A stretch of 64,000 bases of DNA, from contig JABUFA010000011.1 of assembly GCA_013314755.1 (NCBI GenBank), positions 1 to 64,000 on the forward strand, in the 5' to 3' direction. Shown here piece after piece: positions 1 through 64,000 of this stretch (its first letter is position 1; the number at the start of each line of letters is the position of its first letter). The notes under the pieces were generated by a model, which worked only from the letters and a program-made list of their open reading frames with translations, made no database searches and was not told where the DNA came from. Both the position numbers and the translations under genes were made by a program. This DNA is from Chthonomonadia bacterium. GTDB lineage: Bacteria > Armatimonadota > HRBIN16.

Positions 1-303
1 TCTTCAGCACTCCAAAAGTCAGCCTCCGCAGGAGGCTTTGTCATGGGTAGCCCGCAACTTCCAGTTGCAGGGTTGCCTTCTCACCCCTGTTACTCTGCCC
101 TTGCGATTGGAAATCGCAGGCAACACAACTGTCATGTTGAGCGTCAGCGAAGCAGCTCGCTTTGGAGTCCTCTCGCTGGTGCTCAGGGCAACAGGTACAA
201 TGAAACCCTTCACTGCGTTCAGGGTAACAATACAACGAGACCCTTCGCCCCTCAGAATGACAACAATCAACAGTCATGGTGACATGCAAAGCTGAACAGA
301 CCA
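1..303. repeat. Intergenic mosaic of small palindromic repeats
   Basis: No gene is supported here. The left part (1-125) holds three hairpin modules that recur at 2640-3085 and 48771-48890: a CTTCAGCACTCC arm (about 2-13), GCCTCC-GCA-GGAGGC (about 23-37) followed by GGGTAGCCCGCAACT-TCC-AGTTGCAGGG (about 54-82), and GCGATT-GG-AAATCGC (about 104-118). The right part (130-300), read on the minus strand, contains several degenerate tandem copies of a unit of the type TGTCATTCTGAG...GAAGGGTCTC. Small ORFs across it on both strands follow the palindromes and have no ribosome binding sites. Confidence 0.75.
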
Positions 304-927
304 TCAAAAACTCACCGCCAGCGATGCGCCGTAGAAGGTCTCGCCGTCCAGGCTGTACAGGCGCAGGCGGAGCAGGGGCACTGGCTCCCAGGACACAGCG
401 GCGTTCCAGACCCGGCTATCGTACTCTGCGCTGAGCAAAATATGGTACGGCGTACGCACCTCCGCTCCCACAAACGCCCCTTTGATGCCTCCCACTCCAA
501 CGCCGCCGAACAGATACATCTCGTCGATGAATGGGTTGGGAGGCATGTAGGGAAGGCGATATCCAACCGCCACGTAAAGCGCGCGCCCCTCGGCGGTTTT
601 ATCGGCGATGTCCCGTATACCAGCCGATATCGCCGGAGTAAAGCCGATGTCGGGCAGGATGTTGTATTGCAGGCTGAAGGTATCCACATATCGCGACGGG
701 GTTTCCAGGCGTAGCCCCTCTATCTCAATCCCGCCAACCAGCCCCAGATTCAGCCAGTACTGGGTTAAGCCTCCTTTGCTTTCACGTCGGGCGATTTCCA
801 GCTTTGCGCTGCCGGGCGGCAGGTTGTAGGCGGATGGAGATAGAACCACCCGGTCGGCGCGCGCAACCATGCCCAGTGCCATGAGAACGCAGAGTGCGAT
901 GGTTACCTGTCGTCTGTTAAGGAACAT
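304..927 (-). CDS. Secreted, possibly outer-membrane beta-barrel protein
   Basis: A 207-residue protein of unknown function. The start at 927 is chosen because an AGGAGG site lies just upstream and the N-terminus then becomes a clean signal peptide (about residues 1-25, ending VARA); a longer open frame reaching 1314 runs into the aminotransferase gene. The mature part is rich in alternating hydrophobic and polar residues with glycine-rich turns and ends in Phe (SLAVSF), as in small outer-membrane barrels, and its GLVGGIEIEGLRLE stretch recalls YjbH-like barrels. It is the last gene of the lrp-aminotransferase operon, 17 bases after the aminotransferase stop. The barrel assignment is inference. 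Confidence 0.6.
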   Translation of the reverse strand: MFLNRRQVTIALCVLMALGMVARADRVVLSPSAYNLPPGSAKLEIARRESKGGLTQYWLNLGLVGGIEIEGLRLETPSRYVDTFSLQYNILPDIGFTPAISAGIRDIADKTAEGRALYVAVGYRLPYMPPNPFIDEMYLFGGVGVGGIKGAFVGAEVRTPYHILLSAEYDSRVWNAAVSWEPVPLLRLRLYSLDGETFYGASLAVSF

Positions 928-944
928 CTGTGCCTCCTGATACC

Positions 945-2105
945 TTATCCTCTCCGTTTGCGGACGAACCGCTCGATGCGATGCAGTGCCTCCTCGATCC
1001 TCGGCAGGGAGGTCGCGTAAGACAACCGCACGTGTCCTTCCCCGCTGCTGCCGAAGACGTTGCCCGGCACCACCGCCACGCGTTCCTCCCAGAGCAACTG
1101 CTCGGTGAAGTCCTCCGAGCGCAAACCGGTGCATCGGATGGACGGAAACACGTAGAACGCTCCCTGCGGCGGCAGGCACTCCAGCCCGATTTCGTTCAGT
1201 CGCTCCACAATCAGCCGCCGGCGTCGGTCGTACTCCCGGCGCATTCGCTCTACCTCCGCTTCGCCATGCTCCAGAGCCTCTTCTGCTGCCTTCTGCGCGG
1301 CAATCGGAGCGCACAGCATCGTGTACTGGTGCACCTTAATCATCATCTCGATAATCTGCGCCGGAGCGCAGGCGTAACCGATGCGCCAGCCGGTCATCGC
1401 ATACGATTTGGAGAAGCCGCCCAGCAGAATGGTGCGCTCCCGGGCGCCTGGCAGGGAAGCCACGCAGGTGTGTTCGACGTCGTACACCAGCCGGTCGTAG
1501 ATTTCGTCGCTGACGAGGTACAGGTCGTGCTCCACCGCCAGCCTGACAATCTCCTTCAGCACCTCATGCGAAGCCACCGTGCCCGTCGGGTTGTTGGGGT
1601 AGCAAAGCAGGATTGCCTTCGTGCGCGGGGTAATAGCGTCGCGCAGGCGGTCCACATCGGGCTGAAACCCCTGCCGGTAGTCGGTGGGCACCGGCACCGG
1701 CGTGCCGCCGGCGAACATCACGCAGGGCGGATACGAAACATAGCTCGGTTCAAAGAAGATGACCTCGTCGCCCGGATTCAGCAGGGCGCGCATGGCGATG
1801 TCCAGCCCCTCGCTGACGCCGATGGTAATCAGCATCTCGTCCTCGGGCGAGTACTCCACTCCGTAGCGGCGTTTCAGATGGGCAGAGATACGCTGGCGCA
1901 GGGTAAACAGCCCGTAGTTGGAGGTGTAGGTGGTAAAGCCCTTCTCAATCGCCCAGATTGCCGCCTCACGGATGTGCCACGGCGTGACGAAATCCGGCTC
2001 TCCCACTCCTAAGGAGATACAGTCCTCCATCTGCGCCGCCACGTCGAAGAACCGGCGAATGCCCGAGGGCGGCACCGCACCGACTGTGCGAGACAGCGGC
2101 TTCAT
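945..2105 (-). CDS. PLP-dependent class I/II aminotransferase
   Basis: A 386-residue fold-type I aminotransferase that transfers an amino group from an amino acid to a 2-oxo acid in the cytoplasm. Visible features are the YPNNPTG segment (about 169-175), the PLP-binding Asp in VSDEIYD (D200), the Schiff-base lysine in GGFSKSYAMTGWRIGY (K233) and a C-terminal arginine in HVRLSYATS that would bind the substrate carboxylate. Length is normal for the aspartate/alanine aminotransferase group; substrate cannot be assigned. The start overlaps the end of the upstream Lrp-type regulator gene in an ATGA, so the two are probably translationally coupled and the regulator may respond to its substrate or product. 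Confidence 0.9.
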   Translation of the reverse strand: MKPLSRTVGAVPPSGIRRFFDVAAQMEDCISLGVGEPDFVTPWHIREAAIWAIEKGFTTYTSNYGLFTLRQRISAHLKRRYGVEYSPEDEMLITIGVSEGLDIAMRALLNPGDEVIFFEPSYVSYPPCVMFAGGTPVPVPTDYRQGFQPDVDRLRDAITPRTKAILLCYPNNPTGTVASHEVLKEIVRLAVEHDLYLVSDEIYDRLVYDVEHTCVASLPGARERTILLGGFSKSYAMTGWRIGYACAPAQIIEMMIKVHQYTMLCAPIAAQKAAEEALEHGEAEVERMRREYDRRRRLIVERLNEIGLECLPPQGAFYVFPSIRCTGLRSEDFTEQLLWEERVAVVPGNVFGSSGEGHVRLSYATSLPRIEEALHRIERFVRKRRG

Positions 2106-2596
2106 GGCGTCATCACCAGCCTGCGGTCAGGTTCGGTTTCGGCGTAAACCTCACCGTCCTCCTTGTAGCGTTTCAGCACAAACTGCGTGTAGGTCGCCTG
2201 CACCCTGTCCAGAGGCGCCAGACGCTCTGCCACGAACGCCGCTATCTCTTTCATGGTGCGTCCGCTGACGATAACGCGCAAATCATGGTCACCAGATACC
2301 AGATACACTGCGTGGACCTGCGGGAAGCGGTAGATGCGTTCCGCCACGTCGTCGAAGCCCACCTCACGGGCAGGGCTGACTTTCACGTCGATAAACGCGA
2401 ACACCCTCTCCTCGCCAAAACGGTCCCAATCAATCACCGTTTTGTATCGTCGGATGATTCCTGCCGACTCGAGCTGGTGGATGGCTTGCTTGACCTGTTC
2501 CACCTCCAGTCCCAGCATTGCGGCTATCTGTTCGGGCGTGGTGCGAGCATCCTGTTCCAGGATTTCCAGTATCGCTTTGTGTTGCTCTTGGTTCAT
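2102..2596 (-). CDS. Lrp/AsnC family transcriptional regulator
   Basis: A 164-residue regulator with an N-terminal helix-turn-helix (about 1-60, QHKAILEILEQDARTTPEQIAAMLGL) and a C-terminal RAM/AsnC ligand-binding domain (about 65-145, VYLVSGDHDLRVIVSG). Proteins of this family bind amino acids or related effectors and control amino-acid metabolism. The start at 2596 (MNQEQ) is preferred because an AGGGAG site sits a few bases upstream; an in-frame ATG four codons earlier (2608) has no well-placed site. It overlaps the downstream aminotransferase by 4 bases, implying co-transcription and a local regulatory link. The upstream side is the repeat region 2640-3085. Confidence 0.88.
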   Translation of the reverse strand: MNQEQHKAILEILEQDARTTPEQIAAMLGLEVEQVKQAIHQLESAGIIRRYKTVIDWDRFGEERVFAFIDVKVSPAREVGFDDVAERIYRFPQVHAVYLVSGDHDLRVIVSGRTMKEIAAFVAERLAPLDRVQATYTQFVLKRYKEDGEVYAETEPDRRLVMTP

Positions 2597-2639
2597 GGTC
2601 TCCCTCATCCTGCGTGCTTCACACGCTTTAATATAGCCT

Positions 2640-3085
2640 GTTTGAACGGGCTACGTCAACCTCCCGAAATGTTTTTGCGACGGCCTTGCGATTGGAACTC
2701 GCAGGCAACACAGAACCGAACCTGCTGACGCAGGCTAACGTGGAGTGCTGAAGCCATGCTTCAGCGACCAAAGATTACAACCTTGCGATTAGAAATCGCA
2801 GGCTACACAAAGCAAAACCTGCTGACGCAGGTTCGGAGTTGCTGAAGCAAGCGTCAAAAAGGTCAGCCTCCGAAGGAGGCTTCGTCATGGGTAGCCCGCA
2901 ACTTTCAGTTGCAGGGATGTCTCCTCCGCAGATGTAGAGTTGCTGAAGCAATCTTCAGCACTCCAAAGGTTGCCTCCTCCGCAGGTGTGGATTTGCTGAA
3001 GCAAGCTTCAGCACTCCAAAGACCTGAGCCCACCGCTTTCAGTTACAGAGATGTCTCGAAGTGAAGCCCCTGTCTCCCATCTTCC
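2640..3085. repeat. Composite array of short palindromic repeats
   Basis: Gene-free. Several hairpin modules recur at irregular spacing: GCGATT-(GG/AG)-AA(A/C)TCGC at about 2685 and 2777; CCTGC-TGAC-GCAGG at about 2721 and 2820; TGCTGAAGC...TTCAGCA with ACTCCAAAG at about 2744, 2840, 2940 and 2995; GCCTCC-GAA-GGAGGC at about 2866; and GGGTAGCCCGCAACT-TTC-AGTTGCAGGG at about 2891. The order resembles that at 48771-48890. Spacing is variable and no unit has constant-length spacers, so this is not CRISPR. Confidence 0.8.
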
Positions 3086-3094
3086 TATCTGCGC

Positions 3095-3100
3095 TATAAT
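3095..3100 (+). promoter_or_regulatory. Candidate -10 element for the DJ-1/PfpI gene
   Basis: A TATAAT hexamer lies 36 bases before the start at 3136 and just outside the repeat array. No convincing -35 hexamer is seen 16-18 bases upstream, so the assignment rests on the -10 alone. Confidence 0.4.
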
Positions 3101-3135
3101 AAGAGGTACAAAATACTCGAAGGAGGGTGCTTGCG

Positions 3136-3717
3136 ATGGCAGCGAAACGCATTCTCATGCTGGTTGGCGACTTCGTGGAAGACTATGAGGTCATGGTGCC
3201 GTTTCAGGCTCTGCTGATGGTGGGGCATCACGTGCACGCGGTCTGCCCGGGCAAGAAGGCAGGCGATAAGGTGCGCACGGCAGTGCACGACTTCGAAGGC
3301 GACCAGACCTACAGCGAGAAGCCCGGACATAACTTCACGCTCAACTACACCTTCGACGACGTGAAAGCAGAGGAGTATGACGCGCTGGTCATTCCGGGCG
3401 GGCGCGCCCCCGAGTACATCCGCCTCAACCCGCGCGTAATCAACATGGTCAAACACTTCGCGGAGACGGGCAAACCCATCGCGGCGATATGTCATGGCGC
3501 ACAGCTGCTGGCCGCGGCGGGCGCACTGAAGGGCAAGAAAGTCTCGGCTTATCCTGCGGTCGGTCCCGAAGTCAACGCCGCCGGCGGTGAGTATGTGGAC
3601 ATCCCGGTGGACAAAGCGGTGGTAGACGGCAATCTGGTCACTGCACCCGCCTGGCCCGCACATCCCGAATGGCTGGCGAAGTTCCTGCAGGTGCTGGGCA
3701 CGAAGATTGAACCGTAG
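3136..3717 (+). CDS. DJ-1/PfpI family protein (glyoxalase/deglycase/protease-like)
   Basis: A 193-residue protein of the DJ-1/PfpI superfamily, a class I glutamine-amidotransferase-like fold whose members act as proteases, glyoxalases or stress chaperones. The nucleophile elbow is visible as [14 protein letters not shown] with Cys119 followed by His120, and an acidic residue near E15 (DFVEDYE) is placed to interact with the cysteine. Length fits the family. The start at 3136 is preferred because GGAGGG lies 9 bases upstream; a GTG three codons earlier sits inside that site. It is probably monocistronic, followed by repeat-like sequence at 3721-3805. Confidence 0.88.
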
Positions 3718-3720
3718 AGT

Positions 3721-3805
3721 AAATGCTGGATTAGCCTCCCACCCCAACCCCTTCCCCGCGGAGATTGATAGTGGCTCTTCCTTCGCAGGGGAGGGGCTGG
3801 GCACA
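3721..3805. repeat. GC-rich dispersed repeat remnant
   Basis: A stretch of the type CCTCCCACCCCAACCCC...GGGGAGGGGCTGGG separates two genes. It resembles the CCTAACCCCC...GGGAAGGGG units at 54310-54480 and the CTCACCCCGACCC unit near 12390. Its hairpin potential could end transcription from either side. It looks partly degraded or rearranged, with TTGATAGTGGCTC inside. Confidence 0.5.
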
Positions 3806-3833
3806 TAACAGACAGGTGACACGGAGAAGCAAC

Positions 3834-4220
3834 ATGTCAGCAGAACAACCCCCCACCAGAATTGTATACCCTGAGTCAGACGGACAGCCTATAGCAGACA
3901 ATGCCAAGCAACTGGAATACACCTTTCTCTTTTACGACAACCTGTGCGCCCTGTTTGCCGACCGCGAGGACGTGTTCGTGGCGGCGGACCTATTGTGGTA
4001 TCCGGTGGAAGGCGACGCGCTGGTGCTGTATCGCCCTGATGGGGAGCGTTTTGTACCTTATGTCGAGCTGCGCCGGCGCGCAGAGCAGGCAGAACAGCGA
4101 GCTCTACAGGCAGAACAGCGTGCCCTGCAGGCGGAACAGCGTGCACAGGAAGCCGAAGAGAGGGCGCAACGCCTTGCCCAGCGCCTGCGCGAAATGGGCA
4201 TAGAACCCGAAGAGATCTAA
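3834..4220 (+). CDS. Uma2-type protein with internal deletion, coiled-coil tail
   Basis: A 128-residue protein made of the two ends of a Uma2 (DUF820) family protein. The N-terminus (RIVYPESDGQPIADNAKQ...DVFVAADLLWYPVEG, about 8-60) matches the usual Uma2 start, and the C-terminus (LVLYRPDGERFVPYVELRRRAEQ..., about 63-128) matches the usual Uma2 end with its heptad coiled coil of three AEQRALQ-type repeats. The central part of the PD-(D/E)XK-like fold, expected between them in a full-length protein of about 230 residues, is missing without loss of frame. The start is fixed by GGAG 7 bases before 3834. It is probably catalytically dead; whether it is expressed is unknown. Its stop overlaps that of the convergent phosphoesterase gene. 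Confidence 0.75.
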   Translation: MSAEQPPTRIVYPESDGQPIADNAKQLEYTFLFYDNLCALFADREDVFVAADLLWYPVEGDALVLYRPDGERFVPYVELRRRAEQAEQRALQAEQRALQAEQRAQEAEERAQRLAQRLREMGIEPEEI

Positions 4221-6931
4221 TTGCCCTGCGCCCGTTCCCACTCCTCCTGCTGGCGAATAGCCTCGTCCAGCGTATCCAGCGCAGGCGAGGGTTCCAGCCG
4301 CGCCTTGCGGTAGTCCGGGTCGTTGGGGTCCTTGACCTTTTCGGGGTCAAAGATGCGGATGTCCACCGGCAGGCATCGATAAGGCGTAAAGTCTGGCTCG
4401 GTGGTGAACATGTCCGCCAGGTCGCTCGCCGCGGCGTCATAGAGATTCAGGTACGGGATGCCCAGAATCAGGTACATCGTCTTCATGATGCTGGCGATAC
4501 TGCTCTGCTGGTGCGAGACGTATCCCCGCTTTACCCACGGGCTGACCACAATCAGCAGGCTCCGATGGGCATCTACGTGGTCTATCCCGCTCTGGGCGTC
4601 GTCCTCGGTGATGAAGATTGCCATCTCCTTCCACCACGGGCTGTGCGACAGCGCCTCTATCACCCTGCCTAAGGCAAGGTCGTTGTCCGCCATGTATGAC
4701 TCCAGATAGGGATAGCCCTTCTGGGGACGCACGCCGGCGCCGTGGTCGTTCGGCAGATAGATATACAGGAAGCGCGGTAGCGGCTCCCTGCCCGACAGGA
4801 ACTTCTCGCGAAACTCCTTCAGGAACTGGTCGGCGCGATACTGGTCGGGGATGTTCGTGTTGTACTCGGGATATTCGCGACAGGTGTTCTGGAACAGCAC
4901 CATCGGCATGGGAATGTTCACCGGCAGGCGCGCGCCGGTGGGTTTGGTATCCTCATCTTCCGAGATGCCGGCAAACTCGAAACCTTCACCATAGTTTCGG
5001 AAGGTCACCCCGTTACGGTGCAGATGTTCCCACATCGAGCCGTGCTCCAGATAGTCTTCGGGGGTCAGTGCAGAGTTGGACTCGAAGAACGCCAGCCTGC
5101 CTGGCGCTTTACTTCGTCGGAACTGTGCACCCCCGCCGTAGCCCGCGGAGGTAATGGTTTCTACCCAGTGATTGGGGTAGACGCCTACCAGCCACCGGTG
5201 TCCATCCGCTGAGTGGTCGCTATCCACGTAGAAGTTATCGCTGATGGCGAAACGCTGTGCCAGAGCGCGGTGATTGGGCATTACGTTCACACCTTCGTGC
5301 TCTCCTACCTTGCGGTTCACGCCGAAGCGCGCCAGCGTGGGGTCGCCGTTAACGCCCGGCAGGTCGCCAAACACCTCGTCAAAGGTGCGGTTCTCCTTCG
5401 CAATGAACACTACGTAGCGTATCTTATCCGACGGCACGCCCGCCACCGCAGGCACAGGATGCCCCCTCGGGCGCGAGACCTTCACCGGAACCAGCCCGTT
5501 GTTGGCAATCACCTTCTGAGTAAGCGCAGGCAGGTCTCTATCGGAAGGCACGTCCATCAGCGAAACCGTTCCCTTCATCAGTCTACCGATACTGCGCCCT
5601 TCGGGACCGGGGGTGAAATTGGCGCCGCCGTTGGGTCCCGCACCGAAACCTTTGGCGTTAGACACATACAGTCGCCTGCCGTCGGGCGACACGCACACAC
5701 GCGCAGGATACCAGCCGACGGGGATGTGTCCGAGCACTTTGCCTGTACGCGCGTCCAGCACTCCTACCGCGTTGATGCCCGACTCCGCCACATACAGCCG
5801 CCTGCCGTCGGGCGAAAGCGCAAGCCCAAACGGTGTGACGCCCCGCAGATGCCGGAGAAACGCCACGGGAGTCAACAGGGTGCGCCATTTGCGTCTGTGC
5901 GTACGGATGTCGTAAGCCTCCACCGTGTCGTTGGTGGAGTTGCTGACGTACAGTGTATCCGCCGACACCGCCAGCCCAGCGGGACTGCTGCCGCCAATTG
6001 CCTGTCCGACGGGCAAGCCGGTTTTAATCTGCACCACCACGCGCGGCGCACGCGGGTCGGAAACGTCCACGCCCCACACCGAACACGCCTCCGGCACGTT
6101 GGGGTCGCCCAGCCCAGGCACACGTCGCCCATCCACGACCGTGCCTTCACGCGCCTCGCGCGAGGGATAGCCAAACGGTGGGAACGGGATGCCCCGCGGG
6201 TCGTCGCCGGGGCGGGTTTCAATGAGCGAATACTGAAACGTGCCCATGTTCGCCACATACACGCGCTCACCGTCTGCCGTCAGTGCGAGGGCAAACGGGT
6301 TGCGCCCTACTCCAACCGATGACACCACCTGCCGGCTGCGGGTGTCGATCAGTGCCAGCCGATAGTTTGCCAGGTCCAGAACGTACAGCCAGCGCCCATC
6401 GGGCGACAGGGCGATGTCGGTGGTAAAGGCATCGGGATATTGCTCGGTGCTCAGGCTGATGCGATGCAGAAGCTCGCCGGTGCTCAAGCGGAAGATGACC
6501 ACAGTACCCTCGTTGCCGCCGGAGGCGTACAGCAGGTCACGCGCGTTATCTACCGCCGCGCCGATGAAGGTTGCCGGCAGGATGTCCTTGTCGGTGTTCA
6601 CGGAGGGCGGTATCTGCCTCACCTCAGGGGCGTCGCTATCGGGGTTACGGATAATCGTTAGCGAGAACGGGGCAACTCCTCCGTTCACCGTCACCAGTAC
6701 TTTGCCATCGCGGCTGATGGTCATGCCATAGGGATGCGGCGCGACACGAATCTGTTTGCCGAGTGGCGTCAGCAGGCGTCCGTTTGGCAGGATGGTCGTG
6801 CCAGATGGATCAATGCGAGCGGTGCGCTCTCCAGCGGGCGCCTTCAGCATGAAGCGGTCAACTCTCTGCGGCGCTCCCACCGCCAGCGAGAGCAGGCAAA
6901 GAACGAGTGCAGAAACAACGGCGAATCGCAT
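4217..6931 (-). CDS. YVTN beta-propeller / alkaline phosphatase-like phosphoesterase
   Basis: A 904-residue secreted two-domain protein. A signal peptide (about 1-20, VLCLLSLAVGA) precedes a YVTN/YncE-type beta-propeller (about 30-450) with repeated LSPDGRRLYV blades, and a C-terminal phosphoesterase domain of the AcpA/phospholipase C type (about 500-880) beginning VVFIAKENRTFDEVFGDLPG and containing NFYVDSDHSADGH, NDHGAGVRP and ITEDDAQSGIDHVDAHRS metal-site segments. Such proteins are predicted to hydrolyse phosphoesters outside the cytoplasm. The start at 6931 is preferred over 6943 because the first ATG codons themselves form the GGAGG site for the second. The gene follows the ABC-2 permease gene on the same strand after 90 bases and may have its own promoter there. 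Confidence 0.88.
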   Translation of the reverse strand: MRFAVVSALVLCLLSLAVGAPQRVDRFMLKAPAGERTARIDPSGTTILPNGRLLTPLGKQIRVAPHPYGMTISRDGKVLVTVNGGVAPFSLTIIRNPDSDAPEVRQIPPSVNTDKDILPATFIGAAVDNARDLLYASGGNEGTVVIFRLSTGELLHRISLSTEQYPDAFTTDIALSPDGRWLYVLDLANYRLALIDTRSRQVVSSVGVGRNPFALALTADGERVYVANMGTFQYSLIETRPGDDPRGIPFPPFGYPSREAREGTVVDGRRVPGLGDPNVPEACSVWGVDVSDPRAPRVVVQIKTGLPVGQAIGGSSPAGLAVSADTLYVSNSTNDTVEAYDIRTHRRKWRTLLTPVAFLRHLRGVTPFGLALSPDGRRLYVAESGINAVGVLDARTGKVLGHIPVGWYPARVCVSPDGRRLYVSNAKGFGAGPNGGANFTPGPEGRSIGRLMKGTVSLMDVPSDRDLPALTQKVIANNGLVPVKVSRPRGHPVPAVAGVPSDKIRYVVFIAKENRTFDEVFGDLPGVNGDPTLARFGVNRKVGEHEGVNVMPNHRALAQRFAISDNFYVDSDHSADGHRWLVGVYPNHWVETITSAGYGGGAQFRRSKAPGRLAFFESNSALTPEDYLEHGSMWEHLHRNGVTFRNYGEGFEFAGISEDEDTKPTGARLPVNIPMPMVLFQNTCREYPEYNTNIPDQYRADQFLKEFREKFLSGREPLPRFLYIYLPNDHGAGVRPQKGYPYLESYMADNDLALGRVIEALSHSPWWKEMAIFITEDDAQSGIDHVDAHRSLLIVVSPWVKRGYVSHQQSSIASIMKTMYLILGIPYLNLYDAAASDLADMFTTEPDFTPYRCLPVDIRIFDPEKVKDPNDPDYRKARLEPSPALDTLDEAIRQQEEWERAQGN

Positions 6932-7021
6932 ACCAACCTCCATGAGCGTGGTTATGTGTGCATTCGCCGGGAGCTACTTGCACTCCTTTTACAATCCTTT
7001 AACAAAAGGGACAAAGCATGG

Positions 7022-7843
7022 CTATCGGTACGCCCACTGGCGGTAGGTAGCAATCAGAACCCACACCAGCACCACTGTCAACACGCTGTAGACAGTCAAC
7101 AGCATCCACGGGCTCAGGGTATACAGCATGTCAGGGGAAGTAGGGTGGTAGCCGCTCCGCGGGCTAAACTTTTCAATGATAGGCTCCAGTACGGCAAAAG
7201 GGTTCACCGTTAGCCAGACGGTGGCTTCCCTATCGCTGATGCCAGGGAGCAACAGGCTGGTCAGCCCCCACAGGATCAGCGTGCCGAACACCCATGCGCC
7301 CGCAAACAGGTAAGCCAGCGCGGTAGCGGTGACCGTCTTTCGGCTGAAGCAGGACGCCGCCAGACCGCCTGCGCTGTACAGCGCCAGCGTTGCCAGCACG
7401 CTTAACATGCCCAGCACAGCACTCAACCACAGAGCGGGGTTGCCCAGCACGCACAGGATTACCATCGGCACGCCCAGCGCGAGCAACGCGAGAAACGGCA
7501 ACACTCTGCCCAGCAGTTTGCCAAGGACTATCTCCTTCGGGCGCAACAGGGTAATCGTCAGCAGGTCCCAGGTTCGCTGTTCGCGCTCTTTAGAGATAGC
7601 GTTGGCGGTAACAGCGGGCGCACCCGCCACCACCAGCACCATCTCGATAATCAGCGTTACGGTGAGCAAATCCCGAAAACTCTCGGGTCCCTGAATATTC
7701 TCCAGCGCCGCCCAGTAAAACAACAGGATGGCGAGTGAGCACAGCACCACCACGACCAGGATAATCAGTCGCTGTGACGGCTGTGGGCGCAGGCGATAAT
7801 GCAGTTCACGCTGGATCAGTGGATTTTCCCGCCATCCCGTCAT
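7022..7843 (-). CDS. ABC-2 type transporter permease
   Basis: A 273-residue integral membrane protein with about six hydrophobic helices (for example IILVVVVLCSLAILLFYWA near residue 27 and TATALAYLFAGAWVFGTLILW near 170). The loop after the second helix, TANAISKEREQRTWDLLTITLLRPKEIVLGKLLGRVLPF, is the conserved feature of ABC-2/NatB-type export permeases. Its start overlaps the end of the upstream 720-residue membrane protein in an ATGA, so the two are probably made together. No ATP-binding subunit gene is adjacent; it must be encoded elsewhere if this is an ABC exporter. Confidence 0.85.
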   Translation of the reverse strand: MTGWRENPLIQRELHYRLRPQPSQRLIILVVVVLCSLAILLFYWAALENIQGPESFRDLLTVTLIIEMVLVVAGAPAVTANAISKEREQRTWDLLTITLLRPKEIVLGKLLGRVLPFLALLALGVPMVILCVLGNPALWLSAVLGMLSVLATLALYSAGGLAASCFSRKTVTATALAYLFAGAWVFGTLILWGLTSLLLPGISDREATVWLTVNPFAVLEPIIEKFSPRSGYHPTSPDMLYTLSPWMLLTVYSVLTVVLVWVLIATYRQWAYR

Positions 7844-10002
7844 TTCGCGCCTCCCTGTATATCAAATGCAACCGCTAACATGGTCACCTGCTGTGCCGAA
7901 GAGTAGGGCAGGGGAGTTACCTCCGCTGGCTGAGGGAAGCCTTCTATCTCCGCAGCAAGCACCGCTGTGCGAATCTCGGCATGGTTTGACCGGGCGGGAG
8001 GTCTGGATTGACGCACTCCGGGTGGATAGCTGTACGGTGCGTTCGTTGCCAGCGACGGATTCAGTCGCAGATGTAATAGCCCCAGCCACCAGCCCATTGC
8101 CTGCTCGCGCCAGTCTCTGTCAGGGCGCTCAGAGGGCGTCTGCGGAGCATAAGGATAACGATAGTACCCTGTATAGTCTGGCAGGGAAGGCAAACGCTCA
8201 AGACCTAACAGGGACACACGAAACCTTCTGGATGCGCCGGGAGGACACGCTTCGCGAGTGGGGATGCTTCCCCATGAGGTCACGACCCGCAGGTTTTTCA
8301 GCGAGTAGGGCGTGCCGTTGCGAACGGTCACCTGCAATTGGTTTCCCCTGCGCTGGGCGCTCACGCTAACCGTTCCCTGCAGGGAGGCAAGCCCGCTCAG
8401 ATGAAAGCTTCGCGCCGACCACAGCGGTATCGGCACATCGCGCAGGTCCGCCGGCTCATCTTGAGGTATCGCCGCTGCGCGCTCCGCCTGCAGGTCACGC
8501 GGCGAGTTCTCGATGATGGTGCCGTTCACCCGCGCTTGCAGACGGTATCGCTGAGTATGTGCGCTGTAAAGCACCCAGTCGCTCTCCACTGTTGCCAGCG
8601 GTGAACCCGATTGCGTGTACAGTGCCGTCCACCAGCGAAGCTGATGCGAACTCGTCTGCACCTGCGCTGCCATCACGTAGCCTCCAGCCGATGCCAGCAC
8701 CGCCAGCACGGGAAGCGTGAACCACGACCACTGCAATCGGTCCATCTTGCGAAGCACCAGATAGTTCAGCGGGATCAATATCAGAATGTACACCCCCAGA
8801 TAGGTCACCAACCATCCCAGCGGCACCGGTCTGGATGCCACCGCTTCCACCAACGCACGCACGATGCTGGAATAGTAGTCGCGGCTGGACTGTACCGGTG
8901 ACCACATCCCTATCTGCTCATCGGGAAAGAGGGAGGTTGGAGGCACAAAACGGTTGGTGTGCAGCTTCAGCAGAGCCTTCCACAGGGAGTGCGCCGCTTC
9001 GCTGTTGGCAAAGGGGGGCTGGCCCGGGTCAAACGCCAGAAACACTACCTGCCCCAGCCCTTTCTGCATCGCCACCACAAGCGATATATCACCGGACTTC
9101 AACAGCACCCTGGCGCCGCCCAGCGCCCGCGAGCGCACCACGTCCACCTCCGCCGACGAACCGCGCAGGGAGGGGATCCAGCTTGCCAGCGCATCTGCCG
9201 GCACCCGCGATAAGCCCAGCGGTTCCGCCGGCAAAAGCCCCGAAGGAAACAGCGTCTGCAGGCGGTTGATATCCACCCCGTGCACCACCAGCAACCCTCC
9301 CGACAGCACATACCCGGTCAGCGCGTTTTGCTGGCGCTCGGTCAGAGTATCCCATGCGCGGTCGTCCAGCGATACCGCCGCCACTCCCCGATACGCCAGC
9401 GCACTGTCGGGGGGCAGGCTGTTGCGCACCCGCCCGATGAAAAGACGCCTGTTCGCCGCACCCGGCGACCAGAAAGGGGAAACGGGAGGAGGTTCGTAAC
9501 CGCCGGGTAACTGCTCCACCGATACCAGCTTGCCATCCACACTCACCACATTCAGCGAACGCTGGGGCAGGTGCGCCAGCGCGGAGCTTTCCGTACCCAG
9601 CCCAACCAGCAGAGGGAAGTACATCGCCATGTTGACCGACACTGGCTTGCTTGTTGCCAGCACACGCCCGCGCACAATCAGGCGAGCGGTCAGCTCGTAA
9701 GGCTCACCCGGCACGCACATCAGCACGCTTACCGCCTGCGATACCAGCCCACCTCCCAGGGTGACCGACCGGCTGGCGACGCCTTTGCCTGCCCACGAGT
9801 TCGCGACCACCTCCACCTCGCCTGCGACGGGCGGAGCGTTGGCGCGTTCGCCCTGAATATACACTGTGACGGGAAAACATCCCTCTGCGGGGCACGTGCC
9901 ATCAAAGCCCGGCGTCACATCCACCGTGAGCGTCTGCGCCCACGACGACACGATCAGCGCTATGCTCCACAGAATGCAGGCTATCCCGAGCCGGGCGGAC
10001 AT
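7840..10002 (-). CDS. Large secreted/membrane protein partnered with ABC-2 permease
   Basis: A 720-residue protein of unrecognised exact function. It has a signal peptide (about 1-22), a long extracytoplasmic region with beta-rich segments, a glutamine-amidotransferase-like stretch (about 190-350, containing LTGYVLSGGLLVVHG and GLGQVVFLAFDPGQPP), then two membrane helices (about 395-418, LVTYLGVYILILIPLNYLVL, and about 428-450), followed by a C-terminal beta-rich region. This layout is seen in uncharacterised partners of ABC-2 permeases and in gliding-motility-like or aerotolerance-operon membrane proteins. It is translationally coupled to the downstream permease. The substrate is unknown. 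Confidence 0.6.
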   Translation of the reverse strand: MSARLGIACILWSIALIVSSWAQTLTVDVTPGFDGTCPAEGCFPVTVYIQGERANAPPVAGEVEVVANSWAGKGVASRSVTLGGGLVSQAVSVLMCVPGEPYELTARLIVRGRVLATSKPVSVNMAMYFPLLVGLGTESSALAHLPQRSLNVVSVDGKLVSVEQLPGGYEPPPVSPFWSPGAANRRLFIGRVRNSLPPDSALAYRGVAAVSLDDRAWDTLTERQQNALTGYVLSGGLLVVHGVDINRLQTLFPSGLLPAEPLGLSRVPADALASWIPSLRGSSAEVDVVRSRALGGARVLLKSGDISLVVAMQKGLGQVVFLAFDPGQPPFANSEAAHSLWKALLKLHTNRFVPPTSLFPDEQIGMWSPVQSSRDYYSSIVRALVEAVASRPVPLGWLVTYLGVYILILIPLNYLVLRKMDRLQWSWFTLPVLAVLASAGGYVMAAQVQTSSHQLRWWTALYTQSGSPLATVESDWVLYSAHTQRYRLQARVNGTIIENSPRDLQAERAAAIPQDEPADLRDVPIPLWSARSFHLSGLASLQGTVSVSAQRRGNQLQVTVRNGTPYSLKNLRVVTSWGSIPTREACPPGASRRFRVSLLGLERLPSLPDYTGYYRYPYAPQTPSERPDRDWREQAMGWWLGLLHLRLNPSLATNAPYSYPPGVRQSRPPARSNHAEIRTAVLAAEIEGFPQPAEVTPLPYSSAQQVTMLAVAFDIQGGAK

Positions 10003-10011
10003 GGCAGGCTC

Positions 10012-10761
10012 CTAACGCACCGCGCTTTCGATCTCTTCCTCGGCGATGTCGAAGTTGGCGTACACCTGCTGAACGTCATCCAGCTCGTCCAGCATCTCCA
10101 TCAGTCGCAGTACCTGCTGTGCCTCTTTGCCCTCCACATGCACGGTGGTGGTGGGAAGCATGGTAATCTCGGCGTTCTCAATAGGCAGTCCCGCTTGCTC
10201 CAGCGCCTCGCGCACCCGGTGCAGGCCCTCCGGCTCGGTGTACACCTCGTAGAACTCCTCTTCGGTGCTCATATCATCGGCGCCCGCGTCCAGCACCGCA
10301 GCCAGCACCGTCTCCTCATCGCCCGCTTCCTTCGGGATGCGGATCAGCCCACGAGGCTTGAACATCCAGCTGACACATCCCGACTCGCCCAGACTGCCTC
10401 CACACTTGGAGAACGCGGCGCGAACATCCGACACCGTGCGGTTGCGGTTATCGGTGAGGCACTCGACCATCACTGCCACCCCGCCCGGCGCGTAGCCCTC
10501 GTACACCACCTCTTCGTAGGCGGCGCCGGCAATTTCGCCCGTTCCTCGCTGGATGGCTCGCTTGATGTTTTCCTGGGGCATGTGGGCATCGCGTGCCTTC
10601 TGAATTGCCATGCGCAGGCGAGGATTGGCGTCGGGGTTTCCGCCTCCTTCTCTTGCCGCCACGATAATCTCGCGTGCCAGGCGCGTGAACAGTTTGCCTC
10701 GCTCCGCATCCTGCTTGCCCTTGCGCAGGCGGATATTATGCCACTTGGAATGTCCAGCCAT
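10012..10761 (-). CDS. YebC/PmpR family protein
   Basis: A 249-residue cytoplasmic protein of the YebC/PmpR (TACO1) family, whose members act as DNA-binding regulators or as translation factors that relieve ribosome stalling at proline tracts. The diagnostic N-terminus MAGHSKWHNIRLRKGKQDAERGKLFTR is cut here to its key words GHSKW and RGKLF; PQENIKRAIQRGTGE and EVVYEGYAPGGVAVMVE further on are also typical. Length is standard. The start at 10761 follows an AGGAGG site with 8-base spacing; an in-frame GTG three codons earlier lies inside that site. It is divergent from the Rrf2 regulator gene, sharing a 116-base promoter region. Confidence 0.95.
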   Translation of the reverse strand: MAGHSKWHNIRLRKGKQDAERGKLFTRLAREIIVAAREGGGNPDANPRLRMAIQKARDAHMPQENIKRAIQRGTGEIAGAAYEEVVYEGYAPGGVAVMVECLTDNRNRTVSDVRAAFSKCGGSLGESGCVSWMFKPRGLIRIPKEAGDEETVLAAVLDAGADDMSTEEEFYEVYTEPEGLHRVREALEQAGLPIENAEITMLPTTTVHVEGKEAQQVLRLMEMLDELDDVQQVYANFDIAEEEIESAVR

Positions 10762-10814
10762 TATGTGCACCTCCTTCCCGTTTCCGCCCGAATTATATCA
10801 CTTTCGACAACCCC

Positions 10815-10858
10815 TTGACAATCCATCAGGAATACGATAAAATAACAAATGATAATCA
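10815..10858 (+). promoter_or_regulatory. Sigma-70 promoter and possible operator for the Rrf2-cysK operon
   Basis: TTGACA (10815-10820) and TAAAAT (10838-10843) are separated by 17 bases, close to the housekeeping consensus. Just downstream, at the expected transcription start, lies the perfect 9-base palindrome TGATAATCA (10850-10858), a plausible operator for autorepression by the Rrf2 protein. The operator role is inference. Confidence 0.7.
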
Positions 10859-10877
10859 ATCAAGTCAGGATTAAACC

Positions 10878-11327
10878 ATGCCACTGTTCAGCGCAAAACT
10901 GGAATATGCTCTGCGCAGTATCCTGTACCTGGCACAGCAACCGCCCGGACTGCCGGTACAGAGTCGGGATATTGCCGAAGCGGAATACATTCCCGGTCCC
11001 TATCTGGACCAGATTCTGGCGGTGCTGAAACGAGCGGGAATCGTGCGCAGTATCCGCGGCGTCGGCGGCGGCTACGAGCTGGCAAAGCCTCCAGCGCAAA
11101 TCACCGTGGGCGACGTGCTACGTGCCTTCTCAGGTAACAAGTCCTTCGAGCCGTCGGAGGCGCTGGTGAAAGACAGCGCAGATACCACCACCATCCAGTG
11201 CATTCGCGACTTCCAGAGGCGCACTTCCGAAGCCATCTGGCGTCTGCTGGATTCCACCAACATTCAGCATCTGCTGGAACAGAAAAAGATGCTGGACGAA
11301 GCCCAGAGTATCGCACCATATCTTTAG
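10878..11327 (+). CDS. Rrf2 family transcriptional regulator (CymR-like)
   Basis: A 149-residue Rrf2 regulator. The winged helix covers about residues 1-80, with FSAKLEYALRSILYLAQ at the N-terminus and the wing GVGGGYELAKPP that typifies the family. Fe-S-binding members (IscR, NsrR) have three closely spaced cysteines near residues 92-106; here there is only one cysteine (near 107, TIQC), so a cluster is unlikely. Cluster-free members such as CymR control cysteine metabolism together with CysK, and this gene lies 15 bases upstream of cysK. Autoregulation and sulfur sensing are therefore likely but inferred. Confidence 0.88.
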   Translation: MPLFSAKLEYALRSILYLAQQPPGLPVQSRDIAEAEYIPGPYLDQILAVLKRAGIVRSIRGVGGGYELAKPPAQITVGDVLRAFSGNKSFEPSEALVKDSADTTTIQCIRDFQRRTSEAIWRLLDSTNIQHLLEQKKMLDEAQSIAPYL

Positions 11328-11342
11328 GAGGAAACCTGACGA

Positions 11343-12290
11343 ATGCGCATCGCAGAAGATGTCACCAAACTGATTGGCAACACGCCTTTGGTTCGCCTGA
11401 ATCGCGTCACAGACGGCGCGAAGGCTGTGGTGGCTGCCAAGCTGGAGTTTTTCAATCCCCTGTCCAGCGTGAAGGACCGCATCGGGGTCGCCATGATTGA
11501 GGCGGCGGAGCGCGAAGGACGCATCAAGCCCGATACCATTATTATCGAGCCGACATCGGGTAACACAGGTATCGCTCTGGCGTTCGTGTGCGCGGCGAAG
11601 GGCTATAAATGCATGTTAGTCATGCCCGAAACGATGTCGGTAGAGCGTCGGAGCCTCCTGCGTGCGCTCGGCGCCAAGCTGGTGCTTACGCCAGGGAGCG
11701 AAGGAATGCCCGGCGCTATCCGAAAAGCAGAAGAGATTATCGCCACCGACCCCGAGCGCTACTTCATGCCCCAGCAGTTCAAAAACCCCGCCAACCCGGA
11801 GATTCACCGGCGCACCACCGCCGAAGAAATCTGGCGCGATACCGACGGGCAGGTGGACATTCTGGTGGCTGGCGTCGGTACGGGCGGTACCATCACCGGC
11901 GTGGCGGAGGTCATCAAAGCGCGCAAGCCCTCGTTCAAAGCCATTGCCGTTGAACCCGCAGCGTCTGCGGTGCTGTCGGGCAAGCCGCGCGGTCCGCACC
12001 TCATTCAGGGCATCGGTGCAGGTTTCATCCCTGACGTGCTGAGGCTGGACCTGATAGACGAGATTATCACCGTAGAGAACGAAGAGGCTATTGTGATGGC
12101 ACGACGTCTCGCCCGCGAGGAAGGCATCTTTGCCGGCATCTCCTCGGGCGCGGCGGTACATGCTGCGGTGAAAGTGGCGAAACGCCCCGAAAACGAAGGA
12201 AAACTGATTGTGACCATCATCCCCAGCACCGGCGAGCGGTATCTGTCTACCCCTCTGTATGCCGACCTGCCCGAACGCGACGATTGGTAA
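11343..12290 (+). CDS. cysK: Cysteine synthase (O-acetylserine sulfhydrylase)
   Basis: A 315-residue PLP enzyme that makes L-cysteine from O-acetylserine and sulfide. It shows the PLP lysine in SSVKDRIG (K44), the substrate loop TSGNTGIAL (about 71-79), the phosphate-binding GTGGTITG (about 180-187) and the C-terminal SSGAAVHAA segment. Length and motif order match the CysK/CysM group; the short C-terminus is more like CysK. It follows the Rrf2 regulator gene directly and shares its promoter. In organisms using CymR, CysK also acts as a regulatory partner of the Rrf2 protein, a possibility suggested here by the gene order. Confidence 0.93.
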
Positions 12291-12324
12291 AACGGTTCCC
12301 TGCTGGAGGACGCACCTTCTGATG

Positions 12325-12540
12325 AACCGTTTGTAGGGGCAACCCTTGTGGTTGCCCTCTGACCTTCCCGCAGGCGCGGAGGAAAGCCCTCACCCCGACC
12401 CTCTCCCACGAGGAGAGGGCGACACGGCTCGGCGGGAGCCTCGCCCTCCACGCATCATCTACGCCCAAGCTTGGGGACGAACCGCCAAGCGACCCCGACA
12501 GTCCAGTTGTTGAGAGTGTGCTTCCCAGGCGAGGAGAGGG
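12325..12540. repeat. Dispersed GC-rich hairpin repeats
   Basis: The region between cysK and the ECF sigma gene holds no gene. It contains GGGCAACC-CTTGT-GGTTGCCC (about 12337-12357), a pair AAACGGTTC...GAACCGTTT across 12291-12332, and units of the type CCTCACCCCGACCC-TCTCCCACGAGGAGAGGG (about 12389-12420). The same kinds of unit recur at 3721, 26090 and 54320. The first hairpins could serve as a terminator for the cysK operon, although no strong T-run follows. Confidence 0.6.
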
Positions 12541-12544
12541 CGTG

Positions 12545-12569
12545 TGAACTTTTCCCCAAGCCGAGCGTC
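12545..12569 (+). promoter_or_regulatory. ECF-type promoter upstream of the ECF sigma gene
   Basis: TGAAC (12545-12549) and CGTC (12566-12569) are separated by 16 bases, the arrangement recognised by many extracytoplasmic-function sigma factors (AAC motif at -35, CGT motif at -10). It lies 53 bases before the sigma factor start at 12622, as expected for autoregulation. The match is by eye. Confidence 0.6.
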
Positions 12570-12621
12570 AATATACACAGAAGGGAAAGTCGGCGAGGGG
12601 GAATCCCGGTTGGAGAGGGCG

Positions 12622-13218
12622 ATGCCGTTGAACGACGCTGACGCCGCGCTGATAGCGCGGTGTAAACGCAACGACCTGACCGCCTTCGATGAAATTGTGG
12701 AACGCTATCAGCACAAAATCTATCGGTATGTGAAGCGGCTGGTCGACAACGAAACCGATGCGGAAGACATCACGCAGGAAGTGTTTCTCAAGGCGTTGGG
12801 GTCACTGCATGGGTTCCGCGAGGAGAGCTCCCTGCAAACGTGGCTGTTCCGCATCGCCACGAACCTGTGCCGGGACACCATCCGCCGCCGACAGCGCGAG
12901 AAAGGCTGGATTCCGCTGTGGCGCCATCGCGACGCCGAATCCACCGCTGAAGAGGAAAGCGTTCTTGACCTGCCGGACACGCAGAACGAGCCGGAGAGGC
13001 TGTTGTTACAGGAAGAGTTGAGCGCCGTGCTCCATCGAGCCATTGACAGCCTGCCGGCGGCGATGCGCCAGACGCTGGTTCTGCATGACCTGGAATCGCT
13101 ATCTTATGAAGAAGTCGCCCAGGTGCTGGGTGTTCCCGTGGGCACGGTCAAATCGCGCCTGTTTCATGCACGTGCCCGCCTGCGAGAAGCACTGGCAAGC
13201 TATATGAACGAGGATTGA
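12622..13218 (+). CDS. ECF RNA polymerase sigma factor
   Basis: A 198-residue sigma-70 family factor of the extracytoplasmic-function type, with region 2 (about 10-75, including YRYVKRLVDNETDAEDITQEVFLKA) and region 4 (about 130-190, LPAAMRQTLVLHDLESLSYEEVAQVLGVPVGTVKSRLFHARARL). Regions 1.1 and 3 are absent. The start at 12622 has GGAG 6 bases upstream and gives the normal family N-terminus; the open frame extends 26 codons further up through the promoter. It heads a three-gene unit with an anti-sigma factor (3 bases downstream) and an RseB-like protein, and an ECF-type promoter lies upstream, so it probably drives its own expression in response to envelope stress. Confidence 0.93.
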   Translation: MPLNDADAALIARCKRNDLTAFDEIVERYQHKIYRYVKRLVDNETDAEDITQEVFLKALGSLHGFREESSLQTWLFRIATNLCRDTIRRRQREKGWIPLWRHRDAESTAEEESVLDLPDTQNEPERLLLQEELSAVLHRAIDSLPAAMRQTLVLHDLESLSYEEVAQVLGVPVGTVKSRLFHARARLREALASYMNED

Positions 13219-13221
13219 ACG

Positions 13222-13710
13222 ATGAAAGCCTGTCGAGAATGGGAAAGGACGATAGTAGAGTATGTTGACGGCTTGTGCCCGCCCGAAATGATGGCGAAGC
13301 TGGAGGCACACCTCGCCAGTTGTGAGGCGTGCGCTCGGACGGTGCAGGAGCACCTCCAGCTGAAGCAGGCGCTGGCACAGTTAGCCCCCGAACATGCTCC
13401 CGCCCACCTCAGCCGGCGCATCCGCGACCACGCACGCTCTGCTGTGTACCGACGCAGGGTTGTCCAGACGGCAGTGCGGCTGTCATTTGCAGCAGTCGCA
13501 GCGGCAGTCTCTGCGATTGCCCTGTGGTGGAGTGTGTCACACCAGTCGATGCCTGTTACTCCATCCACCGACGAGTCCACTCTGGCTCAGGCAATCGTGC
13601 AGGAATACGTGGGCGCAACTTCCACCAGCGGCTTCAGCGACCCGTCCCTGCAGATGCTTACCCGGGAAGCGCAGATGAAAACGTTGAAGATGGAACCGAT
13701 GCTCCAATGA
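13222..13710 (+). CDS. Zinc-finger anti-sigma factor, membrane-anchored
   Basis: A 162-residue anti-sigma factor. The N-terminal cytoplasmic domain contains the zinc-binding ZAS motif H-x3-C-x2-C (HLASCEAC, H30-C34-C37), which binds ECF sigma factors. A single membrane helix follows (about 85-105, LSFAAVAAAVSAIALWW), and a short extracytoplasmic tail of about 55 residues ends the protein. It lies 3 bases after its sigma factor and overlaps the RseB-like gene in an ATGA. Release of the sigma factor would need cleavage or a conformational change of this protein. Confidence 0.88.
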   Translation: MKACREWERTIVEYVDGLCPPEMMAKLEAHLASCEACARTVQEHLQLKQALAQLAPEHAPAHLSRRIRDHARSAVYRRRVVQTAVRLSFAAVAAAVSAIALWWSVSHQSMPVTPSTDESTLAQAIVQEYVGATSTSGFSDPSLQMLTREAQMKTLKMEPMLQ

Positions 13711-14678
13711 GAGGTATTCTGTTCGCGATAGCCCTGTGTTCCCTCTCCTGGTCTATTGCCCGGGCGCAGGCGCCCGCCGAGTGGCTCCAGCGCATGGAAA
13801 ACGCCGAGCGTACCGTTGCTTTGGAAGGGGTGAGGGTAACGCGGTTTTTCCTGCCGACGCCCCTGCCGGCGGTACGCGAACACATCCAGCGGGCAGGGAT
13901 ACGCTATCGGGTAGAGTACCTGCAGCCCGCTGCGCGGCGAGGAGAGGTATTAATCGACGACGGCATTCGCCGCTTCCACTATCTACCCCGCCTGAAGCAG
14001 GTGCGCGTCCTGCCATCGGACCAGCCGCTGAGCCTTCGCCGCCGACGGGAGCTGATGGAGCGACTGCGCCGCAGGGAGATTGTGCTGACGGTCAAGGGGA
14101 TTGAGCCTGTTGCAGGGCGACGAGCGGTTCTGCTGGAAGCCCGAACACCGCAGGGCAAACCGGTGCGTCGATGGTGGATTGACCGTGAATACGGTGTGAT
14201 TCTGCGTATGGAGGAACTGAACCCGCGAGGAGAGGTAAGGATGCGCACTGAATACATCAGGCTTACTCTGCCTGCGGTCATTCCGCCAGAGCGATTTGCG
14301 CCGCGCTTTCCTGCACGGGTAACCGAACAAAACGTTCTACCGCCTGTGCAGGTGTTTACCAGCGTGAAAGAGGCACAACCGCTAATACCTTTCCCCATCC
14401 GGCAACCGCGTGAGCTGCCTCAGGGCTTTCGTCTGGTAGAAGTGCGAGTACGCATGGTCGGAACGCGCCCGCTGGTGAGCCTGCACTACAGCGATGAGGC
14501 GTCTTCTCTCGTGTTGTTCCAGACTCGCCAGCCCCTGCGAGCCAACGGACCGCTTGTCAAATCGCTGGCTCCGCTCGCCGCCCACGTAGAGGCATGGCGC
14601 GATGGTGATGTCAACGTCGTGCTGGTCGGAGACGCCCCTGCAGAAGCCTTCGAGCAGATGCGCAAAGCGCTCCGCTGA
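13707..14678 (+). CDS. RseB/MucB-like periplasmic protein
   Basis: A 323-residue secreted protein with a signal peptide (about 1-21, SWSIARAQA). The N-terminal half resembles the LolA-like fold of RseB/MucB: EWLQRMENAERTVALEGVRVTRF...YRVEYLQPAARRGEVLIDDG...DREYGVILRMEELNPRG, and the C-terminal third (about 225-323, LPQGFRLVEVRVR...VSLHYSDEASSLVLFQ) resembles the MucB C-domain. RseB-type proteins bind the anti-sigma factor outside the membrane and protect it from proteolysis. The ATGA overlap with the anti-sigma gene supports the role. An upstream in-frame extension covering the anti-sigma gene is rejected. Confidence 0.75.
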   Translation: MRGILFAIALCSLSWSIARAQAPAEWLQRMENAERTVALEGVRVTRFFLPTPLPAVREHIQRAGIRYRVEYLQPAARRGEVLIDDGIRRFHYLPRLKQVRVLPSDQPLSLRRRRELMERLRRREIVLTVKGIEPVAGRRAVLLEARTPQGKPVRRWWIDREYGVILRMEELNPRGEVRMRTEYIRLTLPAVIPPERFAPRFPARVTEQNVLPPVQVFTSVKEAQPLIPFPIRQPRELPQGFRLVEVRVRMVGTRPLVSLHYSDEASSLVLFQTRQPLRANGPLVKSLAPLAAHVEAWRDGDVNVVLVGDAPAEAFEQMRKALR

Positions 14679-14681
14679 CCC

Positions 14682-16472
14682 TCAACTCCGCCACTGCACT
14701 TCCGCTGCCTCTACGCTCTGCCGCCAGGTCGCCTGCAATCCATAGCGCACGCCGATGACGCCTACCACGAACGCCGCCAGCCCACCCCACAGCCAGCTGG
14801 ACTGCCACAGCAGCAGACCACCCAGCGCAAACAGACCACCGTAAATCAGGAACGCACCGCCTGCCCAGCCGGCAAGCCAGCCCCATCCCATGCGCACGGG
14901 AACGACACCAGCCTCCTGCGGGATGCTTCCCCACCAGCCGGGCGGGCGCACGCGCCGATAGAACTCTACCAGCCTCTCGCGGGAAACCGGGCTGGTCAGA
15001 AAAGTAAACGCTAACCAGGCAACCTGCGTCAAGCCGACGATAATCATCAGGCGATAGGGGAAGCCCTCTTTCTCGATCAGCATGGCGAACGGCGCTATCT
15101 TCATCCAGCCCAGCACGTGGATCACGGTGTTCGCCACCAGGGCAGTAAGCATCGCGCCCAGCTCGCTCCATGCGTTCACGCGCCACCACAGCCACCTCAG
15201 CACAGACACCGTGCCGATGCCCGCGTTCAGCCCAGCCAGAAGCATCCACGCCTTGCTGATTTCCTGCGTAATCAACGATACTCCCACGCCCAGCAGCAGT
15301 ATGACCGTGGTGGCAACCCTTGCCATCAGCACATAGTGTCTGTCGGAAGCATCCCTGCGGATGTAGGCGCGATAGAAGTCATTGGTCAGATAGCTCGCCG
15401 CCCAGTTCATCTGCGTATCCATCGTGCTCATGAACGCTGCCAGCAGGGATGCCACCATGATGCCCAGCACGCCCACCGGCAACAGCCTGCCCATCAGCAT
15501 CGGATACGCCGCCTCATCGCCACCGCGGGCGGCAGGAATGGCTTCAGGGATCAGGATGAGAGACGCCAGACCTACCAGCAGCCACCACCATGGGCGAATC
15601 ACGTAGTGCGCGAAGGCAAACCACAGAAACGCCAGCGTCGCATGACGCTCGTCGCGAGTGGAAAGGATACGCTGGGCAATGTATCCTTCGCCGTCAGGGC
15701 GCCCCACCGTCCACCACTGCAGGAGCACGTAGGTCAGAAACGCCACCCACAGCTCGCGCATCTCGGGCGTGGGCACGATAGCCAGCCGTTCCAGCAAACC
15801 GCGCTCCGCCAGCTGGCTCACCAGCGACGTGCCCCCTCCAACCGCCAGCAGAGACGAGATACCCAGCCACACCGCCCCGGTGACCGCCAGGATGAACTGC
15901 ACAATGTCGGTGATGACCACTCCCCATAGTCCTGCGCTCAGCGTGTAGATGAAGGTGATAACGATTAAGACCCCCAGCGTCACCCATGGGTCCCAGCCAA
16001 AAGTCGCCTGCACAATCTTGGACGCGCCCAGAATCACCCAGCCCATCACGATGGAGTTGTAGATAAGCGACGAATACAGCACTCGGAAACCGCGCAGAAA
16101 CTCCGCCGCCTTACCGTCATAGCGTATCTTGATGAACTCGAGGTCGGTCAGCACACCGCTACGCCGCCACAGGGGCGCGAACAGGAACGTACCCAGCATG
16201 TTGGCAAACACCCCGTTCCACCAGAACCAGTTGCCCGCCACACCCTGCGTGCGCACCAGCCCTGACACTGCCAGCGGCGTATCGGCAGCGAAGGTAGTTG
16301 CTACCATGCTTGTGCCTGCCAGCCACCAGGGCAGACTTCGCCCGGCGGCAAAGTACTCCGCGAGGCTTTTGGAAGCCCGCTTCCCCAAAATAACGCCCAT
16401 CACCAGGGCAAACAGCAGGTACGCCACAATGATGAGGTAGTCTATCGTGGTGACGTGGACCGTTGCCTCCAT
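14682..16472 (-). CDS. SLC5-type sodium:solute symporter
   Basis: A 596-residue membrane transporter with about 13 hydrophobic helices, of the solute:sodium symporter (SSS/SLC5) family, which imports sugars, amino acids or carboxylates with Na+. Typical segments are YFAAGRSLPWWLAGTSMVATTFAADTPLA, split here into its words AAGRSLPWW and FAADTP near residue 45, and ASLLAAFMSTMDTQMNW in the middle. The substrate is not evident. The start at 16472 follows GGGGGAG; the open frame extends 47 codons further into the tRNA-Leu gene and is rejected. The gene is convergent with the sigma-factor operon, 3 bases from its last stop. Confidence 0.9.
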   Translation of the reverse strand: MEATVHVTTIDYLIIVAYLLFALVMGVILGKRASKSLAEYFAAGRSLPWWLAGTSMVATTFAADTPLAVSGLVRTQGVAGNWFWWNGVFANMLGTFLFAPLWRRSGVLTDLEFIKIRYDGKAAEFLRGFRVLYSSLIYNSIVMGWVILGASKIVQATFGWDPWVTLGVLIVITFIYTLSAGLWGVVITDIVQFILAVTGAVWLGISSLLAVGGGTSLVSQLAERGLLERLAIVPTPEMRELWVAFLTYVLLQWWTVGRPDGEGYIAQRILSTRDERHATLAFLWFAFAHYVIRPWWWLLVGLASLILIPEAIPAARGGDEAAYPMLMGRLLPVGVLGIMVASLLAAFMSTMDTQMNWAASYLTNDFYRAYIRRDASDRHYVLMARVATTVILLLGVGVSLITQEISKAWMLLAGLNAGIGTVSVLRWLWWRVNAWSELGAMLTALVANTVIHVLGWMKIAPFAMLIEKEGFPYRLMIIVGLTQVAWLAFTFLTSPVSRERLVEFYRRVRPPGWWGSIPQEAGVVPVRMGWGWLAGWAGGAFLIYGGLFALGGLLLWQSSWLWGGLAAFVVGVIGVRYGLQATWRQSVEAAEVQWRS

Positions 16473-16544
16473 CGGCTCCCCCCTTGACCAGGCTCTTCCT
16501 GAACCCATATTTTCACCAGTCGGCAACCAATACCCTGCGCTCTC

Positions 16545-16573
16545 TTGCCTTCTCCATCCTGCCGTGCTATACT
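16545..16573 (+). promoter_or_regulatory. Sigma-70 promoter for tRNA-Leu
   Basis: TTGCCT (16545-16550), 17 bases, TATACT (16568-16573), about 12 bases before the tRNA 5' end. The same -35 hexamer with a TATGAT -10 precedes the SigH-like gene. It may also supply the downstream lpdA operon. Confidence 0.7.
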
Positions 16574-16585
16574 TTGTAAGGGTAT

Positions 16586-16667
16586 GCCCGGGTGGCGGAA
16601 TCGGTAGACGCACGGGACTTAAAATCCCGGGCCGTAAGGCGTGCGGGTTCGAGTCCCGCCCCGGGCA
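16586..16667 (+). tRNA. tRNA-Leu (UAA)
   Basis: A complete class II tRNA fold. Acceptor GCCCGGG (16586-16592) pairs with CCCGGGC (16660-16666), discriminator A at 16667. The anticodon stem CGGGA/TCCCG (16613-16617, 16625-16629) encloses the loop CTTAAAA with anticodon TAA at 16620-16622. A short variable arm follows, then the T stem GCGGG/CCCGC with loop TTCGAGT (16643-16659). CCA is not encoded. Identity as leucine follows from the anticodon, long variable arm and A73. Confidence 0.97.
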
Positions 16668-16705
16668 CTTCAGTCATGTCAAACGCTGTATCTTGAGGAG
16701 GAGAG

Positions 16706-18253
16706 ATGCCGCAACCCAACACACAGGATGCCATTGTCATGGAGCCGCCTGTCAGCACTGCGCCCCCTCTTGCCCAAGCGGTACAGCTGCTTGAGCGCGC
16801 CGCACAGATGGACAGAATTCAGCCACAGACGGAGGAACAACCGCAGATGACACGCACGGAATCGTTCGACGTCGATGTGACCGTTATCGGTGCAGGACCG
16901 GGTGGATATGTGGGCGCGATTCGCGCCGCGCAATTGGGGGGACGTGTGGTCTGCATCGAAAAGGAGTATCTTGGCGGATGCTGTTTGAACTGGGGATGCA
17001 TCCCTACGAAGGCGATGATTGCTGGCGTGGAACGCTATCAGCAGGTGAAGCACGCTGAGGCGTTTGGCATCAGCACGGGTGAGGTCAGCATTGATTTCGC
17101 TAAACTGATGGCGCACAAGGATAAGGTGGTTTCCACCCTGCGCAACGGCATCGCCAGTCTGTTCAAAAAGAACGGCGTGCGTCACATTCAGGGAACGGGG
17201 CGTATCGCGGGACACCATACCGTGGAGGTGCTCCTGCCCGACGGCTCCACCGAAACCATCCGCACGCGCACTATTCTGATTGCCACAGGCTCGGCGCCGG
17301 TGAAACTGCCCGTGCCTGGTCTGGAAGGTGAGGGCATCTGGACGAGCGATGACGCCGTTTCCGCCACCGAAGTGCCCGCGCAGATGGTGATTATCGGTGC
17401 AGGTGCTATCGGCTGTGAGTTCGGTTATATCTATAATGGGCTTGGCGCGAAAGTAACGGTTGTGGAGATTATGCCCCAGATATTGCCCAACGAAGATGCC
17501 GACATCGCCGCCGAGCTCCAGCGGAGCCTGACGCGACAGGGCATCCGCTTCCTGCTGAACTCGCGCGTGAAAGAGGTCAAACACACCAAGAACGGCGTGA
17601 AGCAGGTGGTGGTGCAGACCGAGAAAGGCGAGGAGACCATTGAGTGCCAGGTGGTGCTGGTCGCTGTAGGAAGGCGAGCGGTGCTGGACGGGCTGGGGCT
17701 GGAAACGGTGAACGTCAGGACGCACGAGAAAGGCATCGCTGTCAACGACAAGATGGAGACCAGTGTGCCGGGCATCTACGCCATCGGGGATGTGACGGGG
17801 CGCATTCAGCTGGCGCATGTGGCGTCGATGGAGGGCATCGTCGCGGCAAGCAACGCGATGGGGCAGGAGCGGCGCATGAACTATCGCGCAGTGCCCAGCT
17901 GTGTGTACACCGTGCCCGAGGTGGCATCGGTCGGTCTTACCGAGAAGCAGGCGCGCGAGCAGGGATATGACGTGCGCGTGGGTAAATACGCTTTTCGTGG
18001 GCTGGGCAAAGCGATGGCGATGAACGAGCGCGAAGGGCTGGTGAAGGTGGTTTCCGAGGCACGCTACGGCGAGATTCTGGGCGTGCACATCGTGGGACCG
18101 CACGCCACCGACCTGATTGGCGAGCCGGTGACCGCCATCCAGCTGGAAAGCACGGTTGAGGAAATGACCCATACCATCCACGCCCATCCGACACTGACCG
18201 AAGCGTTGCTGGAGGCATACGAAGACACCGAGAGGATGGCAATTCACAAGTAG
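16706..18253 (+). CDS. lpdA: Dihydrolipoyl dehydrogenase
   Basis: A 515-residue FAD-dependent disulfide oxidoreductase that reoxidises dihydrolipoamide of 2-oxoacid dehydrogenases or the glycine cleavage system using NAD+. It shows the FAD dinucleotide fold VIGAGPGGYVGAIRAAQ (about 60-76), the redox cysteines GCCLNWGCIPTK (C93 and C98), the NAD fold IIGAGAIGCEFGYIY (about 226-240) and the catalytic HAHPTLTE near the C-terminus. An AGGAGG site before 16706 supports this start, which gives an unusual extension of about 48 residues lacking any lipoyl motif; a family-length start would be 16847. It lies just after tRNA-Leu and heads an operon with the next two genes. Confidence 0.92.
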   Translation: MPQPNTQDAIVMEPPVSTAPPLAQAVQLLERAAQMDRIQPQTEEQPQMTRTESFDVDVTVIGAGPGGYVGAIRAAQLGGRVVCIEKEYLGGCCLNWGCIPTKAMIAGVERYQQVKHAEAFGISTGEVSIDFAKLMAHKDKVVSTLRNGIASLFKKNGVRHIQGTGRIAGHHTVEVLLPDGSTETIRTRTILIATGSAPVKLPVPGLEGEGIWTSDDAVSATEVPAQMVIIGAGAIGCEFGYIYNGLGAKVTVVEIMPQILPNEDADIAAELQRSLTRQGIRFLLNSRVKEVKHTKNGVKQVVVQTEKGEETIECQVVLVAVGRRAVLDGLGLETVNVRTHEKGIAVNDKMETSVPGIYAIGDVTGRIQLAHVASMEGIVAASNAMGQERRMNYRAVPSCVYTVPEVASVGLTEKQAREQGYDVRVGKYAFRGLGKAMAMNEREGLVKVVSEARYGEILGVHIVGPHATDLIGEPVTAIQLESTVEEMTHTIHAHPTLTEALLEAYEDTERMAIHK

Positions 18254-18255
18254 CG

Positions 18256-18738
18256 ATGGAGAACGAGGAGAGCAAACAGACCCCTGTACGACGTGCGCTG
18301 GTGGTAGGATTGCGCCTGCCGCCGGACATCATGGACCGCGCCGAGTACATCGCGGCGCTATCCGGGGCGTCGCTGAAGGGAATGTTCCGCCGCTGGATTA
18401 ACTATGAACTTCAGCGCGACCCCCGCTGGAGCTCTGGCGTCATTGAGTGGAACGAGCAGAGCGCGAGGCAGGCTCCTGCCTGCGCCGCGGTATACCGCTT
18501 CCGGGACGCGCAGTACCAGGTGCTGTACGTGGGGTTTGAACCCCAGAACCTGCGCAACAGACTGCTGGAGCACTGGCGACAGCAGGACGTTCCCGATGCC
18601 CGTTACGTGAGCTACCTGCCAGTCACCAGCACCGCGAAGGGCAGGGAAGTTCAACAGCGGCTGATTGCCCGAACGAAGCCCGTCTATCAGACTCAGGAAC
18701 AGAAATCCGATGACGAGGAGACCTCTGATGACGAATAG
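18256..18738 (+). CDS. Small protein with degenerate GIY-YIG-like domain
   Basis: A 160-residue protein. Residues 1-60 contain a short helical part (LRLPPDIMDRAEYIAALSGASLKGMFRRWI) with the look of a ribbon-helix-helix or helical DNA-binding segment. Residues 74-147 resemble a GIY-YIG nuclease: AVYRF (78-82) in place of GIY, YVG (91-93) in place of YIG, arginines at 100/102, a glutamate at 131 and the closing KPVYQ (141-145). The tail is acidic. It starts 2 bases after the lpdA stop and overlaps the BMP lipoprotein gene by 11 bases. Nuclease activity is a hypothesis; the first motif is altered. Confidence 0.55.
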   Translation: MENEESKQTPVRRALVVGLRLPPDIMDRAEYIAALSGASLKGMFRRWINYELQRDPRWSSGVIEWNEQSARQAPACAAVYRFRDAQYQVLYVGFEPQNLRNRLLEHWRQQDVPDARYVSYLPVTSTAKGREVQQRLIARTKPVYQTQEQKSDDEETSDDE

Positions 18739-19789
18739 GATGAGAACTCACTCGATACTGCTTGCGTTCAGTGTGCTGTTACTGTTTACTGCCTGCGCGA
18801 GAAAGCCGTCCTCGCCTACGGCAGAGACCACCCCGACAGGGACAAAGCGGCTTCGCGCGGCAATGGTGACGGATATCGCAGGAATCGGTGATCGCTCGTT
18901 CAATGAGTCGGCATGGCGAGGACTCCAGCGTGCCGAAAAAGAGCTGGGCGCGGAGGTGCGCTATCTGGAATCCGTCAAGCTCCCCGACTATGAGCAAAAC
19001 CTGCGCCTGCTGGCTCAGCAGAAGTACGATGTGGTTATCGCCGTAGGCTTCGCGATGGAAGACGCCCTGAAAAAGGTCGCCCCTCAGTTCCCAAACACCA
19101 TCTTCGCGATTGTGGACGGCAACGCGCCCGACCTGCCCAACTGCGTATCGCTGAAGTTCCGCGAGCACGAAGGCTCGTTCCTCGTGGGTGCGCTGGCAGG
19201 CGCGATGACCAAAACGGGAACGGTGGGGTTTGTGGGCGGAATGGAGATACCGCTGATTAAGAAGTTCGAGTCAGGCTACCGCGCGGGCGTGATGACCACC
19301 AACCCCAAGGCAAAGGTGCTGGTTGGCTACACGGGCAACTGGACCGACACCGCGAAGGGCAAGGAGCTGGCTCTATCGCAGTTCGAACGCGGCGCGGACA
19401 TCGTCTATCATGCCTCCGGGCAGTGTGGACTGGGAGTCATCGAGGCGGCGAAGAAGATGGGCAAAGGACACTTCGCCATCGGTGTGGATTCGGACCAGGA
19501 CTACATTGAGCCCGGTTTCGTGCTGACCAGCATGATCAAGAGCGTGGACAACGCCGTTTTTGAAGTTTGCAAGGAGGTGGCAGAGGGCAGGTTCAAACCG
19601 GGCACGCGCGACATGGGCATCAAGGAGAACGGTGTGGGGTTGAGCCCGATGCAGTACACCAAACACCTTGTGCCCAAAGAGGTGCTGGACAAGATAGAGA
19701 CTCTGCGCCAGATGATAGCGGACGGCAGGCTGAAAGTGCCGCAGAGTGAGGAAGAGCTGAAAGGGTTCCAGCCTCCTGCCCTGCCGTAG
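18728..19789 (+). CDS. BMP family ABC transporter substrate-binding lipoprotein
   Basis: A 353-residue lipoprotein of the basic membrane protein (Bmp/Med) family, which binds nucleosides or purine derivatives, or riboflavin, for ABC import. A lipoprotein signal with lipobox LFTAC (Cys23) precedes the typical start AMVTDIAGIGDRSFNESAWRGLQRAEK (key words TDIAGIGDRSFNES). Two periplasmic-binding lobes follow, with GTVGFVGGMEIPLIKKFESGYRAG and DIVYHASGQCGLGVIEAA segments. The start at 18728 has GAGGAG upstream inside the preceding gene. No permease or ATPase genes are adjacent, so its transporter partners lie elsewhere. Confidence 0.88.
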   Translation: MTNRMRTHSILLAFSVLLLFTACARKPSSPTAETTPTGTKRLRAAMVTDIAGIGDRSFNESAWRGLQRAEKELGAEVRYLESVKLPDYEQNLRLLAQQKYDVVIAVGFAMEDALKKVAPQFPNTIFAIVDGNAPDLPNCVSLKFREHEGSFLVGALAGAMTKTGTVGFVGGMEIPLIKKFESGYRAGVMTTNPKAKVLVGYTGNWTDTAKGKELALSQFERGADIVYHASGQCGLGVIEAAKKMGKGHFAIGVDSDQDYIEPGFVLTSMIKSVDNAVFEVCKEVAEGRFKPGTRDMGIKENGVGLSPMQYTKHLVPKEVLDKIETLRQMIADGRLKVPQSEEELKGFQPPALP

Positions 19790-19861
19790 GAGCAAGAAAT
19801 ATGCTCTTAACAATCTTGCGTATAATGAAATAGCAGTGATGCATTGCAGAGGCGATGAGGC

Positions 19862-20647
19862 ATGATCGTTGAGGCGCGTCAGGATACGGTGAACCTGCTG
19901 GGCGCCCTGACCAAAAATCACTGGCAGACGATTAAGGCTGCGGCGAACCTTCTGCTGAAACGCAACCCGGCAGGTATCATCATCAACTGTGCGGGCATCA
20001 CCGAGTGCACCGAAGAGGGTGCAGAGACCTTTGCCGACGCCCAGGCGTATATCCAGAGGCACGGTGCGCGCATTGTGCTGTGCGATATTCCCGACCACGT
20101 GATGGAGGTGCTTCGTCGGGTGCCGGGCGTGCGCTCGCAGTTGCCCGTTGCCTGCACGATGCGTCAGGCGCGCGCTTCGCTGGGTCTTCCCAGCAGCTAC
20201 GAAGGTGCGGAGGGAAGCGCAGAGAAGGTGGTGCTCCTGCCTGTGTGGGAAGGTATGAACGCGGAGTACGCCGCCCAGCACGCCCTGCACATGACCAAAG
20301 ACCAGCACGCCATCCTGCATATCGTATACATCCTGGTTGTGCCTCAGAAGCTGGCGCTCAGCACGCCCATGCCCGAGCAGGAGGAGATAGCCCAGCGCAC
20401 GCTGGACCAGCTGGAAGCGATGGCGAAGCGGGCACGGGTGCGGGTGGAGAAACGGGTGGAGCGATGCCGCGACCTTGCCAGAGGAATCGTGATGACCGCC
20501 GAGCAGGAACATGCCAGCCAGCTGGTGCTCGGCATCACATCGGGCGATGTGTCGGCGACGGATGGTTTGCTGACCACTGTCCTGCAGAAAGCGCCGTGCG
20601 AGGTGCTGGTGGTGCGGGCGCCCGCAGCGGCTATTAACGCCCAGTAG
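19862..20647 (+). CDS. STAS domain - universal stress protein fusion
   Basis: A 261-residue cytoplasmic protein with two recognisable domains. Residues 1-110 look like a STAS domain: alternating strands and helices with IIINCAGITECTEEGAETFADAQAYIQ, where the residue usually phosphorylated in SpoIIAA-type proteins lies in the ECTEEG turn (Ser replaced, Thr nearby). Residues 125-255 look like a UspA domain: KVVLLPVWEG at its first strand and LVLGITSGDVSATDGLLTTVLQKAPCEVLVV at its end, with a degenerate nucleotide-binding Gly pattern. The combination suggests a signalling or stress role. A TATAAT at 19821-19826 may be its -10. Its stop abuts that of the convergent PHP gene. Confidence 0.7.
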   Translation: MIVEARQDTVNLLGALTKNHWQTIKAAANLLLKRNPAGIIINCAGITECTEEGAETFADAQAYIQRHGARIVLCDIPDHVMEVLRRVPGVRSQLPVACTMRQARASLGLPSSYEGAEGSAEKVVLLPVWEGMNAEYAAQHALHMTKDQHAILHIVYILVVPQKLALSTPMPEQEEIAQRTLDQLEAMAKRARVRVEKRVERCRDLARGIVMTAEQEHASQLVLGITSGDVSATDGLLTTVLQKAPCEVLVVRAPAAAINAQ

Positions 20648-21487
20648 CTACTTCTTTCCCTTGCACAGCGGCAGGAGGCGCATCTGCCGCTTCTCGAACA
20701 CCGCTACCTCGCGAAAGCCAATCTCCCATGCCATTTGAACCGCGTCGAGATAGCGGTACGCCAGGTCATCGGGGTGATGCGCATCCGAGCCGAAGGTAAT
20801 CAGCCGTCCTCCCCGTTCGTAGTACCATTGGAGCGTCTGCCTGCAGGGGTAAAAGTCCCGGGCGTCCTGCCGAAGCCCGGCGGTGTTCACCTCCAGAACG
20901 ACCTGCTTCTCCACCATCAGGTCAAACAGGGTAAACAGCTGGTCACGGTAGGGAGTGGGGTCAAACGCACCAAAGCGAGGCACGCCCCGCCGTTTGGCAT
21001 ACTCCAGATGTCCGACGATATCAATCAGCCCGCTTTGTACCGAGTACAGCACTTCTTCATAATACCGCGCATACGCCTCGCGCGCGGTGGGAAAACGCTC
21101 CACATACTCGTCGGTCATCAGCATGCGCCCGTCCACATAGTGCACACAGCCCAGCACATAGTCGAAAGGATACTGGCTGAGCCACACGCGCACCTCCGGT
21201 TCGAACCATTGCTGGTAGTCAATTTCCACCCCGGCGCGGATACGCAATCGCCCCCGGAACAGGTCACGCACATAAACGATATCATCCATAAACAGGTCGT
21301 AGTCAAAGTACTCCACCACGGGGTCGTTGGGGTCAAAGTCTTTGTGCTCGGTGAAGCCAATCTCGTCCAGCCCGAGCGCCATGGCGCGGGCGCAGTGCTC
21401 CAGCATAGTTGCCCGCCCATCGTGAGAGAGGAACGTGTGCACCTGATAGTCTACCTTTGTATATTCCGCCCGACTATTCCAGCTCAC
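20648..21487 (-). CDS. PHP-domain phosphoesterase, HisJ/HisK type
   Basis: A 279-residue PHP-family metal-dependent phosphatase similar to histidinol-phosphatase of the HisK/HisJ type. Metal-binding motifs are visible in order: DYQVHTFLSHDG near residue 13, FTEHKDF near 45, GVEIDY near 88, CVHYVDG near 115, IVGHLEY near 158 and FGSDAHHPDDL near 235. It could hydrolyse histidinol phosphate or another small phosphate ester; no his genes are nearby, so the substrate is open. It overlaps the upstream NTF2-like gene by 14 bases and is in the same transcript. Confidence 0.8.
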   Translation of the reverse strand: MSWNSRAEYTKVDYQVHTFLSHDGRATMLEHCARAMALGLDEIGFTEHKDFDPNDPVVEYFDYDLFMDDIVYVRDLFRGRLRIRAGVEIDYQQWFEPEVRVWLSQYPFDYVLGCVHYVDGRMLMTDEYVERFPTAREAYARYYEEVLYSVQSGLIDIVGHLEYAKRRGVPRFGAFDPTPYRDQLFTLFDLMVEKQVVLEVNTAGLRQDARDFYPCRQTLQWYYERGGRLITFGSDAHHPDDLAYRYLDAVQMAWEIGFREVAVFEKRQMRLLPLCKGKK

Positions 21488-21962
21488 CGATGCTTACTCC
21501 CTCAACATCCACCACGCGCCACTTTTCGGTGGGGATGATTAGCCATTTGCGTGCAGGCTCTTTGCGCAGGTACACCTGAATGTCGGTCGGCTCGTGCCTG
21601 CTCACGGAACCCTGGTCCTCCCACCATACCTCCACGCGCATGTTCACGCTCGCCTCTTTGCCGATGATGTTCACAGACGGGTTCGAGTAGCGCAGATGCG
21701 GTTTGATACCCCGTCGGAACGCCGAAGCAATCTCTATGCGCAAACGGTCGGGCGAATAGCCAAAGGCATCAAAATCCTGCGAGATGGCATCCATAATGGC
21801 GTTCAGGTCGCGCTGTTCCACCGCCAGGCGTATCTCCTCCAGGCGGTCGCGCACCTGCTGGTCCTCTGGCGGCACAGGCGTTACAGCCATCCGCCACAGC
21901 ACCAGCAGTCCCGCCAGAATCACCGCCGCTCCCGATAGTGCCAGCCATGTCGACCGTTTCAT
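21474..21962 (-). CDS. Membrane-anchored NTF2/SnoaL-like protein
   Basis: A 162-residue protein of unknown function. A single N-terminal membrane helix (about 5-27, WLALSGAAVILAGLLVLW) is followed by a helix-rich stretch (RDRLEEIRLAVEQRDLNAIMDAISQDF) and strands (VNMRVEVWWEDQGSVSRHEPTDIQVYLRKEPARKWLIIPTEKWRVVDVEG), the pattern of NTF2-like domains. The start at 21962 gives the helix at the N-terminus; longer frames run through the promoter. A minus-strand TATAAT at 21993-21998 may be its -10. It overlaps and probably shares a transcript with the PHP gene. Confidence 0.6.
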   Translation of the reverse strand: MKRSTWLALSGAAVILAGLLVLWRMAVTPVPPEDQQVRDRLEEIRLAVEQRDLNAIMDAISQDFDAFGYSPDRLRIEIASAFRRGIKPHLRYSNPSVNIIGKEASVNMRVEVWWEDQGSVSRHEPTDIQVYLRKEPARKWLIIPTEKWRVVDVEGVSIGELE

Positions 21963-22091
21963 GCTTCTTCTCTCCCGGTCAATGCTGTTCAGATTATACC
22001 GAAAACAACCCATAATAACCAGCGGATGGGCTTGCACGAAGCACGGTTAAGCGGTTAATATAATTTTAAGCAGTACGCGCAACGATTCGAG

Positions 22092-22097
22092 TATAAT
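22092..22097 (+). promoter_or_regulatory. Candidate -10 element for the Clp1-like gene
   Basis: A perfect TATAAT lies 42 bases before the start at 22140. A second TATAAT occurs at 22059-22064. Neither has a good -35 hexamer at normal spacing. Confidence 0.4.
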
Positions 22098-22139
22098 CCA
22101 TTGTAAACACACAAACCGAACAGAAAAGACGGGGCGTGA

Positions 22140-23219
22140 ATGGCAAACGAACCACAAAAAGGCAGCCCAGAGTGGGAGCAGGCACTTCAAACGCTGGCGA
22201 CACAGCGCGCGCGTATCATGCTCCTGGGTGCACGCGACGTTGGCAAGACAACCTTTGCTGCTCTGCTGGCGAACCGCCAGCTGGGGCACGGTATCCGGGT
22301 AGCGGTCGTTGATGCCGACGTCGGACAATCCGAGATTGGTCCTCCCACCACCATTGGCATGGGCTTGCTGGAGGTGCCTGTGCCCACTCTGCATGCGGTG
22401 GTGCCGCGGGCTATCTACTTTGTCGGCTCCAATACTCCGCGCGGGCGAATGCTGGAGACGGTCAACGGCGTGCGCGCGATGGTCGCCAGAGCGGTGGAGG
22501 CAGGAGCCGAGTCGGTCATCATCGACACCACAGGTTTCGTCAGCGGCGCGTCTGCCCGACGCCTGAAGTGTGCCAAAGTGGAGGCGATACGCCCGCAGTT
22601 CGTGGTCGCCATTCAACGCAAAGATGAGCTGGAGCATATCCTTCGCCCCCTGCAGGGGCGCAGCTGTCGCCTGATTCGCCTGCCCGTACCCGAAACGGTG
22701 GTCACGAAGTCGCCAGAGATGCGCCAGCAGAGGCGGATGATGCGCTTCTTCCGGTATTTTCAGGATTCACGCTCGCATACGTTCGCGCTCTCGCAGATAG
22801 CCTGTGAGGGCACATGGTTCAACACGGGCACACCGCTGGAGTGGAACGAAATCCATTTCCTGCAGGAGACGTTGCGCTCGCGCGTGTTCTGGGCGGAACG
22901 CTCGTGGGAGCACCTGTTCATCATCACCGACAAGGTGGTGGACGAGCGCGCGCTCGGCATTGTGGAAGAGACCTTTCGGGTGGCGCACGTGACCATCGCC
23001 GGCGTGCATCGCTTTGTGAAACTGCTTCTGGGACTGCTGAACGCGGAGGGGGATTGTCTGGCGATAGGTATTCTGGAGCGTATTGATTTTGTGAACCGTA
23101 CCATCACCGTGCGCACGCCGCTCCGGGACGCCTCACAGGTGGCTATCCTGCGGTTTGGTGGGCTGAACGTGCGCCCTGATGGCAAAGAAATCGGTGCAGT
23201 GAAGCCGGGGGAGATTTAG
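22140..23219 (+). CDS. Clp1/Grc3-like polynucleotide 5'-kinase family protein
   Basis: A 359-residue P-loop protein. Walker A is GARDVGKT (30-37), followed by VVDADVGQSEIGPPTTIGMG (about 54-73), the hallmark segment of the Clp1/Grc3/NOL9 family of RNA 5'-hydroxyl kinases, then SVIIDTTGFVSG (about 121-132) as the Walker B region. The C-terminal half (about 200-359) carries beta-rich sequence ending ILRFGGLNVRPDGKEIGAVKPGEI, like the Clp1 C-terminal domain. In eukaryotes and archaea these enzymes phosphorylate RNA ends; bacterial members are poorly known. The nucleotidyltransferase gene starts 2 bases downstream. The role here is unproven. Confidence 0.75.
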   Translation: MANEPQKGSPEWEQALQTLATQRARIMLLGARDVGKTTFAALLANRQLGHGIRVAVVDADVGQSEIGPPTTIGMGLLEVPVPTLHAVVPRAIYFVGSNTPRGRMLETVNGVRAMVARAVEAGAESVIIDTTGFVSGASARRLKCAKVEAIRPQFVVAIQRKDELEHILRPLQGRSCRLIRLPVPETVVTKSPEMRQQRRMMRFFRYFQDSRSHTFALSQIACEGTWFNTGTPLEWNEIHFLQETLRSRVFWAERSWEHLFIITDKVVDERALGIVEETFRVAHVTIAGVHRFVKLLLGLLNAEGDCLAIGILERIDFVNRTITVRTPLRDASQVAILRFGGLNVRPDGKEIGAVKPGEI

Positions 23220-23220
23220 G

Positions 23221-24279
23221 ATGTCGGACGCTCTCTGCAGAGTGAAAGGCATGAGTTGCGACCTGCTGTGTCGCGTTGTCGGCGCGTGGTGCCGCGGCGA
23301 GATGCCGGACTGGCAGATAGCGGACGACGAGGAGTGGGAATCGCTGGTGGAGCAGTCGCGTGCACAGGGGGTATCCGGTCTGCTGTACAGACTCCTGCCC
23401 GACAGTGCCCCCGCTGAGGTGCGCGCGCGCCTTCAGAGCGATTACAACACGCAGCTAGCGGGCAACATGCTGTACTTGCACCAGCTGGCGCAAATAGTGC
23501 CTGCCCTGCAGAGCGCAGGCGTGCGGTTTGCAGTGGTGAAGGGCGCCGCCCTGCTGGCAACGGTGTACACCGCCCCCGGCACGCGGGCGATGAAAGATAT
23601 TGACCTGCTGGTGCACCCGGAGGACGCGAACGTTCTGAAGTCGGTGATGGCGCATCTGGGCTGGCAGGAGGAGGATGAAGACATCGCCGGCAAGCAGTTC
23701 GGTGAGCGATACCGCGCCGAGACCTCATTCACCCGCCAGGAAGGCACGCTTTTGCTTCGTGCGGAAGCACATCTGGATGCGCCGGGCTTCTATCCCCCGT
23801 CACGTGCAGACATCTGGAACAGCATCACCGCTGTCGCCGGCGCGGGGATAGATGAGATGCCGGTGCTTACCCTGCCCGCGCACCTGAGCTACCTGTGCGC
23901 GCATTACTATTACCACCACTGCGGTCTGGGGCTAAAATGGCTGGTGGACGTGGCTCTGCTCGCCTCAAGGGTAACCTCCTGGCACGATGTGGTGGTTACC
24001 GCCTACCAGTTCGGCACGACGCGCCCCGTACACCTGGCGCTGCACAACGTGGCGAAGTGCCTGCAGGTTCCTGTGCCCCAGCACATCGTGGAGACCCTGC
24101 GTTTCCTACCGATGCCTCTCAGCCTGCGTCTGCTGTTCGAACTGTGCAAACGCCCGGGATTCCTGCACTATCTGGGCATCCGCCTGCTGGACCTCTACCG
24201 CGCCCCCAGCTGGTCCAGACGCATGGGTTACATCTGGCGCAAGATCACCGCCCCCCGCTGGCGTCGAAACCCGCAGTAG
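23221..24279 (+). CDS. NTP_transf_5-like nucleotidyltransferase family protein
   Basis: A 352-residue protein resembling the uncharacterised nucleotidyltransferase family often found near polysaccharide or peptide-modification genes. The nucleotidyltransferase signature is FAVVKGAALLATVYTAPGTRAMKDIDLLV, cut to its key parts VKGAALL (about 103-109) and GTRAMKDIDLLV (about 120-131), where the paired Asp residues would bind metal. The C-terminal half is helical with HLSYLCAHYYYHH and LKWLVDVALL. It begins 2 bases after the Clp1-like gene with a GGGGGAG site inside that gene, so the two are co-transcribed. Substrate unknown. Confidence 0.7.
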   Translation: MSDALCRVKGMSCDLLCRVVGAWCRGEMPDWQIADDEEWESLVEQSRAQGVSGLLYRLLPDSAPAEVRARLQSDYNTQLAGNMLYLHQLAQIVPALQSAGVRFAVVKGAALLATVYTAPGTRAMKDIDLLVHPEDANVLKSVMAHLGWQEEDEDIAGKQFGERYRAETSFTRQEGTLLLRAEAHLDAPGFYPPSRADIWNSITAVAGAGIDEMPVLTLPAHLSYLCAHYYYHHCGLGLKWLVDVALLASRVTSWHDVVVTAYQFGTTRPVHLALHNVAKCLQVPVPQHIVETLRFLPMPLSLRLLFELCKRPGFLHYLGIRLLDLYRAPSWSRRMGYIWRKITAPRWRRNPQ

Positions 24280-24342
24280 GATAAGCTCTGTAATACAGTG
24301 AAATAAAAAGTGCGGCCAAACCATGAGAGGGGCACTCACGCG

Positions 24343-25422
24343 ATGTACCGTTCCTTCGAAATAAAAAACTTCCGGTGCTTTGACCACCTGAACCTTACCG
24401 ACCTGGCAAGGGTGAACCTGATTGCCGGAGCGAACAACGTCGGTAAAACCGCTCTGCTTGAGGCGCTGTTTCTTCACTGTGGGGCGTATAACCCGGAACT
24501 GACGCTGAGGCTTAACGCATTTCGAGGGATTCTGGAAGTTAAAGTAAGCGTTGCGCGGCAGGATGAAAGCCTCTGGGACTCCCTTTTCTACCAGTTTGAT
24601 ACATCCAAAAAGATAGAGCTGTCGGGCGATAATACCGTTACCCGGCGCCGCGTCCTGCGCCTGAAAGTTGCTCATTCTTCTGTTGAATCACTGGTGCAGC
24701 GACAACCGGAGGACGCCATGCAGGCATCCAGAATTGCCGGGGTTTCCAGAGCATTACAAACGCTTGAGCTGGAATACGAGGAAGACAAACACAAAGGAAA
24801 GTGCATCCTGTCGCTGGACCAAAGCGGGGTATTGCGCATGGAGCCTGCCCCCCCGCCGCCGCCCTTTCCTGCCTTTTTCCAGAGTGCTTCCGTACAAATC
24901 GCTCACAGCGAAGATGCCGAGCGCTTCAGCAATATGGAAATCCAGGGCAAGCAGGACGTTATCACGCAGATACTGAGGCTGATTGAGCCCAGATTGAAGC
25001 GGCTCGCTGTCGCGGCGGTCTCGGGGACACCGATGCTGTACGGCGATGTCGGGATGGGACGGATGTTGCCCCTGGCGCTCATGGGAGGAGGAATGGTAAG
25101 GCTCGCCAGTCTGGCTCTGCACATCGGCAATGCACCGAAAGGTATTGTACTTGTCGATGAGGTGGAAAATGGACTGCACCACTCAATTTTGCCCAGAGTG
25201 TGGCGAGCGATTGGGGAGGCGGCTCGCGAGTTCGATACGCAGGTCTTCGCTACCACTCACAGTCTGGAGTGTATTAGCGCCGCGCATCGTGCCTTCTCGG
25301 AAACGGAGTGCTACGACTTTCGGTTGCACCGTTTGGAAAAGGTCAACGGCGTGATTCGAGCCATCACCTACGACCGTGAAGCCCTTGAGACCGCCCTTAG
25401 TGTTGGGCTGGAGGTTCGGTGA
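24343..25422 (+). CDS. OLD/AAA15-21 type ATPase (putative defence, ATPase subunit)
   Basis: A 359-residue SMC/ABC-like ATPase. It opens with FEIKNFRCFDHLNLTDLARVNLIAG, Walker A GANNVGKT (29-36), and closes with Walker B GIVLVDEVENGLHHS (about 266-280) and the switch histidine in FATTHSLECIS (about 302-312). In place of the ABC signature there is LMGGGMVRLASLAL, usual for this group. No coiled-coil of SMC length is present. The downstream TOPRIM gene starts inside its stop codon region, so the two form an ATPase-TOPRIM pair, the architecture of OLD nucleases and PARIS. Codon use looks less GC-rich than in neighbours. The first in-frame start (24310) is less favoured. Confidence 0.8.
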   Translation: MYRSFEIKNFRCFDHLNLTDLARVNLIAGANNVGKTALLEALFLHCGAYNPELTLRLNAFRGILEVKVSVARQDESLWDSLFYQFDTSKKIELSGDNTVTRRRVLRLKVAHSSVESLVQRQPEDAMQASRIAGVSRALQTLELEYEEDKHKGKCILSLDQSGVLRMEPAPPPPPFPAFFQSASVQIAHSEDAERFSNMEIQGKQDVITQILRLIEPRLKRLAVAAVSGTPMLYGDVGMGRMLPLALMGGGMVRLASLALHIGNAPKGIVLVDEVENGLHHSILPRVWRAIGEAAREFDTQVFATTHSLECISAAHRAFSETECYDFRLHRLEKVNGVIRAITYDREALETALSVGLEVR

Positions 25423-26036
25423 TGGCTGTCGAGATTGTCCAGCCCCGCTTATTGGTTGTGGAAGGCAAAGAAGATGAGATGTTTTTCGGTGCACTCATGC
25501 GCCATCTGGCAATAGATGGTATCCAGCCCATAAGCCTTCAGGGCAAGAACAACTACCGGTCTGGGCTGAAAGCATTGACCCTCTCACCGGGTTTCAACGA
25601 GGTCGTTTCGCTTGGGATTGTTCGTGACGCCGATGCTGACGCCCAGTCTGCCTTCCAGAGTGTATGCGACGCCCTGAAGAACGCGAATCTGCCTGTTCCC
25701 ACAGCACCTTTGCAGCTTGCCGGCGAAAAACCGCGTGTCGCGGTGATAATCCTGCCCGGCGGAAACCAGCCCGGAACGGTTGAGGACCTTTGCCTGCGAG
25801 CGTTTGCTCACGATACCGCCATGCACTGTGTTGACCAGTACTTCGAGTGTCTCCAGCGGAGACAAGAGAATTACTCACCGCCCAGCAACATGTCCAAGGC
25901 GCGCATACAGGTTTATCTTGCCTCGCGACCTCGCGCCGGGCTGCGACTGGAAGAGGCAGCTGAAGCTGGATACATCCCGTGGCAGAATCGGGCGTTTGAC
26001 GAAGTGAAGCTCTTTCTCCACCAGGTCGCTTCCTGA
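25422..26036 (+). CDS. DUF3226/TOPRIM-like protein (putative defence, nuclease subunit)
   Basis: A 204-residue protein with a TOPRIM-like fold. The catalytic glutamate motif is LLVVEGKEDEMFF (E14) and the acidic motif is GIVRDADADAQ (D69, D71, D73), as in DUF3226 and OLD-type TOPRIM proteins that cut nucleic acids with metal ions. The middle also carries GTVEDLCLRAF, typical of DUF3226. It starts at 25422, overlapping the stop of the ATPase gene, with GGAGG 7 bases upstream; a GTG one codon earlier is possible. The pair could act as an anti-phage or RNA-targeting complex; the present evidence is architecture only. Confidence 0.75.
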   Translation: MAVEIVQPRLLVVEGKEDEMFFGALMRHLAIDGIQPISLQGKNNYRSGLKALTLSPGFNEVVSLGIVRDADADAQSAFQSVCDALKNANLPVPTAPLQLAGEKPRVAVIILPGGNQPGTVEDLCLRAFAHDTAMHCVDQYFECLQRRQENYSPPSNMSKARIQVYLASRPRAGLRLEEAAEAGYIPWQNRAFDEVKLFLHQVAS

Positions 26037-26041
26037 AGTTT

Positions 26042-26070
26042 CCCCAATCTCCCAACTTGTGGGGCTTTTT
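26042..26070 (+). terminator. Possible intrinsic terminator of the ATPase-TOPRIM pair
   Basis: CCCCA and TGGGG arms enclose a 13-base loop and are followed by CTTTTT. The stem is short, so this is a weak candidate, placed 6 bases after the TOPRIM stop. Confidence 0.35.
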
Positions 26071-26079
26071 GAGGAGTTA

Positions 26080-26200
26080 TCAGCCCCCTGTAGTCCCCCG
26101 CAAGTAGGGGGACGTCTCTCCCCGCCTGTGGGAAGGCTAAGTGGGGCTGTCAAGAGTCCCTCCCCGCCTGCGGGGAGGTCAGGTGGGGCTGTGTATCGGC
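26080..26200. repeat. GC-rich palindromic repeat units
   Basis: Contains GTCCCCC-GCAAGTA-GGGGGAC (26093-26113) and CCTCCCC-GCCTGC-GGGGAGG (26159-26178), separated by repeated GTGGGGCTGT segments. No gene is present. Units of this type occur elsewhere in the window (54320-54480). The hairpins may act as transcription barriers before flhA. Confidence 0.6.
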
Positions 26201-26243
26201 TCACCAGCTTTCCCCCAAAAACCTTGAGAAACCTCTCAGGTTT

Positions 26244-26251
26244 GCCGATAT
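26244..26251 (+). promoter_or_regulatory. Candidate sigma-28 -10 element before flhA
   Basis: GCCGATAT matches the flagellar sigma (sigma-28/SigD) -10 consensus exactly and lies 18 bases before the flhA start. No clear TAAA -35 is found at 15-16 bases, where CTTGAGAA occurs instead, so this is only a partial match. Confidence 0.35.
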
Positions 26252-26269
26252 TTCTACTGGGGCATAGAG

Positions 26270-28384
<2,115 letters not shown>

Positions 28385-28413
28385 GCGAAGCTATTTTGAG
28401 GAGGTCATGAACG

Positions 28414-29553
28414 ATGGCGGACGTGCGGAAATATCAGGCGAAGACGATAACCGAAGCGCTGGCAATGGTTCGTGCCGATTTGGGGCGTGATGCCGTCATC
28501 CTGCAAACGCGTAAGGTGAATAAAAAGGTACTGGGCGTGTGGGGGCGCGAGATGGTGGAGGTCTGGGCGTCCGACAATCCCGACCTGGAAAGCCTGCGCC
28601 GTCCCCAGCCGGCGCGGACTACCGTTAGCGTGGAACCCCCTTCGCGCGAACAATCCTCCCGCATTGAGCAATTGGAGAACGAAATCCAGAACCTGAAAGC
28701 AATGATTGCCCAGCTTGCCCGGCAGGGAGTGGCGGTTGTGCCCAGCAATGCCCCCGCCGAACCATCCACGCCAAACCGCTGGTTGTCCCTGCTGACGCAG
28801 GCTGAGGTGGAAGAAGCCATCGCGCGCGAACTGCTGAGCTCGGTTCCCGAAGAGACTCTCTCGGAGCCTGCCCTGCAGTCGCTGATTGCGGACAGGCTGG
28901 TTACCGCCGGACCCATCGCGCTGGAGGGTGGTCAGCCCAAGGTGGTGATGCTGGTGGGGCCCACCGGTGTCGGGAAGACCACCACCATCGCCAAGCTGGC
29001 GGCGCAGTATGCCCTTCTGCAGAGGAAGCGAGTGGGGCTGATCACGATAGACACCTACCGCATCGCCGCGGTGGAGCAGTTGCGCACCTACAGCCAGATT
29101 ATCGACGTGCCCATCCGCGTGGTGTACAGCAGCACCGAACTGCCAGCCGCTGTGCGCGAGTTTGCGAACATGGACGTGGTGTTTGTGGACACTGCCGGGC
29201 GCAGTCAGCGCAACACCATGCAGATTGGCGAACTGAAAGCCTGCTGTGAACGACTGAAGGAGTGCGAGGTGCACCTGGTGCTCAGCTGCACCACCAAAAC
29301 GCGCGACCTGTACGATGTGGTGGAACGCTTCTCGGTTTTGCCGCTTCACAGGGTCATCTGGACAAAGCTGGACGAAAGCACCACCTTCGGCAATATGCTG
29401 AACGTGGCAGTCAAACATCCTCTGCCCATCTCCTACGTCACCACTGGGCAGCGGGTGCCAGAGGATGTAGAGGTGGCGGAGGCGAATAAGCTGGCGTCGC
29501 TGGTGGTGGGAGGCGCGCCCTCCCTCACGCCAGTCGCGGCGTCAGCTGTATGA
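28414..29553 (+). CDS. flhF: Flagellar SRP-like GTPase FlhF
   Basis: A 379-residue SRP-family GTPase that sets the number and position of flagella. It has an N-terminal basic region (MADVRKYQAKTITEALAMVRADLGRDAVILQTR, key words AKTITEALAMVRADLG), a linker, a helical N domain, and a G domain from about 178 with P-loop GPTGVGKTTT, TIDTYRIAAVEQL, FVDTAGRSQRN and TKLDESTTFGN motifs. GAGGAGGT lies before the start. The end overlaps the glycosyltransferase gene in an ATGA. No fleN/flhG gene follows, unlike many flhF loci. Confidence 0.94.
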   Translation: MADVRKYQAKTITEALAMVRADLGRDAVILQTRKVNKKVLGVWGREMVEVWASDNPDLESLRRPQPARTTVSVEPPSREQSSRIEQLENEIQNLKAMIAQLARQGVAVVPSNAPAEPSTPNRWLSLLTQAEVEEAIARELLSSVPEETLSEPALQSLIADRLVTAGPIALEGGQPKVVMLVGPTGVGKTTTIAKLAAQYALLQRKRVGLITIDTYRIAAVEQLRTYSQIIDVPIRVVYSSTELPAAVREFANMDVVFVDTAGRSQRNTMQIGELKACCERLKECEVHLVLSCTTKTRDLYDVVERFSVLPLHRVIWTKLDESTTFGNMLNVAVKHPLPISYVTTGQRVPEDVEVAEANKLASLVVGGAPSLTPVAASAV

Positions 29554-30488
29554 AACCTGTCCTTTCCATTATCATCGTCAACTGGAACACGCGCGAGCAC
29601 CTTCAGGCGTGCCTGCGCTCGGTCTTCGCCTGCCCTCCCGCCGAGCCGTTTGAGGTGTGGGTGGTGGATAACGCCTCCTCCGACGGCAGTGCCGAGATGG
29701 TACGCCAGCAGTTCCCACAGGTGCACCTCATCGCCAACCACGAGAACCTCGGCTACGGTCGCGCGAACAATCAGGCGCTGAGGCAGGCGCAGGGTGAGTT
29801 CGCGCTCGTGCTGAACAGCGACATTGAGGTCATGCCGGGCGCACTGCAGGCGCTGATAGACTTCATGCGCGAACACCCGGAGGCGCAGGCGGCAGGTGGA
29901 CAGCTTATCCTGCCGGACGGCAGGATTCAGCCCTCGTGTTCACAGCGGTTGACGCTGTGGGCGGTGTTCTGCGAGCAGACCCTGCTGGCAAAGGCGTTTC
30001 CGCGCTCCCGCCTGTTTGGGAGCTATAACCTGACCTGGTGGAGCTATGACAGCGTGCGCGAGGTGGAACAGGTGGTGGGGGCGTGTCTCCTCCTGCGTCG
30101 CCAAGCGGACGGCTCCTTTCCCCTGTTCGACGAACGCTACTTCATGTACGCCGAGGATACCGAGCTGTGCCACCGCATCCGCCGGGCAGGAGGGCGCATC
30201 TACTACGTGCCCCACGCGAAGTTCAAGCACCATCTGGGGGCAAGCAGTGAACAGGAATCGATCCGCGCCGAGATGGTGAAGGCATACAACCGCAGCCGTA
30301 TCCTGTTCTTCCGCGAGGTGTACGGTGCGTGGAGCGTGCCAATATATCGCCTGCTTATCGCGACCGGGGCGTTGCTGAGGCTTCTGCTGTGGTGTGGAGC
30401 GTGGCTAGCAGGCAAACCCGGTCGCCCGCGCGCCGCCCGGCAAGTGGCGATGTTCTGGGAAGTGCTAAAGGACGCTCTGAGCCGCTAA
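29550..30488 (+). CDS. Family 2 glycosyltransferase (rhamnosyltransferase-like)
   Basis: A 312-residue GT-A fold glycosyltransferase. It shows [17 protein letters not shown] at the N-terminus, [14 protein letters not shown] (about 43-56), the metal-binding [15 protein letters not shown] (about 87-101) and the acceptor-side [17 protein letters not shown] (about 195-211). The C-terminus has one hydrophobic helix (about 270-290) suggesting membrane association. These features are typical of WbbL-like rhamnosyltransferases. Its start overlaps the flhF stop in an ATGA, so it is translationally coupled to a flagellar gene; flagellin glycosylation is a possible but unproven role. Confidence 0.85.
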
Positions 30489-30562
30489 CCATCCGCCCAT
30501 ACAGGAATCTGCCCGCCGCACAAGGAAAGGGATGAATGATTCCACGGGAAGGAGCAGAAACC

Positions 30563-32623
30563 ATGAAACGCCTGTTCACAGCACTGGCGCTGTTCGCCTT
30601 TGCGCTTGGTGTGCATGCCGATACCTTAGAATTGACCGACGGCACGGTCATCAAAGGGTGCTTCATCCGCGATGAGGGGGTGCGCTTGCTGGTATGGGAA
30701 AACATGCAGCAGGTGGGTGGACCCGCTAAAGCCTACCCCCGCAGCGCGGTCAAAAGTTTCAAGATAGAGCGCGACAATTCGTGGGACAATCGCCCCAACC
30801 TGCCCGACCTGACGGTTACCTTCATCGAACTGAACCCGAAGCTGGCAGGTCTGCACGGTAGGGTGCATTACGACCAGTGGGGACGCCCCAAAATCGCCGG
30901 TGCGCCTGTCCTGCCCGACCTGGGCGAGGAGAGCTATCTTAAGCCCGAAGAGATAGTGAAGGGGCTGAAGCTGAAATACCAGCCGGGCGAGCCTGTCACG
31001 CTCACCGCGCACGTGAAAAACGTGGGCTTTGCCACCGCACAGCCGTTTGATTACGTGTGGCTCATCGACGGCAAGGAGGTCGGCCGCGGCAGGCATCGGG
31101 GGCGACTGGGCGAAATGCAGGAAGCCACATTCACCCTGCGGTGGAACTGGCAGGAAGGCTTCCACCATGTCACCTTCCGCATCGTCACGAACCAGCGCGA
31201 GATTGCCACCATCAATAACGAAGTCACCGACCCGTTGTGGGGCTGGGGCTTCTTCTACATCGTCAGCAACAAGCGCGTGCAGATGTGGCACACGTTCCGA
31301 AGCGCATACGGAACCTTCTGCTTTGAAGACTACTATCGCTGGCATATCGACATCATGAACCTGCTGTTCGCCCACAGCATCTTCCCCGCCGCCCCGGAGG
31401 GCATCAAAGCGCGAGTGCGCCTGGACCGCATCATCTACACCGACGACGTGGACAAAGCGATACAGAGCCTTGTGGCGCAGGACGGCATCGCCTACCATCA
31501 GGGCGGCTGGATATGGCACGATAGCCCCGAAGAAAAGAGCGGCAAGTGGGAACCGCCCACCAGAGAGTGGCGACAGAACACTGAGTGGTCACTGCCCCAC
31601 GAGCTGGGACATCAGCTTGGCTTGACCGATTGGTACGCGCTGGACTACGCCGGGCACGAACACCACCGGATGCCCGATAACGGCGACCCGGTAGCGCACT
31701 TCATGACGCACCCCGTCACTATGATGCACTGGCACGGACCGCAGGTGTTCTCGGAGGCGGACGCCGGATACCTGAACATGACCTGGGACAAGCCGCGCGG
31801 GCACTTCGGCGACCACTACTTTGCCATTCCCGCCGAGAACTTCCTGCGCATCGTGGACGTGAACGGCAAGCCCGTGCTGGGCGCAACGGTGGAGATTTTC
31901 CAGCGGGGCTGTGTGGTGGATCCGAACGGTCAACCGGGCGAGGAAGCGGGCGTGAAATACTTCCCCGTGGTGGAAGACGGCAACTTTGACTATCCTGTTT
32001 CCAAAGACCCCGTTATCGTCGGGCAGACGAACGAGGAGGGCATCCTGCGCCTGCCCAACCGACCGGTAAAGGAGGTGCGCACGCTCAACGGCTTCCACCG
32101 CCGACCCAACCCCTTCGGCAACATCAACGTGGTGGGCGGACGTGGGCTGATGCTGGCAAAGGTGACCAAAAACAATCGTCCCTGTTACTACTGGCTGGAG
32201 ATAACCGACTTCATCACCGCGTGGTTCCGCGGGCAGAAGGACAGGTTCACCATCACCCTGAAAACACCGTACGGCTCGGTGGATTCTCCCCAGCCTCCGC
32301 GCAACGTGAAGGTGGAACGCATAGACGAACATCATGTGAAGGTCACCTGGGAGAAGCCCGCTCCGGTACACGAGACGCAGTATCTGGAGCGCGTCATCGG
32401 CTACCGGGTGTATCGCCGTGTCTCCAGCGATGGGCTGAACGACCGCCCCTGGTTCCCTGTGGCAACACTGGGACCCGATACCTTTGAATGCGTGGTTGAC
32501 CTGCGCCAGCGACCCGAAGATGTGTACTGGTTCTCGCAGGTCAACCGTTTCGCCGTCTCCACCATTGGGGAGCTATCGGTAGAAAGCGAGCTGGTAGAAA
32601 CGCTACTGCCACAGAAACCATAA
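30563..32623 (+). CDS. Secreted zinc metalloprotease-like protein with CARDB and FnIII domains
   Basis: A 686-residue secreted protein. After a signal peptide (1-20, ALFAFALGVHA) come a small beta domain (TLELTDGTVIKGCFI), a CARDB-like adhesion domain (about 130-225, PGEPVTLTAHVKNVGFATAQPF), and a central region with the zinc-protease motif HELGHQLGLTDWY (about 344-356), in which two histidines and a downstream Asp/His could hold zinc as in metzincins. A C-terminal fibronectin type III domain (about 580-680, PPRNVKVERIDEHHVKVTWEKP) ends the protein. The start at 30563 gives the signal peptide and has AAGGAG upstream; an ATG nine codons earlier is possible. The end overlaps the convergent subtilase by 21 bases. 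Confidence 0.72.
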   Translation: MKRLFTALALFAFALGVHADTLELTDGTVIKGCFIRDEGVRLLVWENMQQVGGPAKAYPRSAVKSFKIERDNSWDNRPNLPDLTVTFIELNPKLAGLHGRVHYDQWGRPKIAGAPVLPDLGEESYLKPEEIVKGLKLKYQPGEPVTLTAHVKNVGFATAQPFDYVWLIDGKEVGRGRHRGRLGEMQEATFTLRWNWQEGFHHVTFRIVTNQREIATINNEVTDPLWGWGFFYIVSNKRVQMWHTFRSAYGTFCFEDYYRWHIDIMNLLFAHSIFPAAPEGIKARVRLDRIIYTDDVDKAIQSLVAQDGIAYHQGGWIWHDSPEEKSGKWEPPTREWRQNTEWSLPHELGHQLGLTDWYALDYAGHEHHRMPDNGDPVAHFMTHPVTMMHWHGPQVFSEADAGYLNMTWDKPRGHFGDHYFAIPAENFLRIVDVNGKPVLGATVEIFQRGCVVDPNGQPGEEAGVKYFPVVEDGNFDYPVSKDPVIVGQTNEEGILRLPNRPVKEVRTLNGFHRRPNPFGNINVVGGRGLMLAKVTKNNRPCYYWLEITDFITAWFRGQKDRFTITLKTPYGSVDSPQPPRNVKVERIDEHHVKVTWEKPAPVHETQYLERVIGYRVYRRVSSDGLNDRPWFPVATLGPDTFECVVDLRQRPEDVYWFSQVNRFAVSTIGELSVESELVETLLPQKP

Positions 32624-34648
32624 TTTATCTATCAGCAGGCGGGCATCCGCGTTGCCGGTGTTAATTGTGATTCGCACGAAGAGGTCACCTTCGTACGAGA
32701 CCCACCGGCTCGCGGGTGCCGGCAGGCTGAACTGAAGCGTTTGACCGGCGTGCTCGTTCGCCCTTGCGCTGAAAACCTCCACCCACGAACCGTACGGATA
32801 ACTGCCCGTGCTGAAGTCGTAAACCTGAATGCTCTCCACCGGGTTGTTGGCCACGTTCTGGTACTGGCGCAGATATTCGCAGGCGATGGAGGAGACGGTC
32901 TCTTTGTCCAGTCCTCGCACCAGCAGTTTGAGGTCAATGCCTTTGCTGTTGTCGGTGCGCGGCTGCGCGATTAACGTCCTGCCGTCCGCCTCCAGCAGTT
33001 CCGCATAGCCTCCGCTGAGTCGTGCTCCCTGTCCATACCTCCCGGCGATGCCCACATCGCTCGGCGCGGTGGCGAAAGGTGTGCTCGGCGAGGCAACCGT
33101 CAGCCAGCGGCGGTTAGAGCCTCTCCCGTGCACCTGCACCTTCAGCCAGCCAGAGGACGCCCCCGGTGAAACACGCACCACGATGCGCGAGTCGCTCCAC
33201 TCCAGTATCTGCAGGACAGGTCTGGGGCGGGGGACAGGACGCATCGTACCCCCCAGTGGCGTGAGAGACTGCCTTTCCTGTAACAGCACCGTTCCTGCGC
33301 CAGCATCCCAGCCGAACCCCCGCCCGAAGATGGTCACGGTGCCGCCCGTTGTGGGAATACGATGCGGGCTAATCCAGTGGATGACCGGTGTGACCGGGTA
33401 CCACGGTGACTGTAGCGGCAGGATGTTAATCGCCTGCCAGGCGTCCACCCGTCCGTAGTTGGTGAAATAGCCCACCACCGGGTCGTTCAGGGGCAGGGAA
33501 GAGTACTCCAGCGCGGCGCGGATGTGCTGAACCGGTGCGTTCGGCTGCAGCGACCACAGCAGGGCGGCGACCCCTGCGGCGTTGGGGGTGGCAGCGGAAG
33601 TGCCCGCAAAGCGGTCGGTATAACCGCCGCCCAGAGTGGTGGCGTAGATACCCACCCCCGGTGCGCTGACGTCTACCCACGTGCCCAGGTTGGAGAAGTT
33701 CGCTTTGCGGTCGGCAGAGGTGGCGGCAGCAACCGCCACCGCCTTATCGTAACCTGCGGGATAGATGGGGAACGGCTCGTCAAAATTTCCCGCAGCCGCA
33801 ATCACCAGACAGCCCTTATTCCAGGCGTAGTCCACCGCCGCGCGGAGCAGGGGGGTCAGGTCATCGCTGAAGTAGCTGATGCTCTGCACCTTTGCGCCCA
33901 TGTCCGCCGCGTACACCACGCCCGGCGCGAACATCGAATCGTAGGAGTAACCGTTAGACAGCCCAATCTTCACGCACATCACCCGAGACCGGTAGGCGAC
34001 GCCTGCTATCTGCTCTCCGTTATCTCCCGCTGCCGCGATGATGCCCGCGCAGGCTGTGCCGTGTCCGTGGTCGTCCATCGGATCCCGGTCGCCATAGGCA
34101 AAATCCCAGCCAAGGTCATCGTCTACGAAACCGTTGCCGTCATCGTCGACCCCGTTGGCGGGGATTTCACCCGGGTTGCGCCAGATGTTCGGAGCCAGTT
34201 CAGGGTGGTTATAGTCCACCCCCGTATCCAGCACCGCTACCACCACGCTCGGGCTTCCCTGCGTGACGTCCCACACAGCAGGCACGTTCATCCTGAACAG
34301 ACTCCACTGGTTCGCCGCAAGCGGGTCGTTGGGAATGTAGGCGAGGCGATAGGCGCGGTCGGGAAACGCCTCACGCACCAGCCCCTTCGCCTTCAGCAGG
34401 GAGATGCTCTCGTCCACCTGTCCATACGGCACTTTCAGCACGGCGTAGCCCAGCTGCGGGATTTCGCGAATCACCGGATAACCCAGCTGGGAGGCGATTT
34501 TTCGCGCGGCGACATGCGGGAAACGCACAATGATGCGGTCGGGCGCGGCAAGCACGCGACTCTGTGAGGTAAGAATCGGCTCGAACGACTGCTCCGCCCA
34601 CAGTGTGCCGCAAATCAGCAGTAGAACCAGAACGAAAAGACGCTTCAT
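32603..34648 (-). CDS. Secreted subtilisin-like serine protease (S8) with IPT/TIG domain
   Basis: A 681-residue secreted subtilase. A signal peptide (1-18) and a propeptide-like part (about 30-105, RIIVRFPHVAARKIASQLGYPV) precede the catalytic domain with Asp in AVLDTGVDYNHPE (D141), His in DHGHGTACAG (H196) and Ser in AGTSAATPNAAG (S351). An IPT/TIG-type beta domain follows (about 430-530, ISPHRIPTTGGTVTIFGRGFG), then a C-terminal beta region. The order and spacing match thermitase-like enzymes. The start at 34648 has GGGAGG 5 bases upstream. It faces the metalloprotease gene tail to tail. Confidence 0.92.
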   Translation of the reverse strand: MKRLFVLVLLLICGTLWAEQSFEPILTSQSRVLAAPDRIIVRFPHVAARKIASQLGYPVIREIPQLGYAVLKVPYGQVDESISLLKAKGLVREAFPDRAYRLAYIPNDPLAANQWSLFRMNVPAVWDVTQGSPSVVVAVLDTGVDYNHPELAPNIWRNPGEIPANGVDDDGNGFVDDDLGWDFAYGDRDPMDDHGHGTACAGIIAAAGDNGEQIAGVAYRSRVMCVKIGLSNGYSYDSMFAPGVVYAADMGAKVQSISYFSDDLTPLLRAAVDYAWNKGCLVIAAAGNFDEPFPIYPAGYDKAVAVAAATSADRKANFSNLGTWVDVSAPGVGIYATTLGGGYTDRFAGTSAATPNAAGVAALLWSLQPNAPVQHIRAALEYSSLPLNDPVVGYFTNYGRVDAWQAINILPLQSPWYPVTPVIHWISPHRIPTTGGTVTIFGRGFGWDAGAGTVLLQERQSLTPLGGTMRPVPRPRPVLQILEWSDSRIVVRVSPGASSGWLKVQVHGRGSNRRWLTVASPSTPFATAPSDVGIAGRYGQGARLSGGYAELLEADGRTLIAQPRTDNSKGIDLKLLVRGLDKETVSSIACEYLRQYQNVANNPVESIQVYDFSTGSYPYGSWVEVFSARANEHAGQTLQFSLPAPASRWVSYEGDLFVRITINTGNADARLLIDKLWFLWQ

Positions 34649-34694
34649 GGTAACCTCCCCTTTTCGCAAAACATGAAGTCAACAACCGCAACCT

Positions 34695-34724
34695 ATACTA
34701 CGCCATTCAGTCAGCAAACGTCAA
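34695..34724 (-). promoter_or_regulatory. Candidate sigma-70 promoter for the subtilase gene
   Basis: On the minus strand, TTGACG (34724-34719), 18 bases, TAGTAT (34700-34695), about 47 bases before the start at 34648. The -35 overlaps the stop of the patatin gene. Confidence 0.5.
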
Positions 34725-35728
34725 GGGGACTGGCTCCCTTCCCACAGTCGCTCCTGGCGCTGGGGAGGGGGCGATTGCCGATAGCGCCGTTTGTAGCCCT
34801 CGAAGTCCCAGTGGGCGAAGAACTCTTCCGCTGCCTTCACTCCCGATTGGTAAAGCGCCTCGCGGCGTTCCGCAGGGAGGTCAAACTCGGTGGTCTGCAC
34901 GCCCAGCGTGGGAATCGGCACGGTGCGCACGAAATTGCTATCCTGAATGTAGCGGGCGTCGTGCGCTTCCATCATGGTGGCAAACAGCGCGGCGAACAGG
35001 GTAATCGGTCCCCGAATCACATTGGGCTTTCCTTCGCTCGGCTCCACCAGCTTGTAGCCAATGGTGGGCCAGGGCGGGTCGGGAGTTCCATCATCAAAGA
35101 GCCATACCGGATAGTTGCTCAGCACCCCGCCGTCCACGATGTAGCTGGGCACGCCGTTCACGTCCTGCAACACCACCGGCTCGAAGAAAAAGGGAATGCT
35201 CATGCTCATGCGCACCGCTCGCGCCACATTCAGCCTATCGGGGTCCATTCCGTAGCCGGCGATGTCGCGCGGCAGAACCAGCATCCTGCCCCCCGAGATG
35301 TCGGTCGCAATGACCTGCACCTTATAGCGATACCTGGGGTCATCTTTGCTCTCCTCCATCACCAGGTCGCCAAAGGTCTGCACTCCCTTCGCCTTCAGCA
35401 GGTCGCTCAGCCATCCCTCGAAATATGCTCCTTCGTAAATACCCTTCTCGAAGCCCAGGCTGAGCAGAGGACCCAGCAAGGGGATGCGGTCCATCAGTCC
35501 TTCGTCCTTGAAGCGACGGTAGTCCAGGTCATCCATGACCTGTTTCAGCTCCGCGGCGGTATAGCCTGCGGCGAGCAGTGCCGCCACAATCGCACCAGCG
35601 GATGTACCTGCGAGATTGACAAACTGATAGCCCAGTCGTTCGGTGACGGCAATCGCGCCCACCAGCGCAGTGCCCTTCACGCCGCCGCCTTCAAAGACCG
35701 CGTCCAGGCGTTTGTTCTCGTCGGGCAT
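34721..35728 (-). CDS. Patatin-like phospholipase
   Basis: A 335-residue patatin-family lipid acyl hydrolase with a Ser-Asp dyad. The oxyanion loop is FEGGGVKGTALVGA (about 12-25), the nucleophile is in AGTSAGAI (S43) and the second catalytic residue is in VDGGVLSNYP (D199). No signal peptide is visible, so a cytoplasmic or membrane-peripheral site is likely. The start at 35728 (MPDENK) is chosen for its GGAGG site and family fit; the frame continues upstream without support. It is the last gene on this strand before the subtilase promoter. Confidence 0.9.
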   Translation of the reverse strand: MPDENKRLDAVFEGGGVKGTALVGAIAVTERLGYQFVNLAGTSAGAIVAALLAAGYTAAELKQVMDDLDYRRFKDEGLMDRIPLLGPLLSLGFEKGIYEGAYFEGWLSDLLKAKGVQTFGDLVMEESKDDPRYRYKVQVIATDISGGRMLVLPRDIAGYGMDPDRLNVARAVRMSMSIPFFFEPVVLQDVNGVPSYIVDGGVLSNYPVWLFDDGTPDPPWPTIGYKLVEPSEGKPNVIRGPITLFAALFATMMEAHDARYIQDSNFVRTVPIPTLGVQTTEFDLPAERREALYQSGVKAAEEFFAHWDFEGYKRRYRQSPPPQRQERLWEGSQSP

Positions 35729-35836
35729 GGTTCGGTTGCCTCCTTGAGCAAGATTGCTCTCATGATACCAGCAAACCGCGCAGGAGTGCAAATCGCACCA
35801 CGCACACCGCAACCATGCCCGCCGTCGCTTGTTCGC

Positions 35837-36520
35837 TCAGTCATCCCCTATCGCGCCGAAGTTACGCACGAGAACGCCGAAATCAAACAGGGTGACCTCT
35901 TCATCACCGTCCAGGTCGGCTTCCGCGTTCCAGTTCGGGTCGCCGGGCATACTGCCAAACGCTGCCACCAGCGCACCAAAGTCAAACAGAGTGACCTCAT
36001 TATCGCCGTCCACATCGCCGTTGGTCAGACTGAAATCCGCCATCACAGACTGGTTCACCACCACCGACGACAGCGTGCGACGAAGCCAGTGCGAACCCTT
36101 CGCCGACAGGTCATACACCCCTTCCAAAGGCGCCACCAGCGAGTAGCCGCCTGAACCGTTCAACGACAGCGTATGCACCTGCAACGGCGTCAAACTGCTC
36201 GGCGCCCGAACCTGCAGTTCCACGGGAACCAGCGTTCTATCTCCGCCGAAGTCCAGCAGGTTGATCACCCCGCTGAGGCTGGCATAGCGCACGAACCAGA
36301 AGCCATCGCTGAGGTCAAAGGTTCCGCCTGTGTGCAGTGGGCTGGCTCCGAAGGCGACGGACTGTCCGACCGTGGAACCTAACTGGAAGTTTCCTCCTGT
36401 GCTGAAGGTGACGCCGCCGCTGCTGATGACGCCCCATGAGAGGTCAAAGTCCCCTCCCGACTGTGCAAGTGTCAGCGACGCCGCACCCAGCAGGGCGAGT
36501 GTCCCAAGCAGTTTTCGCAT
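35837..36520 (-). CDS. Secreted protein with C-terminal dockerin-like module
   Basis: A 227-residue secreted protein. A signal peptide (1-19) precedes a Ser/Gly-rich beta region (about 20-75) with LGSTVGQSVAFG as in T9SS-like or planctomycetal surface proteins. A beta-sandwich of the carboxypeptidase-regulatory type (about 80-165, SGVINLLDFGGDRTLVPVELQVRAP...GVYDLSAKGSHWLRR, shown as fragments) leads to two calcium-loop repeats, NGDVDGDNEVTLFDFG and ADLDGDEEVTLFDFG (about 166-227), like type I dockerin loops. The last 150 residues are closely matched in the 1427-residue subtilase at 57868-62151. It follows the tail-fibre-like gene by 27 bases with an AGGAGGT site. Confidence 0.7.
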   Translation of the reverse strand: MRKLLGTLALLGAASLTLAQSGGDFDLSWGVISSGGVTFSTGGNFQLGSTVGQSVAFGASPLHTGGTFDLSDGFWFVRYASLSGVINLLDFGGDRTLVPVELQVRAPSSLTPLQVHTLSLNGSGGYSLVAPLEGVYDLSAKGSHWLRRTLSSVVVNQSVMADFSLTNGDVDGDNEVTLFDFGALVAAFGSMPGDPNWNAEADLDGDEEVTLFDFGVLVRNFGAIGDD

Positions 36521-36547
36521 GGATGAAGACCTCCTTTCCCACCGAAC

Positions 36548-39040
36548 CTACTGCTTCACGGGCGTCTCCTGCGCAGGCTCAGGGTGGTAGTGGATGCCCA
36601 GCTCCTTCGGCTGTCCATACAGTTCAGGATGCAGATACTTGCCCTGATACTGGCGCGGCTTGACCTGCTCTGACTGGTAGCCGTACTCCTGTACCCAGCG
36701 GTCGTTGCGAACCGCTTTCACTTCCCAGCTGACCTTCTTGCCCGGCACGCCGCCCGCTATCTTGAAGCGGTTGTTCTGGATTTCCACGGCGACATGCAGG
36801 TTGGGCATGGGCGCACCGATGGGGGTCAGATGGTAGCTGGGGTCGCGGTTGATGGCTTCGAAGTAGTCTGGCAGTTGCACCCATGCTTCGCCGCGCGCGT
36901 CCAGCACCACCGTGCCCCGATAGAGGTTGTAGGGTTCGGGACCTTCGGCGCAGAAGTGGTTGAGGAAGTGCGTTTCGGGGCTGAGTGGATGGTCAATCTG
37001 GAACGACTTGGTGCCCGTGGCGGCGAATCGCCCCGAGGAATAGACACCGTAGCCGCTGGTACTCCAGGCTAGTCCGTGCACGCCGTAGGTTGTGCCGCTG
37101 GTGGCGGTTGCGTAGCCGAGCACACCTGTACCACCGTTACTGGCGCTTTGCCCGGTCACGCCGTAGGCGTAGCCACCGGTGGCGGTTGCCCAGCCGAACA
37201 CGCCGATGCCAGAGGTGCTATCGCTTTGCCCGCGCACGCCGTAAACGTCGCCGCTGGTGCCCGTATGCACGGCATAAATGGCTACACCACCCGTGTTCGT
37301 TTGTACATGCAGGCGGGTGGCAGGGGCAGTTGTGCCAATGCCGACATTGCCGCTGCCCGAGAGGCTCAGCACATCGCCAGCTGCGCTGTTCCAGAAGTTG
37401 AGACGGTCTGCCTCCTGGGTGGAGCCGATCAGCCCCGCAATATGCCATTTGCGAGTGCTGTTCAGGTTCGTGAACTCGAGGCGAGCGAATTCGGTTTCGA
37501 TCTCATGCAGGCGCAGGGTAGCACTGGCAAGGGAGCTGTCGGCGTCTATCTGGAGCCTTGCGGTCGGAGTGGTGGTGCCAACACCCAATTTCCCAGAGAA
37601 GTAGCCGTGTCCGATGAAGTAACCACCGAAGCCGTCAGGGCTGGTGGTGTGCCCACACACGCCGAAGGCCAAGCCGCTGCCGGCGTTTGACCTGCCGTAC
37701 ACGCCAATGCCAGAGGCGCTCTGGCTCTCGCCGTAGACGCCGTAGTTGAAGCCGCTGGTAGCAGCTGCCACGCCGCGCACACCCGTGCCAGAGATGCTAT
37801 GGGTCTCCCCAAACACTCCAGCGTTCGCACCACCCGTGGCGGTTGCCCAACCGTACACGCCACGACCCAACGGGGCGTCGCTTCGCCCCGCCACGCCCGT
37901 GGTGAAGCTGGTGGTGTCGGTTGCCCAACCAAACATACCCGTGCCATTGGAGCTATTACTCTGCCCCACCACCCCGTAGGTAAAGCCGCTGGTGGCGGTG
38001 TGTAAGCCATAAATGGCACGGTCGCCTGTGCTCGTTTCCACATGCAGGCGGTGGGCAGGGCTGTTCGTGCCAATGCCTACATTCCCCGCGTTGTAGAAAA
38101 TGTTACTGCCCGCCTGCTGCCACAGGCTTGAACCTGACTCATCATTCGCCGGGGACCATGCACTCCCGTCCCACTTCAATACCTGACCCGCACCGGGCGC
38201 ACTGCTGGACACTGCACGACCCTGTAATCTTGCCACCGTTGGGTTCGGATAAGTGCCGCTCAGGTCGCCACCAGCCGAACCGCCAGGCGATACCCCAGAA
38301 ATGGTCACGTTGGTCGCCGAGGTAATCCGACCCTGAGCGTCCACTGTGAACCTGCCAACCTGCGTGGCACTGCCATACGTGCCCGCGCTCACGCCTGTCG
38401 CGCTTAACTTCGCCGAAGTGACCGCGCCGTCCGCTATCTTGGCGGTGGTCACTGCGCCGTCTGCCAGCTTCGCCGAAGTGACCGCACCATCTGCAATCTT
38501 GTCGGTGGTCACCGCGCCGTTGGCAAGCATACCGGTCACGATACCACCCGTTGCCACGCTGAAGGTCGTGCCCACTAACTGCAATCCCGCGCCAGCCGAG
38601 TAGGTGGTGTCGTTGTCCACGCCGTCCGCAAAGCCCGCAGGCATACCCACAATGCCCGACCACGGCGCGCTGAAGGCAAACTGGCTGTAGGGAGCGCGGT
38701 TCACCTTCACACGGGGAGACAGCGTGGTGTAACTGCCAGAACCCGCAGGGCGCACCGCAATCTGAAGGTAGCGGTCACTGCCGTCCCACACGTTGCCGAA
38801 GTCCAGCTCCACGCTGAACACGCCCCACGCCACGTTCACCCCACTTCTGGTGAGGGTGGAGCCGACCTGCGAGCCACCGGAGGCGGCTGTCCAGAGGCTG
38901 AACTGGAAGTCGTAGTTTCCGTTGGCGGGAACGCCTGCCTGTTTAAGCATTCCCTGGTAGGTAAAGGTTTGGGCGTCTGCGAGGGCGGAGCAAAGAAGAA
39001 TGCTTCCCACCGCGCAGACCATCGCGAGCATCGGTCGCAT
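36548..39040 (-). CDS. Secreted tail-fibre-like surface protein with repeats
   Basis: An 830-residue secreted protein with a signal peptide (1-23). An N-terminal beta domain (about 24-130, FTYQGMLKQAGVPANGNYDFQFSLWTA in part) is followed by four short repeats of the type ADGAVTSAKL (about 165-205), a linker with LKWDGSAWSPANDE, and two long blocks, each starting GNVGIGT and PxxRLHVxT (about 318 and 590) and continuing with many GVYG/GVFG/GVTG pseudo-repeats spaced about 11-12 residues apart, suggesting a beta-helical or trimeric stalk. The C-terminal domain (about 705-830) begins FQIDHPLSPETHFLNH. No phage genes surround it. A dockerin-like protein gene follows in the same operon. Confidence 0.7.
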   Translation of the reverse strand: MRPMLAMVCAVGSILLCSALADAQTFTYQGMLKQAGVPANGNYDFQFSLWTAASGGSQVGSTLTRSGVNVAWGVFSVELDFGNVWDGSDRYLQIAVRPAGSGSYTTLSPRVKVNRAPYSQFAFSAPWSGIVGMPAGFADGVDNDTTYSAGAGLQLVGTTFSVATGGIVTGMLANGAVTTDKIADGAVTSAKLADGAVTTAKIADGAVTSAKLSATGVSAGTYGSATQVGRFTVDAQGRITSATNVTISGVSPGGSAGGDLSGTYPNPTVARLQGRAVSSSAPGAGQVLKWDGSAWSPANDESGSSLWQQAGSNIFYNAGNVGIGTNSPAHRLHVETSTGDRAIYGLHTATSGFTYGVVGQSNSSNGTGMFGWATDTTSFTTGVAGRSDAPLGRGVYGWATATGGANAGVFGETHSISGTGVRGVAAATSGFNYGVYGESQSASGIGVYGRSNAGSGLAFGVCGHTTSPDGFGGYFIGHGYFSGKLGVGTTTPTARLQIDADSSLASATLRLHEIETEFARLEFTNLNSTRKWHIAGLIGSTQEADRLNFWNSAAGDVLSLSGSGNVGIGTTAPATRLHVQTNTGGVAIYAVHTGTSGDVYGVRGQSDSTSGIGVFGWATATGGYAYGVTGQSASNGGTGVLGYATATSGTTYGVHGLAWSTSGYGVYSSGRFAATGTKSFQIDHPLSPETHFLNHFCAEGPEPYNLYRGTVVLDARGEAWVQLPDYFEAINRDPSYHLTPIGAPMPNLHVAVEIQNNRFKIAGGVPGKKVSWEVKAVRNDRWVQEYGYQSEQVKPRQYQGKYLHPELYGQPKELGIHYHPEPAQETPVKQ

Positions 39041-39114
39041 TGGTGTATCCTCCCTTTGCTAAAGATGGGGACGGGATATCTGCACGGTGGAGAGCAGGGG
39101 ATACAGATTCCATC

Positions 39115-39127
39115 ATGAGATTCTCAT
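39115..39127. other. Perfect 13-base palindrome, possible operator
   Basis: ATGAGA-T-TCTCAT lies between the candidate promoter at 39135-39163 and the tail-fibre-like gene start at 39040, close to the predicted transcription start. A repressor site is a possibility only. Confidence 0.4.
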
Positions 39128-39134
39128 CACACAG

Positions 39135-39163
39135 AACTTAGCACAGAATAAGTAAAAAGTCAA
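39135..39163 (-). promoter_or_regulatory. Candidate sigma-70 promoter for the tail-fibre operon
   Basis: Minus-strand TTGACT (39163-39158), 17 bases, TAAGTT (39140-39135), about 95 bases before the start at 39040. The -10 matches only partly. Confidence 0.5.
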
Positions 39164-39212
39164 GCGGTTTTGCAAGGGATCGTGAGACATTTCTAACTCC
39201 CACGACCTGCGG

Positions 39213-40016
39213 TCACCCTCTCAGATGGGCATAGCTGATCAGGCGGATGCCGCGCTGTGCCACACGCTGGACGACTCGTGCGCTGGTGAACGCGCTGGTA
39301 ACCGCTGATCGCTCCTGAGCAACACGTTCATAACCGATGTGCCCCAGCGCACGCATCTCGGGGGTGTCCAGCCCCGGATGGTCTACCAACAGCCACGTGC
39401 CCGGCGTCAGGCGGTCAATAATCTCCAGCAGGATTGCCTCTTTGCGCTCCGCGTCCGCCTCCTGTCCGCCCAGATGCCCGGCAAAGCGAACGTCTTTATC
39501 CTCCAGCAGAAGCCCGTACTCGCGTGACAGCTTCTCAGTGACCTCCCGCAGGTCTGGCGAAGCCACCGCCGTCATCATGTGGCAGGACAGGTGCGATACC
39601 TGGGGAATGTCTTCCAGCGCAATCTCAATCTGCGCCCGCAGCTCCGTCTCCACCTCCTCCAGACGGTATCCGCTCTCCAGAAAGCCGGTGCCGGGTGGGA
39701 AGTCGGCACGCTGACTGGTCATCGGCAGAAAGTGTCCACGACGGTCACACAGGCTGGGCGCACGGGTAACCGGTCCCCACTTGCAGTTCTCCCACTCGCT
39801 GGTTAAGGTCAGGTGCACGCCCACGTCCAGACCGGGGTTCTCCCGGAGCAGTTTCACCGCCTCGGGATACCACGGCGCGGGAACCATCACCTCCACGCTG
39901 CGCATGATGCCCTCGCGGTAGCACAGCACGCACGCCTCGTTGGCGGAATGGGACGAGCCCATGTCGTCGCCGCGCACAATCAGGCGGATTTCCTCACTCT
40001 GCACGTTGTCTATCAT
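39213..40016 (-). CDS. ChbG/HpnK (YdjC) family carbohydrate deacetylase
   Basis: A 267-residue YdjC-fold deacetylase. Metal-site motifs are IVRGDDMGSSHSAN (about 13-26), DVGVHLTLTSEW (about 65-76) and SHLSCHMM (about 142-149); HPG near 200 is also typical. Enzymes of this family remove acetyl groups from chitooligosaccharides or other acetylated sugars. It is 24 bases after the last permease gene of a sugar ABC importer on the same strand, so it probably acts on the imported sugar. Cytoplasmic; no signal peptide. Confidence 0.85.
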   Translation of the reverse strand: MIDNVQSEEIRLIVRGDDMGSSHSANEACVLCYREGIMRSVEVMVPAPWYPEAVKLLRENPGLDVGVHLTLTSEWENCKWGPVTRAPSLCDRRGHFLPMTSQRADFPPGTGFLESGYRLEEVETELRAQIEIALEDIPQVSHLSCHMMTAVASPDLREVTEKLSREYGLLLEDKDVRFAGHLGGQEADAERKEAILLEIIDRLTPGTWLLVDHPGLDTPEMRALGHIGYERVAQERSAVTSAFTSARVVQRVAQRGIRLISYAHLRG

Positions 40017-40040
40017 GCTGTCACCTCCTCGCGATTTGTC

Positions 40041-40877
40041 TTAAGCCTTCAGTGCGCCGCTGGTCACGCCCTGCACAAAGGCACGCATCCCTACCGCAAA
40101 GAGCGCAATCAGCGGAAGGCTGCCGATAACATAGCCCGCCAGCGTCGGTCCGTAATCCAGGTTGAACTCGCCTGCAAAGCGGGTGACGCCGACGGTGAAG
40201 GTCTGCAGACTGCTGTCGCTGATGGTCACCAGAGGCCAGATGTAATCGTTGTAGATGCCCAGCGCGGTCATGATGGCGATAGTTGCCAGAGTGGGCAGGG
40301 ACAGAGGCAGAGCAAGGTGGCGATATATCTGCACATCTCCTGCCCCGTCCAGCCGCATGGCTTCGAACAGCTCATCGGGCAGGCTGGCGAAGAAGGTTCG
40401 GCACAGCACCACCCCAAGCACCTGCCCTCCCGCCAGATAGGGCAGAATCAGCGCCCACCGCGTGTTCAACAAGCCCATGCTCTGCACCAGCGCATAGGTC
40501 GGGATGAGCGTGAGGATGCCCGGCACTACCAGCAGTGCCAGGATCAGCGCGAACACCGCATCGCGCCCACGAAAGCTCAGCCTTGCCAGCGCATACCCCG
40601 CCAGCGAGCTGAACAACAACACGCCGGGCACTACCACCGCCGTGACAATCAGCGTGTTGAGCAGATAGCCCTTCAGCGCGACGCCTGCCTGCTGGTAGAA
40701 ATCCCACCGCGCGGGCTGAGGCAACCCCCAGAACCGGGTGAAGATATCCGCGTTGGTCTTCAGCGATAGCAGGAGCATCATCCCGAACGGCAACAGCGAC
40801 AGCGCCAGCAACACCGCCAGCACCAGCCCAGATAGCACCTCCGACAGGCGCACCCTCCGCCGACGTTTCGCCCTCAT
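40041..40877 (-). CDS. Carbohydrate ABC transporter permease, MalG-type
   Basis: A 278-residue inner-membrane permease of the CUT1 sugar ABC family with six helices. The EAA loop that contacts the ATPase is visible as LPDELFEAMRLDGAGDVQIYRHLALPLSLP (key words EAMRLDGAGDVQIYRHLALP, near 185-204). The start at 40877 overlaps the MalF-type gene in an ATGA; the long in-frame extension to 41393 lies inside that gene and is rejected. No ATPase gene is in the cluster, as is common for CUT1 systems sharing a multitask MsmK-type ATPase. Confidence 0.92.
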   Translation of the reverse strand: MRAKRRRRVRLSEVLSGLVLAVLLALSLLPFGMMLLLSLKTNADIFTRFWGLPQPARWDFYQQAGVALKGYLLNTLIVTAVVVPGVLLFSSLAGYALARLSFRGRDAVFALILALLVVPGILTLIPTYALVQSMGLLNTRWALILPYLAGGQVLGVVLCRTFFASLPDELFEAMRLDGAGDVQIYRHLALPLSLPTLATIAIMTALGIYNDYIWPLVTISDSSLQTFTVGVTRFAGEFNLDYGPTLAGYVIGSLPLIALFAVGMRAFVQGVTSGALKA

Positions 40878-41761
40878 GGCAGTCGTTCCAGCCTCCTTCC
40901 CCAGAGCAGGTTCAACAGCGACAGCACGAATATGACCACAAACAGCGTCAAACCGATGGCGGACGCATAGCCCATGTGCCCGAAACGGAACGCCTGAAAG
41001 TACATGTGCAGGGCAGGCACGTGCGTGGCAAGCCCCGGACCGCCGCCTGTCAGGATGAGAATACTGCCGAAATCCTGCAGAGCGCCGATGAGCGTGAGAA
41101 TCACCAGCAGGCGAACCTGCGGCAGCAGCAGGGGCAGGTCCACATACCACACGCGCCGCAGACCGCTCACGCCATCCACCTGGCACGAGTCCCAAACGTC
41201 CCCCGAAATCTGGTTCAGCCCGGCAAGGTAGATGAGCAGTGCCAGTCCACCCGCCCATGGGAAACCGATGCCGATAATCGCCCACAGCGCCGTGCCCGAT
41301 TCGCCCAGCCACGAGCGTGTTAGCGCGCCCAGCCCCAGCAGTTTCAGCACCTGATTCAAAAGCCCCACACTGCCATCGTAAATAAAGCTCCACAACAGCA
41401 TGGTAACCATACCGGGCACGACCATCGGCAGGATGAAGGCGGTGCGCAGGATATACTGCCAGCGCGGCGAGCGCAGGCTCATCAGCAGTTCCGCCACCAG
41501 CAGGGGCATGGTCAGCGTTTTGAGCACGCTGGCAATCAACAGAATCAGCAGGTTGCGCAGACTCAGGCGCAGGAACTCATCGTTCCACATGGCGACAAAG
41601 TTGCCGAACCCAATCCACTGCGGCTCTTCGCCCGTCTCCCATCGCGTGAACGCCCGCGACAGACCCAGCACCGCCGGATAGTAGTTAAACAGCGCCAGCA
41701 GTATCAGCGTTGGCGCCAGCATCAGCACAATCACGAAGAGCGAGGTGCGTCGTCTTCTCAT
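40874..41761 (-). CDS. Carbohydrate ABC transporter permease, MalF-type
   Basis: A 295-residue inner-membrane permease with six helices, from MRRRRTSLFVIVLMLAPTLILL-type N-terminus to VIFVLSLLNLLWGR at the end. The EAA-like loop is SGDVWDSCQVDGVSGLRRVWYVDLPLLLP (key words DSCQVDGVSGLRRVWYVDLP), with Glu-Ala replaced by Asp-Ser. It overlaps its neighbours by 4 bases on both sides (ATGA), so solute-binding protein, MalF and MalG are translated as a unit. Confidence 0.9.
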   Translation of the reverse strand: MRRRRTSLFVIVLMLAPTLILLALFNYYPAVLGLSRAFTRWETGEEPQWIGFGNFVAMWNDEFLRLSLRNLLILLIASVLKTLTMPLLVAELLMSLRSPRWQYILRTAFILPMVVPGMVTMLLWSFIYDGSVGLLNQVLKLLGLGALTRSWLGESGTALWAIIGIGFPWAGGLALLIYLAGLNQISGDVWDSCQVDGVSGLRRVWYVDLPLLLPQVRLLVILTLIGALQDFGSILILTGGGPGLATHVPALHMYFQAFRFGHMGYASAIGLTLFVVIFVLSLLNLLWGRRLERLP

Positions 41762-43299
41762 GAGGGAGTGTCCTTCGTGCGAGGGTTCATGTCCAGCTTC
41801 TGCATGGCGATAACGCGCGGCACCGCCTCCTCCATCAGGCGCTGATAGCGCATCAGGAACTCGCGCAGGGACACGCGCCCTTCCATGTAACGCTGTGCCC
41901 ACACCGTCCACTGCCACACCGATTCCTGTTCGTCCATCAGCCCGCGGAAGGAGAGCTTCTCAAAACCCCTTCCCTCAAATGGGCGATAGTACGCCTGCAG
42001 TTCCGCAGGCAGCTTCACTCCCGGAATCAGCATCGGACCGCTGAGTGCGCGGCGGTTGCGCACTGCTTCATCCACCAGAATCTGCGCCCCGCGCGGGCTG
42101 GTGAGGAACATCAGGAAGTCTATCACCCGCGCCGTCTGCTGAGGGTTCTTCTTCACCACGCCCAGCACCAGCCCCGGACCTCCTACCCCGCGAAACGGCG
42201 GTACCCGGAAGCGCGAGGTGGTCAGCGGCGGCACGGGGAATATGCCCCACTCGAAGCGTGCCCGCGCGGGCAGGTCCGCCATATCCTGCATCAGGTCGCC
42301 GATTAGCCACGAGCCTTCCAGCAGAATCGCCGCGCGCCCGGTGAGGAACAGGTTATACGCGGTCACCGAGTTCGCGCCGTGAAAACCCTTCTGCCAGAAG
42401 CGCGAGAAGTTTTTGATGTGTGTGTACAGCTCGGCAAATCGCTCGTCGTCAAAACGGATAAGCCGGCGGCGCACCGCGTCCAGCAGGCGCTCCCCGTTGA
42501 TAATGACCAGCGAGTCGTTGTACGGGTCGTTCAGGTTCAGTCGGAAGTGGGCATTGCGTGTGGGGTCGTAGTCCCAATCGCCCGGGCGCGACATTACCAG
42601 TGGAACCCAGTGGCGCGTGTAGGCGTCGGTAAAGAAGCGCACAATCCAGCCAACCGTGCCCGACCAGTAGGAATCGGCGTTGCCCGGCACGGCAAACGGC
42701 AGGTAGCCCTCGGCGCGGATGCGCTCTGCCAGGGAAAGCATCTCTTCCCACGTGCTTGGTTCCCTCAGCCCCAGCCGGCGGAAAAGGCTGGCGTTGTAGT
42801 AGAAGCCAATCTCCACGAAGTCCACCGTGACAAACGACACGCCCCCGGCGGTCTTGTACTTCTCAATAAACTGTGGGTTGAGGGTCTGTATCCACGCTTT
42901 GCCTGTATAGGGGTTGCGCTGGTTCAGAAAAGGCGCAAGGTTCACCAGCAGTCCCTTTTCGTACATCCCCCAGGCATAGTTGGCATTGAACAGGTCGGGG
43001 GCTTTGTCGCCGGCGCCCGGGATTTGCGTGCGAAGCCACGTTTCATAGCCGTTGGCTGGCATGACCTGCACCTTCACCTCCACGCCGGGGTGAAGACGCG
43101 CGTACTCCCGCGCAATTCGCTGGAACCCCTCGCGGTAGTTACCACTGACCGTTGCCAGAAATATCCGGGCGCTTGGTTCAGGCATAAGCGACACCCATGC
43201 GGTAGCGGTGTGTTTCAGGAATTGGACAGAACCGAACCTTTTCCTGCTGAACAGGGGGCATTCCTTTTTCTTGCAAAAAGAGCGTTCTGCCCTTTTCAA
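41758..43299 (-). CDS. Extracellular sugar-binding protein, no visible signal peptide
   Basis: A protein of up to 513 residues resembling family 1 solute-binding proteins of CUT1 sugar importers: IFLATVSGNYREGFQRIAREYARLHPGVEVKV opens the mature fold (in part, key words REGFQRIAREYARLHPGVEV), with DLFNANYAW, GFYYNASLFRRLG and AAILLEGSWLIGD in the body. The expected signal peptide or lipobox is missing: the open frame begins with a TTG at 43299 and a charged, cysteine-containing N-terminus, and the first ATG near the fold (43185) gives none either. Neither start has a good binding site. A frameshift or assembly error upstream is possible. It is the first gene of the importer operon. Confidence 0.82.
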   Translation of the reverse strand: MKRAERSFCKKKECPLFSRKRFGSVQFLKHTATAWVSLMPEPSARIFLATVSGNYREGFQRIAREYARLHPGVEVKVQVMPANGYETWLRTQIPGAGDKAPDLFNANYAWGMYEKGLLVNLAPFLNQRNPYTGKAWIQTLNPQFIEKYKTAGGVSFVTVDFVEIGFYYNASLFRRLGLREPSTWEEMLSLAERIRAEGYLPFAVPGNADSYWSGTVGWIVRFFTDAYTRHWVPLVMSRPGDWDYDPTRNAHFRLNLNDPYNDSLVIINGERLLDAVRRRLIRFDDERFAELYTHIKNFSRFWQKGFHGANSVTAYNLFLTGRAAILLEGSWLIGDLMQDMADLPARARFEWGIFPVPPLTTSRFRVPPFRGVGGPGLVLGVVKKNPQQTARVIDFLMFLTSPRGAQILVDEAVRNRRALSGPMLIPGVKLPAELQAYYRPFEGRGFEKLSFRGLMDEQESVWQWTVWAQRYMEGRVSLREFLMRYQRLMEEAVPRVIAMQKLDMNPRTKDTPS

Positions 43300-43444
43300 A
43301 TCGGCAAAGCTGGTGTACTATATTTGGTGTAGTGAACTGAAGATTCAGCGGCTTTGGGTTCAGGCAGGTCAGGCGATACGCCTTTGAGATAGAGTATCCA
43401 ACCTGGTGTACGACTGACAACGCTACACAGAAAGGATAAGGGCT

Positions 43445-46400
43445 ATGGCACGTAAATACACGACGATAGATGGAAATGAAGCGGCGGCATACGTCGCTTA
43501 CCGCACCAACGAAGTCATCGCCATCTACCCCATTACTCCCTCCTCCCCCATGGGCGAACTCAGCGACGAGTGGGCAAGCAAAGGCATCCCGAACATCTGG
43601 GGAACGATTCCCACCGTCCGAGAGCTGCAGTCCGAAGCGGGGGCGGCGGGAGCGGTACATGGGTCACTGCAAACCGGTGCGTTGACCACCACCTTCACCT
43701 CCAGCCAGGGGCTTCTGTTGATGATCCCCAACATGTTCAAAATCGCGGGCGAGCTCACCAGCACGGTGTTCCACATCGCTGCGCGAACGGTGGCAACGCA
43801 CGCTCTCTCTATCTTCGGCGACCACAGCGACGTGATGGCATGTCGCTCCACGGGCTGGGCGATGCTCTTCTCGAACAACCCGCAGGAAGTGATGGACCTC
43901 GCGCTCATCGCGCAGGCGGCGACTCTGGAAGGGCGCGTGCCCATCATGCACATCTTCGACGGCTTCCGCACCACCCATGAGGTGCAAAAGATCGAGCAGC
44001 TCACCGAGGACGACATGCGCGCCATGATTGACGATGATCTCGTGCGAGCGCATCGCCAGCGGGCGCTAACTCCCGACCGCCCAGTCATCCGCGGAACGGC
44101 TCAGAACCCCGACGCCTTCTTCCAGGGGCGCGAACGCATCAACCCGTTCTACATCGCGATGCCGGGCATCGTGCAGAAGGCGATGGACAAGTTCGCCGGC
44201 ATCGTCGGCAGGCAGTATCACCTGTTCGACTACGTGGGCGCGCCCGACGCCGAGTACGTCATCGTCATGATGGGTTCGGGCTGCGGCACCGCCGAAGAGA
44301 CCGTACAGGCTTTGCTGGAGAAGGGCGAGAAGGTAGGGCTGCTGAAAGTGCGCCTGTTCCGACCGTTCTCGCGCGAACACTTCCTGAACGCCCTGCCGAC
44401 CACCGTGAAAGCCATTGCGGTGCTGGACCGCACGAAGGAGCCGGGTGCACTCGGCGAGCCGCTGTATGAGGATGTCATGACAGCCATCAGCGAGGCGATG
44501 ATACACGACACCCTGCCCTTCGAGCGCGTGCCTCGTGTGATTGGAGGGCGCTATGGGCTGTCCTCCAAAGAGTTCACGCCGGCGATGGTGAAGGCGGTGT
44601 TCGACGAGCTGGGCAAAGACAAGCCCAAGAACCACTTCACCGTGGGCATCATCGACGACGTCACGCACACCAGCCTGGACATAGACCCCACCTTCAACAC
44701 CGAATCGCCGGATGTGGTACGCGCGGTGTTCTGGGGACTGGGTGCAGACGGAACTGTCGGCGCGAACAAGAACTCCATCAAAATCATCGGCGAAGAGACG
44801 CCCAACTATGCGCAGGGCTACTTCGTGTACGACTCGAAGAAATCCGGCGCGGTGACGGTATCGCACCTGCGCTTCGGTCCGAGACCCATTCTGGGAACCT
44901 ACCTGATTCAGCGGGCGAACTTCGTCGCCTGCCACCAGTTCCACTTCCTGGAGCGCTACAACGTGCTGGACATGGCAGAGGAGGGCGCGACCTTCCTGCT
45001 GAACAGCCCATACGGACCGGATGAGGTGTGGGACCATCTGCCGCGCTCGGTACAGCAACAGATTATTGATAAGAAGCTGAAGTTCTACGTCATCAACGCG
45101 TACGACGTGGCGAAGCGTGTTGGTCTGGGCGTGCGCATCAACACCATCATGCAGACCTGTTTCTTCGCGCTGAGCAACGTCATTCCGCGCGAGGAAGCCA
45201 TCGAGAAGATTAAGGAGGCTATCCGCAAGACCTACGGTCGACGCGGTGAGGCGGTAGTCCAGCAGAACTTCGCAGCGGTGGATGCCGCGCTGGACAACCT
45301 GTACGAGGTGAAAGTGCCCGCACAGGCGACCAGCACCTTTGACCGACCGCCCGTGGTGCCCGACCATGCACCCGAGTTTGTGAAGCGGGTGACGGCAGAG
45401 CTGATGGCAGGGCGCGGCGACCTGCTTCCCGTCAGCGCGTTCCCGGTAGATGGAACCTATCCCGTCGGCACGGCAGCGTGGGAGAAGCGCAACATCGCGC
45501 TGGAAGTGCCCGTGTGGGAGCCAGACCTCTGCATCCAGTGCGGAAAGTGCGTCTACATCTGCCCGCACTCGGTCATCCGCGCCAAGGTGTACGACAAGGA
45601 GCTGGTTCAGAACGCTCCGCCCACCTTCAAGTACACCCCCGCCAAGTGGCGCGAGCTGCCTGACAAGCTGTACACCATTCAGGTGGCGGTGGAGGACTGC
45701 ACTGGCTGTCAACTGTGTGTAGAAGTCTGCCCCGCCAAGGACAAGAGCGACAGTTCGCGCAAGGCGTTGAACATGGCGCCGCAGATACCGCTTCGCGATA
45801 CCGAGCGCGCCAACTGGGAGTTCTTCCTCAGCCTGCCCGACGTGCCCAGGCACGACTCGCTGAGGTTCAACAACATCAAGAACCTGCAACTGCTTCAGCC
45901 GCTGTTCGAGTTCTCGGGCGCGTGCGCTGGCTGTGGCGAAACGCCGTATGTGCGCCTGCTTACCCAGCTATTCGGCGACCGCGCCATCATTGCCAACGCC
46001 ACCGGCTGTTCCAGCATCTACGGCGGCAACCTGCCCACCACGCCCTATACCACCAACCGCGAAGGACGCGGTCCGGCGTGGAGTAACTCGCTGTTCGAAG
46101 ACACCGCCGAGTTCGGGTTTGGCATGCGCCTGGCAATTAACCAGCAGAACGCCTACGCCCGAAAACTGCTGGAGCTCCTGCGCCCGGTGATTGCCGATGA
46201 TGAGCTGGTGGATGGATTGCTGAGCGCGGACCAGTCCACCGAGGCGGGTATCCACGCCCAGCGCGAGCGCGTCGCCCTCCTCAAGGAGAAGCTGGCAGGC
46301 AAAGAGAGCGATCCCAAAGTGCGCGACCTGCTCGCCGTTGCCGATATGCTGGTGAAGAAGAGTGTGTGGATTATCGGCGGCGATGGCTGGGCGTACGACA

Positions 46401-47017
46401 TCGGCTATGGTGGGCTGGACCATGTGCTCGCCAGCGGTGAGGATGTCAACATCCTGGTGCTGGATACTGAAGTGTACTCCAACACCGGTGGGCAGGCGTC
46501 CAAATCTACGCCGCTGGGAGCGGTTGCGCGCTTTGCAGCTGGCGGTAAACCCACCGCCAAGAAAGACCTGGGCATGATGGCGATGCACTACGGCAACGTG
46601 TACATCGCGCAGGTGGCGATGGGCGCCAACGAACTGCAGACGCTGAAGGCGTTCCTGGAAGCGGAGGCGTATCCAGGTCCCTCCATCATCATCGCCTACA
46701 GCCACTGCATCGCGCACGGCATCGACATGTCCAAGGGACACATCCAGCAGAAGCTGGCGGTGGACACCGGCTACTGGCCGCTGTACCGCTACAACCCTCT
46801 GCTGGCGCAACAGGGCGAGAACCCGTTCCAGCTCGACTCGAACGGACCGACCATCCCGCTTAAGGAGTACACTTCCAGGGAGGGACGCTATCGCATCCTG
46901 ATGCAGTCCAACCCCGAGGCAGCCGAACGGCTCCTGCAGGAGGCACAGGAGATTATTCAGGAGCGATGGCGCTACTACCGAATGCTGGCGGGCAAAGGCA
47001 CCGACGGCACGAAGTAA
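43445..47017 (+). CDS. nifJ: Pyruvate:ferredoxin (flavodoxin) oxidoreductase
   Basis: A 1190-residue single-chain oxidoreductase that converts pyruvate and CoA to acetyl-CoA, CO2 and reduced ferredoxin or flavodoxin. The N-terminal TPP-pyrimidine domain (about 1-250) shows [15 protein letters not shown]-type sequence ([11 protein letters not shown]), followed by the second and gamma domains. Two [4Fe-4S] ferredoxin motifs are [12 protein letters not shown] (near 695) and [12 protein letters not shown] (near 751). The TPP domain starts with [13 protein letters not shown] (near 828) and has [13 protein letters not shown] and [13 protein letters not shown] (near 978-1020). Length is normal. AAGGATAAGG precedes the start. 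A dihydroorotate-dehydrogenase-like gene follows. Confidence 0.97.
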
Positions 47018-47028
47018 CCGACGGTTGT

Positions 47029-47052
47029 GGGGCTGGTTGAACGACCAGCCCC
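47029..47052 (+). other. Intercistronic hairpin between nifJ and the DHOD-like gene
   Basis: A perfect 9-base-pair stem GGGGCTGGT / ACCAGCCCC encloses TGAACG. It starts 12 bases after the nifJ stop and has no T-run, so it may stabilise the nifJ message or set the ratio of the two products. Confidence 0.6.
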
Positions 47053-47096
47053 GCTGTTCACCAGAGTCTTTACATCTCTCAGGAGGATTTCTAACA

Positions 47097-48095
47097 ATGG
47101 ACCTTAGTACGACATACATGGGACTGAAACTGCGCAACCCACTGGTTGCCTCGTCCTCCCCCCTTTCTCATAAGGTGGATTCGATTCGCCAGCTGGAGGA
47201 GGCTGGCATCGGCGCCGTGGTGATGTACTCGCTGTTCGAGGAGCAGATTAACCTCGAGAGCCAGCAGCTGGACTATTTCCTCACACACGGCACCGAGAGC
47301 TACGCCGAGGCGCTGAGCTATTTCCCCGACCTCGGCGAGTATAACGTTGGTCCTGATGAATACCTGAACCTCATCCGCAAAGCCAAGCAGGCGGTGGACG
47401 TGCCCATCATCGGCAGTCTCAACGGCGTATCCGCTGGCGGATGGGTGAAATATGCGCGAATGATCGAAGAGGCAGGCGCAGATGCGCTGGAGCTGAATGT
47501 GTACTATCTGCCTACCGACCCCGACCTGCCCGGCACCGAAGTGGAGCGGATGACGGTGGACGTGGTAAAGGCGGTACGCAGTGAGGTGAGCATCCCGCTT
47601 GCGGTGAAGATAGGACCCTTCTTCAGCAGTATCCCCAACATCGCGAAGCGGCTGGCGGAGGCGGGCGCCAATGCGCTGGTGCTGTTCAACCGCTTCTATC
47701 AGCCCGATATCGACCTCGAGAACCTGACGGTCACTCCGCACCTGGTGCTCAGCGATTCGGACGAGATGCGCTTGCCCCTGCGCTGGACGGCGATACTGTA
47801 TGGGCGCGTGCCGGTAGACCTCGCTATTACCACCGGCGTGCACACCTATCAGGACGTGCTAAAAGGCTTAATGGCTGGCGCGCGGGTGACCATGATGACA
47901 TCGGAGCTTCTGCAGAACGGGATAGGGCGTATCGGGCAGATTCTGCAGGAGATGCAGAGCTGGATGGAAGAGTACGAGTACTCCTCTGTGCAGCAGATGA
48001 TTGGCAGTGTGAGCCAGAAGAACGTGGCGGAACCGGCTGCTTTCGAACGCGCCAACTACATGAAGGTGCTTGATTCGTATCCCCGCCTGATATAG
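47097..48095 (+). CDS. Dihydroorotate dehydrogenase-like flavoprotein
   Basis: A 332-residue TIM-barrel flavoprotein similar to class 1 dihydroorotate dehydrogenases but of the group usually found next to nifJ. It begins [22 protein letters not shown], here cut to [16 protein letters not shown], with [30 protein letters not shown]-type substrate loop ([13 protein letters not shown] near 145) and FMN-binding [20 protein letters not shown] near 245. Because true pyrimidine enzymes have NxSxPN-like loops not seen here, the substrate is open; it may be an electron-transfer partner of the oxidoreductase. AGGAGG lies 10 bases before the start. Confidence 0.85.
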
Positions 48096-48101
48096 CAAAA
48101 C

Positions 48102-48129
48102 AAAGGGGGCATCCCACGATGCCCCCTTT
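48102..48129. terminator. Bidirectional intrinsic terminator
   Basis: GGGGGCATC (48105-48113) and GATGCCCCC (48118-48126) form a perfect stem around CCAC, flanked by AAA on the left and TTTA on the right, so it can work for both the DHOD-like gene (+) and flgM (-). Confidence 0.85.
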
Positions 48130-48177
48130 ATCAGGCTCCTGATCCGAAAAACGGGTTGCCAACGTCCGGGAAAGCAG

Positions 48178-48489
48178 TTACCGCATGTTATCGGCAACGG
48201 TGCGCCGAACGATAAGGTCTGCAATCTCTGCCGAGGAGACGTTGTATTCACCTGCTTCGATTTTCTGGCGGAGCTCCTGCACGATTTCCTCGCGCACATC
48301 CGGGATTTCGTCCAGAATGAACTTAATCTGCCGAATTTCCTGGGCGCGAGGCGAGAGCTCGACCACCGCCGCAGGCGAAAGAGCCTCCTGACCCTCATCT
48401 GGCGCCGGGGCAGACACCACTGCCGCACCCACCCTGCCGATGCGGCTTAACTGCAGCACCCGGCTGTACTCCTCCACGGATATTTTCAT
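48178..48489 (-). CDS. flgM: Anti-sigma-28 factor FlgM
   Basis: A 103-residue protein matching FlgM, which binds the flagellar sigma factor (FliA/SigD) and is itself exported when the hook is complete. The N-terminus MKISVEEYSRVLQLSRIG and the middle VVELSPRAQEIRQIKFILDEIPDVREE lead to the sigma-binding C-terminal helices IEAGEYNVSSAEIADLIVRRTVADNM (in part, key words GEYNVSSAEIADLIVRR). An AAGGAGG site precedes the start by 9-10 bases. It is monocistronic, ends at the bidirectional terminator, and is preceded by a c-di-GMP riboswitch and a sigma-28-like promoter. Confidence 0.9.
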   Translation of the reverse strand: MKISVEEYSRVLQLSRIGRVGAAVVSAPAPDEGQEALSPAAVVELSPRAQEIRQIKFILDEIPDVREEIVQELRQKIEAGEYNVSSAEIADLIVRRTVADNMR

Positions 48490-48551
48490 GACAATCCTGC
48501 CTCCTTCGGCAACGCCTTGCAGAACCGCGTTGCGTCGTTCGGCAGAACTTC

Positions 48552-48648
48552 GGCAGCCGGGCTATCATATCCCGACCCTCGTCGGGACTTAGACCCCAAT
48601 GGCTTTGCGTCCCCACATTTCTGTGGGTTTGCCTTTATCGGATCCGCC
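48552..48648 (-). promoter_or_regulatory. Cyclic di-GMP-I (GEMM) riboswitch upstream of flgM
   Basis: The minus strand carries every conserved block of the GEMM-I aptamer in order: AAAGGCAAACC (about 48636-48626), the P1b hairpin CCCACA-GAAA-TGTGGG with a GNRA tetraloop (48627-48612), GACGCAAAGCC (48611-48601), GGGGTCTAAG (about 48597-48588), the second hairpin TCCCGAC...GTCGGGA (48587-48570), and ATGATAGCC...GGCTGCCG (48568-48551). P1 can form from GGCGG (48648-48644) and CTGCC (48556-48552). The aptamer ends about 60 bases before the flgM start. The G-G preceding CAAACC favours c-di-GMP over cGAMP. Confidence 0.93.
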
Positions 48649-48660
48649 TGTCAATACCCA

Positions 48661-48688
48661 TTATTGGCAAATCTGCAGAAGAACTTTA
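48661..48688 (-). promoter_or_regulatory. Sigma-28-type promoter for the riboswitch-flgM transcript
   Basis: Minus strand TAAAGTTC (48688-48681), 12 bases, GCCAATAA (48668-48661). The flagellar consensus is TAAAGTTT, 11 bases, GCCGATAA, so 14 of 16 positions match with one extra spacer base. Predicted transcription starts near 48654, about six bases before the first riboswitch stem, which fits well. A weaker sigma-70-like TATACT lies further upstream at 48733-48728. Confidence 0.75.
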
Positions 48689-48770
48689 GGGTTCTACCCG
48701 CGATTTTTCGCCTTTTTTTTCAAAATCAGTATAACACGAACGGTACAGGGAAGACAAGGTTGGTATCTTT

Positions 48771-48935
48771 TTATTCTGTCCTTGCGATTAGAAATCGCAG
48801 GCTACGCTTGACAAAACCTGCTGAAGCAGGTTACAGCCTCTGCAGGAGGCTTCGTCATGGGTAGCCCGCAACTTCCAGTTGCAGGGTTGCTCCCCCTCAA
48901 CATACTCGAACCAGTCAGCCTCCGTCAGGTGGGGG
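48771..48935. repeat. Composite palindromic repeat (third copy)
   Basis: Contains in order GCGATT-AG-AAATCGC (about 48784), CCTGC-TGAA-GCAGG (about 48817), GCCTCT-GCA-GGAGGC (about 48837) and GGGTAGCCCGCAACT-TCC-AGTTGCAGGG (about 48860), the same modules as 2640-3085 and 1-125. No gene. It lies between the flgM promoter and the end of the beta-helix gene. Confidence 0.75.
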
Positions 48936-48941
48936 CAATGC

Positions 48942-51488
48942 CTACTCCTTCCAGCCCTTTACACCTATCTTCTCCACAGGTATCGGCTGGAAGCCCAGCC
49001 GCCACGCAGGCGAGTTGGGGCGCAGGCGGTAATCATCCCTCTCTGGCGCAACAAACAGGGGGTCTGCTACCAGGGAGTGCGCGTCAAAGCCTGCTCGGCG
49101 CCAGTCCTCCAGCGTGCCCAGCGGCGTGCGCCCCTTGCCGGCATCGCCGCCCTTCAGCCAGTACAGGTTATAGTCCCACTCGGCGAAGCGGTCGGTGCGC
49201 CGGTCCCAGGAGAAGATGAGTGCCGCCTGCGGGTTGGAATACGCCACGATGTTGCGCAGGAAGCGATTGCCCTGCATGAAATCGTCGCGAGGCTGAAGGC
49301 GTATCTGCTCCACGCTGGCGTCCACAAAGATGTTGTTCTCAAACAGGTTGTTGCGTCCGCCGTGCACGCAGATGCCGCCGTTCACCGTCCGCGCCACGAT
49401 GTTGCCGACAACGGTGGTGCCACTGCTGTAGTCGTCCAGATAGATGCCCCACGTGAAGTAAGGGGTGATAATCCTGCCGTCGGGCGTGCTGATCATGCCC
49501 ACCGAGTCCAGAATCAGGTTATAGCGGATGATGTTGCCGGTGTCCTTGTGGTCGCGTCCGAGCGTCTCAATCGCGCCGGTGTCGTTGGTCTCCAGGTTGG
49601 TGCGGCGCAGGTCGTTGTACTCCACGATGTTGCGATGGGAGCTGCGCGTTTCGTCGAGGCACTTCAGCGAGATGGCGTAGCGCGGCGTGTCCCAGATGGT
49701 GTTATGCGCGATGCGGTTGTCGCTGCCCGTAATCACGTACACCCCCGCCACATGCTTGTACACGTGCCCCAGGTTCCGCATCAGGTTGCCCGCGATGAGG
49801 TTATGGTGCGGCTGGCTGGCGTTATCGCCAATGAGTATCACGCCTCCCTGCGCCACGTCCTCCACACGGTTCTTCACAAACCGGATGCGCTGGCTGCGCT
49901 CCTCCAGCCGAAGGGCATACCCGCCCACCAGACGGAAAGTGCACTCCCGTACCACACAATCGCGCGCGCCAGCCATCCAGACCACGGCATCGGCGGGCAT
50001 GTAGTAGTTCGTGGTTAGTGTGTAGTCGGTGTCGGTGAAGGCGAAGCCTTCAAAGCGCAAATGCTCCACCCATCGGTTGCGCTCTGGTTCACCTTTCAGC
50101 ACGATAAGGCGGTCAAGCCGGGTGAGTACGGTGTTCGCAGGCGCTTTGTCCGTCTCGGAAAGGTAAAGCAGACTGCCCGTTTGCCTGTCCAGATACCACT
50201 CGTTGGGTGCGTCCAGTGCCTCACGCACGTTCTCGATGAAGTAGCGATTGCCCAGTCGGATGTCGTCGGTGTAACCATCAGGTGGCAGGAGGATACGGCG
50301 CGCCTCGTAGTCGATGCGCACAATCGGCGCAATGGCGTTCACCCAGCCCCACGCGGGAAAGATGTGCAGTTCGGCGCCGGTGGTATCCTGCCAGCGGGGA
50401 AGGTCGCCCTCCGAAAACGCCAGATACTCGCGCGAACCGGGCGGCTGAGGAGTGGCAACGGTCACCTCCCTACCAATCGCCTCGTCGCAGGCTTCTGCCT
50501 GAATCAGCACCAGATGCTTGCCTGCAGGGGGCTTCTGCAGGCGGAACGCGCCCCACCATTCCAAATCGCCGATTGCCTGCTCGGGGTTCCAGTTCGGGTC
50601 GTCGCACAACGCGAGTGCATCCATGTTCAGTCCGCCGCCCTGCGTGTTGCGCCAGCGCAGGGTGTGTTCGCCCGCGCTCAGGCGAATGGTTGCCACATGC
50701 GACCAGCGGAACGTGCCCCATCCGCCGGTGCTGCCAAGCCCCGAAAGCGGCACAGGGTCCTGCTCGTCCACCTGCACCACGCATCGTCCGCTCATGTCCC
50801 GCGCTTCGCCCTGATTGTCCGATCCATAGCGCATCCACAGCAGATACTCTCCGTCGGCGGGCACGCGAATTCGCCAAACTAAGGTATCGCCCACATTGTG
50901 GATATTACCCACGCCCTGACCGAACACCCCGCGCTCCCATCGCTCCCCGTGAAAGCCTGCAAACAGCCACCCACCTGTGCGAGGGTTCTGGGGGTCAAAG
51001 TTGGGATGTCGGGCGCGGATAGCCCAGCGTTCGCCGACACGCAGGAGGCGCGGCGTCCAGCTTGTCCCACGCGCTTCGGGAACCTCTGCACGCCACAGAT
51101 TCCCCTGCACCCTCCGCCAGCCGGTGACAGGAACGCCCCCGCTCAGGATAGCTCGCCCTGCCTTTTGCGCGCGATAAGTGATGGGGTTCTGCGCCGTGCC
51201 CGAATCGTCGGGGGTGAAGACCAGCGGCTCGTTCAGGTAGTACGTGCCCTCCGCGACAATGACCTCTATTGGTCGGTTCACTCCTTGTTGTTTTAGCCTG
51301 CGCACCTCCTGCTGGGCGCGAGTTAAGGTGGCAAAGGGACCGTCCTTTCGTTTGGCGTCGGGCACTGCGTATCTACCCGACCAGCGGTCATCTCCCGTTG
51401 GCGATACGTACAACCGCACCGGCGTCTGCTGGGCGAACGCAGACACGGCGAGCAGGATGAACAATGCACACATGAATGGTCTCCTCAT
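48942..51488 (-). CDS. Secreted right-handed beta-helix protein (polysaccharide-active?)
   Basis: An 848-residue secreted protein. After the signal peptide (1-20, CALFILLAVSAFAQ) it starts LYVSPTGDDRWSGR, typical of pectate-lyase-like right-handed beta-helix proteins. A carbohydrate-binding-like insert lies at about 190-310 (RVPADGEYLLWMRYGSDNQG, LSAGEHTLRWRNTQGG). The parallel beta-helix (about 470-780) is marked by many NxIxxN-type rungs such as HHNLIAGNLMRNLG and NNLFENNIFVDA. It may bind or cleave a polysaccharide; catalytic residues are not obvious. The start at 51488 keeps a charged signal peptide; an ATG at 51473 has AGGAG better placed and is an alternative. Confidence 0.8.
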   Translation of the reverse strand: MRRPFMCALFILLAVSAFAQQTPVRLYVSPTGDDRWSGRYAVPDAKRKDGPFATLTRAQQEVRRLKQQGVNRPIEVIVAEGTYYLNEPLVFTPDDSGTAQNPITYRAQKAGRAILSGGVPVTGWRRVQGNLWRAEVPEARGTSWTPRLLRVGERWAIRARHPNFDPQNPRTGGWLFAGFHGERWERGVFGQGVGNIHNVGDTLVWRIRVPADGEYLLWMRYGSDNQGEARDMSGRCVVQVDEQDPVPLSGLGSTGGWGTFRWSHVATIRLSAGEHTLRWRNTQGGGLNMDALALCDDPNWNPEQAIGDLEWWGAFRLQKPPAGKHLVLIQAEACDEAIGREVTVATPQPPGSREYLAFSEGDLPRWQDTTGAELHIFPAWGWVNAIAPIVRIDYEARRILLPPDGYTDDIRLGNRYFIENVREALDAPNEWYLDRQTGSLLYLSETDKAPANTVLTRLDRLIVLKGEPERNRWVEHLRFEGFAFTDTDYTLTTNYYMPADAVVWMAGARDCVVRECTFRLVGGYALRLEERSQRIRFVKNRVEDVAQGGVILIGDNASQPHHNLIAGNLMRNLGHVYKHVAGVYVITGSDNRIAHNTIWDTPRYAISLKCLDETRSSHRNIVEYNDLRRTNLETNDTGAIETLGRDHKDTGNIIRYNLILDSVGMISTPDGRIITPYFTWGIYLDDYSSGTTVVGNIVARTVNGGICVHGGRNNLFENNIFVDASVEQIRLQPRDDFMQGNRFLRNIVAYSNPQAALIFSWDRRTDRFAEWDYNLYWLKGGDAGKGRTPLGTLEDWRRAGFDAHSLVADPLFVAPERDDYRLRPNSPAWRLGFQPIPVEKIGVKGWKE

Positions 51489-51633
51489 GCCAATCTGATA
51501 TGACACATCCTCTATTCTTTCCTGCCACGCCTGACCCGCCCATCGTTCCGTTGATTCCATCCACCGGAAAAAGGTAACATTACACCAATCGGTTGTCATT
51601 GCAAGGATGCTGGTAGAGGGAGGGAACTTCGCG

Positions 51634-52170
51634 ATGAGGTTAATGGTGGTTGTCATCGTCTTGGTGGTGGCGGGCACGGTCGCCATTGTCAAACTGGCGA
51701 CCTACGACCCGATGGCAGACGATTTGCTGGTGGACATCAGCGCCCTGCACACATGGAAGCCAACCACCGAGCAGATAAGAGCCGAAATCAGCCAGGCACG
51801 TTCGTTACAGGAGCAGAGGCAGATGTACGGTCGCCTGTTCCGCAGCCGCTACCGCAGTAAAGAGATACCCGTCAACCTGCGTGCGGACAATCAGGGGGTG
51901 TTCTATTTAGAGTGCGCGGCAACTATTCCCACCTGGGACAAAGCACTGATTGCCCGGCAGGCATGGTGCGAAATCCGCGACCTGTTCGGCGGAAGCCCCG
52001 AGGTACTGATTTATGAATCTTACATCGGCACGCCCTCGCGCTGGGTAGGAGTGGCAAGGGCGCACTCCGAGAAGCCAGACTCACCCGAAGTGGTGTTCGA
52101 CACCGGCTGGCATCTCAAGCGCAAACCGCGCGACACGGACTTCCTGAGCAGACTGCCGCAGGGCGGTTAG
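51634..52170 (+). CDS. Hypothetical membrane-anchored protein
   Basis: A 178-residue protein I do not recognise. A single N-terminal membrane helix (about 1-20, LMVVVIVLVVAGTVAIVKL) precedes a soluble part with a basic helix (QEQRQMYGRLFRSRYRSKEIPVNLR) and mixed alpha/beta sequence (PEVLIYESYIGTPSRWVGVARAH). GGGAGG is upstream of the start at 51634. It is transcribed divergently from the beta-helix gene and its stop overlaps that of glyS by 4 bases, tail to tail. Function unknown. Confidence 0.6.
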   Translation: MRLMVVVIVLVVAGTVAIVKLATYDPMADDLLVDISALHTWKPTTEQIRAEISQARSLQEQRQMYGRLFRSRYRSKEIPVNLRADNQGVFYLECAATIPTWDKALIARQAWCEIRDLFGGSPEVLIYESYIGTPSRWVGVARAHSEKPDSPEVVFDTGWHLKRKPRDTDFLSRLPQGG

Positions 52171-54275
52171 ACCACCAGCTTGCTGAAATCGCCCACGTAT
52201 CGGTACAGCGCGTCCACCCCTGCCAGCAGGAGCAGTCGGTTGCGCCGCAGAGCCTCCTCCGGTGCCATCACCAGCACGGCGTCAAAGAAGCGGTTGACCG
52301 GCTCGGTGAACGCCTCCAGCAGAGAAAACACTTCGTCCGCCTGCGAACGGGCGGCGGATTCGACAACCCGCGCCTCGTGCTGGGAAGCAACCTCGTAGAG
52401 AGCACGCTCCTCATCATGCTGGAAGAGGGAGGTATCTACCTGCTGAAGCCAGCCAGCGGGTGACTGCCACGTCGCCGTCGGTACCAGCTTCGCTGCCTCG
52501 CCCGCCTTGAGAATATTGCGCACCCGCGTCGCAGCCAGAGCCACAGGCGTCAGCCTCTCCACAGGCAGTGCGTTCAACATCTGTGCATTGCTTCGTGCCA
52601 CAAGAGGCTCCACCCGCTCTTCCGCCAGCACCACCTGAACCACATCATAGCGGATGCCCTCGTCCTCTAACAGAGCCTCGATACGCTGGGCGAACATCTG
52701 CGACAGCAGGCGCATCCCTTGCTCGGTTACCTCCACCCCCTGTTGCGCGTACGCGCGCGCCGCCGACTCCACAAACGCCCACAGGCGCGGCAGGTTCGCA
52801 TCGGTCGCCAGTATCTGCACCACCCCCTGCGCTGACCGGCGCAATCCAAACGGGTCCCCCGAACCAGTGGGCACAATCTGCAGAGCACCTACATACCCCA
52901 CCAGCGTATCCACGCGGTCGCACACCGCCAGCAGTCGTCCCAGCGCGCTTTCGGGCAGGGCGTCACCTGCAAAGCGGGGCATATAGTGCTCCGCGATTGC
53001 CTGCGCCACCTGCTCGTTCTCTCCGCTCAGCAGGGCGTACTCTCTGCCCATGATCCCCTGCAGAGCCGGCAGCTCCATTACCACCTCCGTGGCGAGGTCG
53101 GCTTTGCACAGAGTGGCAGCCCGCTGCGCCAGCGAAGCGTCCACGCCCGCCTGCGGTGCCATCTCACCTGCCATCGCCACCAGACGCTGGGCTTTGTCCG
53201 CCATCGAACCCAGCTTCTCCTGAAACACAATCCGCCGCAGCTCCGTCACGAAGGCATCCAGCTTTTGCTGACGGTCGCGCTCGTAGAAGAAGTGCGCATC
53301 GTTGAATCGTGCGGTTAGAACTCGCTCGTTGCCGTCGCGCACGATGTCTAAGGCGTAGTCGTTGCCGTTGCGCACAGCCACAAAGTACGGCATCAGCCTG
53401 CCCTGCGCGTCCGCCACCGCGAAGAATCGCTGATGCTTCTTCATGGCGGTGATCAGTATCGGCTCGGGCAGGTTCAGGAAGTTGGGGTCAAACCGCCCCA
53501 GCAGGGCGGTGGGATATTCCACCAGATGGGTTACCTCGTCCAGCAATGCCTCGTCCCACAGGATATGCCCGCCGACCTCCTGCGCCAGACGGTCTGCCTG
53601 TTGGCGGATGTTCTCCCGCCGCCGGCGATGGTCGTACTGCACATAGCGTTCGTCCAGCTGGCGGAAGAGGTCCGCCGGGGTGTGCACTTCGAACTCTTCG
53701 GGCGCAAGGAAGCGATGTCCCCGTGAACGGTTGCCGCTGTGGATGCCGTCCAGCTCAAAGGGCACAACCTCCCCATCGTACAGCGCAAGTATCCAGCGGA
53801 TGGGTCGGCAGAAGCGCAGGTTACCGCTCCCCCAGCGCATCATCTTGGGGAAGGTCAGCGAACGAATGGCTTCGGGGAAGATGCCGGAGGCGACCTCGGG
53901 TGTGGGCTTACCGCGTTCGAAGACCTTCGCCATCACGTATTCGCCCTGCGGCGTGCTGACCACTTCCAGCGAGCTGACATCCACGCCCTGCTTGCGGGCG
54001 AAGCCGATGGCGGCGGGAGTAGGATTGCCCTGCGCATCAAAGGCGACGTTTGCCGCCGGACCCCGCACCTCGCGCACCACGTCGGTCTGGCTGGGCGCTA
54101 CATCGTGAATGTACAGGATAAGCCGGCGGGGCGTACCGAAGGTTTCCACCTCGCCAAAAGCGATTCTTGCCTCCTGCAGTCGTTGGGTGACGGCGCTTTG
54201 CAGTTGCGCCAATGCGCTCTCCACCACGCCTGCCGGCAGCTCTTCCGTGCCGATTTCCAGCAGTAGTTCAGCCAC
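52167..54275 (-). CDS. glyS: Glycine--tRNA ligase beta subunit
   Basis: A 702-residue beta subunit of the bacterial alpha2beta2 glycyl-tRNA synthetase, which recognises tRNA-Gly and supports catalysis by the alpha subunit. The N-terminus ELLLEIGTEELPAGVVESAL is diagnostic, as are RWGSGNLRFCRPIRWI, EYPTALLGRFD, MKKHQRFFAV and the C-terminal HD-like and anticodon-binding helices. Length is normal. It is the third gene after glyQ and lepB, separated from lepB by a 245-base repeat region with strong hairpins, so its expression may be partly uncoupled. Confidence 0.96.
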   Translation of the reverse strand: MAELLLEIGTEELPAGVVESALAQLQSAVTQRLQEARIAFGEVETFGTPRRLILYIHDVAPSQTDVVREVRGPAANVAFDAQGNPTPAAIGFARKQGVDVSSLEVVSTPQGEYVMAKVFERGKPTPEVASGIFPEAIRSLTFPKMMRWGSGNLRFCRPIRWILALYDGEVVPFELDGIHSGNRSRGHRFLAPEEFEVHTPADLFRQLDERYVQYDHRRRRENIRQQADRLAQEVGGHILWDEALLDEVTHLVEYPTALLGRFDPNFLNLPEPILITAMKKHQRFFAVADAQGRLMPYFVAVRNGNDYALDIVRDGNERVLTARFNDAHFFYERDRQQKLDAFVTELRRIVFQEKLGSMADKAQRLVAMAGEMAPQAGVDASLAQRAATLCKADLATEVVMELPALQGIMGREYALLSGENEQVAQAIAEHYMPRFAGDALPESALGRLLAVCDRVDTLVGYVGALQIVPTGSGDPFGLRRSAQGVVQILATDANLPRLWAFVESAARAYAQQGVEVTEQGMRLLSQMFAQRIEALLEDEGIRYDVVQVVLAEERVEPLVARSNAQMLNALPVERLTPVALAATRVRNILKAGEAAKLVPTATWQSPAGWLQQVDTSLFQHDEERALYEVASQHEARVVESAARSQADEVFSLLEAFTEPVNRFFDAVLVMAPEEALRRNRLLLLAGVDALYRYVGDFSKLVV

Positions 54276-54309
54276 GCTTCGCTAACCTCCCCATCGTTTT
54301 GGTGAATGA

Positions 54310-54480
54310 GAACCTAACCCCCAGCCCCTTCCCTGCGAGGGAAGGGGAGAGCATCGCCTCTCCCCGCGTCGGGGAGAGGTTGGGAGAGGGGTTTAACATA
54401 ACCTAACCCCCGACCCTTTCCCTGCGAGGGAAGGGGAGCCAGCTTCCTCCCCGCTTGCAGGGAGGGGTTCCTCTCCGTCA
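54310..54480. repeat. Strong GC-rich hairpin repeats between lepB and glyS
   Basis: CCCCTTCCCT-GCG-AGGGAAGGGG (54325-54347) is a perfect 10-base-pair stem. A TCTCCCCG-CGT-CGGGGAGA hairpin follows near 54359, and a second near-copy CCCTTTCCCT-GCG-AGGGAAGGG begins near 54415. The units are bounded by CCTAACCCCC-like sequence also seen near 3725 and 12390. They sit within what would otherwise be a glyQ-lepB-glyS transcript. Confidence 0.7.
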
Positions 54481-54520
54481 ACGCATAGATTATACGGGAA
54501 GGGAAGGGGAATACGCAAGG

Positions 54521-55039
54521 TTAACGCACGAGCTCAAACTGGAAGGGCAGGCGATAGCGGCACCACACGCGCGCCCGCACGTTGCGGATGGGCAAAAAGC
54601 CCCAGTCGCGGCTGTCGTTGCTCACGTCGCGATTGTCGCCCATCACGAACAACATGCCTTCCGGCACACGCTTTTCGCGCATGAAGTAGTGCATGGGATA
54701 CCGGCGATAGGGTTCGGGCAGGAGCCGTCCGTTGATGAAAACCTCGCCGTCGCGGATACTGATGCGTTCCCCCGGCAGGGCAATTACCCGTTTCACCATC
54801 AGGTCATGCGTCTCGTCGGGCACGATAAACACTACCACATCGCCGCGACGGGGATTGCGCCAGTAGTAGCTGATTTTCTCGGTGAGCACACGCTGATCAT
54901 CGTGCAGGGTAGGCTCCATGCACCTGCCGTCCACCCGGAAGCCCTGTCCTGCGAAGTTTACCGTCAGCAGAAATACGAGGATACTGACCACCGCTACTCG
55001 CACGGCAGAATGAAGCCATGCGAGCAGGGTGGGTTTCAT
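54521..55039 (-). CDS. lepB: Signal peptidase I with cysteine at the catalytic serine
   Basis: A 172-residue type I signal peptidase that removes signal peptides outside the membrane. One N-terminal membrane helix (about 12-30) is followed by conserved boxes: [19 protein letters not shown] (box B), GDVVVFIVP (box C), [10 protein letters not shown] with the general-base lysine K83 (box D) and [19 protein letters not shown] (box E). In box B the normal nucleophile serine of SMxPTL is Cys40, encoded by TGC at 54922-54920. Everything else required is present, so the protein looks functional with a thiol nucleophile. It overlaps glyQ in an ATGA and precedes glyS. Confidence 0.92.
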
Positions 55040-55926
55040 ACGATAGCCATAGCCTCCTGTGCCTTAAGGAGTGGGAAGCCCATCTCCTCGCGCTGTTTCA
55101 GATACTGCACACAGCATTTACGCGCCAGCGCACGCACGCGGTTGATATAGCTGGCGCGTTCGGTGACCGAGATACTGCCCCGCGCGTCCAGCAGGTTGAA
55201 CACATGCGAGCACTTCAGCGCGTAATCAAAAGCCGGGTGCGTGTAGCCCAAATCGGCAATACGGTGTCCTTCCGCTTCGAACATCTCGAACAGGCGGAAT
55301 AGCATCTCCACATCCGCATGGTCAAAGTTATAGTAGTTATGCTCTATTTCGGCGTGCCGGTCTACCTCGCCGTAGGTGATGCCATGCGCCCATTCCAGCT
55401 CCCAGAAGCTGTCCTTTTTCTGCAGGCACATGGCGAGTCGTTCCGGTCCATAAGTAATTTCGGCGCAAACGGGGCGACACTCGATACCGCCCATCTGCTG
55501 GAAGTAGGTGAACTGCGTGATTTCGGTACCGTCCAGCCACACTTCCCAGCCCACGCCCGACGCGCCCAGCGTGGGAGCTTCCCAGTCGTCCTCCACGAAG
55601 CGGATATCGTGTTCTAACGGGTCGATATCCAGCGCACGCAGGCTGTCCAGGTAAAGGTCCACGACGTTATCCGGGGACGGCTTCAGGATGACCTGATACT
55701 GGTAGTAGTGCTGGACGCGCATCGGGTTGCGCCCATAGCGTCCGTCTGCGGGGCGGCGGGAGGGCTGTACGTAGGCGACGTTCCACGGCTCCGGTCCGAG
55801 ACTGCGCAGAGCCGTGCCGGGCGCCATAGTGCCTGCCCCTACCTCCACGTCGTAGGGCTGAAGAATCAAGCACCCATGCTGTGCCCAGAACTGTTCCAAT
55901 CTGAGCAGAAGTTCCTGAAAAGTCAT
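55036..55926 (-). CDS. glyQ: Glycine--tRNA ligase alpha subunit
   Basis: A 296-residue class II catalytic subunit of the bacterial glycyl-tRNA synthetase; it forms glycyl-adenylate. It shows [24 protein letters not shown]-type N-terminus ([20 protein letters not shown]), [35 protein letters not shown] and [14 protein letters not shown], all conserved. Its end overlaps lepB by 4 bases, and the SigH-like gene ends 6 bases upstream, so sigH, glyQ and lepB probably form one transcript. Confidence 0.96.
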
Positions 55927-55932
55927 AGCACC

Positions 55933-56652
55933 TCAGTTACTGGTAAAGAGTTCGCGCAGGTCGGCTTTGCCCAAAGGCAATCCTGCCACCTTACGCTTGA
56001 TTCGCGCCAGGGCGTTATCTACGGATTTTGTTTTGCATTGCAACGCCTCGGCGATTTCCCGGTACGATTTGCCGAAGTGATAGTGCATCAGCACGCGCCA
56101 TTCGAAATCGCTCAGCAGTTGCTGGAGCGTGCGCTGCAGCTGGCGGGTATCTTCGGCGCGGAGCAGTCGCTCCTCCGGGTCGCTGCTCGGCTCAGCGGGC
56201 AGCATATCCGCCAGGCTCCAGTCGGCGTCTTCATCGTCCGACGTCACCTCCAGCGACAGGGAGGTGTTCAGTGGCATCTGTTTCTGGCGCGTCGCCGCCT
56301 TGATGGCGGTAATGATATGCCGCTGGATGCACACTTTGGCAAACGCCGGGAACGAAATGGGCTTATCGGTTCGGTAATCGAGGATAGCCTGCCACAGCCC
56401 AATCATACCGACCTGCAGCAGGTCCTCGCGTTCTGCGCCCAACAGGAAATACGATTTAACTTTGGTGCGAACCAGGTTGCGATACTTATACAGCAGGAAC
56501 TCCGCCGCCTGTTCGTCGCCTTTCTGCGCCTGCTCTACGATTTCCCGGTCGGACATCTGCATGTAGCGACGATAGCAGCGCTTGACGTGCGATTCACCTT
56601 CCGTGAACACTGTATTCCCATCCTCACCCAATGATAGAGTGGGCGGCTGCAT
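55933..56652 (-). CDS. Sigma factor of the SigH/Spo0H type
   Basis: A 239-residue sigma-70 family factor most like the sporulation/stationary-phase factor SigH. Region 2 contains EFLLYKYRNLVRTKVKSYFLLGAEREDLLQVGMIGLWQAI (in part, key words KSYFLLGAEREDLLQVGMIG) and IQRHIITAIKAATRQKQMPLN; region 4 contains YREIAEALQCKTKSVDNALARIKRK, where KSVDNAL is typical of this group. The start at 56652 is chosen because a promoter with a predicted start site near 56669 lies just downstream of a longer GTG option at 56673. No strong ribosome binding site is seen. Sporulation itself is not implied. Confidence 0.85.
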   Translation of the reverse strand: MQPPTLSLGEDGNTVFTEGESHVKRCYRRYMQMSDREIVEQAQKGDEQAAEFLLYKYRNLVRTKVKSYFLLGAEREDLLQVGMIGLWQAILDYRTDKPISFPAFAKVCIQRHIITAIKAATRQKQMPLNTSLSLEVTSDDEDADWSLADMLPAEPSSDPEERLLRAEDTRQLQRTLQQLLSDFEWRVLMHYHFGKSYREIAEALQCKTKSVDNALARIKRKVAGLPLGKADLRELFTSN

Positions 56653-56675
56653 ATTCACAGCCGTGTTCTGCACTC

Positions 56676-56704
56676 ATCATACCAAAATCGCGCGAAAAAG
56701 GCAA
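56676..56704 (-). promoter_or_regulatory. Sigma-70 promoter for the SigH-like gene operon
   Basis: Minus strand TTGCCT (56704-56699), 17 bases, TATGAT (56681-56676). The -35 is identical to that of the tRNA-Leu promoter. The predicted start near 56669 leaves a leader of about 17 bases. Confidence 0.7.
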
Positions 56705-56724
56705 GAGTTCGAATACCTGTTCTT

Positions 56725-56755
56725 TCAAAACAGGGCGAGCGGTTGACGCTCGCCC
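56725..56755 (-). terminator. Intrinsic terminator of the 330-residue secreted protein gene
   Basis: On the minus strand GGGCGAGCG and CGCTCGCCC (56755-56733) pair around a TCAAC loop, followed by TGTTTTGAAAG. It lies 18 bases after the stop at 56773. Confidence 0.8.
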
Positions 56756-56772
56756 CGCTTCGCCAGACGCTG

Positions 56773-57765
56773 CTATTCGCCAATCATGCCGAAGTTGCGC
56801 ACGAGGATGCCGAAGTCAAACAGTGTCACCTCGTTGTCGCCGTCCAGGTCGCCGAAGAAGATGTCGAAGAAGCTGAGCTGTCTGACGCTGCCGTCTCCAA
56901 ACTCCACATCCCTCTGCACCGCGGGCAGTGCGCTGGAGAACAGCAGGACGAAGTCATAGATGCCGTCGGGCACATCCACATCGGTTTCAAACGTGCCGTC
57001 TTCGTCCAGCTCCACCTGTACTGCATCTGCCACATTTCCGTCGCGGGTGCGCGCCTCCAGCGTAGCATACCGCTTGCCCTGATAGCCGGCGGTGTTGACC
57101 TGCCCTGTCAGCGAACGGGAGAAGAGCACGAACGCCAGGTCGTCCGGTTTTTCATCACAGCGGTCAAGGATAGGCTGTTGAAAGCCGGTTGCAGGCGAAA
57201 ACTGCAGTGCCGGGCAGAGCATGAGAGGACGGTGAGCAGACCAGCGAAAGTCCTCCATATCCACACGGGCACTGTTTTTGTCGTCCTCCGAAATCTGCAG
57301 CCAGTAGTGCTGTTCTATCTCCTGAGTGAAGGGCTGGGGCAGTTTGGCGGAAAAGTAGAACACGCGCTGCTGAGTGCAGTCCCAGCGACCGGTATAGCGC
57401 AAAACATCCGGGCGGACGCAAGCGCGGTAAATCGGTTCCGGCTCTGGCTCGCACGTGCCCGGCTTGTTGCGGTAGATGGCGATGTAGTAGCTCCACCGCT
57501 TGCTATACTGCGCCGAGGTTAACAGTACGCCCCACCAGCTCACCCGCACGATGGGACCGGTACGTGTGCAGATCCAGTCGTCCATCGCCACCCGATTGAG
57601 CGGGCGTGGCTGCTCGCAACTGAACACGCGGGATTCGTGTGAGGCGAGCGGCCAGGTGTACCGTTGAAGCCATTTGAAGCTCCAGTAGGTCGGTCCAGCA
57701 AACTGCGCCTGTGCGCTGACAGCCAGTACCAGCACCGCCAGCATCCAAAAACTGCGTCGGATCAT
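56773..57765 (-). CDS. Secreted protein with single dockerin-like repeat
   Basis: A 330-residue secreted protein. A signal peptide (1-20) is followed by a domain (about 25-200) with SRVFSCEQPRPLNRVAMDDWICTRTGPIVRVSWWG, shown in part, a pattern (DDW-C...TGPI-x-WWG) I associate with uncharacterised secreted proteins of Planctomycetes-like bacteria. A beta domain (about 225-300, LTGQVNTAGYQGKRYATLEAR) leads to a single calcium-loop repeat GDLDGDNEVTLFDFGILVRNFG (last 20 residues, in part). The other dockerin-like proteins here have two such repeats, so this end looks halved. Cysteines suggest disulfides. Function unknown. Confidence 0.65.
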   Translation of the reverse strand: MIRRSFWMLAVLVLAVSAQAQFAGPTYWSFKWLQRYTWPLASHESRVFSCEQPRPLNRVAMDDWICTRTGPIVRVSWWGVLLTSAQYSKRWSYYIAIYRNKPGTCEPEPEPIYRACVRPDVLRYTGRWDCTQQRVFYFSAKLPQPFTQEIEQHYWLQISEDDKNSARVDMEDFRWSAHRPLMLCPALQFSPATGFQQPILDRCDEKPDDLAFVLFSRSLTGQVNTAGYQGKRYATLEARTRDGNVADAVQVELDEDGTFETDVDVPDGIYDFVLLFSSALPAVQRDVEFGDGSVRQLSFFDIFFGDLDGDNEVTLFDFGILVRNFGMIGE

Positions 57766-57829
57766 TTTTCTTGTTCCTCCTTATTTGATTGGGAAATCGG
57801 GCTCCCGCTCGACATCCCGGTCGAACGAA

Positions 57830-57857
57830 CAGGGACGCCCATCGCGGGGCGTCCCTG
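57830..57857 (-). terminator. Hairpin terminator of the 1427-residue subtilase gene
   Basis: CAGGGACGCCC (57830-57840) and GGGCGTCCCTG (57847-57857) form an 11-base-pair perfect stem, followed on the minus strand by TTCGTTC. The U-tract is weak but the stem is strong, placed 11 bases after the stop. Confidence 0.65.
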
Positions 57858-57867
57858 CATCACGCGG

Positions 57868-60800
57868 TTATTCGTCCCCAATCATGCCGAAGTTGCGAAC
57901 CAGGATGCCGAAGTCAAACAGGGTGACCTCTTCATCCCCATCCAGGTCGGCATTTGGGTTCCATCCGCTATCGCCCGGCATTGTGCCAAAGGCGGCAACC
58001 AGCGCACCGAAGTCAAACAGGGTGACCTCGTTGTCCCCGTCCACGTCGCCGTTCACCAGGCTGAAGTTCACCGTGACGTCGCCGGTGATGGAGATACTGC
58101 CGCGCGTCTGGCGGAGCCAGTGCGATACCTTCGCCGCCACGTCAAACGTGCCGTTCAACGTGGTGCTGAAAGCGTAAGCCCCGTTGTCTTCCAGACCCAC
58201 CACATGCGTCTCCAGCGGAGTGGTGTCGCCCGGATTGCGGACCTCAATGGTTGCCGAGAAATCGGCTGGGTTGCCGCCGAAGTCCTGCAACTCCACCCTG
58301 CCCGACACCGTGCGCGAACTGGCGCCAACCGTCAGCGTGCCCGTGCCGCTACTGGGGTTCAGCGGGTCGTCACCCGCAAATGCCACATCAATCGGATGCG
58401 CCCCCAGCGAAGCGCCAGCGGGGATGGTGTAGTTGAGGCTGGCAACGCCATCCGAACCAGTGACTGCGTTGCCCACCGATGAGCCGTCCACTTTGAAGCT
58501 GAGCGTGCGCCCCACAATCAGTGCGCCGTCATGGGTGCGCGTGAGCTTCGCGCTCAGCGTTACCGTCTCTCCTCGCGTGCCCGAGACGTTGGACACGGTG
58601 ACGGTGGTGTTGGCATATCGGCGGAAGGTTGCGGTGTCGGTCGTGCCGTGATAGATGCTGTCGCCCGCAAACGATGCGCTCATCGGGCGGTTGCCCAGTG
58701 CTCCTGAGCTGACCGTCCACGAACGGGTCGCCACCCCCGAGCTGCTGGTGGTGGCAGAGCCTGCAGATGTGCCGTCTACCGTGAAACTCACCGACCTGCC
58801 GCCAACTGCGGCGTTGTCCACCACGCGGCGCAGGGTAGCTTTCAGAGTGGTGGACTGCCCGATCGTGCCCGAGGCGTTGTCCAGTTCCAGCACGGTGAGG
58901 TATTTGGTGGCAACGGTGTATTGTGGGCTGTAGCTCCAGTTGCCCGCCACATCACGCGCCGCGAACTGTATCTTGTTCTGCGTTGCGCTCTGCTGGTTGA
59001 AAGGCACATCGCTGGCAGTGATGGTCTGGAAGGCGGTCGTGCCGTCCGAGCCGGTGATGGCGGTGCTGTACCAGCTGCTCCAGGTAGAGCCTCCGTCGGT
59101 GGAGTAGCGATACCATCCCAGCACGGAGGTCGCCAGCCCCGACAGCACGTCCCTGACCTGCACCGTGCAGGTGGGGGTCAGCCCTGCGTAGCCGACTCCA
59201 GCAATGGTGAAGTTCTGCCAGTCCTGCGGAGCGGTCAGGTCGATCTTGATAACCTGCCAGCCGCTATCGCTGTAGTTGCCTGCGCGGTCGTAGGCGCGGA
59301 AGTAGATCTGGTTCTGTCCACCGCCGCCTTCCTGGTTGAAGGGCACGCTCGAGGCGTAAATCCATTCCAGGTCGGTGGAGCCGTTGGAGGCATACGTGCC
59401 GCAGGAATAAGGACCCTGCACCCCGGTGCCAGATGTCCAGTACCAGTAGTACAGCCCCGAGGTATTCAATCCCGACAGAACATCCTGTACCTTAATCCAG
59501 CAATTTGGCACGGGGTCGTTTGTCCAGTCGGGCCACAGGTCCTGCCAGTTCGTGGGAGCCGTACCGTCCACGATGATGGTGTTGGTCACGGAGGCGGTTC
59601 CGCCGTTGATGGAGGCGACCTCAAACCGAACGTTCTTGCTGCCCTCGGTGATTCCGCGCAGGCTCCACACCAGCCGACGCCAGTAGCCGGCAGGGATGTT
59701 GCCCATGTTGGTGGTTTGCTCGCCGGCGAAGTAGAAGCTTTCCTCCGCTCCGTTGGGCGCATAGCGCACGTAGGTCATGCCATTCAACGAGATGCCGGAA
59801 GAGAGCAGGTCGATGTCGCCCAGCACCCCCGACGCCACAAATGAGTCGGCGCGGGCCCAGCCCGTGACGTCAAAGTCCACACTGGGTTTGACCGCGACAG
59901 GCGTGCTGAAGGAGAGGGTGATATTGGGATTCACCGGTCCGTAGACGGCGTGCACTGCGACCGCCCATGCCTGCGAACTGCCTTCGTTCTGCGCGTAGGT
60001 GTATACCTTGATACGGTAATCGCCCGCCTGCGCGTTGGTGACGTTGATGACCTCCACATTGTCCCGTGAGGAAACCGACCACCACTCCCCGCTGGCGCCG
60101 CTGCCGAACGGCGCACGGTCCAGGTAGAGGTCCAGGTCGTTCTTGAGCGCAATACTGCCACCGGAAGGTGCAGGCGCGTCGGGATAGACCAGCACCACGC
60201 GCAGGAGGCTGGCATTCTGAGGCAGGTTGAAGTCCACCGTGCGCAGGTCGCCTGTGCCACCGTTACCCCACCACCAGGTATACCACCAGCCATCTAAGCT
60301 GTAGTGTGACAGCATGGCATCTACCTTGCCTCTGCCCTGAGCAGTGCTGGAGTGTCCGAGGTTGATGGTGTTGGCGAGAATGACCGCTTTGGTCGCCCAC
60401 GCGGGCATGTTGAAGTGCCCAATCATCCCCGCCACCAGACCGGCAACGTGGGGCGCCGCCATGGATGTGCCTGACCATCCGTACCTGTAACCATTGTTAC
60501 TGGTGTTGCTGGTGGAGTCGATCCATGAGCCGGGCGCGACCACATCGGGTTTGACCCGGCTATCGCCGGTCGGACCGCGCGAGGAGTAGTCCGTTACCTG
60601 GTCCACGTAGCCGGCATTGTTATCGTAGATGGCGCCAATGGTAAATGCCCCTTTGGCTACGCCCGGTCCGCCGATGGTGCCTCCGCTGGGTCCGTCGTTA
60701 CCAGCGGAAATGACCGGCACAATGCCCAGCTGGAACAGCTCATCCACCTTGCGCGACTGCGAGTCGGTGCCAGTCAGGTTGGTGCCGCCGAACCCACCGC

Positions 60801-62151
60801 TGTAGTTGAACACCTGCCTGCGGTAACGGTCCTCCCTGCCTTGCATGTCCAGCAAGCCTTGCGACACCGAATCGCCTTCGGATACTGCGCGTCCATCTGC
60901 AGCGAGGCGAAACACCTTGCTGACCAGCAGGTCGAAACCGTCCACATTGGTGTCCTGAACACCCTGAGCGGTGCCGCGATAGCGCGCCTGCGCCACGCCT
61001 TCGCCGATGAACGTGCCCAGCACGTGCGTGCCGTGACCATGCTGGTCGTCCCACACGTTGGTTTCGGTGGTGCGGTTGTAACCCGCAGTACCCCCGATAA
61101 TGTTGCCGAAGTCCCAGTGGTAGATATTGAAACCGCTGTCCATCTCTCCCACCTTGATGGACCTGCCGCCTTCGGGGCGACCGTCATGCTGGTAATACCA
61201 TAGCAGGTCGGCGTTGATGGACGCCTGGGACTGCGTGTGGTGCGCCACACTCTGGCGTATCGGCTCCACGAACAGCACCGCGTCCATGTCCAGCAAACGG
61301 TTCACCGTCGCCGCGTCCGCCACCACCGGAAGCACCGCCAGCGAGGGGTCATACGCGCCCGTCTGCTCCACCATGCCCGCGATTGCCTCGCGTGCCGCTT
61401 CGTCGTGACCGAACAGGTTCACATACAGCCAGACGCGCTCGCCGGTGGTGTCGCCCATGAACATCCGAAGGTCAGGGTCTAACTTCTGCACCGGGTAGGG
61501 CTGACCCACCCAGCGCACCTGCGGATGCTGTGCCACCGCGTTGAGCTGCGCCACCGGGATGCGCGCCTGATAGGCGGTGTAGGGGTAGAAGCCCAGCAGT
61601 TTCACGCCGCGCTCCTCCAGCCATGCCTGCAGACCTTCGTCCAGCCTGCCGTTAAGCAGGATGAGTGCATACACAGTGGGCTGAACGCCTGTTGTCTGCG
61701 TGGAGAGCTGTTCGGCACGCTGTCGCGCCAGCTGTGCCAGCGCAGGTTGCAGTTTTTCGCCCTCTGGGGGCGTGTATTCGCCGCTGAGAAAAGCCAGTGC
61801 CACCTTCTCGCCCTTGGTGCCAAAGGGGAGCGGGAAGCGACCGGCTTCTATCACGCCTTCCCTGCCCATCGCTCGTCCTTCCTGCAGGTATTCAGGACCG
61901 ACGGCTCGGTTGGGGTTGGCGATTTCAGGTCGGGTATGTGCCACAGAGGTCTGATATTCGGGGGGAGGGGTCATTCCGGGCATGGCGAACAGCATATCCA
62001 GCGGGCTGCCCGGAACGAGCAAGAGGGGTGGTGTCGAAGAAGGAGCAGACTCTTTCTTCAGTTGAGCGTGTGCCAGTGGCATCAGGCTGAGCGCCAGTAG
62101 GGCAGCAACAGCCCATGCCACAGGCAAGAACCTGTGTGCTCTGATTGTCAT
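57868..62151 (-). CDS. Large secreted subtilase (S8) with Ig-like repeats and dockerin-like end
   Basis: A 1427-residue secreted protease. A signal peptide (about 1-29) and long propeptide region lead to the catalytic domain with Asp in VGEMDSGFNIYHWD (near 338), His in DQHGHGTHVLGT (near 372) and Ser in SGTSMAAPHVAG (near 562). A P-domain-like part (about 620-730), two or three beta domains, and two bacterial Ig-like repeats with VSFTVDGTSAG and LSFKVDGSSVG (about 1100-1270) follow. The last 150 residues are a carboxypeptidase-regulatory-like fold plus two dockerin-like calcium loops, closely matching the 227-residue protein at 35837. A sigma-54-type promoter lies upstream. Confidence 0.88.
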   Translation of the reverse strand: MTIRAHRFLPVAWAVAALLALSLMPLAHAQLKKESAPSSTPPLLLVPGSPLDMLFAMPGMTPPPEYQTSVAHTRPEIANPNRAVGPEYLQEGRAMGREGVIEAGRFPLPFGTKGEKVALAFLSGEYTPPEGEKLQPALAQLARQRAEQLSTQTTGVQPTVYALILLNGRLDEGLQAWLEERGVKLLGFYPYTAYQARIPVAQLNAVAQHPQVRWVGQPYPVQKLDPDLRMFMGDTTGERVWLYVNLFGHDEAAREAIAGMVEQTGAYDPSLAVLPVVADAATVNRLLDMDAVLFVEPIRQSVAHHTQSQASINADLLWYYQHDGRPEGGRSIKVGEMDSGFNIYHWDFGNIIGGTAGYNRTTETNVWDDQHGHGTHVLGTFIGEGVAQARYRGTAQGVQDTNVDGFDLLVSKVFRLAADGRAVSEGDSVSQGLLDMQGREDRYRRQVFNYSGGFGGTNLTGTDSQSRKVDELFQLGIVPVISAGNDGPSGGTIGGPGVAKGAFTIGAIYDNNAGYVDQVTDYSSRGPTGDSRVKPDVVAPGSWIDSTSNTSNNGYRYGWSGTSMAAPHVAGLVAGMIGHFNMPAWATKAVILANTINLGHSSTAQGRGKVDAMLSHYSLDGWWYTWWWGNGGTGDLRTVDFNLPQNASLLRVVLVYPDAPAPSGGSIALKNDLDLYLDRAPFGSGASGEWWSVSSRDNVEVINVTNAQAGDYRIKVYTYAQNEGSSQAWAVAVHAVYGPVNPNITLSFSTPVAVKPSVDFDVTGWARADSFVASGVLGDIDLLSSGISLNGMTYVRYAPNGAEESFYFAGEQTTNMGNIPAGYWRRLVWSLRGITEGSKNVRFEVASINGGTASVTNTIIVDGTAPTNWQDLWPDWTNDPVPNCWIKVQDVLSGLNTSGLYYWYWTSGTGVQGPYSCGTYASNGSTDLEWIYASSVPFNQEGGGGQNQIYFRAYDRAGNYSDSGWQVIKIDLTAPQDWQNFTIAGVGYAGLTPTCTVQVRDVLSGLATSVLGWYRYSTDGGSTWSSWYSTAITGSDGTTAFQTITASDVPFNQQSATQNKIQFAARDVAGNWSYSPQYTVATKYLTVLELDNASGTIGQSTTLKATLRRVVDNAAVGGRSVSFTVDGTSAGSATTSSSGVATRSWTVSSGALGNRPMSASFAGDSIYHGTTDTATFRRYANTTVTVSNVSGTRGETVTLSAKLTRTHDGALIVGRTLSFKVDGSSVGNAVTGSDGVASLNYTIPAGASLGAHPIDVAFAGDDPLNPSSGTGTLTVGASSRTVSGRVELQDFGGNPADFSATIEVRNPGDTTPLETHVVGLEDNGAYAFSTTLNGTFDVAAKVSHWLRQTRGSISITGDVTVNFSLVNGDVDGDNEVTLFDFGALVAAFGTMPGDSGWNPNADLDGDEEVTLFDFGILVRNFGMIGDE

Positions 62152-62269
62152 TTCTGGTCTCCCTTCCTGGGCGATGCGTGCCGCTCTGCCGGCACCTGGT
62201 TGAGCAGCGAGGCTTCACCCGGACATATTTGAACGTGTGACGTTGACCGATATCTCCAACCAGTAATAG

Positions 62270-62285
62270 TGCAAGATTCGTGCCA
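62270..62285 (-). promoter_or_regulatory. Sigma-54 (-24/-12) promoter for the large subtilase
   Basis: The minus strand reads TGGCACGAATCTTGCA, an exact match to TGGCACG-N4-TTGC(A/T), with GG and GC separated by 10 bases. The expected start, about 12 bases downstream near 62259, leaves a leader of about 108 bases before 62151. Activation would need a bacterial enhancer-binding protein. Confidence 0.85.
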
Positions 62286-62388
62286 AATCCTGCGTTTTTG
62301 AGGATTCTGAAAAGTTTTTTTTAGAAAAATTTCTTCTCCTCAAAATTAATGTAATAACTAACGACAACATAATGACGTGTGATGCTGT

Positions 62389-62418
62389 CTGGATGTTGTC
62401 GGGAGTGGCGACATCCAG
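62389..62418. promoter_or_regulatory. Inverted repeat, possible sigma-54 enhancer-binding site
   Basis: CTGGATGT (62389-62396) and ACATCCAG (62411-62418) form an 8-base-pair inverted repeat 104-133 bases upstream of the -24 element, with an AT-rich stretch (62300-62360) between, the usual layout for enhancer-binding protein sites. A terminator for the upstream gene is unlikely because no T-run follows. Confidence 0.45.
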
Positions 62419-62539
62419 AGGGGTAGATAAAGTAAAGCGGTAGGACGTTAAGTTGATTCCGGTGGACAGTCCGAAGCAATGTGGTCGAACAGGACACCCC
62501 CTCACTTCGTTCAGCGCAACATATGCCTATCTTGAACCG

Positions 62540-63925
62540 TTACCAGCCGTAGCGCTCGGGTCCCCAGTCTTTCTCGATCAGTTCCTGCTTCAGCAGTATC
62601 AGCTTCCGACTGGGCACGTCCTCATAGACCACCACGCCCGGACCGATGCAGGTATACGCGCCGATTTTCACCCCCGGCTGGGTAATCACGTTGACGCCCG
62701 TCCTGCTGAAGTCGCCAAAATAGGTGGCGTCTGCACCGTGTGTGGGAAATTCGCGCCTCCCTTTGATGCGATGAATGGTTTCGCCATCGTCAAAGCGCAG
62801 GGTGCCGCACACCGTCGCCGCGCCGATGTCCACCGACTGCCCGACCACGCCAGAAATCTCGCAGTAGTGGTACAGGTACGCGCCGTCGAACATCACGCCG
62901 TCCAGCTCCGCGCCATGTCCCACGATGCACCGGTTGCCCACCACGCTGTATGCGCCCACCAGGCAATAGTCGCTGACGCGGGTATGGTCGCCAATGGCTA
63001 CCGCCCTGCCCACAATCGCGCCGTTGACCACCCGCGCTCCTCTGCCGATGAACACGTTGCCCTCAATCACCACCCGGTTGCCGATTTCGCTTCCCTCGCC
63101 CAGCACCACGTGTCCGCGTATCTCCGCGCCGTCATGGATTCGCGCTGTCGGGTGGACTATGCTTGCCTGCAGGTTACGGCTCATTTCATCCAGCACGCGC
63201 CGGTTCGCCTCCAGAATGTGCCAGGGCTTGTCCATATCCACCAGGTAGCCCTCCACCTCCACCGCCAGCACCTCTTCGCCGTCGTCAATCAACGTCTGCA
63301 CGCTCTGCGCCAGCTCCGCCTCGGCGGGAGGCATTCCTCCCACCGGCACGTAGGTCATGATGCCCGGATTGTTCAGGATGGCGGGAACGGCTTTCGGGGT
63401 GAAGGCGTACATACCACATAAACGGTGCTCACAGTCCCGGCTGTGTCCTTCCACATACTGGATGCGTCCCCCGTCCACCTTTGCCCCCAGCCAATCGGTC
63501 GGTCGCTCCGGGGGAGTGATCGGCTGCACCAGTGCGACCGCTGCTGCATCACCACCCCGTGCAACCTCCAGAAAACGGCTGACGGTAGCCTGTGTGGTAA
63601 CCACGTCGCCATAGAACACCGCGAAGGGTTGTTGCGCATCCAGCAGGGGCAATGCAGACTGGATGCAAACCGCTGTGCCCGGCGTGCCCTGTACGCTCAC
63701 ATAGGCGATTTCCAGACCGTCCAGCCCATGCAGGGCAGAGCGCACCGAGCCGGTGTGCACACCAACCACCACCACGGCGCGACGGATACCTGCCTCGCGA
63801 ATCTGTTCTGCCAGCCGGCGGACGGCAGGCTTGTTCACCACGGGTGTTGCGCACTTGTTGCGCACCTCGTTGTAGGGCCAGAAGCGGGTTCCTGCCCCCG
63901 CGCATAGCACAATCGCCTGTTCCAT
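62540..63925 (-). CDS. GlmU-like sugar nucleotidyltransferase with beta-helix acyltransferase-type domain
   Basis: A 461-residue two-domain protein. The N-terminal nucleotidyltransferase fold (about 1-225) shows AIVLCAGAGTRFWPYNEVRNK, split here as LCAGAGTRFWP and NEVRNKCATPVVNKP, with FYGDVV and DMDKPWHIL later. The left-handed beta-helix (about 245-460) has hexapeptide repeats such as GEGSEIGNRVVIEGNVFIG, in part. Overall order matches GlmU and related sugar-1-phosphate nucleotidyltransferases for cell-wall or polysaccharide precursors, but the first catalytic lysine segment is altered (RNKCATP). AGGAGG precedes the start at 63925. Confidence 0.82.
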   Translation of the reverse strand: MEQAIVLCAGAGTRFWPYNEVRNKCATPVVNKPAVRRLAEQIREAGIRRAVVVVGVHTGSVRSALHGLDGLEIAYVSVQGTPGTAVCIQSALPLLDAQQPFAVFYGDVVTTQATVSRFLEVARGGDAAAVALVQPITPPERPTDWLGAKVDGGRIQYVEGHSRDCEHRLCGMYAFTPKAVPAILNNPGIMTYVPVGGMPPAEAELAQSVQTLIDDGEEVLAVEVEGYLVDMDKPWHILEANRRVLDEMSRNLQASIVHPTARIHDGAEIRGHVVLGEGSEIGNRVVIEGNVFIGRGARVVNGAIVGRAVAIGDHTRVSDYCLVGAYSVVGNRCIVGHGAELDGVMFDGAYLYHYCEISGVVGQSVDIGAATVCGTLRFDDGETIHRIKGRREFPTHGADATYFGDFSRTGVNVITQPGVKIGAYTCIGPGVVVYEDVPSRKLILLKQELIEKDWGPERYGW

Positions 63926-63929
63926 CGCT

Positions 63930-64000
63930 CCTCCTCGCACCTCGTTCAGGATGACACTCGTTGCGCAGAGTGCGGACCGAGATTCACCCCTTATAACAAG
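63930..64000. repeat. Degenerate dispersed repeat unit at window end
   Basis: The minus strand reads TGTCATCCTGAACGAGGTGCGAGGAG, here in part (TGTCATCCTGAACGA), resembling the tandem units at 130-300 in this window. It leads straight into the ribosome binding site of the GlmU-like gene. A TTGT...TATAAG motif at the very edge may be part of a promoter cut by the window end. Confidence 0.4.

Follow-up and report, generated by a model that had tools for sequence, protein, structure and literature searches.

A c-di-GMP-I aptamer conserved before flgM in Armatimonadota and a predicted c-di-GMP-dependent switch of FlgM synthesis

FlgM is the protein that shuts off the late flagellar genes, and c-di-GMP is the 'settle down' signal, whose usual sense opposes promotion of these genes. 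In enteric bacteria and Bacillus FlgM is made partly from a sigma-28 promoter, which gives negative feedback, and to our knowledge this circuit has no RNA-level second-messenger input. In the GEMM riboswitches, the two guanines of c-di-GMP are contacted by G20 and C92, and the members that prefer cGAMP carry A20. In C. difficile the flgB operon, an early flagellar operon that includes the sigma factor gene, is governed by a class I switch that acts on transcription and is OFF when bound (PMC11477304). Vc2 of V. cholerae, on tfoY, is also OFF, its ligand restricting translation (PMC7371385).

The flgM locus, its aptamer and its putative promoters

The window, that is, the whole stretch of 64,000 nucleotides analyzed here, comes from an uncultured member of Armatimonadota belonging to the HRbin16 group. 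The original prediction placed a GEMM-I aptamer on the minus strand about 60 bases before the gene of the anti-sigma factor FlgM, and model searches recovered both elements (Table 1). RF01051 matched positions 48643-48549(-) over its full length (1-87/87) with 81.5 bits and an E value of 1.8e-14 (cmscan; the Rfam gathering score is 35), and 59 nt separate the 3' end of the aptamer from the flgM ATG. The product of the ORF at 48489-48178(-) matched PF04316 with 56.8 bits (cut-off 25) and TIGR03824 with 53.1 bits (cut-off 40.75). Near relatives, at 81-83% identity, were found in uncultured Armatimonadota, among them bacterium HR16 and Armatimonadetes bacterium RSWS16. As far as sequence goes, the class of the aptamer is confirmed and the gene is flgM; binding of its product to FliA and export via the hook-basal body are predicted.

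Table 1. Features of the flgM locus in the window
Feature	Positions	Strand	Basis
Possible housekeeping promoter TTGTCT-N18-TATACT, TG before -10	48728..48757	(-)	TATACTG conserved in aligned relatives
Sigma-28 (FliA)-type promoter CCTAAAG-N16-CCAATAAT	48660..48690	(-)	One mismatch to consensus
GGCGGA, proposed 5' strand of extended P1, competing for the anti-Shine-Dalgarno strand	48643..48648	(-)	Block conservation and folding
c-di-GMP-I (GEMM-I) aptamer	48549..48643	(-)	RF01051, 81.5 bits; pocket G20 and C92 present
UUCUGCC, anti-Shine-Dalgarno strand	48541..48547	(-)	Invariant in 9/9 class members
Linker hairpin GCAACGC...GCGUUGC, nested in the anti-Shine-Dalgarno:Shine-Dalgarno helix	48509..48533	(-)	Two compensatory pair changes
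Shine-Dalgarno region AAGGAGGCAGGA	48495..48506	(-)	Sequence; GGAGGCAGGAT invariant in 9/9
flgM, anti-sigma-28 factor, 103 aa, single-gene unit	48178..48489	(-)	PF04316 and TIGR03824 above cut-off
Intrinsic-terminator-like hairpin 3' of flgM, AAAGGGGGCAUC-GUGG-GAUGCCCCCUUU, U-rich tail	48096..48129	(-)	Read from sequence

This lone flgM lies between a dihydroorotate-dehydrogenase-like gene, encoded on the opposite strand, and an upstream gene for a beta-helix protein. The only tRNA in the window is a tRNA-Leu (anticodon TAA) at 16586-16668 (+). The source genome encodes a cognate FliA (TIGR02479, 262 bits; cut-off 189.6) and 11 GGDEF domains, and a Rfam model search of its 3.95 Mb located a sole c-di-GMP-I aptamer, the one before flgM.

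The sigma-28-type promoter, for which the consensus is CTAAAG-N16-CCGATAAT, has a predicted transcription start at about 48655-48652. Motifs with up to three mismatches precede 81 of the 96 flgM-linked aptamers, compared with ~3% of shuffles, and are missing from most of the phylum's aptamers without flgM linkage. At the same stringency 64 sites were counted in the whole source genome, and 44 for the reversed pattern; this total is mostly due to chance, and therefore the weight rests on the near-perfect sites alone. Six sites show at most one mismatch. They include those before flgM, fliP, a flagellar rod gene, cheB and a GGDEF gene, and one sits within an unrelated reading frame. A two-mismatch site was found before a PilZ gene. 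The sigma-28-type sites at C5:210328 and C57:10242 of the source genome stand before the PilZ gene and, 276 nt upstream, the GGDEF gene, and thus the c-di-GMP components themselves may belong to the FliA regulon.

Conservation of the flgM-linked aptamer in Armatimonadota

The aptamer was present in 173 and FlgM in 215 of 291 Armatimonadota genomes, and in 138 genomes from 17 family-level groups the aptamer lies directly before flgM on the same strand. Paired Rfam and Pfam coordinates placed it 164-263 nt before the FlgM domain, again on the same strand, in 48 genomes. We collected 150 flgM leaders, and the aptamers of these 48 genomes served to train a covariance model, R1. Its search of 100 other leaders revealed 33 more aptamers, all on the flgM strand. 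In total R1 added to the linkage count 20 genomes outside the family-level group f16 and two within it. In f16 (85 genomes), 69 of 72 Rfam matches are located directly before flgM, in 68 genomes. Of the ten genomes in the window's class, nine have exactly one aptamer, in each case before flgM. No aptamer was seen at the flgM loci examined from f20, f24, f36-f43 and f45, nor at the FlgM loci of four Bdellovibrio genomes and one planctomycete genome. Chance or decay as the origin of the arrangement is ruled out because it has been kept in 138 genomes.

Some other aptamer contexts were recorded in the phylum. A second aptamer at L034 (G225 C5:8747-8836) has a perfect sigma-28-type promoter before it and no recognisable FlgM behind it. 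The c-di-GMP-I aptamer at L035 (G208 C237) stands before a reading frame that, judged by eye, resembles an HD-GYP phosphodiesterase with GAF and possibly GGDEF parts. Tandem aptamers lie close together at G208 C116:12661-12861 and G208 C93:57369-57570, and further tandem pairs occur at G227 C32, G226 C297, G228 C56 and G044 C283.

The two-hairpin fold of the c-di-GMP-I class covaries in this phylum, with double-sided changes at 16 of 21 consensus pairs among 48 aptamer sequences. The basal helix P1, which is absent from the Rfam model, covaries between families (GAUG/CGUC, GACG/CGUU, GACAG/CUGUC and others). Its complementarity averages 4.05 bp, compared with 2.18 for family-swapped strands, for which no value above 2.63 arose in 500 trials. 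Members of the window's class, the window among them, have a P1 proper of only two pairs (CG/CG).

Concerning the ligand pocket, position 20 is G in all 96 aligned flgM leaders, the window included, and C92 is found in 95 of them and likewise in the window. The A at position 20 that marks the cGAMP-selective GEMM-Ib aptamers was found in none. Since G20 is universally kept, the pocket points to c-di-GMP rather than cGAMP as the predicted ligand. The same residues make it very improbable that the ligand is another dinucleotide such as cGAMP, or something new, a reading that would apply at least to the divergent aptamers of f16. These flgM-linked aptamers mostly score just 30-46 bits (e.g. G089 C1:192856-192939; L201, L215) and their P2 hairpin is rebuilt as GGCAAGACGGGG-GCGA-CCCCGATCACGCAAAG, both of which would suit a different ligand. 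In f16 the aptamer lies ~30 nt from the start codon, and its affinity, ligand and platform may differ from the rest.

Proposed expression platforms and the predicted sign of control

Two output devices were seen in the phylum: an anti-Shine-Dalgarno (anti-SD) strand, and a U-tailed terminator using the aptamer 5' strand. In f6, f8, f9 and f10 the role of the anti-SD falls to the 3' strand of P1, which can pair with the SD region (GGAGGCAA), and the mean SD openness of these groups rose from 0.10-0.24 to 0.44-0.57 when the aptamer and P1 were enforced in folding. Anti-SD duplex energies exceeded cross-family controls in f6, f8, f9, f15 and f17. The leaders of f32-f35 carry GUUUGCCUUUUU, or a sequence close to it, that can pair mostly over 8-18 bp with the 5' strand of the aptamer (AAAAAGGCAAAC) to give a terminator with a U run at its end. 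Because this terminator uses up the 5' strand of the aptamer, a bound ligand is expected to stop it from forming. Both platforms therefore predict that c-di-GMP turns FlgM ON, a sign that we infer from the anatomy of the leaders. No platform was identified in the leaders of f7 and f16.

The opposite sign, with bound c-di-GMP lowering FlgM and high c-di-GMP releasing sigma-28, has its precedents in C. difficile (flgB operon) and V. cholerae (tfoY), where the class I switches are OFF when bound, and would suit the SD of the window, which is masked at equilibrium with the aptamer formed. We regard it as unlikely, because the free state of f6, f8, f9 and f10 hides the SD and P1 exposes it, because the f32-f35 terminator would be prevented by the ligand, and because c-di-GMP would then promote the late flagellar genes, contrary to its usual sense. 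The preferred ON sign was already part of the original prediction, in which the 3' side of P1 would mask the SD and c-di-GMP could raise FlgM. The openness values of f6, f8, f9 and f10 bear this out; in the window the coupling proved weak, so that a switch there would need kinetics.

The leader of the window's class is variable except for three conserved blocks, GACAGGYGGATCCG, CCGAAGTTCTGCC and GGAGGCAGGAT. The first is kept in all nine class members, with a single substitution (C to T in G009) that retains a G-U pair, and the bases from there to the -10 vary. UUCUGCC, in CCGAAGTTCTGCC, is complementary both to GGCGGA, in GACAGGYGGATCCG, and to GGCAGGA, in GGAGGCAGGAT, and these mutually exclusive strands are conserved. 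The strands first proposed for the masking, CTGCC of P1 and GGCAG of the SD, are both present (48556-48552 and 48501-48497), but folding selects the longer second copy UUCUGCC (48547-48541) that lies between them. In the full leader it pairs with GGCAGGA (48501-48495) at a probability of ~1.0, whether or not the aptamer is enforced. The arms of the nested linker hairpin show G-C to A-U and A-U to G-C changes between the window and its relatives, within a variable linker. The window leader is judged to contain no intrinsic terminator, as the SD rather than a U run follows this hairpin.

In nascent chains with the core enforced, GGCGGA:UCUGCC reached probabilities of 0.90-0.98 ahead of SD synthesis in eight of nine genomes; the exception was G003, in which the extended P1 reached 0.27 and then 0.85. 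This nascent fold is compatible with switching. Values were similar in most genomes without the core enforced, and therefore the nascent fold alone is no proof of ligand dependence. At equilibrium, the extended P1 with a free anti-SD strand lies ~13 kcal/mol above the ground state in the window. In this model the SD of the window, whose freeing was predicted, remains masked also when the aptamer is imposed on the fold. On enforcing the extension, the class mean SD openness hardly rose, from 0.54 to only 0.60; in the window, part of the SD re-paired with UUGCC of the linker. Covariation scarcely tests the extension helix because it is nearly invariant within the class. The small coupling at equilibrium favours a co-transcriptional, kinetic mode for the window, in which bound ligand would delay strand exchange; the modelled folds fit this mode and do not prove it.

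The weak equilibrium coupling to the SD would also be expected if the functional aptamer acted mainly through transcript stability or a released leader RNA, and not through flgM translation. A paper known by its title from the references of PMC7371385 reports that a V. cholerae Vc2 leader governs how stable an upstream small RNA is. Such a role appears quite improbable here, as the anti-SD and SD blocks are invariant in the class whereas the remaining linker is variable, and as the linkage to flgM has been kept, with 69 of 72 f16 aptamers at this gene.

A predicted circuit and its relation to known systems

We consider it probable that the c-di-GMP-I riboswitch in the flgM leader makes FlgM synthesis c-di-GMP-dependent, as an ON switch of the kinetic type. 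The leader would be transcribed from the sigma-28-dependent promoter and perhaps also from the housekeeping one. In the growing chain the aptamer would fold and GGCGGA (48648-48643) would pair with UCUGCC (48546-48541), extending the basal stem. With c-di-GMP bound, this stem would hold, the anti-SD strand would be kept off and flgM would be translated; without c-di-GMP, GGCAGGA of the SD region would capture UUCUGCC and block translation. High c-di-GMP would consequently raise FlgM, inhibit FliA and turn the late flagellar genes down. We lean slightly towards the broader view that switching flgM ON by c-di-GMP is an ancient part of flagellar control throughout the phylum, in which the aptamer was kept, the output device, anti-SD strand or terminator, was swapped and the sign preserved. 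On this view sigma-28 would transcribe its own inhibitor, which would be made only when c-di-GMP is present, and so the signal would gate the sigma-28 negative feedback loop.

The data suggest a direct RNA wire from c-di-GMP to the flagellar sigma factor in much of Armatimonadota, a phylum whose flagellar regulation has hardly been studied. Three elements go beyond the original prediction: the sigma-28-type promoter, the conservation across the phylum and the second platform, a terminator. In the literature covered, to which the founding GEMM papers did not belong, we found no report of a c-di-GMP riboswitch associated with FlgM, anti-sigma factors or Armatimonadetes. If true, c-di-GMP would be joined to the sigma-28 checkpoint by RNA alone, a route that we have not found described. 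The phylum would then also offer an unusually clean natural series in which aptamer, target gene and promoter type stay the same and the expression platform takes two forms that apparently preserve the sign of control.

Compared with known systems, the locus shares with the sigma-28/FlgM circuit of enteric bacteria and Bacillus the position of flgM behind a sigma-28-type promoter. It resembles the c-di-GMP-I class (RF01051) in its full-length match, two hairpins, GNRA tetraloop, G20/C92 pocket and a variable P1 feeding a proposed expression platform, and differs from it in having an anti-sigma factor as target, a link to a single gene family that recurs across the phylum and a sigma-28-type promoter in front. 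Like the C. difficile flgB switch it places a class I c-di-GMP aptamer on flagellar genes, but it is predicted to be ON, to control flgM alone and, in the window's class, to act on translation (PMC11477304). With Vc2 on tfoY it shares a class I aptamer and, by prediction, a translational output; the gene is another one, and the anatomy found here predicts that the ligand permits translation (PMC7371385).

Follow-up and report, generated by a model that had tools for sequence, protein, structure and literature searches.

The 64,000-nt stretch of Chthonomonadia bacterium DNA analysed here (hereafter the window) encodes the anti-sigma-28 factor FlgM in what we consider, with a probability of about 0.72, to be a single-gene unit, in which a sigma-70-type and a sigma-28-type promoter feed a c-di-GMP-I riboswitch leader that acts as an ON switch within a negative feedback loop on sigma-28 (Table 1). 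In this circuit, sigma-28 would transcribe the gene of its own inhibitor, which constitutes the negative feedback. As long as c-di-GMP is absent, GUUCUGCC would pair with GGCAGGAU at the Shine-Dalgarno sequence and FlgM translation would be low; with c-di-GMP bound, the P1 helix (GGCGGA:UCUGCC) would capture GUUCUGCC and free the ribosome site. More FlgM would then restrain sigma-28, and expression of flagellin and other late genes would drop. c-di-GMP usually halts swimming via proteins or by shutting early flagellar operons; in the window its apparent target is how much anti-sigma factor is made, so that it would set the gain of a feedback loop already in place. The circuit is simple, testable, and recurrent in the little-studied phylum Armatimonadota.

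The identities of riboswitch and gene, originally assigned without database searches, were confirmed by profile searches. The aptamer scored far above the gathering score of the c-di-GMP-I (GEMM-I) covariance model (81.5 vs 35 bits) and precedes flgM by about 59–60 nt, in the same orientation and in the position of a 5' leader. The FlgM protein matched both PF04316 (E 2.6e-15, 56.8 bits, cut-off 25) and TIGR03824 (53.1 bits, cut-off 40.75) and thus belongs to the FlgM family. Downstream of flgM, an inverted repeat flanked by T runs is probably a bidirectional terminator for flgM and a convergent DHODH-like gene. Upstream of flgM, at 48942..51692 and in the same orientation, lies a gene for a large right-handed beta-helix protein whose CBM_35 match is sub-threshold. 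A SigH-like sigma factor, above the cut-off of the NCBIfam sporulation SigH model, is encoded at 55933..56673 (minus strand).

Table 1 Features of the flgM locus, in window coordinates
Feature	Position	Strand	Details and basis
Sigma-70-type promoter	48728..48757	-	TTGTCT-N18-TATACT, extended -10 (TG); consensus scan
Sigma-28-type promoter	48661..48688	-	-35 TAAAGTTC 48688..48681, N12, -10 GCCAATAA 48668..48661
Putative transcription start	48654	-	about 7 nt past -10; usual sigma-28 promoter geometry
P1 helix, 5' strand GGCGGA	48643..48648	-	pairs with UCUGCC 48546..48541; sequence and constrained folds
c-di-GMP-I riboswitch aptamer	48549..48643	-	RF01051, 81.5 bits, full length (1-87/87)
Switching strand GUUCUGCC	48541..48548	-	P1 3' strand (ON) or anti-Shine-Dalgarno strand (OFF)
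Spacer hairpin GCAACGC ... GCGTTGC between switching strands	48509..48533	-	folds
Shine-Dalgarno AAGGAGG (48506..48500) overlapping GGCAGGAU (48501..48494)	48494..48506	-	sequence
flgM, anti-sigma-28 factor, 103 aa	48178..48489	-	PF04316, TIGR03824
Inverted repeat flanked by T runs	48102..48129		sequence

Promoters of the flgM leader

The minus strand bears the sigma-28-type motif exactly where the original prediction had placed it and with the agreement claimed for it, 14 of 16 positions of TAAAGTTT/GCCGATAA at a spacer of 12. TAAAGTTC-N12-GCCAATAA is the sole match in the window at three or fewer mismatches and the same spacing, with 0.12 expected from shuffled sequences, and its -10 element ends 17 nt before the aptamer. 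The E. coli sigma-28 consensus has a spacer of 11, one shorter than the window copy; a spacer of 12 is usual among the flgM promoters of the phylum (TAAA-N16-GCC in 36 of the 42 matches listed). The usual promoter geometry would put the transcription start near 48654 and thus 6 nt 5' of the P1 strand at 48648, reproducing the predicted distance of about 6 bases to the first riboswitch helix. Across the whole genome the strict core TAAAN14-17GCCRATA was not enriched (6 matches vs 7 in the reversed control), and genome-wide enrichment was therefore dropped as an argument for the promoter. By these counts the motif alone is not significant; its position and conservation are.

The nearest named relatives are the MAGs Armatimonadetes bacterium RSWS16, HRbin16, and SKYG83, in keeping with an assignment of the window to Armatimonadota. 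Conservation was assessed within the genus, where each of nine genomes has a single RF01051 match, located upstream of flgM, and a tenth (80% complete) has neither an RF01051 match nor flgM. The alignment of the nine congeners preserved AACCCTAAAGTT, which one genome replaces by TCAAGTT, and TTTGCC(A/G)ATAAT, while the intervening bases drift, a pattern of kept elements and drifting spacer typical of a promoter footprint. The window copy deviates from the -10 consensus at one position only, where it has A instead of G; six of the nine congeners have the consensus G there, and agreement with the sigma-28 core reaches 12/12 positions among the congeners.

FliA, on whose presence the original prediction depended, is encoded in the same genome (G000:C50:15525-16199, 262.4 bits, cut-off 189.6) and was above the cut-off in 24/24 genomes with a flgM riboswitch within the set of 61 searched. 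Most of the flagellin genes checked in the genus have the same type of motif, TAAAGAA-N-(A/G)CCGATAA, about 92–93 bp before the ATG. The copy in the own genome, TAAAGAACCACGTAGATTTACCGATAA, agrees at 11/12 positions, and the motif is found at late flagellar genes of both this genome and its congeners. Matches to the sigma-28 core were just 9/12 or 8/12 in a second set of flagellin paralogues. A second flagellin gene per genome (L076, L077, L078, L082, and others) is preceded, about 141–151 bp upstream, by a conserved AAGATTCTTTATGGTTGCACTACCGATAA-like box, which fits the sigma-28 core poorly at its -35 end.

The genus footprint, the flagellin motifs, a FliA above the curated cut-off, and the recurrence of the motif at c-di-GMP-I riboswitches that are linked to flgM, but seldom at others (see below), support the prediction that the flgM riboswitch begins at a sigma-28-type promoter, and we infer that FliA uses it.

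The original prediction included neither the direction of the c-di-GMP gate nor a further promoter, of sigma-70 type, located about 60 bp upstream of the sigma-28-type promoter. The score of the window copy is not significant alone (p 0.15) and the argument is carried by conservation: TTG(CAA)-N18-TATA(C/A)T stands at the same place, with a varying spacer, in 8/8 congeners with enough upstream sequence. Comparable sites at p ≤0.05 occur at 17 of 52 flgM-linked loci of the phylum among the matches listed. Because the sigma-70-type promoter is also conserved, flgM transcripts probably do not all stem from sigma-28, and the riboswitch would be carried by transcripts from both promoters. The predicted loop, in which FlgM is made by the sigma factor it inhibits and is gated by c-di-GMP, follows from the sigma-28-type promoter. 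Enteric flgM is likewise transcribed from two promoters, and the arrangement in the window resembles that supply.

Two other explanations bear on the promoters. The upstream promoter might mainly drive flgM, with the sigma-28-like motif minor or inactive, which would accord with its conservation in 8/8 congeners and with a transcript that would include the same riboswitch. We regard this as improbable: the sigma-28 elements are equally or better conserved around a drifting spacer, and the motif occurs at 42 of the 54 flgM-linked cases listed and also before riboswitch-less flgM genes; a functionless site would not persist so. It is scarcely credible that the motif arose by chance or is conserved only as part of the RNA leader. 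The genome-wide count of 6 vs 7 in the reversed control would fit a chance match, but the motif lies outside the aptamer and P1, its -35 and -10 elements are constant while the spacer varies, and its position and enrichment across the phylum already contradict such an origin.

Predicted expression platform and sign of the switch

The strand GGCAGGAU overlaps the last bases of AAGGAGG and sits between the Shine-Dalgarno sequence and the AUG. In the unconstrained minimum free energy folds of 9/9 congeners it is paired with GUUCUGCC, for which P1 and this anti-Shine-Dalgarno helix compete. The OFF fold pairs 2/7 Shine-Dalgarno bases and leaves the others in an internal loop. By fold energies computed without ligand, which ignore tertiary structure, the ON (P1) state is weaker by 5–10 kcal/mol at 37 °C and by about 4–6 kcal/mol at 65 °C, a gap that tight aptamer–ligand binding could pay. 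The region of the Shine-Dalgarno sequence and GGCAGGAU is conserved in the aligned congeners, and the spacer hairpin preserves its pairing though its bases vary. The anti-Shine-Dalgarno helix is invariant in the genus, hence no covariation signal is possible. When partners were swapped with those of other families, the GUUCUGCC:GGCAGGAU pairing beat nearly all of them. This test of coevolution between P1 and the anti-Shine-Dalgarno strand gave clear support for the family of the window and for f31 and was mixed elsewhere, with weak or negative results in families f12, f29, and f22.

Because folding predicts the Shine-Dalgarno-blocked OFF state as the minimum for each of the nine congeners, FlgM translation is probably switched ON by c-di-GMP. 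A translational ON switch is the simplest reading of the folds and would raise FlgM and lower sigma-28 output, as would be expected if, as a general rule, high c-di-GMP levels counteract swimming. We infer this sign for the flgM leader together with its start site and ligand binding. The own genome encodes 11 GGDEF domains, which could produce c-di-GMP. A terminator-type read-out was rejected for the window, as the leader contains no same-strand terminator between aptamer and flgM.

The same promoter and riboswitch could also operate with the opposite sign, c-di-GMP lowering FlgM and releasing sigma-28. c-di-GMP-I riboswitches are known to work in either direction, and families f5, f17, and f37 have an alternative to the platform of the window, in which a downstream GUUUGCCUUU or GUUUGCCUU could pair with the complementary AAGGCAAAC of the aptamer itself; because of this other platform, the sign inferred for the window may not be general and may differ in these families. 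For the window itself we consider the opposite sign unlikely, since in its genus the P1 strand competes directly with the Shine-Dalgarno region, the ligand-free minimum is Shine-Dalgarno-blocked in 9/9 genomes, and a same-strand terminator is absent from the leader.

Relation to known flagellar circuits

The ON-switch circuit proposed for the window shares single features with several described systems. In Salmonella/E. coli and Clostridioides difficile, flgM is likewise an anti-sigma gene driven by its own sigma factor from a class III (sigma-28/sigma-D) promoter, which in C. difficile depends on SigD (PMC5386303); flgM of these organisms is not known to have a riboswitch, whereas flgM of the window has one. 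In C. difficile, the c-di-GMP-I riboswitch Cd1 of the flgB operon controls flagellar genes and, via sigD, sigma-28 activity (PMC5386303) and has the aptamer class in common with the window. Cd1 is transcribed from a sigma-A promoter and acts as a terminator of the early operon containing sigD. By contrast, the aptamer of the window belongs to the anti-sigma gene, follows a sigma-28-type promoter, and has a predicted translational ON read-out. The E. coli small RNAs OmrA and OmrB control flgM translation initiation and thereby tune class III genes (PMC7549644). FlgM translation initiation is thus under RNA-level control in both cases, but OmrA/OmrB are trans-acting repressing small RNAs and the window has a cis-acting second-messenger riboswitch. 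All kinds of parts are known; combined in this way, they seem to form a new variant. We found no paper on a c-di-GMP riboswitch at flgM in the open-licence literature.

Occurrence across Armatimonadota

Positions of RF01051 and FlgM were matched in up to 255 genomes, and riboswitches that directly precede flgM in the same orientation were counted as linked. This yielded at least 54 flgM-linked c-di-GMP-I riboswitches in at least 54 Armatimonadota genomes from more than a dozen families. Promoters were scored in the 160 nt upstream of each aptamer against a literature-type core (TAAA, N15-16, GCCGATAA; threshold ≥10/12). Among the matches listed, sigma-28-type promoters were present at 42/54 flgM-linked riboswitches vs 3/32 first counted as unlinked, one of which (G213) turned out to precede flgM. 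The median distance from the -10 end to the aptamer was 17.5 nt in the 42 promoter-bearing linked loci listed. The remaining 12 of the 54 listed linked cases (e.g., G021, G062, and G033) scored below 10/12 and are without a convincing promoter. Several flgM genes of the phylum that have no riboswitch (L045, L049, L055, L070, and others) also have a sigma-28-type site, 28–68 nt before the start codon. This would suggest an older promoter and a riboswitch that was inserted later between promoter and flgM. Outside the phylum, the flanks fetched for flgM relatives from four Bdellovibrio and one Planctomycetota contained no RF01051 match. Whether c-di-GMP throughout the phylum normally enters the flagellar cascade at its anti-sigma factor, with sigma-28 promoter and c-di-GMP-I riboswitch setting the gain of the FlgM loop and the platform (perhaps also the sign) rebuilt independently in different families, is to our judgement an even bet.

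The other two promoter-bearing riboswitches without linkage to flgM, L153 (G051) and L161 (G204) of family f5, precede a small ORF that ends in LTI.(E/D)FF.K.GLRG, has no Pfam match, and possibly encodes a flagellar-regulon protein. The flgM leaders of f5 (L113) and f17 (L112, L124, L129, L135) and related loci contain GUUUGCCUUUUU, the exact complement of the conserved AAGGCAAAC, and fold into a long anti-aptamer helix. In family f12, the flgM riboswitches L096 (G020), L097 (G033), and L095 (G046) scored just about 30–36 bits and look like a variant aptamer subgroup; those of G020 and G033 have GGCACGAC in place of GGCAAAC.
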